Below, piece by piece: positions 1 to 64,000 of a DNA stretch of 64,000 bases; the first letter of the stretch is position 1; each line of letters starts with the position of its first letter. The DNA is taken from assembly GCF_042453785.1 (NCBI RefSeq), contig NC_091675.1, positions 8,940,501 through 9,004,500 on the forward strand. Direction: 5' to 3'. Below the pieces are notes generated by a model that had not been told where the DNA came from, ran no database searches, and saw only the letters and a program-made list of their open reading frames with translations. This stretch comes from Malus domestica (taxonomy: Eukaryota > Streptophyta > Magnoliopsida > Rosales > Rosaceae). Made by a program: the position numbers and the translations under genes.

Positions 1-247
1 TTAGGCCCGTGTGGTGAGGCTAGCCAAGCCCAAACCCATTTCCTTTTTATATGTTTTTATTTAATTATTTGTTAAGACCAAGGCCCTCGGGCCGTTTATA
101 TTTAGGGCCGAAGCCCATTAGCCAAACCCAAAACCTTTTCAGGTTTTATTTATTTTCTGCTATAGGAAAAGGCCTTGGGCCAATCTGAGTTGGGTTTTCA
201 ACCCAAACCCTTAAGGCCTTTCGGCCCAACCCAAATTCAAAGCCCAG

Positions 248-377
248 TTGACTTTGACCTCTGACCAGTTGACTGTTGACTGTTGACTCGATCAACGGTC
301 AACGTTGACTCGGTCAACGGTCAACGTTGCCTTTGCCTTTGACCGGTCAACGGTCAACGTTGACTTTTTTTAGTTGA
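248..377. promoter_or_regulatory. Dense W-box (TTGAC/GTCAA) cluster inside the LTR
   Basis: By hand count this 130-base stretch holds nine TTGAC and five GTCAA cores, many within the unit CGGTCAACGTTGAC. TTGAC is the core of the W-box bound by WRKY transcription factors. The repeats are tandem and lie in an LTR, so they could act as a stress-responsive transposon promoter. Function is inferred. Confidence 0.5.
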
Positions 378-904
378 CTTTTCGGGGTTTCGTTCAGGAC
401 CTCTCCTAGGCTAATTTCGACGTCCTGGACCCGTTTTTGAAGTCCGTTTTCCCAAATTCAATCGTTTGAATAGAGTTTGACCAAAGGTACTCCTTTATGT
501 GAATAGGTGCAATTATTAACGGTGATTCCGTGATACCTTTTTAGTATAGCTTTGCACCATCGGTGTACGGTGAGTGGACCCCTTCAAAAGCATGTTTTAA
601 CAATAGAAATGCATACATGAAAAGCATGATTTAATACTTATGTTTTATGAAATACTTTATGATATAATATGCTTACTGAGGCTAGATTGAATTATTACTA
701 TTTTTCCTATAACCCATGTTCTTATAGAATATCCGATGGATGACGATATGATATTTAGAACATGTTTAGAACACCTCTTTGTAGTATAGATGATGGATGA
801 CTTTATACTACGAAGTTGTTTTTCAATATATATGTGTTCAATGGTTTTGTACTTACCTAGTGGTCCTTTCCGCTACGGGACGTAGAGATAGATTCTGGTC
901 CGTC

Positions 905-1060
905 CCAGGCGACAGTTTGGTGTTGGCATAGGGCCTGGAGTGTGTTTCCTCTGGCTATTTAGCACAGGGACGGGGAGCCGGCATGGGGCCTGTAGTGTAT
1001 TTTCCTCTGACTGTCTGCTCAGAGACGGGGAGCCGGCATGGGGCCTGCAGGTTATCGGAC
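905..1060 (+). repeat. Short direct repeat in LTR
   Basis: The block GACGGGGAGCCGGCATGGGG occurs twice (from about 970 and 1024). A more diverged copy lies before it (GTTGGCATAGGGCCTGGAG, from about 922). The spacing is about 54 bases. It is a degenerate tandem repeat within the LTR, with no coding potential that I can support. Confidence 0.5.
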
Positions 1061-1582
1061 AATTCACTAGTGTTTATTACTTATACAAGTTATGAATTTG
1101 AGATATTGCACGGCATGCTAGGTTTCGAAAAACCTATTTTGATCATGATATATATGTTTTCATAAACCTGGGGGTTAGTATGTTGATAACTGTTTTATTA
1201 TATATATCAAATTGGTCCACTCATGTTTGTTTTGCGCCCCCTTCAGGACCTACGAACGAGGATTACGATATAAGCTACGAGGCATTTCCCTACCAGTGAT
1301 CCAGTGTTATATTTCTTCTGCTTCGATATCTATTGTAATATAGCACATCTCTATCTTAAATTCTGTTTGTATTCTGTAATAGACGTATGCTCTGACATTA
1401 TGCATTGATCCAAATGGTATTAATTAGAAGTTGAATTTGTAGTATTATTGTGGCTAGTCTTGCTGCCTGTTTTAGCTTATTTTTGAGCTTTTACTTAAAT
1501 TAATGGCTTTCGTCACCCTTTGGGTGTCGGCCAGCACGTGATCATCCCGATGTCACGAGGACATCGGGATCGGGGCGTGTCA

Positions 1583-3267
1583 GGTGGCAAAAGAGGATTT
1601 GCAATAGAGTTGCAGGACTCTGGAAATTTGGATTTGCATGGTGATGACGGTGGAGTAGTTTGGCAGAGTTTTAGCCATCCAACTGATACCCTATTATGGA
1701 ACCAGGAATTTTCAGAAGGAATGAAGCTGGTAAGCAATCCTAGCTCCAACAACTTGAGTTATATTCTCCAAATCAAGTATGGCGACTTAGTTCTTTCATC
1801 AGGTTACCAAACACCACAGCCGTATTGGTCTATGGCGAAAGAAATCCGTAAAACAATCAACAAAGACGGTGGTGTAGTCACTTCAACAACTATTAGTAAA
1901 AATTCATGGAAGTTCTTTGATCAATCCAAAGCGTTGCTATGGCAATTTATTTTCTCGAGCAATATTGATGCAAATGCCACATGGATTGCAGTTTTAGGAA
2001 GTGATGGATTTATCTCTTTCTACAGTCTTCAGAATAGAGGGTCAAGTGGTCCTTCAGGAACAAAAATACCAAGCGATTCGTGCAGCACACCAGAACCTTG
2101 TGATTCTTACTTGGAATGTTTTAGTAACAAGTGCCAGTGCCCTTCACGTCTCAGCTAGCGTTCTAAATTGCAAGGCAGGGGTTGTCTCCTCATGTGATCC
2201 TTCAAGGGGTTTTACAGAGCTTGTAAATGCTAGGGACGGGCTCTATTATTTTGCGTTGGGATATATTCCACCTTTTTCGAAGACTGATTTGAACGGTTGC
2301 CAAACGTCTTGCCTAGGCAACTGTTCGTGTGTTGCTCTGTTCCTCCAAACCAGTACAAGAAATTGTTCTGTTTGACAAATTAGGTAGCTTTCAAAATTCT
2401 GACAATGGCTCTGGCTTTGTTTCTTATATTAAAGTCTCGAGGGATGGAAGCAGTGGTACTGGGGAGCAGAAGCAGCCAGAAACGCTTCCCTTATGTTATG
2501 ATCATAGCCATCTCAACAGTACTTGCAATTATTTGTGGCTTACTTTATGTGGGATGCCGATACTACTGGAAGAAGAGAAAATCGCCAGAATCCCCTACGG
2601 AGCCATCACAAGAAGGAAATTTCTTTGAAAATTTGACCGGGAAGCCCTTCCGTTCAGTTACAAGGATCTTCAAACTGCAACTAATAACTTCTCAGTAAAG
2701 CTAGGGCAAAGAGGTTTTGCTTCGGTTTACCAAGGGATTCTCCCAGATGGGACTCGACTTGCTGTGAAGAAGTTGGAAGGCATTGGTCAGGGACAGAAAG
2801 AGTTTCAAGCCGAAGTTACCATCATTGGCAGCATCCATCATCTGCACTTGGTTTGGCTCAGGGGCTTCTGCGCAAATGGCTCCCTTGATAAATGGATTTT
2901 CATGAAATACAACAAAGAATCCCTGTTGGATTGGGAGGACAAGGTTCAATATAGCAATGTGTACAGCTAAAGGACTAGCTTATCTCCATGAAGATTGCAA
3001 AAGATCGTTCACTGTGACATAAAACCTGAAAATGTTCTCCTCGACAAAAATTACCTAGCTGTCGCCGACTTTGGTTTGGCAAAGCTAATGACTAGGGGGC
3101 AGAGCCATGTTTTCACAACGCTAAGAGGAACCCGGGGTTACCTTGCACCAGAGTGAATCACCAACTCCCCCATATCAGATGAGTGATGTGTATAACTATG
3201 GAATGTTGTTGCCAGAGATCATTGGTGGGAGAAAGAACTACGACAGGACAGAAACTTTTGAAAAGTC
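1583..3267 (+). pseudogene. G-type lectin S-receptor-like kinase (SD2-5 type) pseudogene, 5' portion
   Basis: Translations in all three forward frames line up in order with a lectin receptor kinase. The end of the bulb-lectin domain comes first (LQDSGNLDL, VVWQSFSHPTDTLL). A PAN/apple-like region with paired cysteines follows (2160-2370), then a membrane helix (about 2490-2560) and a kinase domain ([45 protein letters not shown]). The N-terminal lectin part is missing, cut off by the LTR at 1582. Reading-frame breaks occur near 2158, 2370, 2450, 2640 and 2940. In-frame stops follow in the kinase, for example after YLAPE. The catalytic loop is recognisable but the gene cannot encode a receptor. 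The 3' part continues at 8105 beyond the copia element. Confidence 0.9.
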
Positions 3268-3478
3268 TATTGAATTTTGATGTGTATTTGATACTTCTAA
3301 CAATTACAAGATGAAACTTATATATAGGGAAAAGAAATAGGACATAAGCCTAACTTGCCTAACTTGCCTAACACTTGCCTAATTTTCTAACTTGCCTAAC
3401 TTGCCTAATTTACACAAAGAATGTTGACTAGCCTAACTTCACTAGTCATCCAACATGTTTATTTCATGCATTTTAACA
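3268..3478 (-). repeat. copia 3' LTR
   Basis: This is the 211-base LTR at the low-coordinate end, which is the 3' LTR in element sense. It contains tandem copies of the short motif TAACTTGCC. It matches the LTR at 7889-8099 except at two sites. Confidence 0.95.
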
Positions 3479-3490
3479 CTCCCCCTCAAG
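3479..3490 (-). other. copia polypurine tract
   Basis: On the minus strand this reads CTTGAGGGGGAG, immediately before the 3' LTR. That is the expected position and composition of the plus-strand primer of a copia element. Confidence 0.8.
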
Positions 3491-6400
3491 TTGGAGTGTG
3501 GATGTCAATGACACCCAACTTGCTAAGTAAGACCTCAAATTGCGCCGAGCTTAGTGGTTTGGTGAACAAATCTGCAGGTTGATTCGAGGTTCGTATGTAA
3601 GCTGTTTGCACCATTCCCATCTGAATCTTCTCACGTACTAAGTGACAGTCGATCTCTATATGCTTCGTTCGTTCATGAAACACTGGGTTCGAAGCAATGT
3701 GCATGGCAGCTTGATTATCACAAAACAATGTGACTGGTTGTGCATGATTCACTCGTAAGTCCTTCAAAAGGTTCTTTAGCCATATAACTTCACAACAGGT
3801 GATAGCCATAGAGCGATATTCTGCCTCTGCACTAGAACGAGATATTGTGCTTTGCTTCTTCGTTTTCCAAGATATCGGTGCTTGCCCAGGGAAGATACAA
3901 TAACCGGTATTGACCTTCTAGTGTCTTTACACCGAGCCCAATCAGCATCACAAAAAGCTTGTAACTGTAGTGAACCTGTAGAAGGCAAAAGAATTCCCTG
4001 GCCAGGAGATTGTTTGATGTATCTGAGAACCTTATGCACTGCATCAAGGTGTGGTTGTCACGGCTTGTCCATGAATTGGCTTAACATATTAACCACGTAA
4101 GTCAGGTCAGGCCTCGTGATGGTTAAGTAAATTAGCCTCCCTACGAGTCTCCTGTATGAAGAAGGATCATGTAGGAGCGTCCCTTTAGTTTGTGTAAGGG
4201 ACAAGTTTGGTTCCATCGGCAATCGTGAGGGCTTCGCACCAAGGAACCCAGCATCTTCTAGTATCTCCAACGCATATTTGCGTTGGCACAAGGCAATCCC
4301 TTGTTTAGATCTTGCAACTTCTATCCCCAAAAAATATTTGATTTTTCCCAAATCCTTTAGCTTAAAATGTTGGGAAAGGAAGAGTTTAGTTTCTTCAATT
4401 TCTCTCAAATTGTTACCTGCAAGTATCACGTCGTCAACATACACAAGTAATGCCATGAAACTGCCTTGACAGTTTCGGACGAACAAGGAGTAATCTGACC
4501 ATGATTGATGAAAACCAGCAGTCTTGAGAGCACTAGACAGCTTGATAAACCACTGTCTTGAGGCCTGTTTTAAACCATAAATGGATTTGTGTAATTTGCA
4601 TACTCGTGTCTCCCCCTTTCGTCCGAACCCAGGAGGTAGGGACATATAAACCTCCTCGTATAAGTCACCATGCAAAAATGCGTTGTTTACATCAAGTTGG
4701 TGAAGATGCCAACCACGGATGGAGGCAATACTGAGGAGGACACGGACAGTGGTGAGCTTGGCAACTGGAGCAAATGTTTCCCGATAATCAAGCCCTTCAA
4801 TTTGACTATAGCCTTTAGCAACGAGACGGGCTTTGTAGCGTTCAACACTGCCGTCAGGTTTAAGCTTCACCTTATAGATCCATTTGCAGCCTATGGGATG
4901 TTTGTGAGGTGGTAAGGGCACAAGAGTCCAAGTGCGATTGTCATGGAGGGCAGCAATCTCTTTTTGCATGGCGTCACGCCATTTTGGATCCTGAACAGCC
5001 TGCGAAAAACTGGTGGGTTCTTTGATAATGGTGAGGGTGGTGAGAAAGGTTTTGTGAGTGGTGGAGACATGGTCATAGGATAAATAACGAGATAGGGAGT
5101 GAGATGTACCTGATGACTGAACCATGCTTGTGGAAGATGTGGGTGCAACACGGGATGGGAGGGCCACCTCAACATGAAAGTCCTGCAAAAATGTGGAAGG
5201 TTTGGTTGGTCGAGTGCTACGACGGAGTGGAGGGGGTGGATCTGGTGATGGAGTGGTTGGAGGTGGGGAAGAGTGTATGGTAGGTGAAGGTGTGGATAAG
5301 GTATCTGGTGGTGGAGTTGTAGAGGGTAAAGGAGATGATGGTGGTGTGATGTCGGCAAGTGTGGGAGATGTGGTGTTTATGTCTGCTGGTGCAAGGCTTG
5401 AATGCGACTCTATGGGAGAGGTCGAGTCAAACAGGATAGGTGTAGTGTTTGATGGTGACGGGGCAACGGAAGTGTTACAATTTTGGAATGGAAAATGATC
5501 TTCAAAAAATACGACATCCCTAGAAACAAAAGTCTTATTGTGTTTTATATCAAACAATTTATAACCCTTTTGACCATAAGGATACCCAAGAAAAATGCAT
5601 TGGATTGCACGAGGGTCGAATTTAGAGGGCATTTGGGCATGTGTAAAAGCAAAACACAAGCTACCGAAAACCTTCAAATGAGAATAATTAGGTGCTTTGT
5701 GAAACAGTTTTTCGTAGGGTGTTTTACCTTGGAGAAGTGGAGTGGGTGTTCTATTGATAAGGTAGGCTGAGGTTAGGATTGCATCTCCCCAAAAACGTTT
5801 TGGCAAACAAGCTTGAAAAAGCAAAGCCCGAGCAACATTGAGCAAGTGCCGGTGTTTACGTTCGGCAACACCATTTTGTTGTGGTGTGTTGACGCAACTA
5901 GATTGATGTATGATGCCTTTGAGAGCATAAAATTGCTCAAGTTTAAACTCAGGGCCATTGTCACTTCGTATGATTTGAACTCTGGTATTGAATTGAGTCT
6001 CAATCATTTGAATGAATTTGACTAAAATGTCTTTTGTGTCAGATTTATGTTTCATCAAATGAACCCAAGTGCTTCTAGTGTAGTCATCTACGATGGTAAG
6101 GAAATACTTGGCACCTGAAATAGAAGCAACTTGATAACCACCCCAAATATCAATATGCAATAATTCAAAACATTATTTGGTAGAAATAGAGCTCAAAGGA
6201 AAGGGTGATCGTGTTTGTTTGGCCAATGGGCAAATTGAACATTTTTCCAAATCACAAGCTTTATTGTTAAAGAAAGGTAATAACGAAGTGGCTTTATGAG
6301 ATGGGTGTCCTAGGCGTTGGTGCCAAAGCTTTGGTGCGATGGTTTGAATATTGTTGCATGTTCCTTTCCTTGATGAGTCGAGGTAGTAGAGTCCCTCCCT

Positions 6401-7813
6401 TTCAGTTCCCATCCCAATCATCTTCCCCGAGCGAAGGTCCTGAATGACACAAAATTGGGTGAAGAAAATTGTGACAGATAAGGAATCATAGGCTAGTTTA
6501 CTGATGGATATTAAATTTAATTTAAAGAACGGCACACATAGGACATTGTCAAGGATAAGATTATGAGAGAAAACAACTTGTCCAATTTGAGTGACTTTGG
6601 CAACAGAACCATTTGGCAGTTCAACTGTATGATTTTCAACTGCTCGTGAGTGTGTAAAGAGACTAGGGCTGCAAACTATGTGATCCGTGGCACCACTGTC
6701 CAGGATCCAAATACTTTCGGTTCCTTTATAGGAAAAAGATAAGGCTTTACCTGAAAGTTCTTCATGACTAGAATGATTACCGACTTGATTGGCAAATGAT
6801 GATTTGTTCTTGTTCAACATTTGAAGGATTTGCTTGCAATCCTGCTGAGAGAACGGGAAATTGGGCAACGTCTCTTGCTTGTTACTTTGTGAAACTTGAT
6901 TCCCTTTTGAAGAAAAAGGACGACTGCTTTCTGTTTCTATGGCTGCTTTCCGTTTTCGACAGAAATCGAAGGTGTGACCTTTCCATCCACAAAAAGTGCA
7001 CTTGAGATGTGCAAGACAGTTTTTGGTGATGTGATTGGTTCTATTGCACTTTCCACATCGCATCTCTTTGTCTTCCGGTGTAGGTTCTTGCGACAAATTC
7101 TTCACTGCAAAGACAACAGCCTCTGGTTGTGTACTCTTCCCATTGGAAACCTCTGTCTGGCGTTCATGTCGAAGGACCAACGCATATGCCTTGTTCACCG
7201 TAGGCAGTGGTTCGAGAAGAAGAGTATTGCTTCGAACCGTAGCATACGATTCGTTCAATCCCATAAGGAACTTCATGGTTTTCTGAGTTTCAACATATGA
7301 GTTCATCTCATTCTTTGTTCCACAACTGCATGCTGGAATGGAACACAAAGTATCACGTTCATCCCATAAACTTTTAAGTTTAGTGAAGTAAGAACTTACA
7401 CTCATATTGCTTTGGACGCAATCATGGATCTCGTTCTCAACATGGAACAGCTGAACTATATTCACATGTGAGAACCTCTCCTGCAGATCGGTCCACATTT
7501 GTCGAGCATCCTTGTAGTTGATGACACTCCCTGAAATCTCCTTTGACATGGAGCCTAGTAGCCATGTCTTGACCAAGTTGTTGCAGCGATTCCATTGCTG
7601 CAGCTCCTCAGAATTGTCCTCACTTGGTTTGTTGATTGTCCCATCAACAAAACCAAGTTTGTTCTTGACCGTTAAGGCCATACTCATGGATTGAACCCAT
7701 GTGCTGTAGTTGTCTTCCACCAATGGTTGTGGTACGAGTATTGCACCAGGTTGGTCCGAGTGGTGGAGATAGAGTGGGTGGTTGGGATTTTCCCATTTTG
7801 AATGAGAAGCCAT
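3486..7813 (-). pseudogene. copia gag-pol polyprotein, three lesions
   Basis: The reading frame starts at ATG 7813 (MASHSKWENP). Domains in order are gag (UBN2-like), two CCHC zinc knuckles (about 7000-6940, CGKCNRTNH and CTFCGWKGH), protease (WILDSGATDH), the pre-integrase zinc region (WHQRLGHPS), and integrase (VDDYTRS, RSDNGPEF, NGVAERKHR). Reverse transcriptase (YVDDVILAGN) and RNase H (CDADWA, later SSAEAEY) follow. Lesions are a TAA stop at 6173-6175 just before the integrase core, a TGA stop at 4058-4060, and a single-base frameshift near 3908 in RNase H. The first two frames are otherwise in register, so each break is one mutation. The copy looks recently dead and could move only with help from another element. 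Confidence 0.93.
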
Positions 7814-7876
7814 GCCTGGAATGGTTGACCTCGTGACTGCCTTAGAGCTTGTGTTTTGTGGTTTTCCCAGATCACA

Positions 7877-7888
7877 GCTCTGATACCA
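7877..7888 (-). other. copia primer-binding site (initiator Met tRNA)
   Basis: On the minus strand this reads TGGTATCAGAGC, directly next to the 5' LTR. It is complementary to the 3' end of the plant initiator methionine tRNA, the usual copia primer. Confidence 0.9.
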
Positions 7889-8099
7889 TATTGAATTTTG
7901 ATGTGTATTTGATACTTCTAACAATTATAAGATGAAACTTATATATAGGGAAAAGAAATAGGACATAAGCCTAACTTGCCTAACTTGCCTAACACTTGCC
8001 TAATTTCCTAACTTGCCTAACTTGCCTAATTTACACAAAGAATGTTGACTAGCCTAACTTCACTAGTCATCCAACATGTTTATTTCATGCATTTTAACA
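7889..8099 (-). repeat. copia 5' LTR
   Basis: This is the 211-base LTR at the high-coordinate end, which is the 5' LTR in element sense. It abuts the primer-binding site on one side and the AAGTC target duplication on the other. Confidence 0.95.
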
Positions 8100-8104
8100 A
8101 AGTC

Positions 8105-8339
8105 AAACTTTCCATCCTATGCCTTCAAGGCGTTGGGAGAAGGAAAACTGAAGGACATCCTCGATACGAAGCTAGGGATAAATAAAGGCGACGAGAGGGT
8201 AGAGACAGCCATTATGGTTGCACTGTGGTGCATACAGGAAGATACGTCTTTGAGGCCATCAATGACTAAGGTTGTCCAGATGCTTGAAGGCCTCTTTCTT
8301 GTTCCTCGGCCTCCAACCTCCATTGCACGGGGATCTTAA
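8105..8339 (+). pseudogene. Lectin receptor kinase pseudogene, 3' portion
   Basis: The kinase C-lobe resumes after the copia element: AFKALGEGKLKDILD, then VALWCIQEDTSLRPSM and VVQMLEG, ending at a natural stop at 8337-8339. This is the standard end of SD2-type receptor kinases. It shows that the element at 3268-8099 landed inside the kinase domain of an already present gene. Confidence 0.9.
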
Positions 8340-8609
8340 CTTTATACAGACGTCTTTAAATCGGACTGCAACAATTCTGCAGTGTGCCTTTCAGGGCCAA
8401 CAAAAAATTTATTGAACATGAGAGACGTGTGACATATATATTCTGTGCATAAGTGATAAACTAATGCCTACTCCAGCGTATTTAGATACTGTGTTTTAGT
8501 TAGGCACTTGTACGATGTGTTTTTCCATGGTTGATATGCCACATAGACTGGCATTTCTTTATTTGTACCAGTATCTCCATATTCGACAAATCTAACTTAA
8601 CATTGATGC
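8340..8609. other. Spacer, former 3' UTR of the kinase pseudogene
   Basis: AT-rich DNA with no supported gene. It probably includes the old 3' UTR of the receptor kinase. Confidence 0.4.
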
Positions 8610-8925
8610 TTAGCGATCACCTCGGAAATAATTGCACACACAATTTGTATGAAAGTGCGTATGATGATAAAAATAGCGTTAAGGACAGAAATAGTTGTCC
8701 TAGGTGTGTGGAAATATTTTTGTTTCAGATTTGCCTTCCATTTGTTCAACGACTTTTTGTAGTAGTTGTGGAGCTCCTATGAAAGAGTAGCAAAATGAAA
8801 TCTTTCTTTGTCCAACACAACACCTTTGCCACGGTTGTAGTCAGAGAGTAGACACCTGATTGTTGTCACCAAGCATATTTTCAACAATTATACGGGTTTG
8901 ATCTCCACCGAATGTCCCTAACAAC
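8610..8925 (-). pseudogene. Decayed DUF247 C-terminal fragment
   Basis: The minus strand encodes ELHNYYKKSLNKWKANLKQ, then KYFHTPRT and a hydrophobic tail, ending at a TAA at 8610-8612. This parallels the C-terminus of the intact DUF247 gene just upstream (ELNYYCRKPWNKWKASLKQ, KYFNTPWA). A stretch resembling IIVNALGDNNKVS is found near 8880 in another frame. It is a degenerate duplicate of the last exon region, about 0.7 kb from its source. Confidence 0.8.
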
Positions 8926-9336
8926 TATCTAACCCACTAACGCTATCGTTGTACTAAAAAAAAATTCATGTGATCAGATGTATAAGAGCAGAAAATAATG
9001 TCAACTCATTTTCACGAAAAATAGGGAAATCTTCGTAAGTTTTCTTAGAATACACACTGGTGAGAAAGTTTGTCTCTGTGTAGTTGTCTTTTTCAATGGG
9101 CCTAACTACCTGCAGGTGAAATTGTAACAACTTTTTTGACATAATACTTTATAGATGAGAAATTAAGCAGAAATAAAGTACAAATCATAAAACAGACCGT
9201 ACAGCTCTTATTAGCAACAGGGCTTACAATGTGTACAACCCAAACATGAATCTCAATATGGAACAACCAGACAAACAAATAAAAGAAGCAAATAATACGG
9301 AAAGGATAGGGAGAAAACGGCGAATTAAGGAGACGA

Positions 9337-10749
9337 CTAATGAATGGAAGAGATAATAGAACACACTGTTTGTATGATAGCGAGTACGATGACAAAACCA
9401 GCTCCAATGACAGAAATAATTGCCCAAGGTGTGTTGAAATACTTTTGTTTCAAGCTTGCCTTCCATTTGTTCCACGGCTTACGACAGTAGTAGTTCAGCT
9501 CCTTAGAAAGATCAGCAAAGTAGTAGTTTTTGTGGTTCCAAGAAACCCCGATGCAAAGCTTGTTAATCAGTCTAGAAACCTTATTGTTGTCGCCGAGCGC
9601 ATTCACAATTATTCCATACTCAACAAGGAAATCTACATCCATTGGGGTGTTTACAAAACCATCCAAGATGCAGAAATAATCGCTTATGTGATTCTCCGTG
9701 CAATGGCATTGTTCAAATGCAAGGAGATTTCTGAGTGTAAGCTCCGTGTAATCGTTTATTTCTACTTGTGGAATTTGCAGAATACCTTGATTATCGAATT
9801 GTATATCAAACAAATTTTTGCTTGAACTGATCTCAAACTTGACTCCAGCCTGGTGTAGCTTCTTAGCGCTTGGTGTATTTAGAGTACTTGGGAGTGGCTT
9901 TTCAGTTTGTGACTTTTGAGATGGTAGAAACCTTCTTCTACGATCACAGAAGTGCTTAACCTTAGGAGTACAAGAAGATGTGGGCCCTCCAGTTTGTGTG
10001 CTCTTCAAATATGGTAGATGTAAAGTTCTTATCAAATCAACAAAGTGTTTTACTTCCGAAACAGACTCCAAATTGTCTTTTTCCCCCTGTAAACGCACCG
10101 TCTCCTGGAAGAACTTGTAAGAGAGCTCTGTTATTGAAGGCAGCTCATCTTTTTGCCATTTAGATTTAACATCTGCGAAAAGATCTTCAAGAATGAAAAA
10201 TGGCAGCTGATTTTCAAGTAAAATCATGTCAGGCGCTATATTTTGCAACATCCATGTTTTCTTGAATATCCAGTCACTATCATCCCTCAAATCCTCGAAA
10301 AAGTTCCTCAATAAGAGCTCAATCATGAAGGCGGCATCAACTAAAATGATACTTACAAATACATCACTCTTAAACTCACTGGCTTTTCCTTCATAACAAC
10401 CACGCAGTCTTTCTTCTTGGGCCTTTATTTTCTTCACATAATCCTCCAAGCTTACCCCAGTCCGATGTAGAAATTGTTGTAGGTACCTCTGTTTGTGTTC
10501 TTCCATGTATAACAAGTCTTTATTATCATAGTGGAGTGGGCCTACTGAGACTACTTGAGGTGTGTAGGCCTTCTTATTCACAGACCGTAGTCGCTCAGGA
10601 ACTTTGTAGATACAACAGTAAGGGGACAGGGGTGACAAGCCTTTCAACCGCTCTGTCATCGAAGTCACTAGTACTACTGAGTTGCAGGCACTTTCTATGT
10701 CATCTGGAGCTTTATTGGTGCTATGTTCCACTTTCTTCCTGGGCGGCAT
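9337..10749 (-). CDS. DUF247 (UPF0481) family protein
   Basis: This is an uninterrupted single-exon frame of 470 residues with an ATG at 10749. The family hallmarks are present: an N-terminal CCIYKVPERLR segment, the YTPQVVSVGPLHY block (about residues 63-75), the acidic LLENQLPFFILEDLF block (about 178-192), and a C-terminal hydrophobic helix (about 444-466). Members are plant-specific, usually 400-550 residues, and thought to be membrane-anchored by the C-terminal helix. Some act in self-incompatibility in grasses, but most have no known role. The middle (about 255-310) is basic and proline-rich and looks variable. A decayed copy of the 3' end lies downstream, so the locus has been duplicated. 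No frame defects are seen, so I treat it as functional, although expression is unknown. Confidence 0.88.
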   Translation of the reverse strand: MPPRKKVEHSTNKAPDDIESACNSVVLVTSMTERLKGLSPLSPYCCIYKVPERLRSVNKKAYTPQVVSVGPLHYDNKDLLYMEEHKQRYLQQFLHRTGVSLEDYVKKIKAQEERLRGCYEGKASEFKSDVFVSIILVDAAFMIELLLRNFFEDLRDDSDWIFKKTWMLQNIAPDMILLENQLPFFILEDLFADVKSKWQKDELPSITELSYKFFQETVRLQGEKDNLESVSEVKHFVDLIRTLHLPYLKSTQTGGPTSSCTPKVKHFCDRRRRFLPSQKSQTEKPLPSTLNTPSAKKLHQAGVKFEISSSKNLFDIQFDNQGILQIPQVEINDYTELTLRNLLAFEQCHCTENHISDYFCILDGFVNTPMDVDFLVEYGIIVNALGDNNKVSRLINKLCIGVSWNHKNYYFADLSKELNYYCRKPWNKWKASLKQKYFNTPWAIISVIGAGFVIVLAIIQTVCSIISSIH

Positions 10750-10884
10750 TGTCCTGATTTTAATAGATGAGGATTATAGATCACTGGCACCATAATAAAA
10801 AAAAATATTTCATTCATTATTGACATTCCAAGATGTTCGGACAAAAATTTAGAAAACATGCATCACGAAATACCAACTCAAACG

Positions 10885-10885
<1 letters not shown>
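10750..10885 (-). promoter_or_regulatory. Putative promoter and 5' leader of the DUF247 gene
   Basis: Short AT-rich stretch between the DUF247 start and a long AT microsatellite. No clear TATA box can be singled out. Confidence 0.3.

Positions 10886-10966
<81 letters not shown>
10886..10966. repeat. (AT)n microsatellite
   Basis: About 80 bases of nearly pure AT dinucleotide with a few CATAC interruptions, just upstream of the DUF247 gene. It is likely polymorphic. Confidence 0.95.
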
Positions 10967-12384
10967 TCTGGTAAAAAATTACAAAGTCAATCTCAATGCT
11001 ATCATGGGAAGTGACCAACTCGAACAATATAGAAGGTTGATAAAATCCACAGATTGAAAATACTTTCAATTTGATTGATGACTGACTAAAGTCTAAAGCC
11101 CAATCAAGGTAAGCAAAGGCTATACACGTTTGGTACGTCATTGTGGCATCCCCGACCTATCTTGAATCACTGCATGTTTTAACTTCTTTACATGACAATG
11201 CATATAGGTTTACGACCTATCATCTTATCAGACATGAAATTGTAAGTCATTCCCATAGACTCAATATGTACAAGTTAATCCAAATTAAAATCAATATTTT
11301 CAGAGGGATTGAGACTTCGAGCTGTCTTTCTCCTACAAATAGGTCACTCTATATGCTTCAATGAAAAATGCTATGTGTGTTCCTTCTCAGATCTCAAGCT
11401 TCCAGTCAAAACATGCAAGAGACAAACAAAATTCTACTAAAAGTTAAAATAAGACGTGTTTCCATAACTACGTAATCTACCTTTCCTTATAAAAAGTAGA
11501 TTTTTGTTTGCCAAAAAAATGAAAGTAAATTTTGTTTTATATATTTATGAGGAGGGCATTTAGTCAGATTGAATTAATTGCTTCTATTTACCCTTATATT
11601 TTTTAGGATCAACGTGGGATGAGAAGAAAAAAAAAAAAACTGGTATGAGAGAAAAATATAAAACATAGTAATATTTGCAATATAGAGCAAAATAATGTCA
11701 TAAACTTGTAGTCTCGTAGTGGGTTGTCATGTTCCACTAGAAAGAGATTTTTTGGTACCTTGATATTTTTTGCAACAACCAAAAAAATAAGACCCAATAA
11801 AACTAACAAATTTTCGACAATAAAAAAAACTAAAAAATCATTGAATTGTTCCTCTATACAAATTGGTCAACAATTGATCTTTTGTCTCTACAGGCAATTG
11901 TCTAAAAAAAAATATTAATTGATTTAACAAACCAAGATGACGTGACGTCCCTTTGGGATTGCGACATAACACTTTACTTCATCACCAAGTACTCAAGTTG
12001 GCTCAACACAACCTTCTGAGACCAAATCTTCTGCATTCAAAATGGATTTGGCATATCTGTGGTTTCAATAAGTATCTGATACGTATTCAATATCTTAACT
12101 TTTCTTAATTTTATTAACATGAATTTAATATATGTTAGACACTTATTGGGACCATAGAAATACCACACTTATTTAAATGCAGAAGATTTGATCTTAAGAG
12201 GATATGAAGAAGTATTCCAATAATTTAGGATCATAAAAGCAGTTCACTCCTAAATACACGGAGCCTTTTGGTGATGAAACACAATAATTAAAATCTATTA
12301 TCAATACTATCTATATATTAATAAATCTAAGTGGTTAATTGAAAAGTTAAACATATATACACAACTAAACTATTCTAAAAGATA
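10967..12384. other. AT-rich intergenic DNA
   Basis: No credible gene is visible. The short open frames here have no recognisable domains and sit in AT-rich, homopolymer-rich sequence. Confidence 0.6.
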
Positions 12385-12387
12385 TTA

Positions 12388-13217
12388 GAGCAAGTCCACC
12401 CATGGACCTTGCTCGGGGGATAGGGGAGAGGAAAGGGCTCGAGGCCCTATGAACTTGCTCCAGCGTTGAAGGAGCCCGAGCGGAGGTGGAGCCCGAGCTC
12501 CGGGCCTGTGAAGAGTTGACAGCTCGAGTGGGTGTGATGCCAGCACTGGCGGCTGACCCTTTTTTTCTTTTTTTCTGTCAGGTGCGTGCACCCCACTCGC
12601 GTGTGGGGGCGCTTTGCCGGACCATTTTTCAAAAAAATCAACCGATTTTTCAGACAGAAAAGTTATCGTTGGGAAGCCACGTGGCTTCCCACGGTCCGTT
12701 CGATCTCAACGGCTCTTTAACTTGGACCGTTGGATCTCAACGGTAAAAAAAAATCTTATTTAATATCAACTGTTCGATCTAAGATCAACGATCGATATTA
12801 ATATGCTTTATAAATAAAAAAAAAGTTTTAAAATTAAGAAAGGTTACAGTTGTGACACGTGGCACAATCTGGAGTGTTGGAATTCAATTTTTTTTTAAAT
12901 CCAACGGCAGAGATTAATTATTTGAATAAAAAATTTTAAAATTGTAAAAAATCCGAAAAAATATCTGATTTTTTTTTAAAAAATGTCGTTTTGGATAAAT
13001 AACACGTGGCGCAACGAGAACGATTTAAAATATCTTATCCGAAATTACAAATAAATTTATTTAGTATTAGTTTGTAAAAAAAAAATTAATAATATTTTAT
13101 TGCCTATTGCCATGGCTATTCAAGTGCAACGGTGAAAATGCATATGATAATTACTGTTCACATGGTGGATTAAATAGTGGATTGCCTGGGGGGAGGGCTC
13201 CAAGGGCGGGGTTGCTC
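12388..13217. mobile_element. PIF/Harbinger-like non-autonomous element (TTA duplication)
   Basis: The left end is GAGCAAGTCCACCCATGG. The right end, read in reverse complement, is GAGCAACCCCGCCCTTGG, so the terminal inverted repeats match at most positions. Both sides carry the 3-base duplication TTA (12385-12387 and 13218-13220), typical of PIF/Harbinger. The 830-base interior has no transposase and includes repeats of GGATCTCAACGG. It is non-coding. Confidence 0.75.
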
Positions 13218-13484
13218 TTAAGAAGAAGGCTGCACCATTCCATTAACCGGTAAATATGAATCTAAAAGCTTCAAAACTATGGATATGTGCAAACATAGCA
13301 ATGGAGAAGAAACAAGCGAGATGAAAGATTATAAATTGAAAAGTGAGTTATTATTGGTACTAAAAATGAGTCATCTAATACATTTTGAAGTGAGATTAAA
13401 GAATGAGTGCGTGATAATTTTTTGAAGTGTCAATAACAATACTTAAAAAAAAAAAAGTGAATTGATTCACACCTGCTCCTATGG

Positions 13485-13632
13485 GGAAAGGATCATCTCC
13501 GGATTCCTTCCTCCTAATCCATCAAGTTCGGGGATCTGAGTCGTTGAAATCTGATTCAACGGCTACAAACAGAGGCCCACTTTAAAAGTTATAATAATTT
13601 TAGAGGAAGGGATCGGAGATGATCCATTTCCC
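13485..13632. mobile_element. hAT-type MITE, 148 bases, 8-base duplication
   Basis: The ends are inverted repeats: GGAAAGGATCATCTCC on the left, and GGGAAATGGATCATCTCC when the right end is reverse-complemented. The exact 8-base duplication TCCTATGG flanks it (13477-13484 and 13633-13640). Eight-base duplications are typical of hAT elements. There is no coding capacity. Confidence 0.88.
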
Positions 13633-13862
13633 TCCTATGGTAGATGAAAAGTATATCATATCCAGATTGAATAATTTTTTTTTTGTTGCATACATGATCT
13701 TTAGATGATGATAGTGAACGGTTCCGATTACGAAGTTCATACATAGATATATTAATCATAAGAAAAGAGGGGGAGGTTGGGGCAAAAAAGTTCCCCATGG
13801 AAGGAACAAAAACATTATCCGCTATCTAATTATGATCATTATTCATGGATGGTTAAAGTTTA

Positions 13863-14329
13863 GAGTAAATTGTAGCAATGGTCCCTGAACTTTACTCAAA
13901 TTGGAGCAATGGTCCCTCAACTAAAAATTCATTACCATTGGTCCCTCAACTTATCAAAATGTGTATCTATAGTCCTTTTCATTAATTTCTTCAAAATTTT
14001 GTCAAAATATGTTATGTTGGAATAACCATTTATTTAATTAGGGTCCCTCAACTCATCAAAGTGTGTAATTATGATCATTTTTGTCAACTACGTAAAAAAT
14101 TTTGTCAAAACGAGTTATGTTTGAAGGATCATAGCTACAATTGAGATAAAGTTAATGGACCATTTCTCCAGTTGAATTAAAATTGAGGGACCAAAGGTAA
14201 TGGATTTTTAGTTGAGGGACCATAGCTGCACGTTTTAATGAGTTGAAGGACCAATGGTAATGGATTTTTAGTTGAAGGACCATTGCTCCAATTTGAGTAA
14301 AGTTCAGGGACCATAGCTACAATTTACTC
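13863..14329. mobile_element. Mutator-like MITE with long inverted repeats
   Basis: The 467-base element starts GAGTAAATTGTAGC and ends GCTACAATTTACTC. The inverted arms run roughly 80-90 bases, with repeated GGTCCCTCAACT-like blocks continuing inward. A 9-base duplication TAAAGTTTA flanks it exactly (13854-13862 and 14330-14338), which points to the Mutator superfamily. No transposase is present. Confidence 0.87.
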
Positions 14330-14338
14330 TAAAGTTTA

Positions 14339-15257
14339 TTTTGATTAAGAAAAACTTCTACTATTCATGGGAGTTCATACGAAAATGTTATCAGGATGGA
14401 TAACTTGAAGAAATTTTTTTAGGCGATATGGAGGGAGAAACTTAGAAGAAAATATGTGGATTTGGCAACCAAGCCAAAAAAATTGAAAACATTTCAGTCC
14501 ATGTATATATATATATATTTTTTTAATCAAATTATGATGCTGTATTAGAGATAACTAGATGAAGCACATTTGATGACTAATCATTCAAATTTTAGCATAC
14601 ATAATTTAATAGTCTAAACAAATAATTATACCTTATAACCTCATTGCCTACTGTCCTAGCTTTTTCACAACATCAAGGCTTTAATAATAAACAGATATGT
14701 GCAAGAAGAGCTTACCCGAAATTCAAGACTTCCTCTGTTGGCGAATTTGAGGCCTGCAAGTTATAAGTTACTGTAAACAAATAAAAAAACAATACTACCA
14801 TATAGTGACACAGGCACTCTTATATACTGGAGATAAAGTTAATAATATTCTTAAACTATATTTTAATCCACAGAGGGGTGGGGAGCATCGAAAAGCTACT
14901 TACTTGCCTTTGGGTGCGGAGGTGCTCTGCAACATCGGCAAGAAATCATCACAGATTCCTAAACCATTTTCAAAGCATTTAAATTTGAATGAGTATCATT
15001 TAGCAGAAAAGTGGATGTACTTTTCTATTTTTCCAAACATAAAAACGAAAAATAAAAAAGAAGAAAGATTTGCCTTCCAGTAAGGTTGTTTGATCATAGT
15101 CGATTAGACCCTAATATTTTTGACCAATTCACACCTGCTCACGAGGGACTCTATAAGATATCTACAGGGTGAATAGATTATAGGAGTGACGATATGCACA
15201 TGATCAGTTAGTCTTGTGACGTCACTCTTTATTAGTTGGATCGTTAAAGGAGGTCTC
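14339..15257. other. AT-rich intergenic DNA
   Basis: No supported gene. The 92-residue open frame at 14805-15083 has no recognisable domain or good coding character. Confidence 0.55.
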
Positions 15258-16072
15258 CTTCAATCTTTTGGAAATGGGTTTTTGAACGTTAGTCCTTGAA
15301 AAAGATTAAAATATAAAAAAAAATTATTGGTGTTAGATTACATATTCAAATTAATCCCTTGAAGTGTACTTTTATTAAAATTTATATTCTATTTTTATTA
15401 TTTAATGTCTCGACATTAAAATTTTGATTTTATTAATATGCACATATTGGTTCTTTCAATTATAAATGAACCTAAATGAGAAAATATTAAAAGAAATTAG
15501 TGACACATAAATACTTAAATGCATAAGAGTACATAAATGACTATACCGACATATATTAAATTGACTTCTTTATACCGAAATGTCTGTACCTAAATGTTTG
15601 GAATGAAATATATTATAATCAACCTAAATTTATATACCTAAATGTATGGACTGAAATGTATGTACTGAAATGTATTATATACCTAAATGTCAATACCGAA
15701 ATGTGTGTATCAAAATGTACATACCGCAATGTATTATATTGAATTAATGTATCTAAATATTTGTATTGATGGATATACCAAAATATATCAAATGAATTAA
15801 TGCGCCTAAATGAAGTACATACAAATTGTATCGGAAAATATTATATAAAAAAATTAGTTTACCTAAATGTCTATAACAATATGTCTTATGATGAATGAAA
15901 CAAAATGAAATTTAAATGTAATTAATACATTAAAATTAGGAATAAAAAGAGAAAAAAAATCAAAATATAATTAATAACATGAGATGATTAAATGTATGAG
16001 GGATGAAAATCAAATTTTAATCTTACACAAGGTTATAGTCTAAAACTCATTTTCTTAAGGATTAAAATGAAG
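15258..16072. mobile_element. Inverted-repeat element with TACCTAAATG/TACCGAAATG array
   Basis: The left arm (15258-15312) and right arm (about 16015-16072) form an imperfect inverted repeat of about 50 bases, sharing AAGATTAAAAT and ATG-GTTTT blocks. Between them, 15476-15850 is a degenerate array of short units resembling TACCTAAATGT and TACCGAAATGT. No transposase is visible and a target duplication is not clear, so the class is open. Confidence 0.5.
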
Positions 16073-16086
16073 TTTTTTATTTTGTA

Positions 16087-16259
16087 AAGAAATATTATAT
16101 TCACACACCTCAAATTACTTCCCTCGCACACATTTTTATTTTTTAATATTGTTGATATTCTACTCACCACTAAACACTTGATAAAAATTATTAAAATATT
16201 AAAAATTTAAAAAAATAATAAGGAAAGTAATTTAAGGTTTGTGAATATAATATCTCTTT
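16087..16259. mobile_element. MITE-like inverted repeat
   Basis: The left end reads AAAGAAATATTATATTCAC and the right end, reverse-complemented, reads AAAGAGATATTATATTCAC. The match continues for about 35 bases. The AT-rich interior is non-coding. I could not fix a target-site duplication. Confidence 0.6.
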
Positions 16260-16739
16260 TGGATTGCCAAAAAAAAGAAAAATCTCTCTTTTGGAGTTGT
16301 GTGTGGGTTTAGCCATGGAAGTGCGACAAGTGGCTCAGGAGTACTTGTTAGAAGAGGGGTCTCCATCTCCATGGCTTTAATCTCTGTTGAATGTTCATGT
16401 GGATGTAATCATGTCGTCTTCTTAATAAAATCTTGAACTCAATCCAAACAAAACCAAAAATTACATATAAGATCGAGAGACCATTATTTATAACAAGGAA
16501 AATTTAAACAAGTTCATGAGATTGGTCACACTACAATCATGTTCTTACATATATACAAAAGAAAAAAAAACAAATAAGCTCTTCAATCACAGCACAATAT
16601 TGAGTTTCATATCCCCGTATACTTGAAGAACACTTTCCACTCGAAAAGCTCTAAATTCCTATATTCTCTTTGTCAGTTATTTCATCCCTTTCTTTAGGTG
16701 CTATTAGCTTTGTACCTAAGTTTTGACGTCCGCCTCTTG

Positions 16740-17177
16740 TTGGATGAATTAAGGTTAACACAGCTGGGTCTTGTAAACTAAATGGTCATGTGGGTAGTGG
16801 TAGTGTTTTTCATGATTCCAATGGACCTTTTTTAGGGGCGTTTGCTTCCTCATTTTCTTATCCAATTGCAATTGTTGCTGAGATTGTTGGGGTGATCAAG
16901 GCAATTCCTAATGCATGGGATACGGAGTGGCATCATATTTGGTTAGAGACAGATTTCATATATGTCATCTAGCTTCTATCACCTCGTTCTATGGATGTCC
17001 CATAGTTTCTCAAAGTTTCTTCGGCAAATTGTTTATGTTATAATGCTTGCTTGCACTTCAATTTTTCACACAATTTCATGAAGGAATTTTTTTTTACGGA
17101 TTCTTTTGCTAATTTTGATGCAATGAATAGTAGTTTTACGTGGTGGGACTTGATACTTGATTTTGCAGAGACATCAT
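16740..17177 (+). pseudogene. LINE-derived RNase H domain remnant
   Basis: The forward frame near 16790-16972 encodes GSGSVFHDSNGPFLGAFASS, then AEIVGVIKAI and WHHIWLETD. This is the plant RNase H fold (RVT_3) often found at the end of LINE ORF2. After a stop at about 16970 the tail with SSFTWWD can still be followed. The gag-bearing LTR element inserted into this remnant at 17177, and the remnant seems to resume at 26831. Confidence 0.7.
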
Positions 17178-18310
17178 TGTGAACACGAAAATTTCCTAAA
17201 ATGAACGAGACAAGAACAACGTGCACAAAATAATATTTGTATTTGATGATTTTGGGTTACAATCTCTCTCAAATTTGATCCTCTGATTCGATCTCCGTAA
17301 GGTGTTGATTTATGGATGTTGTTGATCCAAGGGCCGTCGAGGCTTGATCTTGGATGAACGGTTGAAAGTTTCTACAAGGGCCGTTGAGGCTTGATCTTGA
17401 ATAACGGTGATGAACAGATCTTCAAGGGCTTTTGGGCTTGATCTTGAAGAACAGTGATTGATGGATCTTCAAGGGCTTTTGGGCTTGATCTTGAAGAACA
17501 GTGATGAACGGATCTTCGAGGGCTTTTGGGCTTGATCTTGAAGAACAGTGATGAACAGATCTTCAAGGGCTTTTGGGCTTGATCTTGAAGAACGGTTGGA
17601 TGTGTGGATTTGTTGATGTTGTTGATCCAAATGGTCGTTGGGGCTTGATCTTAAGATGAACGGATGATGAACGATGAACACTTTCTTCAAGGGCCGTCGG
17701 GGCTTGATCTTGAAGGTGGATGATTGTTGATCCAAGGGCCGTTGGGGCTTGATCTTAGAAGAATGATGAACGATGAACGAAGAACGAAGAAGGCTTTCTT
17801 GATTCTTCGGGATGAACGGATTATAAACGATGAACACTTTCTTCAAGGGTCGTCGGGGCTTGATCTTGAATTGGTGGAAGTTCTTCAAGGGCTTTTGGGG
17901 CTTGATCTTGAATTGGTGGAAGTTCTTCAAAGGGGTCGTCGGGGCTTGATCTTGGAAGAACGATGAACGAAGAACGAAGAAGGCTTTCTTGATTCTTCGG
18001 GAACCTGGATGCTTGAAAGATTCGAAGTTTAAGAGCTTCAGAGTTTCAAGGTGTAATATGAATTGGTTTCTTGAAATGAATGAAATTGGCTTCTATTTAT
18101 AGAATTTTCCAAGGCCTAATTTTGAATATAATATTCCAGATAAAATAAGTTGTTTCTGCCAGGTGTTGACACGTGTCCTGTTTGATGACTTTTCCAACTT
18201 ATTTCGTTTTTTGTTTAGACACACGCTACGTGTAAAATTCATGTAATACATGAGCGTTGAAACTTTGATTTATTGGTCAACATTTATTTACCGAAATTTC
18301 GATGTCTACA
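17178..18310 (-). repeat. 3' LTR of the gag-bearing element, with minisatellite
   Basis: This LTR of 1133 bases contains many copies of a module built around AGGCTTGATCTTGAA. Four copies of a 47-base version lie at about 17412-17600. Compared with the other LTR it carries one extra 47-base unit and one extra unit of about 43 bases near 17880, which explains most of the 95-base length difference. Confidence 0.92.
18085..18110 (-). promoter_or_regulatory. LTR TATA box (3' LTR copy)
   Basis: The minus strand reads TTCTATAAATAGAAGCC, a strong plant TATA box, in the same sense as gag. The same motif occurs in the 5' LTR at about 26602-26620, where it would drive the element. Confidence 0.65.
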
Positions 18311-18374
18311 AATGCCTCCACTTCAAGGCGCGTCGTATACATGTGCTTGTCACGTGTAGGAGATGCGTTTTGAA

Positions 18375-18610
18375 GTCCCTTACTGTAGAAGTCGATCCAG
18401 GGGCCATCGAGGCTTGATCTTGAATTGGGTTGGAGATTTCTTCAAGAGCCGTTGATGCTTGATCTTGAATTGGGCTTGAGATTTCTTCAAGGGCCGTTGA
18501 GGCTTGATCTTGAATTGGGCTTGAGATTTCTTCAAAGGCCGTCGAGGCTTGATCTTGAATTGGGCTTGAGATTTCTTCAAAGGCCGTCGAGGCTTGATCT
18601 TGAAGGTTGA
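18375..18610. repeat. ~60-base tandem repeat next to the 3' LTR
   Basis: Four to five units share GAGGCTTGATCTTGAATTGG and GAGATTTCTTCAA. The units resemble the minisatellite inside the LTR. On the minus strand they keep an open frame reading KIKPRRPLKKSQAQF repeatedly, which I take as a by-product of the unit length rather than a gene. Confidence 0.8.
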
Positions 18611-20387
18611 AATTTGGACCACAAGGAGCTTCATGTGGTAGATGATCTTTGGCTTTGGTAGTGGATGAATCGGCACGTATTTTGTTGCACTTGTTGACTT
18701 TCCACAGCTTTGATCTTGAACTGGGTTGGAGGATTTTCTGGATTCCTCCAGTTGTTGACTTTCCACAGCTTATTCTTGAACTGGGTTTGATTCAAGGGTG
18801 GCAGACGCTTGATCTTGAATCTGACTTGTGATTTCCTCAAGGGCCGTCGAGGCTTGATTCTTGAAGGTTGACTTGAACACATGGCAAGCAAGCACGAGGT
18901 GAAGGTGACGACTTGTTGCTTTATTCAATCTTTCTAATTCACACCTGAGCAATTTGGTCAACGATATAATCTTCAAGATTGATGGGCTCTTCTTCCAGTT
19001 TGTGACTTGATCTTTAAGGATTTGATTCAAGGGTGGTGAATCGGCACGTGCAGCCCACAACGCCTAGCGAGTCAACCCAAGAATTTGAGGGTCAAAATGA
19101 GTCCTCCACCCATAGTGATTGCAACCCTGATGATATGAGATACTTTTGATTTTGAAGAAGTAGCGGATGAATCGGCACGTGCTTTGTTGTGCTTGTCTCC
19201 ACATGCTTCAATGTATCATTTTCCCTTGCCTTATTTATTCTTCTGGCAGAATATGGCATCTTCTCGAGTTCCACAGCTCAAACTCCTTCTGCTGAGTTGA
19301 CTGTGCTGGCTGCATTCTTCTATGCTTGTTTCTTTTGCACGTTGTCTCCACATGCTGCAAGGTATCATTTTCACTTGCCTTATATGTTCTCCAGGAAGAT
19401 GTGGCAGCTTCTTTGGAAGTACAGCAGCAGTGGAAGACGAGTACTCGAGAGCGGTGCTAGGTAGGCAACCAGGCCAAGGTTCCAGGTAGTCAATTCCTTA
19501 CCTGGGTTTGAGTGGAGGTTCCGGCATATTGTTTTCTTTATCCTTGTCTTTGCAGGTAAGAACAAGGACAAAGGAAAGGACATGGAGAAAGCATGATATG
19601 AGATACTTTTGCTTTCTACCCTGGTGATATGAGATACTTTTGCTTTGGTGTTATTTGTTTGCAGAGGTACCCCAAGGAATAAGGAACACTGAGTGACTCG
19701 AGAGGCTTCATTGGTAGGCATTCTCGGAGATGAAGAAAGGTCATGTATGTCTGCCTTGCTATGGAAGGTGAAGGTAGACAGTTATAGGAAGTTCTTTAAT
19801 ACCTGTAGAGGTACGATTTTTTCACTCGTGTCGGCAACCATTGAGTGATTGATCAGTATGGCTTCACGTACTTTCTTCTTCATCAGAAATCTTTGACAAA
19901 TTGTCCGTAATTTTCGCCAAGCTGAGTGTGCATGTGACAGGTGTTGACGAGGCTGAAAAAGAATGGCGCCTCTTTGATATCTGGGATCGGCGCTTCGATA
20001 AATTGCCCGTGATTTCCGTAAAGCTGAGTTTGCGTGTGATGGGTGCTGACGCATTTGGAAAAGCAAGATACCTCTTCGATTTCTGAGCTTGCCTCTTCGA
20101 TTTTTGAATTGACCTCTTCAATTTCTGAGCTCTGTCGAGTGCAGAGGTTGCATGTGACAAGTGCAGACAAGTCTGGAAAGGAAGATTAGCCCGTGGTTTC
20201 TGAGCAAGCCCAGCTTTTGAGAAAGCTAGTGCCTCTTCGATTTCTGAAATCTCGTCGAGTGTTGATTTTTATCGAGGTACGTAGGACGTTTCAAAGCACA
20301 CTTGAATTTCTGCCTGTAGAAACTCCCTTCTTGCACTTCTACGATCTTGACTTGTCCGACCTCTTCTTTCTTTCAACATCTTTGAAA

Positions 20388-20831
20388 ATGTTTGGTCCCT
20401 CCGACCGTCGTTTTGACTTGAACCTTGGTGAAGAGGCAGTCCCGCCTTCTCCAGACAACATATGGTGCCTATCTTTCATATCTCCTACTGGTCCTTTTAC
20501 CGTTGGGGATTCGGTGATGAAGAATGATATGACCGCTGCGGTGGTGGCTAGAAACCTTGTCATTCCCAAAGATAACAGACTACTTTCCAAACGGTCTGAT
20601 GAGTTGGCTGTTAAGGATTCTCTGGCTCGCAGTGTGCAGTGTGCAGTGTGCAAGTTCTGTGTTAAGGATTATCTGGCTTTCAGTCTATTTGCTCGAACCC
20701 GTCAAGTTGAATCATTGGCGGCTGAAGTGATGAGTCTCAAACAAGAGATTAGAGGGCTTAAGCGTGAAAACAGAGAGTTGCACATGCTTGCCAATAGTTA
20801 CTCGACAAGCATGAAGAGAAAGCTCGACTAG
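20388..20831 (+). CDS. Antisense zipper ORF in LTR element, copy 1 (ends at premature stop)
   Basis: A 147-residue frame starts at ATG 20388 (MFGPSDRRFDLNLGEEAVPP) on the strand opposite to gag. DLNL followed by prolines resembles a DLN/EAR repression motif. Residues about 105-135 form a leucine zipper with leucines exactly seven apart over four heptads (LAAEVMS, LKQEIRG, LKRENRE, LHMLANS). The homologue at 31962-32453 reads through where this copy has TAG (20829-20831, after KRKLD), so the stop is probably a Gln codon mutated to TAG. Downstream the frame would enter a Pro-rich repeat. It is not a gag or pol domain that I know. Tat-lineage elements are known to carry extra antisense ORFs, and this may be such a case. 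Confidence 0.6.
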   Translation: MFGPSDRRFDLNLGEEAVPPSPDNIWCLSFISPTGPFTVGDSVMKNDMTAAVVARNLVIPKDNRLLSKRSDELAVKDSLARSVQCAVCKFCVKDYLAFSLFARTRQVESLAAEVMSLKQEIRGLKRENRELHMLANSYSTSMKRKLD

Positions 20832-20884
20832 CTGCAGGAATCCGAAGGTCAGGTTCAGAGTTTACCATCCGAAGGCACATATTG

Positions 20885-21150
20885 CCTTCATCCTTTAGAG
20901 TTCTACCGAGTGTTGAGGCTCCAAACAGTTAACCTCTGGTGCTTCTTCTTCCTGGAGCTTCGCCGAGTGGTGAGGCTTCAAACAGTCAACCTCTGGTGCC
21001 TCTTCTTCCTGGAGCGGTGAGGCTTCAAACAGTCAACCTTCGGCGCCTCTTCTTCCTGGAGCTCCGCCGTGTGGTGAGGCTTCAAACAGTCAACCTCCGG
21101 TGTCTCTTCTTCTTGGAGCTCCGTCGTGTGATAAGGCGCCACCTGATCAT
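20885..21150 (+). repeat. ~60-base tandem repeat encoding a Pro-rich tail
   Basis: Four to five units share GAGGCTTCAAACAGTCAACC and CTTCTTCCTGGAGC. In one forward frame they read EASNSQPxxPLLPGAP repeatedly. The ORF on the other element has a matching tail (EAPNDQPLMPP, EAPNDPPPVPS). This supports the repeat as the original C-terminus of the zipper ORF, now frameshifted here. Confidence 0.65.
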
Positions 21151-21302
21151 CCTTGAAAATCCCCCCTATAAATTTGATTTGACCTTTTTTTTTAAAGGTA
21201 TGTATAATGCAAATTTATGTAAAATTTCCAGAAAAAATAAATAAAATGGACTTTTATTTCTCTTAGTGCATTTGTTTTTATTCTCTTTTTTTTTTTTTTT
21301 TT

Positions 21303-21509
21303 TGCTGGTGTGCCAGATGCTCCACCATTTTTTTTATCATATATATATTTTGCACATGGTGCCAGATGCACCATCCATTTTTTTTATATTTTCTTTTCTT
21401 TTCCTTTTTCTATTTTTTTTTTTTTTTGCACATGGTGCCAGATGCACCATCACTCTTTATATATATATATATTTTTTCCTTTTCACGTGGTGCCAGATGC
21501 ACCATCACT

Positions 21510-21515
<6 letters not shown>
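21303..21515. repeat. Repeat with palindromic TGGTGCCAGATGCACCA core
   Basis: Four units occur. The later three carry TGGTGCCAGATGCACCA (or a near match) and are separated by T-rich and AT-rich runs. The core can fold into a small hairpin with a TGGTGC/GCACCA stem. Confidence 0.7.

Positions 21516-21552
<37 letters not shown>
21512..21552. repeat. (TA)n microsatellite
   Basis: About 40 bases of pure TA dinucleotide. A shorter run lies at 21457-21471. Confidence 0.9.
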
Positions 21553-21554
<2 letters not shown>

Positions 21555-21639
21555 AGTGGTGACTGCCACTTTCATCCATTATCTTTTTGTTATTATATAT
21601 TTTTTTATATAAATTGTAGTGATGGGATGAAGAACTTGC

Positions 21640-23160
21640 AGGGAAGGACGAAGTCAAGGGAGGATGCAGAGCACAACAAGGACGGACGCACAAGCATCAA
21701 CTGCCGAGGATCCTATTGCTCTGAGAAGGTCACGAGTATGGTGATAAAGTTGGAGGTTAGAGAACGAAAAGCAAGTTGTCCCAAGATCACCCCGAGATCA
21801 CTGGAGCTCCGACGAGATCTGATCTGGGGTCGAGGGAGATTACCTTGTTGCTGCCGCTAGCGTTGATCAACGGTTGGTGCTGCATCGACACTCTGCTGCT
21901 ATCGGCTGAGCAGGGAAGAAGTAGAGTACCTCTCAAGCTTTCTTCATGGGTCTCGGTGAATAATCTGGCAGAGAGAATGGTGTATTGCAGTTGGGTCTTG
22001 TCTAATGTGGCTTCATCTCTCGCAGCCATGACTCTACAATCCCTGTGTATTTCTCAAACCCAGCAAGGTTTTCAGAAACCCAGCAAGAAGGTTTCAAAAA
22101 TCAGCAACTATGCTCCACTTCTCGACCACGCTCTTTGCCAGCGGAGTGCCACTGAGCCGATCACTTGCAGGGAGTTCAAATCGCAGTCGTCCATCTTGTT
22201 TCTGTCCCCGTGTTTCAACAAAGTTACGACCGTCGGTAGGGCACATGCTATGTGGATGTTTTGGAATCGCTTGATGGATCTCGCCAGACACCAATTTCCC
22301 CTGATTTACGACCTTCGCAATCTAATGAGCGAAGAGAGAGTCGACGTTATGCAGGTTACAGAATGAAGTGGAAGAATGAGGGATCGAGGTCGTGGTTCTG
22401 GGCCTGACCTGAGGTGGTCTTGCAGTTGTTGACGATAAGCAGGAGAGATAGCTATGGTGACGAGTGACCTGCAGCAGGTGTCGTAGATGATGCTGATGGC
22501 TAGGCGGACCCAGAAAAGATTTGAATCTCTCAGAGTTCCAAGTCGAGCTTATCCAGCTTGCACCCCAGCTTAATGGTGATCACGTCCTCAGCACTTACCC
22601 TAATACTGGCGAGACCATGACAGTGCATGAAGCAAACATTTACGCGGAAGTTCGTGCATGAAGGTTCACGAAAACGGCGATTGGGGTATCTGCCGTAGCT
22701 GCACATAAACTTGACTTCGTAGGAGGAGGAAGAGAACAGTAGGAGTAGAAGTTGGTGGCATCGAGAGTACTAAAGCTTTGGGGATCCATAGAGGAAGAGC
22801 ACCGGTGGGCCTGCTTCTATTGAATAGAAGTTGGCGGCGATTTCTATGCAAGTCACAGCTTTACAAACCTCATCGACGCTGATTATGGAAGAGTCGAACT
22901 GGATGTCACAGAGATGGTGGAGCTTAGTGGTTCGTTGGATGACGTGCTTGGAGTCGTCGAGGTCGAGCTTCGAATCTCTCTGCACACCTATTCTCAAAAG
23001 CTTCCTCTGGCATTGCGGCGATGGGCCTGATGTTGGTCTTGATGCAAACTTGGGCCTGGTGTTGCTTTGGAGAGATCTAGGTTTGGGCTTCTTCTCATAT
23101 GAAGAGCCGAATTGGGCTTGTGGCTTGAGCCTTTTGTTGCAGCTAGGCCGAGACACCCAT
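21640..23160. other. GC-richer unidentified segment inside the LTR element
   Basis: This 1.5 kb is less AT-rich than its surroundings and has long open frames on both strands. The longest are 21776-22366 (+) and 22770-23246 (-). I recognise no domain. The minus-strand frame over about 22780-23140 has even, gene-like composition (KHVIQRTTKLHHLCDIQFDS, ISVDEVCKAV). It could be a captured host-gene fragment, but I cannot name a donor. Confidence 0.35.
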
Positions 23161-23300
23161 ACATATACATTATTTCTTTTTCTTTTCTTTTGTTTTTTTT
23201 TTGTTTTTTTGTTTTGTTTTTTTTTTTTGTAAATACATAATAACATATGTATTCATTTTTTTTTCTTTTGTAATATAATTGACTTTCTTTAATAAAACAT
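23160..23300. repeat. T-rich low-complexity tract
   Basis: Long runs of T and TTTTG/TTTTC, with no coding content. Confidence 0.85.
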
Positions 23301-23450
23301 TTATTATTTTTTTATTTTGATATGACTGAACTCGAAATTAAATGTTCGAGCCGCCTACGTACCCTCAGTTGAGGAGGGATCAAGTCATAACGTAGTTCAA
23401 ATGAGTGATGAATTTAACAATGATTTTGATGATGATTTTTCCTACAGAGT

Positions 23451-23744
23451 TTATGCTCTTGTGGGCCAGGAGCTTTGGTTCATGCAGTTTAGGCTCGTGT
23501 GAACAAAGAGCATTGGTGTCACCTTTTAGGCTCGTGCGAACGAGGAGCATTGATGTTGCCTTTTATGCTCGTGCAGACGAGGAGCATTTGGTGCCATTTA
23601 CAGTTTCAACTCATGCAGACGAGGAGCTTGGGTTCTCGCCTTTTATGCTCGTGCAGACCAGGAGCGTTGGAATTGCCTTTTATGCTCGTGCAGACCAGGA
23701 GCGTTGGTGTCCTGCAGTTTAGGCTCTTGTGGACAATGAGCTTT
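23451..23744. repeat. 37-base tandem repeat 3' of gag
   Basis: About seven units share TTTTATGCTCGTGCAGACGA and GGAGCGTTGG. The best preserved are exactly 37 bases. GCTC and GAGC inside each unit are complementary, so every unit can form a short hairpin. The array follows the end of gag in element sense. Confidence 0.85.
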
Positions 23745-23753
23745 GTGAATTTG

Positions 23754-25707
23754 TCAAACGATCCTGGAGAGGCATTCCTTGTAATTTTCATAGCAAGGAG
23801 TCTTGACCGAATGATTGAAGAAGTCTTCAGGAAAGAAATCGCGTATCGTGATAGGGATGGACGATCTATGTGTCGAAATTTCATCATCTTCAACACGTTC
23901 ACGTTGCTTTAAAGGTTGACAAGAGCTGCTTTGCCCCCTTTCCGATTGTCGGACTTGTGGAGGAGACGTATGCTTCTTGTGCAATTTCTTAGGAGTGACT
24001 TGAGTCCATCCTTCAACTTTGCTTGTCTTGGAGGATGCCCCCAGCGGTTGAGGTAAAAACCTTGAGTCGGAAGAGCCAGAAGTGATGGTGGTATAGTTTG
24101 ACTTCACCAAATCGTCAAAATCTAGCTCGATGATTCCTTTCTGAGCCAGTTTCATGATGAGATCTTTCAGCATGAAGCACTTTTCTGTCGAATGACTGAT
24201 GAAGGGGTGGAATTTACAGTATCTTGGACTGTCGGTACGATTCATCTCTTCCGGCCGTCTGCACTCAGGCAAACCGATCACCTTCTTGTCCAACAGGTCA
24301 TTCAGCATGGCAACCACATCAGAGTCGGGGAATGGATAAGTCTTCTCATCAAGCTCCTTCAAAGTGCGTCTACGCATCTCTTGATCACGAAAAGCTTCGG
24401 TTTGAATCGCCTTGCCTCGTGTGAAGATTTTGACGAGAGATGTGTTGACCGTCTTTACTTCCTTGGTGGGTTTCCATGCAGCCTTATCCACCTTTGGCCC
24501 CAAAACTTTGTCGTTCTTGTAGTCTTCGATTGGTTCTTTCTTCCCATGATGGGCGATGCTTAACTTCATGTCATGGGCGCGAGTGGCCAATTCCTCGAAG
24601 GTCTGTGGTTTAATGCCTTGAATGATGTATTGCAAACCCCAATGCATGCCTTGGATGCACATATCGATTGAAAAGGTTTCCGAGAGCCTGTCTTTACAGT
24701 CAAGGCTTAGAGTGCGCCATCTGTTGATGTAGTCAATGACTGGCTCGTCCTTCCATTGTTTTGTGCTCCTTAGCTCTAGCATGCTCACAGTACGGCGGGT
24801 GCTGTAGAAGCGTTGAGGAATTCCCGCTCCAATTGCTCCCAGTTGTTGATGGACTCAGGCTCTAGGTCCGTGTACCACTCAAAGGCGTTTCCTTTCAGCG
24901 AGCGCACAAACTGCTTGGCGAGGTAGTCCCCTTCGGTCCCTGCGTTGTTGCAAATTTCAACAAAGTGGGCAACGTGCTGTTTCGGGTTTCCTTTTCCATC
25001 AAATTGCATGAACTTTGACGGTTGATAACCCCTCGGCATCCTTAAGGCGTCAATCTTCTTTGAATACGACTTCGAGTACAACCCGGAGGTATTTGAGCTC
25101 CCTTCGTACTGTGCCTTGATGGTGTTGGTGATCATCTACTGCAGCTGCTGGATAGAAAGAGATCCCATGAGTGCCGCTGCTTGGTCTGGCTCCCGCTTCA
25201 CATCGATTCTCTCCACTTGAGGCTCATCTTCTCCGCCAGCTCCTCTCTTTAATGGATCATCCTCCAGGTCGGGGTTCTCGCTGTCATGTGGCTCCAGTCG
25301 GCTGACGAGTGCAGCGATTTGCAAGTCTTTTTCTTCAACAATCCGTGTTAGCCTTGTGATCGCTTCATTCATTTGAGCCAACTTTTCTTCAATGGAGGTA
25401 ACGCCGATGGTCATGACTTGTGCAACCATCATACGCGACTCTTCAGGCATCCAGGGTGCTGATGAATGACCCCGTTGGCCGCTTTGGGATGTTATCTGAT
25501 ATGCCTTAATGGCATGCTTCGATGCCCTAGCGAGGTTAGGTTGATGACAGGCTCGTGTCTTTGATGCTCCACTTGCTCTCTCAACGACACCGACTTTGAA
25601 GTGGTTTGTTGAAGAGTAGTTGTGGCGCCAATGGATGCTCCGTTCATGGTGGAAGTGCTCATGCTTCTTCCCTTTGTGAGAACGGCTTGTCCTTTGCTTG
25701 ATGCCAT
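23754..25707 (-). pseudogene. Retrotransposon gag, degraded
   Basis: The likely start is ATG 25707 (MASSKGQAVL), 81 bases inside the 5' LTR boundary. The central retrotransposon gag fold is clear: MPRGYQPSKFMQFDGKGNP, FVRSLKGNAFEWYTDLEPES and WKDEPVIDYINRWRTLSLDC. A C-terminal region contains CKFHPFISHSTEKCFMLKDL, a zinc-ribbon-like segment. A frameshift lies near 25495, a TAG stop at 25136-25138 between two otherwise continuous blocks, and a further frameshift near 24790. The reading frame then runs to 23754. No protease follows. This copy cannot make a full gag, but related copies might. Confidence 0.85.
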
Positions 25708-25787
25708 TGATTTTGGAAGTGTGCTTGAATATCTTGAACGGAGAAAGAGATAAGAGGTAGAGATTGTCCCACTGGGCGTGCCAAATT

Positions 25788-26825
25788 TGTGAATACAAAA
25801 ATTTCCTAAAAGGAACGAGACAAGAACAACGTGCACAAAATAATATTTGTATTTGATGATTTTGGGTTACAATCTCTCTCAAATTTGATCCTCTTATTTG
25901 ATCTCCGTAAGGTGTTGATTTATGGATGTTGTTGATCCAAGGGCCGTCGAGGCTTGATCTTGGATGAACGGTTGAAAGTTTCTTCAAGGGCCGTTGAGGC
26001 TTGATCTTGAATAACGGTGATGAACAGATCTTCAAGGGCTTTTGGGCTTGATCTTGAAGAACAGTGATTGACGGATCTTCGAGGGCTTTTGGGCTTGATC
26101 TTGAAGAACAGTGATGAACAGTTCTTCAAGGGATTTTGGGCTTGATCTTGAAGAACGGTTGGATGTGTGGATTTGTTGATGTTGTTGATCCAAAGGGCTG
26201 TTGGGGCTTGATCTTAAGATGAACGGATGATGAACGATGAACACTTTCTTCAAGGGTCGTCGGGGCTTGATCTTGAAGGTGGATGATTGTTGATCCAAGG
26301 GCCGTTGGGGCTTGATCTTGGAAGAACGATGAACGAAGAACGAAGAAGGCTTTCTTGATTCTTCGGGATGAACGGATTATAAACGATGAACACTTTCTTC
26401 AAGGGCCGTCGGGGCTTGATCTTGAATTGGTGGAAGTTCTTCAAAGGGGTCGTCGGGGCTTGATCTTGGAAGAACGATGAACGAAGAACGAAGAAGGCTT
26501 TCTTGATTCTTCGGGAACCTGGATGCTTGAGAGCTTCAGAGTTTAAGAGCTTCAGAGCTTCAAGGTGTAATATGAATTGGTTTCTTGAAATGAATGAAAT
26601 TGGCTTCTATTTATAGAATTTTCCAAGGCCTAATTTTGAATATAATATTCCAGATGAAATAAGTCGTTTTTGCCAGGTGTTGACACGTGTCCTGTTTGAT
26701 GACTTTTCCAACTTATTTCGATTTTTTGTTTAGACACACGCTACGTGTAAAATTCATGTAATACATGAGAGTTGAAACTTTGATTTATCGGTCAACATTT
26801 ATTTACCGAAATTTCGATGTCTACA
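25788..26825 (-). repeat. 5' LTR of the gag-bearing element
   Basis: This 1038-base LTR matches 17178-18310 apart from fewer minisatellite units and scattered substitutions. It begins TGTGAATAC and ends GTCTACA on the plus strand. Confidence 0.92.
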
Positions 26826-27017
26826 ATCATATAGAAGAGACCACATTAGACTTTCTTTTTTAGTTCGAGGTAATCTTTTTCGAATATGGTTTTGTAGATT
26901 GTCGCTTGGTTGTAGTGACTTCTATTATTTGTCTATTGTGAAAAGCCTGTATTTGAATGAGTTGTTAACCATTGCATAAGACTTGGTTAAATTCACAAAA
27001 TTTGTCTATAGTGAAAG
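26826..27017 (+). other. Continuation of the LINE remnant and spacer
   Basis: After the ATCAT duplication the sequence ATAGAAGAGACC seems to continue the RNase H remnant interrupted at 17177. No longer reading frame can be followed. Confidence 0.4.
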
Positions 27018-27136
27018 GAAATTGTTATTGGCATTCCAAAATCTCATTTGACACTCCAAATTTCTATATTTTAAAAAGAAAAATACACTTTTGAGGAGTG
27101 CCAAATGAGATTTTTAAAGTGCTAATAATAGTTTTC
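27018..27136. mobile_element. MITE of about 119 bases
   Basis: The left end GAAATTGTTATTGGCATTCC and the reverse-complemented right end GAAAACTATTATTAGCAC pair over about 40 bases (shared core AATCTCATTTG). GTGAAAG and GTGAAAAG border it and may be a worn target duplication. Confidence 0.65.
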
Positions 27137-27599
27137 TTGTGAAAAGCCTCTATTTGAATAAATTCTAACGGGATGGGGATGGGGGATTGTGGCAATCCCT
27201 CTAGGAATATAGCATGTAGAATTCCAATCATTTAGGGTTTGTAGAGGAAGAATGTTTCTTTTGCAAAAATTCATTCGACTTGAGATATCATCATGAGCTT
27301 AGCCTTCGGCCACGGTCATATGGTCTTCACCTAGATACCAAAACATGAAAAGGCTCTGAAATGTAGACCGACTAGCAAATGCAGTTATAACAACTTTCTT
27401 CACATCTATCTCACAAGAAAGATAATACACTGCAAGGATCACAAACATGACCAGTCGTCATTAGATAACAATACAACAAGGCTTTTGACATACACGTTTA
27501 TGTTTCCGAAATCCACTAATCACATCAACTTGAGGCAATAAAATAGAAAGCTACAAATGAATTAGTAGCTCTGTCTGAATCTTTTCGAGTACCCGAGTA

Positions 27600-28400
27600 C
27601 GAAGACCATTCCAAGAGTGAATGATCGGACCACCCCGCTCATATTAGAAACGCGTAGATAACGTTGTCTACGACGACAGCCCTCCCCACGAAAGAAGGAT
27701 AAGGATTAGTAGCACTGATATCATCACCAACTGTAGGTATGTAGACTGGATGCCATGTTTCACTGGCAATGTGGAAACCCACGAACTCCGATGGTCCACA
27801 GCCGTACATATCGAAATCAGAATACAACCGTAACAAACAGCGTCCATAATCTCCACGTATGACTGTCCCATTTTCTGACCTTGTTCTGTAAAAGGTTTGA
27901 GATGCTCCCAAGTGTCCATCACGGGATCATAACATTCGAACGACTTATTTATCATATATATGGGGGAAGGATGCTGGATCAGTAAGATTATAAAAGCTTT
28001 CTGTACGCAGCTGTAGGTAACGAGGATCGCTTAAATGCATTCTGATGAATTGTTTCAATGATTTTGTGACCGTGTCAAAAGTATACAAATGGTGCCGGTC
28101 TCCATCGGGGACCATATCTTGATTAGGTCCTGGAATCGGCAACAAGTATAACTTGGAGGGGCTGCCGAACGTCACACCGCCCAATATAGTCTAGTCTCTG
28201 ACTGGAACTGGGAACTGGGAACTCAGATGACTCTTTTGGGTCAAAGAACCAGTGAACAGGATCAAGTGGTTGAGTTTGAGCTTCTCCTCCCATGATTTCT
28301 CCTGCATGGTTGATTTTCAACTCGTATGAACAAAGTTCATCAGCATGGATACAGATGCCGTAGTCCTCTCCTTCTCCATGAGCCGTGGCTGGTGAGTGGA
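27600..28400 (-). pseudogene. Kelch-repeat-like protein pseudogene
   Basis: Minus-strand frames in order encode PLDPVHWFFDPKESSEFPVP, KLYLLPIPGPNQDMVPDGDR with HLYTFDTVTKSLKQF, then FECYDPVMDTWEHLKPF and FVGFHIASETWHPVYIPTVG with GRAVVVDNVIYAF. These are kelch-blade patterns (YDPxxDTWxxL, AVVVDNVIYAF). The frames must shift near 28150, 27950 and 27880, and no start with a good leader is found. Related plant genes are single-exon kelch proteins of unknown role. I read this as a decayed copy. Confidence 0.7.
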
Positions 28401-29130
28401 AGAAAATCCGATCCAGTAAGTGTGTTGGAGAGAAATCGGACGGAATCAGTGACAGGAGACTGATCGACTGTTATCAAAATATAGACTGAACACTGAAGTC
28501 TCCTCCACGCAGTGGCACAGGCTTGGAAAACTTGTCCGGCCAGGAAAAGGAGAACTATAATAAAACCGGATAACTCCTACTCCCATCCGAAGTCCAATTT
28601 AAGAGATAATGATAGGGAGACAAAATTTGTAAACTAAATAATGTGTCACCAATAGGAATAAACACGTTTATCAACGCTTAAGTAATAAACGAATCATCAA
28701 CTTTCATGCCCTCTATTTTTCAAAACTTTGTCTACAAATTGTCTCCCTAGCGTTACCTAATTTAAGGTTAACAAACAAAGCATGGGATACAATTTCTCTT
28801 ATCCTCTCATTATCCGGTCTTCCAGACATGAGTATATGTTATGACTTATGAACAAGTTGCTTATTTAAGTTGTTATAAATATTTAATTTCTTCTAATACA
28901 ACAATATATTTACTAATGAGTTGTACAATACATTTACACTAATGGTGGGAAAATTAATTGGTTCGAACCCGTCGTCAACGGGATTAGAACCTAAGACGTT
29001 TGAAAAAAGAATACCTCTAAACCATAGCTTTAGCATTACAAATATTTGATTTAGAAGTTTTATTTAATTACAGAGATCCAATAAAATTTGGGTGATTGAC
29101 CACGTAATTTTCTTATAATTTATCTTAATT
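28401..29130. other. Intergenic DNA before the LINE composite
   Basis: AT-rich sequence with no supported gene. It ends at the left copy of the LINE target-site duplication. Confidence 0.5.
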
Positions 29131-29140
29131 GATACAAGTT

Positions 29141-30571
29141 GGAAAGGTTCTTGCTACAGAGAACGCGGTTAAAGACAGATGGAGAGGTTATTTTCATAAT
29201 CTTTTCAATGAAGGACATGAAATGAGTGCTTCTTTAGGGGAGTTGAGTAACTCAGAAGAGTGTAGAAACTACTCTTTTTATCGTCGAATCCGGAAGGAAG
29301 AAGTGGTTGTAGCTTTGAAGAAGATGAAGCATAAAAAAGCAATAGGCCCAGACGATATACCAATCGAAGTGTGGAAACTTTTGGGAGAGACAGGTATAAC
29401 ATGGCTCACTGACCTTTTCAATAGGATTTTGAAAACGAAGAAGATGCCAAATGAGTGGCGAATGAGCACTTTGGTGCCTATCTACAAGAATAAGGGCGAC
29501 GTACAAAATTGCATGAACTATAGGGGTATTAAGCTAATGAGTCATACAATGAAGCTCTGGGAGAGAGTCATTGAGCATAGATTGAGGCAAGAGACACGGG
29601 TTTCGGACAACCAATTCGGGTTCATGCCAGGGCGCTCAACCATGGAGGCAATCTATCTCTTACGAAGATTGATGGAAAGATATAGAGATGGGAAAAAGGA
29701 TTTACACATGGTCTTTATAGATTTGGAAAAAGCGTATGATAGGGTCCCAAGAGACATTCTTTGGAGGATTTTAGAGAAGAAAGGAGTACGAGTAGCATAT
29801 ATCCAAGCTATAAAGGAGATATCTATAAACTATCTAGAGCAAGGGAAAAGAAGACAAGGGACCTAAACCAAGTGAGGTGCATCAAGGATGAGGATGGAAA
29901 GGTTCTTGCTACAGAGAACGCGGTTAAAGACAGATGGAGAGGTTATTTTCATAATCTTTTCAATGAAGGACATGAAATGAGTGCTTCTTTAGGGGAGTTG
30001 AGTAACTCAGAAGAGTGTAGAAACTACTCTTTTTATCGTCGAATCCGGAAGGAAGAAGTGGTTGTAGCTTTGAAGAAGATGAAGCATAAAAAAGCAATAG
30101 GCCCAGACGATATACCAATCGAAGTGTGGAAACTTTTGGGAGAGACAGGTATAACATGGCTCACTGACCTTTTCAATAGGATTTTGAAAACGAAGAAGAT
30201 GCCAAATGAGTGGCGAATGAGCACTTTGGTGCCTATCTACAAGAATAAGGGCGACGTACAAAATTGCATGAACTATAGGGGTATTAAGCTAATGAGTCAT
30301 ACAATGAAGCTCTGGGAGAGAGTCATTGAGCATAGATTGAGGCAAGAGACACGGGTTTCGGACAACCAATTCGGGTTCATGCCAGGGCGCTCAACCATGG
30401 AGGCAATCTATCTCTTACGAAGATTGATGGAAAGATATAGAGATGGGAAAAAGGATTTACACATGGTCTTTATAGATTTGGAAAAAGCGTATGATAGGGT
30501 CCCAAGAGACATTCTTTGGAGGATTTTAGAGAAGAAAGGAGTACGAGTAGCATATATCCAAGCTATAAAGG
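29141..30571 (+). repeat. 755-base tandem duplication within the LINE
   Basis: Segments 29141-29816 and 29896-30571 appear identical. Their translations and their antisense open frames match residue for residue. The offset is 755 bases. The first unit is cut at its 5' end by the LINE truncation, and the joint shifts the frame so only the second unit continues into the full reverse transcriptase. Confidence 0.9.
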
Positions 30572-31517
30572 ATATGTATGAAGGAGCAAAGACTGCCGTA
30601 AGAACTCATGAAGGACAAACCGAAAGCTTTCCCATAACTGTAGGATTACATCAAGGCTCATCCTTAAGTCCTTACCTTTTTGCGTTGGTAATGGATGAGT
30701 TAACACGACATATTCAAGATGATATTCCTTGGTGTATGCTTTTCGCAGACGATATAGTGTTGATAGATGAAACTCAGGAAGGGGTAAATGCAAAGCTTAA
30801 CCTTTGGAGAGAAGTGTTGGAATCTAAAGGTCTTCGCCTAAGCCGATCAAAGACAGAATATATGGAGTGCAAGTTCAGTGCAAATGGAGGTCAAAACGAG
30901 TTAGGGGTGAGGATCGGAGATCAAGAAATACCAAAGAGCGACCGTTTTCGTTACCTAGGATCTATCTTGCAAAAGAACGGAGAATTAGATGGAGATCTCA
31001 ACCATAGAATACAAGCTGGATGGATGAAGTGGAAGAGTGCATCCGGCGTGTTGTGTGACCGCCGTATGCCACTGAAGCTCAAGGGAAAATTTTATAGGAC
31101 GGCAATAAGGCCGGCGATGCTGTATGGCACAGAATGTTGGGCGGTGAAACATCAACACGTACACAAAATGGGTGTAGCGGAGATGAGGATGCTTCGTTGG
31201 ATGTGTGGGCACACGAGAAAGGATAAGATTAGGAATGAGGATATCCGGGGTAAAGTAGGAGTAGCCGAAATTGAAGGAAAGATGATAGAAAATCGGTTAC
31301 GGTGGTTTGGACATGTGCAAAGAAGGCCTACTGACGTTCCGATTAGAAGATGCGACTATGGGACAGAGGTTCAGGGCCGAAGGGGTAGAGGAAGACCTAG
31401 GAAAACTTTGGAAGAGACTCTAAGAAAAGACTTAGAGTACTTAGATCTAACGAAGGACATGACACAGGATCGAGCACAATGGCGTTCTAAGATTCATATA
31501 GCCGATCCCACTCAGTG
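29146..31517 (+). pseudogene. RTE-type LINE, reverse transcriptase region, with internal tandem duplication
   Basis: The 5'-truncated ORF2 encodes a reverse transcriptase: [89 protein letters not shown] and FADDIVL. It is followed by the C-terminal segment FRYLGSILQ to [13 protein letters not shown]. There is no endonuclease domain, as it is lost by truncation. The longest open frame runs to a stop at 31516-31518. The first part is duplicated: 29141-29816 repeats at 29896-30571, separated by about 80 bases that belong naturally upstream. The related copy ends in (TTG)n, common in plant RTE elements. Confidence 0.88.
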
Positions 31518-31784
31518 ACTTGGATTTTCCAAGTCTCCAACTGAGAAGTTTTCCTCACTCGGGAAATTAAGGGAACACTACCCCAACCTACATGCTCCAC
31601 TCAGAAAGCTTCAACATACAAGCTTTAACAAAAGAAAATTCAAAGAACATAGCGAAGAAGGCTTTGGTGTATTTAACACAATACGTTGAAATGAAGGAAA
31701 GCTTATTTATTGATATCCCCGATAAGCTACAAATATGTACATATACATGAGTCAAAATAAGCACACAAGAGGGAGCCTTCACAA

Positions 31785-31961
31785 AGGTTGCTTAGGAGAA
31801 GTCTCAGCAGTCGGTAGAGCCCCAGAAAGAGAAGGCACCGGAGGGGGATCATTTGGAGCCTCAGTACTGGACAGAACCCTAGAAGGAGGAGGCATCAGAG
31901 GTTGATCATTTGGAGCTTCATTACGCGGTACAGCCCCAGAAGACGAAGGCAATAAATGCCT
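31785..31961 (-). pseudogene. Pro-rich tail of zipper ORF copy 2, beyond a stop
   Basis: After the TAA at 31962-31964 the same minus-strand frame stays open to about 31785 and encodes EAPNDQPLMPPPS and EAPNDPPPVPS. This parallels the repeat tail of the first copy. The TAA probably arose from a CAA Gln codon. Confidence 0.55.
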
Positions 31962-32453
31962 TTAGAACAAACCCACAAATCTCTGATGATCAAGTAAAAC
32001 CTGACCATCAGTTTCCTTCATCTGGTCAAGCTTCCTCTTCATGTTTGTAGCATAGTCATGTGCGAGCCGGTGCAACTGTTTATTCTCATGCTTGAGCCCT
32101 CTAATCTCCTGTTTGAGACTCATCACTTCAGCCGCCAATGATTCAACTTGGCGGGTTCGAGCAAATAGGCGTTGGGCCATATTAGACACAGAACCTGCAC
32201 ACTGAACACTGAGAGCCAGCGAATCCTTAACAGCTAACTCATCAGACCGTTTGGAAAGTAGTCTGTTATCTTTGGGAGTGAGAAGGTTCCTGGCCACCAC
32301 CGCAGCGGTCATATCATTCTTCATCACGGAATCCCCAACGGTAAGAGGACCAGTAGGGGAGACGAAGGATGGGCGCCATATGTTGTCTGGAGAAGGCGGG
32401 GCTGCCTCTTCAACAAGGTTCAAGTCAAAACGACGGTCGGAGGGGCCAGACAT
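31962..32453 (-). CDS. Antisense zipper ORF in LTR-type element, copy 2
   Basis: This 163-residue frame starts at ATG 32453 (MSGPSDRRFDLNLVEEAAPP). It aligns over its full length with the ORF at 20388-20831, about 80 percent identical by eye. It keeps the DLNL-Pro motif near residues 10-20, a conserved TGPLTVGDSVMKNDMTAAVV block, the SKRSDELAVKDSLA block, and the same four-heptad leucine zipper (LAAEVMS, LKQEIRG, LKHENKQ, LHRLAHD). A basic stretch (NMKRKLDQ) follows. No basic DNA-binding region precedes the zipper, so it is not a bZIP. It lies opposite to the inferred LTR sense. Two conserved copies in elements with unrelated LTRs suggest selection or module exchange. Confidence 0.6.
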   Translation of the reverse strand: MSGPSDRRFDLNLVEEAAPPSPDNIWRPSFVSPTGPLTVGDSVMKNDMTAAVVARNLLTPKDNRLLSKRSDELAVKDSLALSVQCAGSVSNMAQRLFARTRQVESLAAEVMSLKQEIRGLKHENKQLHRLAHDYATNMKRKLDQMKETDGQVLLDHQRFVGLF

Positions 32454-32579
32454 TTTCAAAGGTGTTGAAGAGAGAAGAGGTCGGACAAATCAAGATCTTA
32501 GAAGTGCAAGAATGAAGCTTCTACTGGTGGAGATTCAAGTGTGCTTTGGAACTTAATGCCAGCCCCTATAAAAATCTGC

Positions 32580-32830
32580 ACTCGACGAAGCTTCAGAAAT
32601 CGAAGAGGCGTTTGCTTTCTCAAAAGCTGGGCTGCTTAGAGATCACGAGGGTTGATCTCAGAAATCGAAGAGGCGTTTGCTTTCTCAAAAGTTGGGCTGC
32701 TCAAAGACCACGAAGGCCGATCTCAAAAATCGAAGAGGCGCTCGCTTTCTCAAAAGCTGGGCTCCTCAGAGACCACGAGGGCCGATCTCAGAAATCGAAG
32801 AGGCACCTACTTTTCCAGCCTTTTCCAGCC
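32580..32830. repeat. ~64-base tandem repeat upstream of zipper ORF copy 2
   Basis: About four units share AAATCGAAGAGGCG and TTTCTCAAAAGCTGGGCT. A similar but more diverged pattern lies upstream of the other copy (about 19880-20260). Confidence 0.8.
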
Positions 32831-34560
32831 TTGTCAGCACCTGTCACACGCACACTCAGTTTTGCGGAAATTATGGGCATTCTGTCAAAGACTTCTGGGG
32901 AAGTAGAAAACACATGAATCTTACTGTTCAATCACCCACTTCCCACACGCAACAATAGCTCATGGGTACCACAGATAACTTTGCCAAAGTTCTCTGCCAA
33001 AGTTGAGCACGTGAAGCTTGCAGCTCCCACTACATCGCTCTGACCAAGAAGGGTAAAAGAATAGCAAAGAAACAGCACTAACAAAGTTTAGACCCATAAA
33101 TTTTGAAGGTCTAGCTACCATATTATTACCCACAAGGGTAAAGGAACAGTACCACTGCTGGATAATTGGAAAGTCCCTGTGTGTCAACCTCTGTGCTTCG
33201 TGGCAAGGTAGACTAGCAAACATGCCCAACCTTTACTCACATTCGAGAAAACACTCCCAATAAGATTGCTTGCTCCAAAATCGAAGAGGCACCGTCCTCC
33301 GAATCTCGAGAGCCAGACTCCCAACATGACTACTTTCTTAAAAATCGAAGAGAGGGTAAAGGAACAGTACCATTGCTGGATAATTGGAAAGTCCCTGTGT
33401 GTCAACCTCTGTGCTTCGTGGCAAGGTAGACTAGCAAACATGCCCAACCTTTACTCACATTCGAGAAAACACTCCCAACAAGATTGCTTGCTCCAAAATC
33501 GAAGAGGCACCGCCCTCCGAATCTCGAGAGCCAGACTCCCAACATGATTACTTTCTCAAAAATCGAAGAGACACTGCTCCCCGAATCTCGAGAGCCAGAC
33601 CCCCAGCATGATTGCTTTCTCAAAAATCGATGAGGCATCGTTCTCCGAATCAATCGAAGAGGCGCTCGCTTTCTCAAAAGCTGGGCTGCTCAGAGACCAC
33701 GAGGGCCGATCTCAGAAATCGAAGAGGCACCTACTTTTCTAGCCTTGTCAGCACCTGTCACACGCACACTCAGCTTTGCAGAAATTATGGGCATTCTGTC
33801 GAAGACTTCTGGTGAAGTAGAAAGCACATGAATCTTACTGTTCAATCACCCACTTCCCACACGCAACAATAGCTCATGGGTACCACAAATAACTTTGCCA
33901 AAGTTCTCTGCCAAAGTTGAGCACGTGAAGCTTGCAGCTCCCACTACATCGCTCTGACCAAGAAAGGTAAAAGAATAGCAAAGAAACAGCACTAACAAAA
34001 GTTTAGACACATAAATTTTGAAGGTCTAGCTACCATATTATTACCCACAACTGTAAAGGAACAGTACCACTGCTGGATAATTGGAAAGTCCCTGTGTGTC
34101 AACCTCTGTGCTTCGTGGCAAGGTAGACTAGCAAACATGCCCAACCTTTACTCACATTCGAGAAAACACTCCCAATAAGATTGCTTGCTCCAAAATCGAA
34201 GAGGCACCGTCCTCCGAATCTCGAGAGCCAGACTCCCAACATGACTACTTTCTCAAAATCGAAGAGAGGGTAAAGGAACAGTACCATTGCTGGATAATTG
34301 GAAAGTCCCTGTGTGTCAACCTTTGTGCTTCGTGGCAAGGTAGACTAGCAAACATGCCCAACCTTTACTCACATTCGAGACAACACTCCCAACAAGATTG
34401 CTTGCTCCAAAATCGAAGAGGCACCGCCCTCCGAATCTCGAGAGCCAGACTCCCAACATGATTACTTCCTCAAAAATCGAAGAGACACTGCTCTCCGAAT
34501 CTCGAGAGTCATACCCCCAGCATGATTGCTTTCTCAAAAATCGAAGAGGCATCGTTCTCC
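32741..34560. repeat. Nested tandem duplication (~920-base and ~217-base units)
   Basis: A unit of about 920 bases is repeated (32741-33664 and 33665 to about 34560). Inside each, a subunit of about 217 bases beginning TAAAGGAACAGTACCA is itself doubled (starts 33139, 33357, 34054 and 34271). The copies differ at scattered sites. This is satellite-like growth inside a transposon. Confidence 0.85.
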
Positions 34561-35966
34561 GAATCTCGAGAGCCAGATACCACAGACCACTTTTTCAAAG
34601 TGCTCTGACAGAGTTAAAACATGTGAAACTGGCAGCTCCCACTACCGTGCTATGACCAAGCAGGGTAAAGGAATAGCATTACTACTTATTGTTAGGGAGA
34701 CTCCTATATATGTCGACCTTCATCCCCAACGGACAGGCAGACCTGCAAAAATGCTCAACCCTTCATCATATCTGAGAGGGCACTCCCAACGAAGCCTTTC
34801 GAAATATTCAGCTTTCTTTCCCCCCGATAATACCTCTGCAAACAAGCTATACTAGAGCAAGAATATCTCATATCATCAGGGTTAAAAGCAAGAGTATCCC
34901 ATATCATGCTTTTTCCCTGTCTTTTCTTTTGGCCTTGTTTTTACCTGCAAGACAAGGAGAAAGAGAGCAATCAGTCAGCACTTGGAATCAAGCTCCCAGC
35001 CAGGAACTGACTGCCTGGAACCCCTTACCTGATTACTTACCTGGCATTGCTCTCGAGTACTCATCTTCAACATCTTATGTTTCCAGGGAAGATTCCGCAT
35101 CTGCTTGAGGAACAGATAGGGCAAGTGCGAAGGATACAAGGAAGCATGTGGAGACAAGCGTAACAGCACACGTGCCGATACATTCATTACTCTGTCAAAA
35201 GCAAAAGTATCCCATATCAGCAGGGTGGAACGTACTCTAGATTTGATGGACTTGTTTTGACCCTCAAATTCTTCAGTCGGCCTTATACTCTGGAGGAAAC
35301 CAGAAAACCCTCCAGCTCAGTTCAAGAATAAGCCTGTGGAAAGTTACTTCTTCAAAAGCAAAAGTATCTCATATCATCTCTTCTCATTTTTCTTCTCTTT
35401 ATCCTTCATGCTGCTGCAAGATGGGGAGAAGGTGAACAATCAGTCGGAGCTCTGATTGCTTACCTTGTCTGTCACCTCTTTCAGCAGACCCCCTAGCTCG
35501 GCGACTTGGGGGACTCCTACTACATGGTTTGTATCGCGCTTGACCAAGCCTGAAACTACAAGTAAGCTTCAAGTGAAATTGATACATTACCTTGTGCATC
35601 TCCACCAGTTAAAGATACCACCCCTGGATGGAGGAAGAGTACTTCCAGAGAAGATGCCACATCTACCTATGAGACAGATAAGGCAAGTCAAGACGACACC
35701 ACACTCCGATACTTAGAAGTTTCGTGACTACGAGATCATTCTCCCACAATATTTCCTAATGTCATTTGTACTAAATCATTCACTTGTACTCACTAAATGA
35801 GAGCTTGAACCTATGTACTTGTGTAAACCCTTCACAATTAATGAGAACTCTTCTATTCCGTGGACGTAGCCAATCTGGGTGAACCACGTACATCTTGTGT
35901 TTGCTTTCCTATCTCTATCCATTTATATACTTATCCACACTAATGACCGGAGCAATCTAGCGAAGA

Positions 35967-36581
35967 TCACAAAAAGCGATCGTTTTCGCTACCTAGGATC
36001 TATCTTGCAAGAGAACGGAGAATTAGATGGAGATCTCAACCATAGAATACGAGCTGGATGGAAAGAGTGCATCCGGCGTGTTGTGTGACCGTCGTAGGCC
36101 ACTGAAGCTCAAGGGAAAATTTTATAGGACGGCAATAAGGCTAGCGATGTTGTATGGCACAGAATGTTGGGTGGTGAAGCATCAACACGTACACAAAATG
36201 GGTGTAGCGGAGATGAGGATGCTTCGTGGGATGTGTGGGCACACGAGAAAGGATAAGATTGGGAATGAGGATATCCGAGGTAAAGTAGGAGTAGCCGAAA
36301 TTGTAGGAAATATGAGAGAAAATCGGCTCCGGTGATTTTGAACATGTGCAAAGAAGGCCGACTGACGCTCCGGTTCGAAGATGTGACTACGGGACAGAGG
36401 TTCAGGGCCGAAGGGGTAGAGGAAGACCTAGGACAACTTTGGAAGAGACTCTAAGAAAAGACTTAGAGTACTTGGATCTAACGGATGACATGACACAAAA
36501 CCGAGCGCAATGGCGTTCTAGGATTCATATAGCCGACCCCACTTAGTGGGAAAAGGCTTTGTTGTTGTTGTTGTTGTTGTT
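35967..36581 (+). pseudogene. RTE-type LINE 3' end, copy 2, with (TTG)n tail
   Basis: The segment matches 30936-31517 of LINE copy 1 at roughly 95 percent, with a 9-base deletion near 36060. It has a broken frame (stop near 36333). It runs through [10 protein letters not shown] to RAQWRSRIHIADPT and ends GGGAAAAGGCTTTG(TTG)n directly at the outer target duplication. Confidence 0.88.
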
Positions 36582-36582
36582 G
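36559..36582 (+). repeat. (TTG)n LINE tail
   Basis: About seven TTG units at the LINE 3' end, the usual tail of plant RTE elements. Confidence 0.9.
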
Positions 36583-36929
36583 ATACAAGTCGGAAATAAT
36601 ATCCAATACGAGAATGTGCATGAAGATTTTGCACAAGAAATTAACAAGAAGTTGACAGATGCCCTCGGATTGGAACATTGGGCAAATTATCGGGACCAAA
36701 TTCCATGCAATTGAAAATATAGGTACGGAATTGAATCTTTGTAGATGTATTTTAACAGGAAGCATAGAATCAACTGTAATTTTTACATGAAAGATTGGAG
36801 AAACAACTGTAATTTTCAATACTGACGATAATTTTTTTTCAGAAACACAACATATTGGAACCAAAACGTACAGTTTCCTCACGAACCCCGAAAGGTTGAA
36901 CAAAAATTTGATGGATTACATACTTGAAC

Positions 36930-39239
36930 TCATTTCAGCTTAGATTTTGAAGACCTTTGAAGAGGCTTTGCAATGGGCCTTGCTGCAGGTGCACTTCTTG
37001 CAGCAGCCTTCTTCATATTATACTTTACAGACGAGAAAGCAGCGATTACAGCAATGAGCATGGTTGGGTAGACAAACACAGCTTTTGTAGGGTCTGTGTT
37101 CACGGGCTTTCCGAGAATCCCTTCTTTGATGAGGCCCCAGAGAACTAGAAGCATCCCGAACATGCTCATCCTCCCTCGTTTTAGAATTCCCACAAGAGCT
37201 CCAGCCACAGCGAAGTAACTTCCAGCTAGAACCTGGTGAATTTATCGAAAAACAGATATTAGATTACTACTTCAGATTGTCAAACATGAAATCCTATTGG
37301 TTTGCTAGTGCTGATATTGAACTCTATGTGAACTCTAGGGCATATCTAATGCCCGTCCAAGGAAAATCGCGGGAGAGGAAATTTCAGCCAGGTACTTTAG
37401 TATGAATATGGATCCTAGATGCAAACCATCTGCGTAAAAGAATCCCTTGACAGCATAGAACAAAGTATAAAACAATTACTCAATCATCTGATTTTCCTAA
37501 GTTAACTCAGGTTCCTATCATACTCATTAATCATTATCAATCCAACTGGATAAGAAAATTAACCTTCCTAAAGTAGACACGACTCCCAGTCATAGTTGGA
37601 AAATTGAGTGGAAAAGAATACAAATAGAACCAAAAAGTAATAATTCGTAAGACAGCAACACTGAATAAACAAGAAATTGGAGGCTTCCTCGATATAGAAT
37701 TTGAATATCCATTTAAACAACGGAAAGGGGAAAGTGTCAGTTGAGAAATAGAACCTCTAAGCGCTGGAGATCAGTAACCGGAGAGGCTTCCTTTGCACTA
37801 GTCAAGTTATAGACTTCCAATAGGTTATTCCAACTTGGGACAGTCATGTTTTTTGCAAGTCCATTTGCAACAGCTCCGGGGTAGAGGAGGGCCTTAACTG
37901 CAGCAGCAGGAAAGATTTCACTTGCAATCAGCTGGGAAGATGTGACATGCAACGGTGTGGTACACATGCCAGATCTGCATGGAACTCTGTAACAATAGAA
38001 AAGGAAGAGACAGAAAATTATCAAGACGAACACAGAGAGTTATAATTTTCCTTTTTCTTCTAAATGCATCTGCACAGGCATTAAATGAACAAAGATTTTA
38101 AATGATTTTGATTTTCTTCTTCTGATCAAGACTATCCAGAGGAACAAAGTGTCTTTTGAACTAAGATGAAAATGGTGCTCAATTATGATACGAAAAGGTA
38201 CTTAACGGTCACCACCCATGCAGATGCAATGAGAGAATAGATGCGTGGAGGAGATAAATTCAGAACAGAGTAAAAACAAGTTATGAGCATGTGTATGAAG
38301 TATGTACTAAACAAGAAAGCCAAAAAGGATGCATAATCCTTCAGTAAATAATGGAGGTTCAAAGAACAAAATAGATATCGTATTACATGAATACTAAAAC
38401 TTAACAGCTCAATACCAATACAATATATCAGTTCAAATAAATACACTGCGGAACACCTAAAATTCCCAAATAAGTTTTCTACCACGGGAATCAACCTCCA
38501 TTTCCAGATCAATACAGGTTCCACATGAACCTATAAATATGGATGCTTGAAAATCAACGCAATCCTACCCGCTTCTCAGAAATAAGTTCCCTAAAGAAGT
38601 ACTTTCAGTAAATATACACTTCCTCTGAGCACAAGTCAACTCTCACTACGCCTATCTCAGTTCATCCACTGCTGTAAATTGTCTGATCCAGATTCCGAAT
38701 GGTTTTAAGTGAGAGGTGTATCAATTCAACTGCTAAACTAAATCCCTTTTTGCAGATCCAAAAGCCAAACTCCGGGTATCACAAATTTCAATCGACCAAT
38801 CTAAAACAAATAATATACTTAATCCTTCAGAAAAATCTAAGTCCAAATCAACAATACGGTCCCAATAGCTTCAAAATGTGCATCCAAATTCCAGATAAAC
38901 CCACAGAGGGTTTCAAACTTTAACCAACCGAGATTCGATAAACCGAAAAACTACCAATTACCCAGATGCAAAAACATGGAAATTAGCAAAATAAAGCAAA
39001 CCCAGATAGCCAAGCAAGTTGAACAACTAGGGATTATATCAAAATTAGAAGAAAATTACACAGATTTGGATACAGAGAGTGTGGGGATTAATGGAGTGAG
39101 AACTGGAGTACCTGAAAAGCGGGATCTGAAGAATGATGAGGAAGAAGTAGACGCGAGAGGCGATCGCTGAGATGCTGTTTATCCATCCCTTTGACGATTT
39201 TGATGATGCGGATGACGATGGAGATGGAGCCGTTGCCAT
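36930..39239 (-). CDS. Conserved plant membrane protein of unknown function, three exons
   Basis: The exons are 39239-39112, 37986-37755 and 37232-36930. Each joint has GT-AG ends and keeps frame, giving 220 residues. The start MATAPSPSSSASSKSSKGW is Ser-rich. A helix follows (SRVYFFLIILQIPLF), then a loop with CRSGMC and a region SEIFPAAAVKALLYPGAVAN. Helices at SYFAVAGALVGIL, MLLVLWGLIKEGIL and YPTMLIAVIAAFSSV come next, and the tail is basic (KKAAARS to KSKLK). No enzyme motif is seen. The position beside OCP3 and HY5 suggests it is the counterpart of Arabidopsis At5g11280, an uncharacterised protein. That link is inferred from gene order. The basic cytosolic-looking tail is KK-rich, and the location is probably an endomembrane. 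Confidence 0.82.
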
Positions 39240-39845
39240 ATTTTCGGTTTACTTCAGACAAAAACTATGACAGAAACGAGTTATGAGACTCACTTTGGTA
39301 TGGTAGAATTATTATTGGTGCTCGTTTCTGTGGACGGCAAAACCAAAACGACGGAGTTCTGCTCCAACGCAGCGTCGTTTGTCTTTGAAGAAGCGGTTTC
39401 GGGGCCTTTGGGGCCGGCTAAACTAACATTTTACCAACTCAAGTTTGTGTTGATTTTTAAACTATACCGGCGGATTTTTATTTTCTCATATTACACTTTT
39501 AAGTTAAAAATTAAAATAGCATAAATTTGTGTGTTTTCATACATTTTTATTTTACAGCCCTTATTACAAAGTGATTTAAAAAATCGACAGTTGAATGTTG
39601 TATGTAACTTGAATTATTAAGTGAGATACAACATTTGTAAATCATACCTGTATTTTTTACAACGTGATCGTCTCATCTTTCACTACGTACGATGGGGTAG
39701 GTGTTAAATTGATTTTTATATAAATTTTTACTGCTTTCTTAATTTGTAATGAGTCTCAAAATAACAATTAATCACATAATTTGACATAAATAATGTGGTG
39801 ACCATAAAAAAGTTAGAAATCTAGTATTTATTAATGAATTCGGGT
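39240..39845. other. Intergenic region, putative promoter of the membrane-protein gene
   Basis: AT-rich after 39430. No gene is visible. Confidence 0.4.
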
Positions 39846-39997
39846 TCTTTTGTGAGGATTCTCGAGATCCGTGAATCATATATGTCCACTGTATATCGTA
39901 TGGTCAAAAATCATACAAACAGTACTTGACATAAACTGACCGTACGATATATGATGAACGGACATGTTTTATAAATCTCCAGATTCTCACCAAAAAG
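39846..39997. mobile_element. Hairpin MITE-like inverted repeat upstream of OCP3
   Basis: Arms of about 61 bases (39846-39906 and 39936-39997) pair imperfectly around a 29-base loop. The best match is TATATCGTAYGGTCA against its complement. It has no coding content, and a target duplication is not clear. Confidence 0.6.
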
Positions 39998-40398
39998 ATC
40001 CGAAGAGGATCATGTTGGTTTATTAATTTAACCCAAGAATAGAAAGACCATTGACGAAAAACATAAAATGATGCGATTTTGTAAAAATGCAATATGAGAA
40101 TTGCGTTATTTTCCCCAAGAGGAGTAGAAGGTAATTAGCGCTATAGGCTAAAGCCTAGCCTACAGCATACTGAAGCTTTAGCACGAAACGCGCGAAAGTA
40201 CGGTCGTTTTGAATACGCTATACAGTTTACACGGACACTGGGAAATAAGTAGATAAATCCTGAACCCAGAGGCAGAAAGGCGGCGCTGGTTATTTCATCG
40301 GCGTTCGGGCAGGAAGCGGTGTGGTTCTGCGACCTTTAAAACGGTACCGTTTGGCGGCAAAAACATACCCATCCCGTATTCTTTGTACTTACAGCAAA
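39998..40398 (+). promoter_or_regulatory. Putative OCP3 promoter and 5' leader
   Basis: The 400 bases before the OCP3 ATG. The last 150 are GC-richer, and the reading frame is open upstream of the ATG without an earlier in-frame ATG after 40321. No clear TATA box is seen. Confidence 0.35.
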
Positions 40399-42146
40399 AT
40401 GGCTTTCGCTTCGGCGCTCAACACACCCAAGGGGCTTCACTTTCTACCGTTGCCGTCTTCCCTCAGAGAACGGCCACCCACCAATCTAGTACTACCACGT
40501 CATTTTCCGACTCGGTTTTCTTCCACGCTCGCCTTGGCTCGCCGCCGGAACCACCGCGCCGAAGTCGCGCCCTCCAAAACGAAGATAAGGAAGGTAAGAA
40601 CTCAGAAATGAGCTTTTTTGTAAAGTGCTTTCTCTGTTTTGAAAAAAGCTGAAATTCTGCTTTTGAATTGTGGTTAAATGTAGAAAATTTTGGGGAAGAA
40701 GGAGGTAAAGGAGGCGGAGGTGGAGGTGGAGGAGGAGGATGTGAATGAGGATGCGATAGATGCGCTATTTAGGCTGCTGGAGGAGGATCTCAAAAACGAC
40801 GACGCATCGTTTGACGACGAGGATTTAACGGAAGAAGAGCTGGCGAAGCTCGAACAGGAAGTTGCAGAGGCACTGGGAATTGACGGTGACGACGATGATG
40901 TTGATGACGACGATGACGATGATGAAGAGGAGGATGATGACGACGACGACGTTGTTGTTGAGAGCTATGCCGAAGAAGAAGAAGAAGAAGATGATGATGA
41001 TGATGATGATGAAGATGAGGAGGAGGAGGAAGAGGAAAGTCCGGTGAAGTTGAAGACTTGGCAGCTGCGGAGATTGGCGGCGGCTTTGAAAGTTGGTCGG
41101 CGCAAAACCAGCGTAAGTGTTTCCGTTTGTCTTTGAATATGAGATTTTGTATGATGAATATGTGAAAAGTTGTGTAATTGTTCATAATTTTCAAACATTT
41201 ACTGTACTGGAGACGAAATTGAAGATAAAGGATGCTTCATATCCTGCTAGATATTGATTCTTTGATTCGAAAATAAGTTTTCGAGTTCTAAGGAGGCCGA
41301 GGAAACATGGCGATTATAGGCGTGAGTGCTCAAAATTACAAACCCAAGTTCGTAATCGAAGTGTGGATGAATGAGAAATAGATAGGAAAAACATATTTTT
41401 CTATTACTTGGTAGTCAAAAATAGATAACCAAGTTATGTAAACTCTGGTTTAGTATTCGTGGAAATTTGCTTCCCGATATTTGGGGGTTTTTCGTTATGC
41501 TGGCAAGTGTGATACTGTAATCAATTTCAATTTTCGCTTTTCCTTTTTGTTGCAGATAAAAACTCTTGCAGCTGAGCTTTGCCTTGACAGGGCTGTTGTT
41601 CTCGAATTGCTTCGTGAACCCCCTCCAAGTCTTTTGATGATGTGTGCTGCTTTACCTGATGAACCTGCTACAGTGATATCTGTGTCCCAAACAAAGTCTG
41701 TAGAAACTGTTGTGGAAACAACTCGAGAAACCGTGGTGGAAACGGCTACAGATTCTGTAAAGCTTGAACCTGCAGTGAAGGTGCCTGTTCATGTCAGGCA
41801 ACAAAAGTTTTCTGCTCAAAAGAGACTGAAGAAAGCGCAAGTTGAAACCCTTGAAAGCGTTTATAGAAAAACAAAGCGGCCCACTGTAAGTGAATGTTTT
41901 ATGCTGATTGATTTTGAACGATATAATGCACTTTCATTTGATATTTGAGTTAAAGGAACTTGTTCGCGATTTCCTCATGCTCTGTATGTTTGATATGTGA
42001 TACAGAATGCAATGGTCAGCAGCATAGTGCATGTGACAAACCTTCCCCGCAAAAGAGTTGTGAAATGGTTTGAAGACAAACGTTCTGAGGAAGGCGTTCC
42101 AGATTCTCGGGTTCCCTATCAACGGCCTGCCCCTAATACTGTCTAG
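40399..42146 (+). CDS. OCP3: Overexpressor of cationic peroxidase 3, homeodomain-related plastid protein
   Basis: Four exons (40399-40593, 40684-41112, 41556-41885, 42006-42146) all join in phase 0 and give 364 residues. The N-terminus (MAFASALNTPKGL, then basic and Ser-rich) looks like a chloroplast transit peptide. Residues about 69-185 are very acidic with long Asp/Glu runs. The stretch SPVKLKTWQLRRLAAALKVGRRKTS, the IKTLAAELCLDRAVVLELLR block and the C-terminal homeodomain-like segment (FSAQKRLKKAQVETLESVY, VTNLPRKRVVKWFEDKR) match OCP3. In Arabidopsis OCP3 restrains jasmonate-linked defence and cationic peroxidase expression. It has been placed in chloroplasts, where it affects RNA editing. 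HY5 lies 3.5 kb downstream, as in Arabidopsis (from memory). Confidence 0.92.
40860..41040 (+). repeat. (GAT/GAA/GAG)n coding repeat in OCP3
   Basis: Imperfect trinucleotide repeat encoding runs of Asp and Glu in exon 2. It is a likely length polymorphism. Confidence 0.85.
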
Positions 42147-42625
42147 TGAACCGATGTATAAATCAGGTACTTAAATGTTTATAATGACATCTGATAGGGT
42201 TTAGGTCTCACCTTATTTTTGTTTTTGTAACATCTGTGTTGGCCTCGGGCTAGCTCGATGATGACGGGGTGGGGACAAAATTTGGATTAGGGAATGTTAG
42301 CTCGGATTATGGTTTCATTCACATCCAATGTACCCAAAAGAAAAAGATTAGCTGAATGAAGTCTTCCCTTAGTTCGAAATAATATTTGGTATCAGAAAAC
42401 GTTGGTAATGAAAAATATTTGACCTCTAATCTTCTTCGTTTGCCTAGAGAGAGCTTTGATCTTACACTAAAAGACATAAACAGAATATGTTTACAACATT
42501 AGTTTAATAGAAGCAACAACTTCAAGCATAAGATTAGACCGATCGAAAGCGTGTTATTCGTTTAGATGCCATCCCCTGACCTCTTTCGGTTTCTTCTCCC
42601 CTTGGAATCTTCTCTCTTCCTCTCT

Positions 42626-42634
42626 TATATATAA
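42626..42634 (+). promoter_or_regulatory. TATA box of the small FRRQGSSG gene
   Basis: TATATATAA lies 86 bases before the ATG at 42720, a plausible distance for a TATA box with a short leader. Confidence 0.55.
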
Positions 42635-42719
42635 TAGCCTAATCATCTAGATTGGTATTACCACAATTCCTGCACAAACCAAATACCATCACAAGTTCAC
42701 GACTGTCCAAGAGAAGGCC

Positions 42720-43004
42720 ATGGCAACGTTAGCAAGGTCTGCATCCACATTTAGGAGGCAAGGATCGTCGGGGTTGATATGGGACGATAAGTTAGTGTTG
42801 CAAAGAGAGGGAGGCAGGGCCGACTCAAGAGAGCTGAGGCCCTGCCAAAGTGCCAAACCCGGTGGACTCGAGGCCTATAGCCATTCAAATGCATCACTCG
42901 CTGCATGCCCCCGTAGCCGTTCTGTCCCAACCAAGAACCCTAATTCTTTCAAAAGCAAATTCTTGAAAATGTTTCATGCTCTTTTCCGAAAATCCGATGC
43001 ATGA
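42720..43004 (+). CDS. Small FRRQGSSG-motif protein (MAPK-substrate-like family)
   Basis: A single-exon frame of 94 residues begins MATLARSASTFRRQGSSGLI followed by WDD. This N-terminal signature (SxSFRRQGSSGxxWDD) is shared by a small plant family. It includes Arabidopsis At1g15400 and At1g80180, described as MAP kinase substrates. The middle is polar, and the tail FKSKFLKMFHALFRKSDA is basic and amphipathic, which may give membrane contact. It is intronless and has a good TATA box upstream. Family membership is seen from the motif. The kinase link is by analogy. Confidence 0.65.
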   Translation: MATLARSASTFRRQGSSGLIWDDKLVLQREGGRADSRELRPCQSAKPGGLEAYSHSNASLAACPRSRSVPTKNPNSFKSKFLKMFHALFRKSDA

Positions 43005-45203
43005 ACCCAGATGCCTTAGTTTGTAGTGCATTTTATGATGTGTGATTTTAGGCTTTCATTCATTCCTAGTCATTACTTTTGTGCGTATATAAGCTGCTGT
43101 ATAATAGAACAAGCAATCTCCGAGTCTTCCCTTCTCCAATATCGTTTGTATGAATTCTTATGCCGTATGGATATTATATTCAACATGTTCGATGAAATTC
43201 TTGTAACTTAAGAAATGGTGTTCCAACATATCACCTCTTGTAATTATTTTGGCATTTCACATCAATCGAGGGTACCGACAAAGTGGTATGCCGACGGATT
43301 AGTTTGATGCCCAACGTTGTAGTGAGGAAATGGTGGGAGAAGCCCATCTCCATTTGCTTCTGATTTAGAAGAAATAGACAAAGCTTTTACAAGGTTTGGT
43401 AAAGTATATTTACGTATTAGATCCATCCGTTTATTTTAATTGGATTCTTCAACGCATATTTAATCGGTTAGGTTTAGCAATGTATGTCATTTACAGATTC
43501 TAGCATTTGTACTATTGTTAGTGTAAACCATGGGTTAAGTTTTTATTTTATTTTGTTTGACAAACGATAGTGTTTAAGTTGTTAGTTGTTAGAAGGCAGG
43601 GAGACTGGTGAGGATCAAACATGCACCATAGTAAATAGGTATGATTGATTTTTGTCACTGCAGTAAAGCATCATAATTAAGTTAATTATGTATGGTTTTT
43701 TTCTTTCTGTTTTTTAATACAACGATGGATAGGATATTTGAGCTAAACTACAAAATGAATTTGACATAATAATTTGGTGGAAGATGGAATAGAAATCTTT
43801 TGACAGCATTTTTTTTAGCAAACAAATATTTATAGTTAACTTTCTTTATTATTAAGGATAGAGAAACAAAAACTCTCGACCCAAACACTGAAGCCAGGAA
43901 AAGAAATAAAAAAGAAAGTGTGTAGTTAGATGTTTTCTATCATATTCTATAATTAATATTAAACTCATCATTCACGATAATCGAATTTAAAATCTCTCAC
44001 AAGTAAATAAGCAAAATAACTAAAAAGCGCCCTTTTTTTTTTTTTGGTTCCTTATAGTTGTGGTCCAGCACTTGCATGTTGCATCTAAGACACCAAAAAT
44101 GAAGTTACATTGTTGTAAATTTGGAAGGCAACTTCGCACTTAACATCTCAAGTTGGTATCTTCAAAGGGGATATCTAGAGATATCTAATGTCTTTTATGT
44201 GACGGTAGATTTATATGTTCTAAAATCAAAAGAGAGACTCATGTTTCAGAAATCACGAATCTATGAAGTTGTCAAACCTAACTGGTATTGGGTCGTCTTC
44301 GAGTTCTTTACCTCCACAACTCTGAAAAGAGCTTCATTAGGCAATCTACCATTCACCCAAGGGAAGGTAGATCAAGAGTGAAAGACTATCACCCTTATCA
44401 GGTAAAAATCGAATCATCAGATACGTTAATTTAGCAGACTCGTTAGAGATTTTAAGTTTGAATCTCCTCATATATGCGAACATGATTAATATGTATTCAG
44501 CCGTTACATTGTTACCTCAAATGTAATGTAGCGCAAACGTGAATCACATATCTAGGATTTTTCTAAATGGGTTTTTTATAACCTTTTTTTTGTTAATAGA
44601 CTACATGCATAATCTATCTCTGAAAACTGGCTTGTAAGGAACACCTAAACAACTTCAAGATATGTTATCTTTTCGAATTGGTTAACATTTGACCATGCTT
44701 CTGTACCCAACGTCCTTGTTATAGTTAGCTCACTTTATAAGCATTGGTCTAATGATCTCCCTTGCTTTCCTTTGGGGCAGCTTCACTCTTCTATATGTAT
44801 TCAACGACTAGATAATATGTACGTACGTTATAACGATCATATTAATCAGCATATATATTGCTCGATCTCATAGATATAATACGTCATTTTAAACTGATGT
44901 GTAAGAGAAACACTCAATTACGTGGTGTAATTAAACTTTAGTAGCAATGATTTACTATTAGACTAATAGTTGGCTGTCCATATCCAGAATTTATGCAGTT
45001 AGTTAATAGTCATGTTAGCGGTCAATAAAGATTATCAAGTTATGGACATCTCGCACACGTTACCTCAAAGGTATGGAGTATCCAAAATTCCATGGCAAAC
45101 CTAACTCTGGATGCTTCCCCAAAATGAAGAAACACATGCACTTTACATCTAGCACACAATGTGGAGAGATATTTTAGTATCACCATCACACAAGATAGTA
45201 CAC
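43005..45203. other. Intergenic DNA between the small protein gene and HY5
   Basis: About 2.2 kb of AT-rich sequence with no supported gene. The 86-residue open frame at 44121-44381 has no recognisable features. Confidence 0.55.
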
Positions 45204-45225
45204 CACGTGTTCTTATATAAATTAT
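45204..45225 (+). promoter_or_regulatory. G-box and TATA-like element upstream of HY5
   Basis: CACGTG at 45204-45209 is a perfect G-box, followed by TTATATAAATTATG. HY5 itself binds ACGT-core elements and is reported to act on its own promoter in Arabidopsis. The G-box lies 450 bases before the HY5 ATG. The transcription start is not known. Confidence 0.45.
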
Positions 45226-45658
45226 GGGTTATGTGTGTTAAAAGGTTAATAACTTAAAAATTAAAAATTTTCATCACTTGCATAAAAACACATGATGTAT
45301 CATCCGTATTCCCGTCATAACTAAAAATTTCTCCACCATGTGAACCTGTGGTTCCACACTATCCAACCCCCCACATCGTCCGTTCGATCAAACCCCAATC
45401 CAACGGTCACCAAACCTCCACGCTCCCTCCCTCCAAACCTTTGATTACTGCCACACCTCATGGCTCACAACTCTCCACGCTCACACTCCCACAACCCTCA
45501 GATCTGCACAGTCTTTGACGGCTGCAAATCCACCTCTCTCTGTTATTTACTCGCTCAAACATTGTTGTCCCGCTCTTTTAATTTTGTTTCGGCAGAAAGA
45601 AGCCGCAGAAAGTTCGATTTTATTTCTATCCCTGTTGGATTGGATTTAGCTGAGAAAA

Positions 45659-48333
45659 ATGCAAGAGCAGGCGACGAGCTCCCTCGCTGCGAGCTCTCTG
45701 CCTTCCAGCAGCGAAAGGTCCTCCAGCTCCGCATTTCATCTTGAAGTTAAAGAAGGTTTGATTTTTCATTTCGTTTAGTAGTTTTTTGAAGGGTTTTTTT
45801 TTTTCTTTCCAGAAAGTATATCTTTGGTTTGTTTCAATTTGTCTACTTTATTTGCTAATCCGAAGAATTTCGAGATTTCGCATCTGGGTTTTGTTATATC
45901 CAGGATTTTCTGAGCTGGGTAGTTGTTATTTTCCCGGGAAAATGCTTTTTCGGATGGAAAATCTTTGCTCTTACATTGTTCCAGATAATAAGTTGAAAGC
46001 TTGAGTTCAACAAGTATATCTTTATAAATCCAAAGAACTTGGAAATTTCCCATCTGGTTCATGTAGAATCGACGATTTCCTCAACTGGCTGGTTGTTTGT
46101 TTCCCGGGAAAACTCTGCCCTGTTACATTGTTCAGATGAAAAGCAGTTGACTTTCTACATTTCTTATGTTTTTTGTTTTCGTTTATTGGATCCAAAAAAA
46201 ATAAAAATTTATTTGCCTAAATTCAGGCATGGAAAGTGATGAGGAGATCAGAAGAGTGCCGGAGATCGGCGGAGAATCGGCGGGAGCGTCGGCTTCCGGC
46301 CTGGAAAACGGCTCGTTGGCCGGCCCAGACCGGGTCCAAGCGGCTGGTGAGAGTCAAAGAAAGAGAGCAAGAAATCCAGCAGACAAGGAAAGCAAGCGGC
46401 TGAAGAGGTGGGTTCAGATGCACCTCTTTCTGGATGATTTTACCGTTCTGCCCTTTTATTGTGCGATGGGGTCGTTGATATTTTGGTGAATTGTCTAAAT
46501 ATGTGGGTGCAAAATTAATAGGTTGTTGAGGAATAGAGTTTCAGCACAGCAAGCAAGGGAGAGGAAGAAGGCGTATTTGAATGATTTGGAAGTGAGAGTC
46601 AAAGAATTGGAGCAGAAGAATTCTGAGCTTGATGAGAGGCTTTCCACTCTGCAGAATGAGAATCAGATGCTTAGACAAGTAAGTGTATCATTACCCCATT
46701 ATCTTTATGTTTCAGTCTTTCACGGCACGTTACTAATCCGTAAGAGGGTGACAACTACAAGGAGTCCAATTAGTAATATCACCATCTGACGGTCAGATAT
46801 GTTCTTTAGACGTAAGCACAGATGGTTACAATTATTAAATATCGATAATATCAGAAATATCCGTAATCTAAAAATACGGAAATTTCGATGAAAATATAGG
46901 AATATTATCGATATCGATAAAAATTGAATAAAAGCCACGGAAATTGTAAGAAAAATTTGGAAATTTTTATTGAAACTTTGTAGGATGTTTATTTAGTCAA
47001 TTATCTATTAGTTTATCACAAAAAATTGGAAGGAAATGCATTGCATGATAGATATAACTGATTTAAGTTGATTATATAGCGAGTTGTGAGTGTAGAAAAT
47101 ATGTAGTAATTAATGAAAGAAGTTTAAACACACCATAATCATTTATATATAATGAATTAGTACAATATTTTACACTTTATACATTGCATGGTAAGATACA
47201 TGAGTGACTTAGCAAAGTCTAAAATATCGATGATATTGGAAATATCGGTAGTCCAAAAAAATATAGGTAGTTCAAAAACACGGAAATTTCGATAGAAATA
47301 TCGGGATATTATAGATATTTTAGACTATGGTTACAACCGATCTAGCCGTCAAATGATGATAATATTAAGTACTTCTACGTATTATAGTCAAATATGTTGC
47401 GTCCGCATGGTTAGTAATCCGAAATCGAAATCCAACTCCTTAAAATTTGATGCCCATTTCTTAAAGTTAGTGATGCTATGTGCATACAAATATATGTTTT
47501 CAATCAACATAGAGTCACTAGTTGGAATGTGTTTATATGTGACAAAACAATTGGATATGGGGTACTGTGGGAAAGGAAATTTGATGGGATAAATTTACAG
47601 TTCTGTTGGGGAGGGCCTTATCACTTGTTATCAAAAATGGAAAGTGTAATGAATGGGGTAGGGGCTGTGGGGTCTACCCCACCAAATCCATTACTTTGCT
47701 TTGCTTGATAAGAAAGAAAGCTGCAGAGGTATGGGGAGTTTATGGAATAGAATTATAATGGTGCCAAACTCCCTTTGGTCCACTGACTAGTTGCTTCAAA
47801 TTTATCCCAGTTAACATGTTTCATGTAGTTTACAATGGTAATTCATAGTAATATGTGATTTTACTTACAGTAAAAGATTTTTTCACACATTATACCATGT
47901 TGGGACGGCGCAGAAATGTTCCGGTGCTTAGAGCCAAATAGTACTCTTTTTGCTATCCAATTCACAAGCTATGCACAAGCCATTTTGCAAAAGTTTAGAC
48001 GGCTTGGAACATCAATATGAGTCCCAAATTCTACACCTTGTCATTGTTCGAATTGGAAAATATTGAGTAGCGTCCAAGTTCTTAGCATGATTCGAAAGTG
48101 TTGGTCGATCAGAAACCCTGACTGAGCTTTTACTGAAAGTCTTAATTGTTCACTAGACAGGGGTTGTATATGCTAATATTGTTATATTCCATTTTTATGT
48201 AATTCATGGCGAGTTTGATGTAACGCGGCATTTACTCATTGGTAACATTTGTCATTTTAATTTTTTGTGGCAGATATTGAAGAACACAACAGCAAGCCGG
48301 AGAGGAGCAGGTGGTAGTGCAAATGCGGATTGA
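45659..48333 (+). CDS. HY5: bZIP transcription factor HY5 (ELONGATED HYPOCOTYL 5)
   Basis: Four exons (45659-45755, 46227-46407, 46522-46678, 48274-48333) with GT-AG joints and matching phases give 164 residues. The start [20 protein letters not shown] matches HY5. [15 protein letters not shown] holds the casein kinase II site and the VP motif that COP1 binds. The basic region ([17 protein letters not shown]) and leucine zipper ([30 protein letters not shown]) follow. The tail [19 protein letters not shown] is short. HY5 promotes photomorphogenesis, anthocyanin and nitrate genes in light, and COP1 degrades it in darkness. Intron 3 is unusually long (1595 bases) and holds repeats. No defects are seen. 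Confidence 0.97.
46800..47330. repeat. ATATCGATAATATC palindrome repeat in HY5 intron 3
   Basis: Two diverged copies (about 46838-46920 and 47222-47322) of a block with AATATCGATAATATC, GGAAATATC and ACGGAAATTTCGAT. Each block is roughly palindromic, with GATATTATCGATAT-like ends. It is probably a transposon remnant in the intron. Confidence 0.6.
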
Positions 48334-49910
48334 TCCATGTAGGACTGTTTGGGATCCGAGTGTCCATAAGAAGTTGCGAGTGCAAAGTGGAGGCGATACA
48401 ACTTTAGTGTTCCAAGCGTCCATTGAAACATCACACGCAAAAGGACTTAGGCTGCTGAATCTTAGATTAGCTTTCGTATTAGTTATCTTCACTAGTACCT
48501 CGTTTGCTTCCCATTTCTTGTACTCTGCTGTCGTCGATATGGCGCAGGCTTTGCTCCGACTGCGGCGACAGCAACCGAGTGTAGATATGACTCAAAAATG
48601 AAAACACTAGTAGAATTGTGTGCAAAGAGTGCCAAGTCCAGGAGGAACGCTGATTCATTAGAGTGATAATAGCTCAGAGAAAGAGCAAATGGAAATAGTA
48701 GAGGTGGCTATAAGAGGATATGGTGCGTTGTGTGGCCTCGTTAAAACCTTGTCGGAGCTTTAAACCTGTGGTTGAAGAAGAGTTGATTGTGTTTTAGTCT
48801 CCACAATTTATCTGCATGGAATGATGGAAATAATGTTTTAACAGTAATTTTTCTAGTATCATCAACCAACTAAATTGCCCATAAAATTGAAGTTCTGATG
48901 TCATACCATGGGTAAATCTAAATTTAAATTCCATCCAAGAACTAAAATATAATATATATTTTACACAAGCAATATTGAAGGGAAGAGATTGGAAAGAGAA
49001 CCTGGGGGCATGGATAAACGCTTTTAACACATTTGAGTTACAAGTTTTGCGCAAAGTTTAGTATCTCTTAAAATAGGAATTGTATTGTCAAAATTTGAGA
49101 ATCCACTTGGTAATTACATTTGCGGAAGAATACACGAATCTCAAATCAGAAGAGTGACAAAATAAAATACAATGTATGATGAATGTTTTCAATCTTAGGA
49201 CCTCGAGTCATTTTGTGATAGAACTTTAACGTGTTAAGTTGATGAGTTTGAGGCAATATCAATGTGGTTAGTAATAGATCGTTGTTGTGGCACTCAAAAT
49301 CTTACCATATTTGAGCGAGTTGATTGGTTTTGAGTTTTTATCTTGTCTTGCCCGAATTATCGATCTATTACTTTGCCTTGCTTTCACGCTTAAATGGTTG
49401 ATGATGAATTTGTACATGTGGCCCCACTAGAACACTATGTGGTGGTCCCATATGAATGAGTATGTTGAAGTACATATGAATTCCACATCGATAAGTTACT
49501 CATTAGTTAAGTTGTGATCCGAAACAATGTTTAACCGCTCATGGATGAAGAAGAGTTCCTCAAAACATTTAGCGATTGATTCATAAAACTTCGTGTCTAT
49601 GATCATAACTATTCATATTATATATGACTATAAAAATTATATTTGCAAAAAATCAATTAAAACTAAAGTTGTTTAGTTAATCAACTTTAACAAACAGATG
49701 CGATCATAACAATGATATATTGTTATACAATTGGACGACAAAACGAACTCGTTATTTATTGATTTTCTTTTGCAGAGGTAAGTATTTTGTGGATGAACTT
49801 CTCTTTATTCTTAATCGCTGGATGTAGGGGCTTTTCAGTTCTCGTTGAAGAAGATTTACTTTTACTACGGGTGGTAAAATTGCAAAAAAATCCGGACGGC
49901 GGAGCCAAAC
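48334..49910. other. HY5 3' UTR and intergenic DNA
   Basis: The first few hundred bases probably form the HY5 3' UTR. No gene is supported in the rest. Confidence 0.45.
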
Positions 49911-49964
49911 AAGCCGCTGTAAAATGGGGGAGGAAATAAGCCGCTGTAAAATGGGGGAGGAAAT
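49911..49964. repeat. Perfect 27-base tandem duplication
   Basis: Two identical 27-base units beginning AAGCCGCTGTAAAATGGGGG. The minus strand has an open frame across them (49752-50147) with no recognisable domain. Confidence 0.9.
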
Positions 49965-50166
49965 AAGCCACCGACACCTCCCACTACGGCCTGGTACCAG
50001 CAAACAATAAATTACAAAAATTAAGAATACACAACAATTGTTGATTGTTTCCTCTCTCTCCTCCTTGATGGAGACCACCCAACCCGTTACATACACGTGT
50101 CCGTGCGCAATTGGACGGAACTGTCTGAAGTCAACAAAGCAACTCAATGGGGAGAAAATTTCAAAC

Positions 50167-50368
50167 GGACAAGGATTGTCTGCCCTCCCACTTCTCGTGC
50201 TTTTCTGTTTTGTGTAGTCACGGTTAAACTATGTTAACATTTTATATTATTTTTTTTATAAAGATAATAAGACAAAAATGAATAGTAATATAAAATGTTG
50301 ACATGGTTTAACCGTGATCACACAAACAGGAGGGCACGGAAAGTGGGAGGACAAACAATCCTTGTCCA
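50167..50368. mobile_element. MITE of 202 bases with ~85-base inverted repeats
   Basis: The left end GGACAAGGATTGTCTGCC pairs with the right end GGACAAGGATTGTTTGTCC (reverse-complemented) over about 85 bases. Flanks ATTTCAAAC (50158-50166) and ATTTCAATA (50369-50377) agree at 7 of 9 positions. This suggests a 9-base Mutator-type duplication that has drifted. Confidence 0.8.
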
Positions 50369-50803
50369 TTTCAATATGCCGGTTCATAGTTTGGTACACT
50401 ATGTGTCGTAATACAATTAATTAAAAAATTTCTTTTTCAATGTTGAACTAATTATATTATTACACCTACTGTAACACCATGTTTTGAGTACACCAAATAC
50501 ATGCTTGCTGTTATGTTGCAATTTTATTTAATTACGATGTCATCGTTTATAAAAAAATAAGTAAAAATAATTAGGAATGGTGTTATCATTAATCACATTT
50601 CTTGATGTGGATATGGCTTAAACCACTGTCTAAATAAAGAGGAGGTTTTCGTAACCACTGAAATCAAAGTTGTTATGAGGATAATAGAATTCAATTCATG
50701 GTAATGACCCTCTAACTAAAGCATTGAATTTTGAATGCCAACAGAAGTGTGGAACCTACAAGAAACATATATAATTTCTTATGTTCAAGCTATGCCCAAG
50801 ACA

Positions 50804-51028
50804 GGGATCATTTTTGCTCACCACCATAAACTATGGTGTATGCTCACCATACATCTAATCAATTGACACGTGTCATTTCATTTAATCTTGGTTAATTTTT
50901 TTTCAAAATTGAAAAAACTAACATTTAATGTGAAAGTTAACTAGAATTAAGTGAAATGACATGTGTCAATTGATTAAGTGTATGGTGAATATACACCATA
51001 GTTTATGGTGGTAAGCAAAAATGCTCCC
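50804..51028. mobile_element. MITE of 225 bases with ~85-base inverted repeats
   Basis: The ends are GGGATCATTTTTGCTCACC and, reverse-complemented, GGGAGCATTTTTGCTTACC. The arms match for about 85 bases. The flanking duplication GCCCAAGACA is exact over 10 bases (50794-50803 and 51029-51038), close to the 9-10 bases of Mutator-like elements. Confidence 0.88.
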
Positions 51029-51038
51029 GCCCAAGACA

Positions 51039-51513
51039 TGAGAACTGAAACTTTCAAGCATGAAAAATACATACGTATGTGTATAACATATGTATAAAAT
51101 GTTTGATTTTATTTTATTTTCCAAAAAAAATAAGAGAACTAGTAACAAGTCACGATTATCTACCTTTTTGAACCTAAAGAAATTATGAGCAATTTTGCTT
51201 TGCCTGCCACAATCAATAAAAAAACGTACAAAAAAAATATTAAAAAAAAAATATATATATATATATGCATGCACTAAAAAAATCTCCTAAAAAATAAAGA
51301 AAAAGAAAATAAGAAAAAATTCCACCCAAAAAATAAAAATAAAATTAAAAAACGTGATAACAAGACAAAAAGACTGCATCACTGATTCACTGTACATTTA
51401 TACAAGGACTTAAAAGCGAGATGTCGGTTGATCCGGTAATGATAAATAAAATAAAAAAATACAGAAAATATAGCGATAAAAGGACAAGCAAAGAGAAAGC
51501 AAGCTGTCATTAG
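51039..51513. promoter_or_regulatory. Putative CESA1 promoter region
   Basis: Very A-rich stretch directly upstream of the CESA1 leader. No TATA box can be picked with confidence. Confidence 0.3.
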
Positions 51514-51541
51514 TAGAGAGAGAGAGAGAGAGAGAGAGAGT
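51514..51541 (+). repeat. (AG)n microsatellite upstream of CESA1
   Basis: About 13 AG units, 130 bases before the CESA1 ATG, probably in the 5' UTR or core promoter. Confidence 0.9.
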
Positions 51542-51672
51542 GTGGAGATGTCGTAGTGAACGGGCGACGAATTTGACAGCTTCTTCTGCCGACAGATCTC
51601 TCTCCTTTCTGATATCCCAAACCACTGAATCGAAATCTCAGAAAAGCTTGAGAATTGAGGGGGCCAGCAGCC

Positions 51673-54600
51673 ATGGAAGCCAATGCGGGACTGGTGGCCG
51701 GCTCTTACAAGAGGAACGAGCTCGTTCGGATTCGCCACGATTCAGATAGCGCGGTAAATTGTATTTTTGGAGCTACCCATTTTGTTTGTTTTTTTTTTTT
51801 AATGATTTGTGTTGTTTTGGATGTGGGTTTTTGTGGAGTGTGTGGATCTGGTGGGACTGAGTTTTCAGTGAATTTTTGTGGGGTTTTTTTTTTTTTACTG
51901 AATCGGAAGTGGGTAGGCTTTGGATTGGATTTTGAGTGTTGATTGAGACTAGGGGAGGGGATGTTGCAGTCAAAGTTGGAGATTTGAGTTTGGATTAGTT
52001 GAAGCTCTGATCTTTTGTGGAAATTTGTGTGCTTTCTGAACAGTTTGGGAATAGTAAATGTAATTTTAATCAGATCCTAGAAATGTTTAATCTTTGGTGT
52101 TTATAGCTGGATTTGCCGATACTTGTTGACAACCCAATCTAATTACTATTAGTTTTGTAGTTTGAGGTTATCTTAATTTTCGACAATCAATCTAAGATAT
52201 TGATATTTAATCCTCTATTCTCGGTGATCGCAAAATCGCAATTGAATTAAGCTCATGTCCACTTAACGAAACTACCGCAATGTAATTTCCAGCTTTATAA
52301 CATTTAACACATCCCCGAGATCTGTTTTCTTAACTCAGCTGAGCTTTGAGCTGAACTGCTTGTTGTGCATGGTGGTTTACGTTATATGCGACTGACAATG
52401 TCAATTTACATATGTTAATTTAACGTTACTTGATGTGAAATTCTGAAGTGATTGATTGCTTAAGACTTTGATAATGGTAACTGCGTGCATTCTTTGAGTT
52501 TCTTTATTGCAACATTTGCTATTAGAACAGAACCTTTTTGTTTGCTAAAGGCCCAGAATATCTGCCGAAGCATATCAAATTCCTTGCTACTTTCAATGAA
52601 TTTCCCTGTAATGAATTTGAACATCTGTGATGCAGCCCAAACCCGTAAAGAATCTGAATGGGCAGATATGTCAGATCTGTGGTGATACCGTTGGAGTTAC
52701 AGCCACCGGTGATGTCTTTGTTGCCTGCAATGAGTGTGCCTTTCCAGTCTGTCGACCTTGTTATGAGTATGAGCGGAAAGATGGGAACCAGGCTTGCCCA
52801 CAGTGCAAGACTAGATATAAAAGGCACAAAGGTTCGCTTGTTTTTTTCATTATCTCAATAAATTCCTACTGTTTTGACTTTTAGATATGATTCTTGAAAT
52901 GAATTTAATAAAACTGATGTCCTTTAGGGAGTCCTCGAGTGGATGGAGATGATGATGAGGATGACATTGATGATCTGGAGAATGAGTTCAATTATGCGCA
53001 AGGAACTAGCAATGCCAGACGCCAATGGCAAGGAGAAGATGCTGATCTCTCATCTTCCTCGAGACATGAATCTCAACAGCCGATCCCCCTTCTCACGAAT
53101 GGGCAGTCGGTAAGCGATTAGCAATGAAACTTCTTCATATCGCTCATCTATCTCTGAAATATTGTAAAAATAAAAATAAAAACCTCTCAAGTTCTTGGAG
53201 ATGAGCTGGTTGATTCTCTGGCGCTTCTTTTAATTTGATACTACAAGTAACACGTGTGAACGGAAGTGTTTCTAGCTCCTCTTGTGTGTAAATTGGAGTA
53301 TTTGTACTCTTAGGTGAAATTACTGTTTCTAACTACAGTACAAGTCTTTTATGATTTGCATTTCTTTTCAATCTTGCTTTTTAACTTATGCTTTAATTCC
53401 TTCAGGTGTCTGGTGAGATTCCCTGTGCCACACCTGATAACCAATCTGTGCGAACTACATCAGGTCCTTTGGATCCGCGACAGCCAGGTACAAATTAATT
53501 ACATTCCCACAAAAAGTCCTCTGATAATTGGTTTGTTCAAATAGTTATCTGATAATATTATTTATTATTGCAGTTCCAGTAAGAATAGTGGACCCATCAA
53601 AGGACTTGAATTCTTATGGGCTAGGAAATGTTGACTGGAAAGAAAGGGTTGAAGGCTGGAAACTCAAACAGGACAAAAATATGATGCATATGACTAATAA
53701 ATACGCTGAAGGAAAGGGGGACATGGAAGGCACTGGTTCAAATGGTGAAGAACTCCAAATGTGAGCTTCCTGCGTAAAAGCTATACTTAGCAAGCATTTT
53801 GCCTTCACATTATAGATAACCGGAATGAAAAGTGTTTCATATGATGCAAGATAATGATGTTTTTGTTTTCTTTTGGCTTCCTCTCAGGGCTGATGATGCT
53901 AGACAACCTTTGAGTCGCATCGTGCCTATTTCTTCATCTCATCTGACACCTTATCGTGTTGTGATCATACTCCGGCTTATTATTCTGGGATTCTTCTTGC
54001 AATACCGTGCAACTCACCCAGTGAAAGATGCATACCCATTATGGTTAACATCAGTCATCTGTGAGATTTGGTTTGCTTTATCCTGGCTTCTGGATCAGTT
54101 TCCAAAATGGTTTCCCATTAACCGTGAGACCTATCTTGATAGGCTCGCACTGAGGTTGGCCAACTTTGCAATATTTGTGACAATCTATAGTTGTTGAGGT
54201 TTAAAAAATTAGTTTCATTATTGTTTTTATTTACCTAAACATAGTTTTCGCCATGCAGGTATGATCGTGATGGAGAGCCATCCCAGTTAGCTCCCATAGA
54301 TGTGTTTGTCAGTACAGTGGATCCCATGAAAGAGCCTCCTCTGATTACGGCTAACACTGTTTTGTCCATACTTGCTGTGGATTACCCAGTGGACAAAGTC
54401 TCTTGCTATGTTTCAGATGATGGGTCAGCAATGCTTACATTTGAATCTCTTTCTGAAACTGCGGAGTTTGCTAGGAAGTGGGTACCTTTTTGCAAGAAAC
54501 ACAACATTGAACCTAGAGCCCCTGAGTTTTATTTTGCCCAAAAGATTGATTACTTAAAGGACAAGATACAGCCTTCTTTTGTAAAAGAGCGTAGAGCAAT

Positions 54601-57600
54601 GAAGGTGAGTGCACGCAGGTTCAATATTGCATAGTTTCTCAAAATTAGTTAGTACATGATTCTTTCTTTTGTGCTATTTCAAACAGGATTATTATTGCAA
54701 TTCTTTGCATATCTTGCCTGCTTAAAATAACATAATCATCCTTGTAGTGGTGCATTACTTTTAAAGCAATATCAGTTCCCATCTGATTTTCAGCTTTAAA
54801 ACATTGATTGATCCTGATTGATCCTGCTTATAATTTGAAGTTTGACGCTAGTGCACAAAAGGAAAATGAAACACAGTGTTATGCTTTGGTAGATTATTGC
54901 TGCAATCCGTTCAAATAGTTTTAAATTTGAAATCGTGAGTTAATTATACCTAAGAGAGTTAACGGATGTTTAGAGAGCAGATTGTGGTAAACTTACATTC
55001 ATTTTTAGCACTATGAATGGAGTCTCAATGCATTTTGTTTTTCCCACAGAGAGAGTATGAAGAATTCAAGGTTCGGATCAATGCCTTAGTTGCCAAGGCA
55101 CAGAAAATGCCTGAAGAAGGTTGGACAATGCAGGATGGGACTCCATGGCCTGGGAACAACTCTAGGGACCATCCAGGAATGATCCAGGTACTTGGATTTT
55201 TATCCAGTGCATTTGGGTTTCTGCCTCCTCTTGCTTTCATACTAATTTAGTTTTCCATTGTGTGGAAGAACAGGTTTTCTTAGGCCACAGTGGGGGCCTT
55301 GATACTGATGGCAATGAGCTGCCTCGACTTGTTTATGTTTCTCGTGAGAAGCGACCTGGATTCCAGCATCACAAAAAAGCTGGAGCAATGAATGCATTGG
55401 TTTGTTTCCCCTCAAATTGATTATGATATAATATTTCTTTTCTCGGTGGTAATGCCAGTGGTTTGACTTGTTTGGAACTATACTTTGTCAACATTTATGC
55501 TAAAGCTGGACAAATTCCAAATTGACCAGTTAGAACCCTCAATATTTCTTTGGCCAAGTAGGATCCTCAATAATTTCTTTTCCAATTAGGATCTTCAAAA
55601 TTTCCTTTACCAGTTAGAACCCTCAATATTTCCTTGATCAATTACACCATGACACATTTTATGGTACAAAATGTCAGTCTCTTAAACAGGTTTAGTAAGA
55701 TAAGATTGTTCCCTGATGAATTGAAGTCAGTACCAAAACCATTGTGATTTTCTAACTTGGTTCACCATGTGCCATATAGATTCGAGTTTCAGCCGTCCTG
55801 ACAAATGGTGCATATCTCTTGAATGTCGATTGTGATCACTACTTCAATAATAGTAAAGCTCTTAAGGAAGCCATGTGTTTCATGATGGACCCAGCTTATG
55901 GGAAGAAGACCTGCTATGTCCAGTTCCCTCAGCGATTTGATGGCATTGATTTGCACGATAGATATGCCAATCGGAACATTGTCTTCTTTGATGTATGTGC
56001 TACTTGATTTATAACTACCAGTTACTAATATCACTCTGAAAGTTAGTATGGATACACTCTGTTAAAATACATTCGTATTTCATCTTACTTGCAGATCAAC
56101 TTGAAAGGGCTGGATGGCATCCAGGGCCCAGTCTATGTGGGAACTGGTTGTTGTTTCAACAGACAAGCTCTATATGGGTACGATCCGGTTTTGACTGAGG
56201 AAGATTTGCAACCAAACATTATTGTCAAGAGTTGTTGTGGTTCAAGAAAGAAGAATAAGACTAGCAATAAGAAGTATATTGACAAGAAAAGGGCGGTTAA
56301 AAGAACGGAATCCACCATTCCCATTTTTAATATGGAAGACATTGAAGAGGGTGTTGAAGGTCGCTTCTTATTATCTTTTTTATTGAAATTATTTTCTCCA
56401 AATATCTTACCGCGTACAGTAATGTTGTGAGTTATTCATGAAATTGTGTCCATTGCATCACATATAACAAGGAAAATTTTAACAATTTTGCTCATTTGAC
56501 AATACTTAAAAAGAAATAAAATTATTCGGAGTTTGATAGAATTAGCAGAAACAAAATGATCTTTGATGGATCCATGCTTTGCAAATTTGACGGAGATAAC
56601 TTCATATTCTGCAGGTTATGATGATGAGAGGACTCTTCTTATGTCCCAGAAGAGCTTAGAGAAGCGTTTTGGTCAATCACCAGTTTTTATTGCAGCCACA
56701 TTCATGGAACAAGGAGGCATTCCGCCTACAACCAATCCTGCAACTCTTTTGAAGGAAGCCATACATGTTATTAGCTGTGGATATGAAGACAAGAGTGAAT
56801 GGGGAAAAGAGGTCAGTATAGCGATATAGGTCCTAGTAGCCCTTGTTCCAAAAATACTTAATGAATGAACTTGTGATTTTAGATCCACAATAATTGACAT
56901 TTTGTTTTGTCACCAGATTGGATGGATCTATGGCTCTGTGACTGAAGATATTTTAACTGGGTTTAAGATGCATGCTCGTGGTTGGATATCAGTCTATTGC
57001 ATGCCTCCCCGCCCAGCATTTAAGGGCTCTGCTCCCATCAATCTTTCTGATCGTTTGAACCAAGTGCTTCGATGGGCCTTGGGTTCCATTGAAATTTTGC
57101 TCAGCAGGCATTGTCCCATATGGTATGGCTACAATGGCAAGTTGAAACTTTTGGAGAGACTTGCATACATCAATACCATCGTTTACCCCCTCACATCTAT
57201 ACCACTGATTGCATACTGTTTACTTCCTGCCTTTTGCCTTCTCACAGAAAAGTTTATCATTCCTGAGGTAAGTACTGGTTCTGTGTCGATCTTACTTGAA
57301 ACATAAAAAAAATAAAATACTAATTCTGCAACTTTTGGAAGAATTCTTTAAGATGATTCTTTAGGCTTTTCACACTCCAGATCATCATTTTGGGCAGCCA
57401 CTAAATTTGTTGAATGTTTATGCAGATAAGTAATTTCGCTAGCATGTGGTTCATTCTGCTCTTTGTTTCTATTATTGCAACCGGTATCCTTGAGCTAAGG
57501 TGGAGTGGAGTTAGTATTGAAGACTGGTGGAGAAACGAACAGTTCTGGATCATTGGTGGAACATCAGCTCATCTCTTCGCTGTCTTCCAAGGTCTCCTGA

Positions 57601-58013
57601 AAGTTCTTGCTGGGATTGATACCAACTTCACTGTGACGTCAAAGGCATCTGATGAGGATGGGGATTTTGCTGAGCTGTACGTGTTCAAATGGACATCACT
57701 TCTCATCCCTCCAACCACGGTTCTTCTTGTGAACATGGTAGGTATTGTGGCCGGTGTTTCATATGCCATAAATAGCGGTTACCAATCTTGGGGTCCACTC
57801 TTCGGCAAACTGTTTTTCGCCCTATGGGTCGTAGCACATCTGTATCCATTCTTGAAGGGTCTGTTGGGTCGGCAAAATCGCACCCCTACAATCGTCATCG
57901 TGTGGTCTATTCTTCTTGCATCAATATTTTCCTTGTTGTGGGTGCGCATCGACCCATTCACTTCGGACAAGACAAAAGCTGCATCAAACGGTCAATGTGG
58001 CATCAACTGTTAG
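51673..58013 (+). CDS. CESA1: Cellulose synthase A catalytic subunit 1 (UDP-forming)
   Basis: Fourteen exons give 1072 residues: 51673-51753, 52636-52831, 52928-53109, 53406-53487, 53574-53760, 53888-54154, 54259-54604, 55050-55187, 55274-55399, 55780-55992, 56095-56359, 56615-56811, 56917-57267 and 57426-58013. All joints are GT-AG and in phase. [20 protein letters not shown] is CESA1-like. Next come a RING-type zinc finger (CQICGDTVG to CPQC), two N-terminal helices, and the catalytic motifs [27 protein letters not shown] and QVLRW. Six C-terminal helices and a CGINC end follow. It polymerises glucose from UDP-glucose in primary-wall rosettes at the plasma membrane. Exon 4 reads [10 protein letters not shown], about a dozen residues shorter here than the Arabidopsis protein I remember. 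Confidence 0.97.
55520..55650. repeat. ~33-base degenerate tandem repeat in CESA1 intron 9
   Basis: Four units of about 33 bases share TTAGAACCCTCAATATTTC or close variants. They lie wholly in the intron. Confidence 0.75.
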
Positions 58014-58330
58014 TTCATTTGAAATACAATAATTTTGTGGAACCGGCATCTCTCCACACCATCAGTGTGTATATACAAGAAATCAAGTAAATCGTCGACT
58101 GAACTTGTACACAGGGTCTCCTCATCCAAAAGGGAGTCAGGTGGAAGAGAAACGAGAGAACGCCTTGTGTATCGTTCTTATTGTCCCCTTGTCTAGTATT
58201 TATTGTTCGCTACTGAAGTATGTTTTCTTGAACTTTGATGATCTTAGCCATTGTTTGTTGTGCAGTATTGTTGTAATGGTTGTTGTCAAAGGACTCGAGG
58301 GGAGGATGTAGAAAGCTATTTATTTCAGTA
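58014..58330 (+). other. CESA1 3' UTR (putative)
   Basis: Non-coding, T-rich sequence after the CESA1 stop, consistent with a 3' UTR. The polyadenylation site was not located. Confidence 0.4.
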
Positions 58331-59030
58331 ATTGGTCTGTTTTTAAAGGACAAGCTTTGTTTTGGTCGATGTAAGCATTACAATTGAAATACTGATTCTT
58401 TCATTGAACAAGCCTATGTTCCTAAGTTCATATAGGTTGAACACAATAACTATGCAGCCACTTTTTGTTGCAAACATATTCACAATCGCATGACTGATGC
58501 TCTGATGAAGCATGGAGAAAAACTTGAGTAGTACAGCTTGACAAGCTAGATGACTAGCACTCCTCCGGCAAACGGATCCAACTGCACTTGGGTACCAACT
58601 TTTAATGCGCGTGGACTCATCGTTTGTGAGAGTGATTTGATTAGCTGGTTGATTAGGTTGTCTTATTCAAATTTTTCTCGATCATACCATATTACCACCA
58701 CTAAAGTAGCAAAGTACATCATGCTAAAACAAGGCCGCATTTGTGAGAGCTAATGTGCTCCCTTATGTATCAAATTTGAATCTTCCTTTACGTAGTTTAG
58801 ATTAGTACACTAAATTGAACACCACCTGTGAAAGTAAAAAAAATAAATTGGGAGGGCAAATATGTCATTTCGGCAAGATGAGTTGTAAAACGGCTTGTTG
58901 ACTTGTAGAGCCAATAGGACTGGACTGGAGCACTTCTTCAAACCCCCTCGGAACCTTCGGTAGTCCAACAAGAGGAATTAGGGTTTTTCTTCTCCCTCTC
59001 TGCAGAGCCGAAGAAGAAGAAGAAGAAGCA
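58331..59030. other. Intergenic DNA and leader of the Alba gene
   Basis: No gene is supported. The last 60 bases include a GAA repeat just before the Alba ATG. Confidence 0.45.
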
Positions 59031-60611
59031 ATGGAGGGTCTGGCAGAAGAAGTGAACAACTTGCAAATTACAGACGCATCGTACAACAAGAACAATAAGA
59101 ATCGCATCCAAGTCTCCAACACCAAAAAGCCCGTCTTCTTCTATGTCAATCTCGCCAAGGTAACAAAAACCAAATCCAAAAACCCTTTTCTCCTTGTTCA
59201 TCTGTTTCGCTGTCGATTTTTTGGTGGCTGCAGACTTTTGTTGATTTCATCTTGTATTCATGTTTATTCTTACTTACAGTAGTGTGTGTGTTTTGAGTGA
59301 CTCAGTGGTTTTCAATTTGGTATTTGCAGAGGTACATGCAGCAGAACAACGAGGTGGAGCTCTCCGCTCTCGGAATGGGTACTGTTTCATTACCTTAGCC
59401 CTTCCTTTTTTTCTTTTCGGTAATTCAGTTAGGTTATTATTGGGTTGTCGATGCTTTTATGTCTTCATTTTGATTATCGTCTCTCTTGTCATGAGTGCGC
59501 TTATGGATCAGAACTGTAATGCTGCCTAGGCATTGGCTTTTCCATAATCATTTCTCGACCGTGTCAAATCGTTCATTATATTTGTTATTTTTGAAGTGGA
59601 AGCTTTGTATCTTTTGTGTACTAAGGATTCACAATTTGCTTGTATATCTGCAGCTATTGCCACAGTGGTTACCATTGCCGAGATTCTGAAGAATAATGGA
59701 TTGGCCGTTGAGAAGAGTACTGTTCTTGTGCCTTTCTGAAGTCCTTTTCTTGTGTAGTAATTGTTCCTCGTGTATATTTCAACTTGCTGTTGTATGCAAC
59801 ACATACAGGAATCATGACTTCGACAATTAACATGAGGGAGGATGCAGGAGGGCGGCCAATTCAAAAGGCAAAGGTAATATGCACCAAAGTAGGGGATTCT
59901 AGAAACATTGTTAGATGCTAGCAACTAACCTTATATGTGAACGTTAAGATGGGCAAATATAGTTTTAATGGTTTGAAAGAAAAGGAGCTTCATATTAATA
60001 AAGTAGTGCTTGTTCTCGTAAATGGGGCATCGTAGTTTTCATAGTTTGCTTGTTTCTGAATTCAATCAACCACTGGCCCCTGCGCGATGGTCTGTCCATT
60101 CTTCGGGGCATGGACATGGTATTGGAATATATTAGATGCTTATGCGTAAGAGGTGAGGACTTAGGTGTCAGCTCCTTAGCTATCCGACTCTCTAGATAAT
60201 TGATCTCATTAATTGAATTGTCAGACCTTCAAGGCAAAGTGTTGGCTTAGTTCTTTCTGATTGTAAAAATATATTCTCTGCTCCTCCTTTTACATGTGAA
60301 GTGCTTGTTTAACCAGGGTTTGTTCTTTAAGTTGTTTGCGAGTAATTTATGAGTTTCAGAGTTGGTTTAATCATTCTTCTCTTTGATTTTCTCAGTTTCT
60401 AATTTGACCTTACAATGCATTACATTACTTGGATTTATTCATTTACTTCTCTAATTTTGTCTTGGAGGCTGATGGTATCATGTGATTCCTTGTTATTTAG
60501 ATTGAAATACTGCTCGGAAAGTCAGAGAAGTTCGACGAGATAATGGCTGCTGATGCTGCTGCTGCGGCTGCTGCCGCCGCCGAGGAAGGCATTGAGTATG
60601 AGCAGAGTTGA
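59031..60611 (+). CDS. Alba-domain DNA/RNA-binding protein (At2g34160-like)
   Basis: Five exons (59031-59159, 59330-59378, 59654-59716, 59809-59873, 60501-60611) with GT-AG joints give 138 residues. The Alba fold is recognised by NRIQVSNTKKPVFFYVNLAK, RYMQQNNEVELSALGMAIAT, VVTIAEILKNNGLAVEK and IMTSTINM, then the KAKIEILLGKSEKFDE strand. The tail has a run of ten alanines followed by EEGIEYEQS. Plant Alba proteins of this short type bind nucleic acids and are reported to act on RNA-DNA hybrids and stress-related mRNAs. Exon 1 includes a polar lead of about 24 residues. No defects are seen. Confidence 0.93.
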
Positions 60612-61841
60612 AACATACATCTGATGTCCGACTTTTGTTCTTAGATTCGTCTCTCTAGTGGTGTTTATTTAGCTGTGATAAAATTTCTTCTAGGAATTGT
60701 TGTAGAATACCGTTATTTCTGCTACCAAAAGATTCAAATTGTTCCTAGGTTCATTGTTTAAGCCGGCATTTGTGTTAGAATGTTGTGAATTTGAAATGCT
60801 CTTCTAGTAGACCAATGACTTTCCTTCTGCTCGACATCTAGAATGCGTGTGAAGCTGGTGTTTTTATTGCTTCTTTCTGCTGGTTGTTGGCAAGTGAACC
60901 CTAAAGTGAAATTACTGGTCACCCCGCACCGCTCTCATTGTCTCATTGTTTAAGCCGGTTGTTTTCTCCCTTGTGTCTATTTCTAAAATGAGTCACGTGA
61001 CGAGAGACGTACGGAAGATAACATACAACTGTGATAGCTGAGATTTCCCCCATTGTGGGGTCCCCTTTGCATGTTCAACAAATTAGAAAGGTGAGTTAGA
61101 CAGAGAACAAGTACAGGCCTATTGGAATTGGATGTGTTGGATGTGTTGGATGTGCAATCGTGTACCCTTCCTTATTAAGTAGTTGTGAGCAGCCAGCCTT
61201 CAGAGAAACAGAGAGAAACAGAGAGAAATCAAAAGGCTCAATAGTTGAAGGTGTGCATTAGCTAAGCAGTGTCCGCAGCAAAAGATTATTGTCCGGAATT
61301 ATGTCACATGATATAATTTATTCACGTGTTATAATACAAATAAGGAGCTTATGCTTAAGATCATTCCCGTACCATGCAATAATTTCTTGTCACATACAAC
61401 CCAATCAGTAGTGGCCTTTCGGCAGTGTACGTCCCCAATGGCGACACGAGCTGACACGCAAGGACAAGGATAGCAAAGGGAATTGCTGGCAAATCCTCCA
61501 AAGCAATAAATAAAGAGCACCCCACAAAGAAATGCATGCGTACAATGTGTCCACCCTTGGAGCCGCATGTAACATATCAAGTCAACAGTAATCTGCTCAC
61601 TCAGTTAATGACGAAAAAAGCCAAATGCCATTCAAATTAATCCTCAAAAGCATCAAGTCTAACCTCTTGAAAAACAAGGCTCCCCTCAACTCAGTTGCAA
61701 AATGTGAAGGAACGAAAATAAATATCCAGCAATCAAAAGAAGAAAATGGGCGAGTAAACCTGTGTCGGAGATAAGTTATCCCGTGTCCTTACCCCTGCTA
61801 GGACCGATATGTAATATTAATTTATTTCTCAGGAAAATATT
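60612..61841. other. Convergent intergenic region between the Alba gene and BT1
   Basis: It holds the 3' UTRs of two genes that face each other. The open frame at 61329-61580 shows no recognisable domain. Confidence 0.45.
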
Positions 61842-63961
61842 CTACTCTTCCTCTTTTTCCTCTACCAGTATCCGCTTGCACGCTTCGTAGCACATAAAAG
61901 AAATCCCTGCCGCAGGCACCAACTTCATGCAGCTCGGGCCTAGCCCTTTGTATAAACCCTCAACCCCCTGCTTCTCAAGTATACTGGTGAGGGCGTGAAG
62001 CATATTTCTATGTTGTGTTCCATTCACGGCTCCCGCCTGCATGTGCTTGCGTGCCACCTCAAGTGGGAATGTCGCAGTACTTGAAATAGCACCGGCTGCT
62101 GATCCAATTAAAAGGGTTTCAATGTTGCCGATCTTCTCCTGCTTGAGAAACTTGCGATAGGCTTTCCGTAATGTATCATAAGCATAGTAATTGGTGGCAG
62201 CATATGGAATTACTCCAATAAGACTAGGGGCAAGACCTCTGTAGAGTTCTGCCGGTCCCTCTTCTCGCACTATTTTTAAGAATGCATCCAGAAGACCGTC
62301 ATAAGCGTCTCTCTGCAAATATAATGACATAGTTATGTGATTGCTACAGCCATACTTGAGATAGGCACACACTTCTGCTAATCGTTACGTACCTGAATGG
62401 TTAGCCGCGTCTTAATTAACTCAAGAGGGTATGTGCAAATTGTTGAGCTCACTCCAGCACAAGCACCTGCAATTAACGAGGCAGGAATTGGAAGTATGGG
62501 CTCCTCTCCAGGTTTTGGTGACAGTTGCTTGTTAACCGTATCATAAGCAAACAGCTGCCAAAAAAGAAAAAGGTAGCAGAAATTCAAATACAAAACCAAT
62601 TAAACATGCAGAATTGAAATCTTTAAATCTTTGTAATGAAAATCATATTCATGCAGGGAAGTTCCAACTGATTTTCTCGCCAAATTTGCGTTAACATAAC
62701 ATGTACACACAATACAACAGCTATAGTACATTGAACAGGGTGCCTTAAATATTATAGTGCTTTTCCTCAATGATCAAATGGAGAACTGATTAGCACGTTA
62801 GATCAACAAATTGCCCCAGCATTTCCCATTCTATAACTACTGAAGAGCACCATGCAACGAATTCAATTCCTCCAATTCACACAAGGTTCCTCCTTGAAGT
62901 TCTGCATAAAGTAGTTTAACATACCTTGCAGAATGCAGATCATTTGACTAGAATGAAAAGCACAAACACGTGCAACTAAAAGCTACATCATACTACATGA
63001 TTGACAGTGAGAAAACAACTCTGAAAAAAGACCAGTGATCCCATAGAAAAAACATCATGATACCTTGTGGAACCCAAAGGCCAAGCTTTTCGGATTAAAT
63101 CAGAAATGTTCTCAATTATTAATTTCACCGACTGCTCAATGCTTATGGGACGCCCTTGATATGTTCAGAGAAACTAAATGCCACATGAATAAGTATGAAA
63201 CTTGACTTGCTCCTAGTTTCAACAAACAAAGGGAAACCAGCAGAACCCATATTACATCAAAAAGAACTTGACACTAATGCATTAGTTACACCTAAAACAG
63301 AACAAATCAAATCACTGACAAGATAAGCACACAAAAGTAAATATGAAACAAGTTGAAGATACCAGACATGTCATTCACCTAAAACAAGTTAATACGAAAG
63401 AAATCTTCCTACCTCTATCGCCTTGCTCGGTGCAACCCGAATCACATTGACTAGATTTCCCCTAAACAACCCCTTCCACCCATCAATTTTCATTATATCA
63501 TTGAAGACCTCAGTAGTAGATTTCCCACAATTCCCAACCATCAAATGAGTCCTTATCGTCTCCAATGGCGCCACAGCCGTCCGTGAAATTGCCCCGGCTA
63601 CTGCACCACTTATTAGCCTCCTCAGTGAAGGGTTAGCAATCTTAATCTTCAATTTAAGTCCGCCCTTCTTATTCTTCACCACCTCTTTCTCTTCCCCAAC
63701 CCCAAAACTCTTAATCCCCTCCACATACTTCATGTACTGCTCGGCATACGGAAGCTTCACGGCCCCGCCATCACGTCGTGGATTGGGAGGGTCCGGCGAG
63801 ACCCCGAAGCCCATCCCCACTTGGCTAACGCTTGCAAATAAGCCTCCGGGATGGCAACCCCCCTCTTCGGGACTCCATTGAAATCCCAAATTTCCCAAAT
63901 TGCAAACAGATAGAAACCCATCACTCCTATCATCGAAAACTTGGATTTGCTTCCTACCCAT
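61842..63961 (-). CDS. BT1: BRITTLE1-type adenine nucleotide carrier
   Basis: Three exons (63961-63413, 62554-62393, 62312-61842) with GT-AG ends, all in phase 0, give 393 residues. The N-terminus of about 100 residues (MGRKQIQVFDDRSDGFLSVC onward) is the variable, targeting-like part. Three mitochondrial-carrier repeats follow, each with the P-x-[DE]-x-x-[KR] signature: PLETIRTHL, PLELIKTRL and PLEVARKHM. Each also has paired glycine-rich helices (ISGAVAGAISRT, IAGACAGVSST, IGSAAGAISST). Arabidopsis BT1 (At4g32400) exports adenine nucleotides made in plastids and is also targeted to mitochondria. Maize and barley relatives carry ADP-glucose. In Arabidopsis it lies next to CESA1 (from memory), and here one Alba gene sits between them. 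The acidic end EEKEEE is ordinary. Confidence 0.93.
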
Positions 63962-64000
63962 TGATCAAAACCTAATGTAAAACGCTTTCTTCTATGGCTT
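63962..64000 (-). other. Start of the BT1 5' region, cut by the window
   Basis: Only 39 bases remain before the window ends, so the promoter cannot be assessed. Confidence 0.3.

Follow-up and report, generated by a model that had tools for sequence, protein, structure and literature searches.

An antisense open reading frame in a pol-less LTR element

The window analysed here is a stretch of 64,000 nucleotides from Malus domestica (GCF_042453785.1, contig NC_091675.1, positions 8,940,501 to 9,004,500 of the forward strand). It contains an LTR retrotransposon read on the minus strand, and between the gag/host piece and the 3' LTR of this element lies an open reading frame (ORF) on the plus strand. 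Further along, the window holds a second copy of this ORF. The features are as follows:

17178..18310, minus strand: 3' LTR (element read on the minus strand), with the 5-bp target duplication ATCAT directly outside
20266..20277, plus strand: position of the TATA-like box, altered in the window copy, about 120 nt before the ATG
20388..20831, plus strand: antisense ORF, shortened copy, 147 aa, with FDLNL near the N terminus, a low-confidence N-terminal part and a C-terminal zipper helix
21236..21241, plus strand: AATAAA, possible polyadenylation signal of the antisense gene (pattern match)
22815..22973, minus strand: host-gene piece ORC6 in sense orientation (PF05460, 3.7e-8; residues 94-146 of the ORF at 22770-23252)
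23754..25705, minus strand: gag, in three open pieces in the window copy (PF03732 match within 24785-25135)
25788..26825, minus strand: 5' LTR, differing from the 3' LTR at 24 of 1037 aligned sites
31962..32453, minus strand: second antisense ORF copy, 163 aa, within an LTR-element fragment that has RTE-LINE sequence on both sides

A preliminary description of this DNA had the ORF running opposite to gag, in agreement with the Pfam match of gag to PF03732 (4e-5) on the minus strand and the ORF on the plus strand. The gag pieces are separated by one stop and one frame change, and the ORC6 piece sits between gag and the antisense ORF, at the place of pol. By eye, no pol-like ORF is seen in the ORF list of the window element, and none of five element ORFs scanned has a pol-family match. 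The ORF itself runs from ATG to stop and begins, as had been described, with RRFDLNL (residues 7-13) followed by prolines (19, 20 and 22); the leucine zipper claimed over four heptads is likewise found, with leucines seven apart at residues 110, 117, 124 and 131. When the window protein was shuffled 20,000 times, L-x6-L-x6-L-x6-L arose in 0.97% and [LF]DLN[LF] in 0.15% of the shuffles.

The window ORF is a worn copy of a many-copy gene

Searches of the own genome covered a 651-Mb assembly of 19 contigs. The DNA search returned 3531 loose candidates, of which the 40 scored are all at least 87% identical; the protein search returned 9575 loose candidates, and the best 150 scored lie at 81-100% identity. 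In 142 of these 150, among which is the window copy, there is no stop inside the match. We read 31 copies, namely 30 that were fetched (one being the window copy itself) and the second copy in the window. Many copies in this genome are open, which removes the earlier concern that only broken ones might exist: 15 of the 31 stay open for 203-249 codons, and for this reason the window copy, like the remaining 15, is regarded as short. It stops at codon 147, a position at which L002 and L005 also end, and carries a 12-nt insert absent from most copies (444 versus mostly 432 nt). The searches reached close relatives: those of the own genome fill with close copies and none extended to relatives much more diverged, none was confirmed among viral contigs and genome contigs, and a sequence search of solved structures gave a best E of 0.11, which is not significant.

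The antisense gene has recurrent flanking signals. A TATA-like string lies 111-122 nt before the ATG in 30 of the 31 copies, the exception being the window copy, and AATAAA is found beyond the ORF, 660-848 nt after the ATG, in 29 of 31, both patterns being loose and the 3' side AT-rich. The two copies that deviate are L010, with no downstream AATAAA, and L029, whose only one is inside the ORF. Repeats of CTCTTCGAT were present upstream of the antisense gene in all five copies checked. The window ORF is real, beyond chance, and is a worn copy of a conserved many-copy antisense gene. With its TATA-like box altered, the window copy itself is probably inactive; the antisense gene of the family looks complete.

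Purifying selection acts on the antisense protein

The copies fall into two subfamilies, A (window type, 16 copies) and B (15 copies). In a comparison of 143 codons, the pooled NG86 dN/dS is 0.49 within A, 0.21 within B and 0.29 between them. A codon-model grid, computed on 19 of the 31 copies, gives an omega of 0.3-0.35 with a 2dlnL of 50.1 against omega = 1; the other 12 are the window copy and L016 (extra bases), nine copies with a stop or frame change within these codons, and L014 with neither. Fixed differences alone are a weak test (7 nonsynonymous, 6 synonymous, p = 0.09). The antisense protein is under purifying selection, its omega of about 0.3 lying away from the value near 1 that the preliminary description had named as speaking against its reading. 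For a 108-codon gag segment from ten elements, dN/dS between subfamilies is 0.09 versus 0.29 for their antisense ORFs; the antisense protein is constrained, though less than gag.

The copies are closely related, and a sense frame overlaps the first ~100 antisense codons in third-to-third register, its omega of 0.31 mirroring the 0.28 of the antisense frame. Both observations would fit an ORF open by chance, its conservation reflecting only recent amplification or the sense-frame overlap. Owing to this mirroring, the two parts of the ORF have to be considered separately: in the codon-model grid, codons 1-100 give an omega of 0.4 (2dlnL 27.8) and codons 101-143 still give 0.3 (2dlnL 21.7). The latter result contradicts a chance ORF. 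Also against it are the sense frame, which in all 14 copies checked is interrupted by stops facing antisense codons 102 and 134, and the mean diversity of 0.066, 0.053 and 0.111 at codon positions 1, 2 and 3, and we regard such an origin as very improbable. It could also be the antisense transcript that acts and not the protein, through double-stranded RNA or transcriptional interference, a possibility raised by Vicient and Casacuberta in the accessible text of their paper (PMC7264820). The promoter-like and AATAAA sequences are conserved, as an active transcript would have it, but omega of ~0.3 and the heptad-specific conservation described below indicate a protein, and a role of the transcript alone seems quite unlikely.

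Related elements carry pol or captured host-gene pieces

One relative, L043, carries pol in sense orientation, with RT_RNaseH (1.2e-17) followed by RVT_3 (4.8e-22) in one ORF and an integrase core (3.6e-12) downstream. The antisense ORF of L003 (249 codons) lies on the 3' side of this pol, between pol and the 3' LTR. The LTRs of L043 are 93.6% identical over the best 577-bp piece, and its gag side (L044) has stops. The absence of pol noted earlier accordingly describes the window element and does not extend to the family. An additional RNase H between RNase H and integrase defines the Ogre/Retand type, according to the available portion of PMC6317226, and this arrangement is found in L043 only. 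With an antisense ORF located 3' of pol in a relative with two RNase H domains, the gene is therefore a Retand-type antisense accessory gene.

Five further elements of ~9.9-10.7 kb (L031, L033, L035, L037 and L047) have best LTR pieces that are 97.5-99.9% alike. Among the ORFs listed for these five, none that resembles pol was seen in the stretch from gag to the antisense ORF; the list covers the elements apart from L039 and parts of L037 and L041. The matched gag pieces are without stops in L037/L038, and in L031 stops occur only in the most N-terminal piece. At the place of pol, L033 carries sense pieces of a DUF1218 gene and of the WD40 part of CDC20/Fizzy (Pfam); L035 has captured aquaporin and thioredoxin-like pieces, and L047 S-locus glycoprotein, kinase and EF-hand pieces, again in sense. 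No Pfam match was obtained for two other L035 ORFs and for one L045 ORF. Host-gene pieces with Pfam matches thus occupy the place of pol in three relatives as well as in the window element. L033 shares its flanks, and not its middle, with L035 and L047, and the alignments point to a capture slot, at ~21640-23200 in the window, that holds different host pieces in different copies.

The L033 capture is present at four places with 100% identity. Its matches at the host loci are separate blocks on C13 (3) and C7 (5) that are joined in the element, so that spliced RNA is the likely source; in this capture, the one tested, the host exons are without introns. Gag and the 3' part have no single common history: L033 and L037 have the capture in common and differ more on the gag side. 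Host-gene-transducing LTR elements (maize Bs1; surveys in rice and sorghum), as far as the accessible text of PMC13317346 and PMC7264820 describes them, likewise carry sense host pieces, which were intronless in our one tested capture; the present family differs in that its slot lies between gag and a conserved antisense gene and that the captures differ between copies. With host pieces replacing pol beside a retained antisense gene, the family is suited to studying gene capture.

Two side observations concern the same elements. Across L031, L033, L035, L037 and L047, pooled pS is 0.36 for gag versus 0.019 for the antisense ORF, as in mosaic elements. The locus L045/L046 (C7:22687000-22703784) shows a row made up of three LTR-like repeats and two copies of the antisense ORF, like tandem elements sharing an LTR, and further antisense ORF copies lie nearby on C7.

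A conserved FDLNL motif and a predicted zipper helix

The N-terminal motif is conserved among the copies, a point on which the preliminary description had made its reading depend: all 31 have LNL and 30 of them have the D, as FDLNL in 25 and LDLNL in five. DLNL is not singled out by this, because the whole N terminus is conserved among the copies reached. The core (L/F)DLN(L/F), which the available excerpts of PMC6479872 give as that of the first ERF repressors, is present in 30 of the 31 copies; the proline that follows it is absent in the window copy, where the nearest proline is the seventh residue after DLN. The window copy (FDLNLGEEAVPP) matches neither of the strict EAR patterns LxLxL and DLNx(x)P, and the LDLNL of five copies fits LxLxL. 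The suggested likeness to a DLN-type EAR motif therefore stands for the core and the conserved DLNL, and falls short of the strict patterns in the window copy. The same excerpts report that proline-free DLN hexapeptides repress in yeast, that the bare tripeptide does not, and that DLN is common, occurring in 2112 rice proteins (PMC6479872). Compared with plant EAR repressors (ERF-type L/FDLNL/F(x)P; LxLxL; DLNx(x)P), the FDLNL core is common to both, whereas here the proline is misplaced, the motif is N-terminal, and the protein is encoded by a retrotransposon and has no recognised DNA-binding domain.

AlphaFold2, run on the two window copies, predicts one helix at residues 68-146, with 35 residues at a pLDDT of at least 90. 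The block means are 92-97 from residue 111 onwards, and residues 1-87 fall below a pLDDT of 50. The heptad leucines lie within the helix. Over the 31 copies, the d positions are L, L (29/31), L, L and Y and the a positions V, V, I, N (30/31) and A, all others being invariant (31/31). Variation affects 2 of 12 a/d positions of the helix versus 20 of its 29 other positions (Fisher p = 0.005). Judging from the predicted helix, the protein should dimerise as a coiled coil. The scanned copies have no bZIP Pfam match and no basic region is seen by eye, in line with the earlier remark that a basic region is missing. We also considered whether the protein is itself a bZIP; on these same grounds that identity is ruled out.

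Such a protein could serve as a dominant-negative partner, its zipper binding one specific bZIP or other zipper protein of the host and blocking it to the benefit of the element. The conserved a/d core, in which one a position is Asn (30/31), and the lack of a bZIP match or visible basic region would suit this role. Heptads alone cannot tell homo- from hetero-dimers, and we consider this role unlikely.

Relation to known antisense proteins

Retand-type elements are already known to carry antisense ORFs on their 3' side (PMC11963269, PMC7264820), and the placement of the gene is therefore not new. Of the novelty that had been claimed relative to Tat antisense ORFs, what apparently stays is the protein. 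The aORF/eORF-3'R proteins of the Retand lineage (Retand ORF4, Grande gene23, RIRE2) are alike in having an upstream TATA-like box and short repeats, and the maize Grande antisense gene is transcribed from its own promoter and encodes a nuclear protein, according to the available text of PMC7264820. These lineage proteins carry Transposase_28 (PF04195), in contrast to the window family, which is without PF04195 and has the EAR-like motif and zipper. Transposase_28 occurs in 61 of the 63 clusters of PMC11963269 and, in the accessible portion of PMC6317226, in only 23% of Retand elements, so that it is not strictly defining.

We looked for this domain directly. The antisense ORF has no PF04195 match at E<=10 in the two window copies and none at E<=1 in L033. 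Transposase_28 is present in this genome (24 matches), and when a profile of the antisense protein was compared with the ORFs at 12 of these loci, the best E was 0.68. Membership in Transposase_28 was rejected on both counts, the missing PF04195 match and the missing similarity at these 12 loci.

The available part of PMC6317226 sorts extra ORFs of gypsy elements into 314 groups, counted from 250 codons up, a cut-off that could therefore miss a protein of this size; the 15 longest copies of our family, at 203-249 codons from the ATG, lie under it. In the portions of the open-licence PMC literature that the searches returned, no retrotransposon EAR/TOPLESS protein of this kind was found, judging by titles and the opening of abstracts, and no antisense ORF with a zipper was found among the matches listed. 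As far as these searches reach, the antisense protein family and its EAR-like/zipper layout appear to be unreported.

A possible TOPLESS-recruiting dimer

HBZ is the antisense bZIP protein of HTLV-1 and has a repressor role. Like HBZ and APH-2 of HTLV, the gene described here is an antisense gene of a retroelement, and like HBZ its product has a zipper; it differs in having no basic region and no shown homology, and host and element are unrelated.

The window ORF represents, in decayed form, an accessory gene from a family of Ogre/Retand-type (Tat) LTR retrotransposons. Our leading reading, held tentatively and at less than even confidence, is that the protein of this gene acts as a TOPLESS-recruiting dimer. 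The gene lies 3' of pol, or of captured host pieces replacing pol, and runs antisense to gag; a TATA-like box and an AATAAA of its own accompany it. The protein has an N-terminal, probably disordered segment with FDLNL, then a long predicted helix, and in longer copies a proline-rich tail. With the gene presumably transcribed from its own promoter, the protein would enter the nucleus and dimerise through the coiled coil, and FDLNL would recruit TOPLESS-type co-repressors, which is a plausible function. Lacking a DNA-binding region, the dimer might be led to its targets by a second zipper protein or by the nucleoprotein of the element, with either of which it would pair. The outcome might be that sense transcription of the element is damped or timed, much as antisense HBZ would act in HTLV-1.

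Somewhat less probable than this co-repressor mechanism, and next to it, is a role in the replication cycle. The dimer would then be an accessory factor that helps to bring the integration complex into the nucleus, to export genomic RNA or to assemble particles, comparable to retroviral Rev or to CERV of C. elegans Cer1, with DLNL being a matter of chance or structure. Purifying selection, the long predicted helix and the retention of the antisense gene beside gag in pol-less elements agree with such a factor, and CERV of Cer1 provides a precedent for genomic RNA export in the accessible text of PMC10309623. Yet an antisense position together with a separate TATA-like box points to expression that does not depend on gag-pol, and LNL in 31 of 31 copies would be left unexplained.

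A bolder extension of the co-repressor reading, which we consider less likely than not as a whole, is that the element encodes an antisense dimerising TOPLESS adaptor to regulate either itself or zipper factors of the host, and that selection maintains this adaptor even in gag-only derivatives whose pol has been swapped for spliced host messages. An antisense TOPLESS recruiter, if true, would be a plant retrotransposon co-repressor comparable in role to retroviral HBZ. The family also bears on the function of Retand-type antisense ORFs, as treated in the available parts of PMC7264820 and PMC11963269, by offering a protein that is compact and recognisable, has motifs open to testing, is clearly under selection and is encoded by many open copies.

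The second copy lies within an apparent chimeric LINE

The region at 29135-36590 appears to be a chimeric RTE-type LINE around the 4.4-kb LTR-element fragment that carries the second antisense ORF copy, with TTGATACAAGT-like ends by eye. The 3' part of the LINE is present twice (30932-31517 and 35970-36548, 92% alike), and the LINE holds a 681-bp direct duplication (29140-29820 and 29895-30575, 99.85%). The join between LINE and fragment is found again at one other checked place, on C11 (L061; 99.86% over 2065 bp), and the chimera has therefore multiplied.
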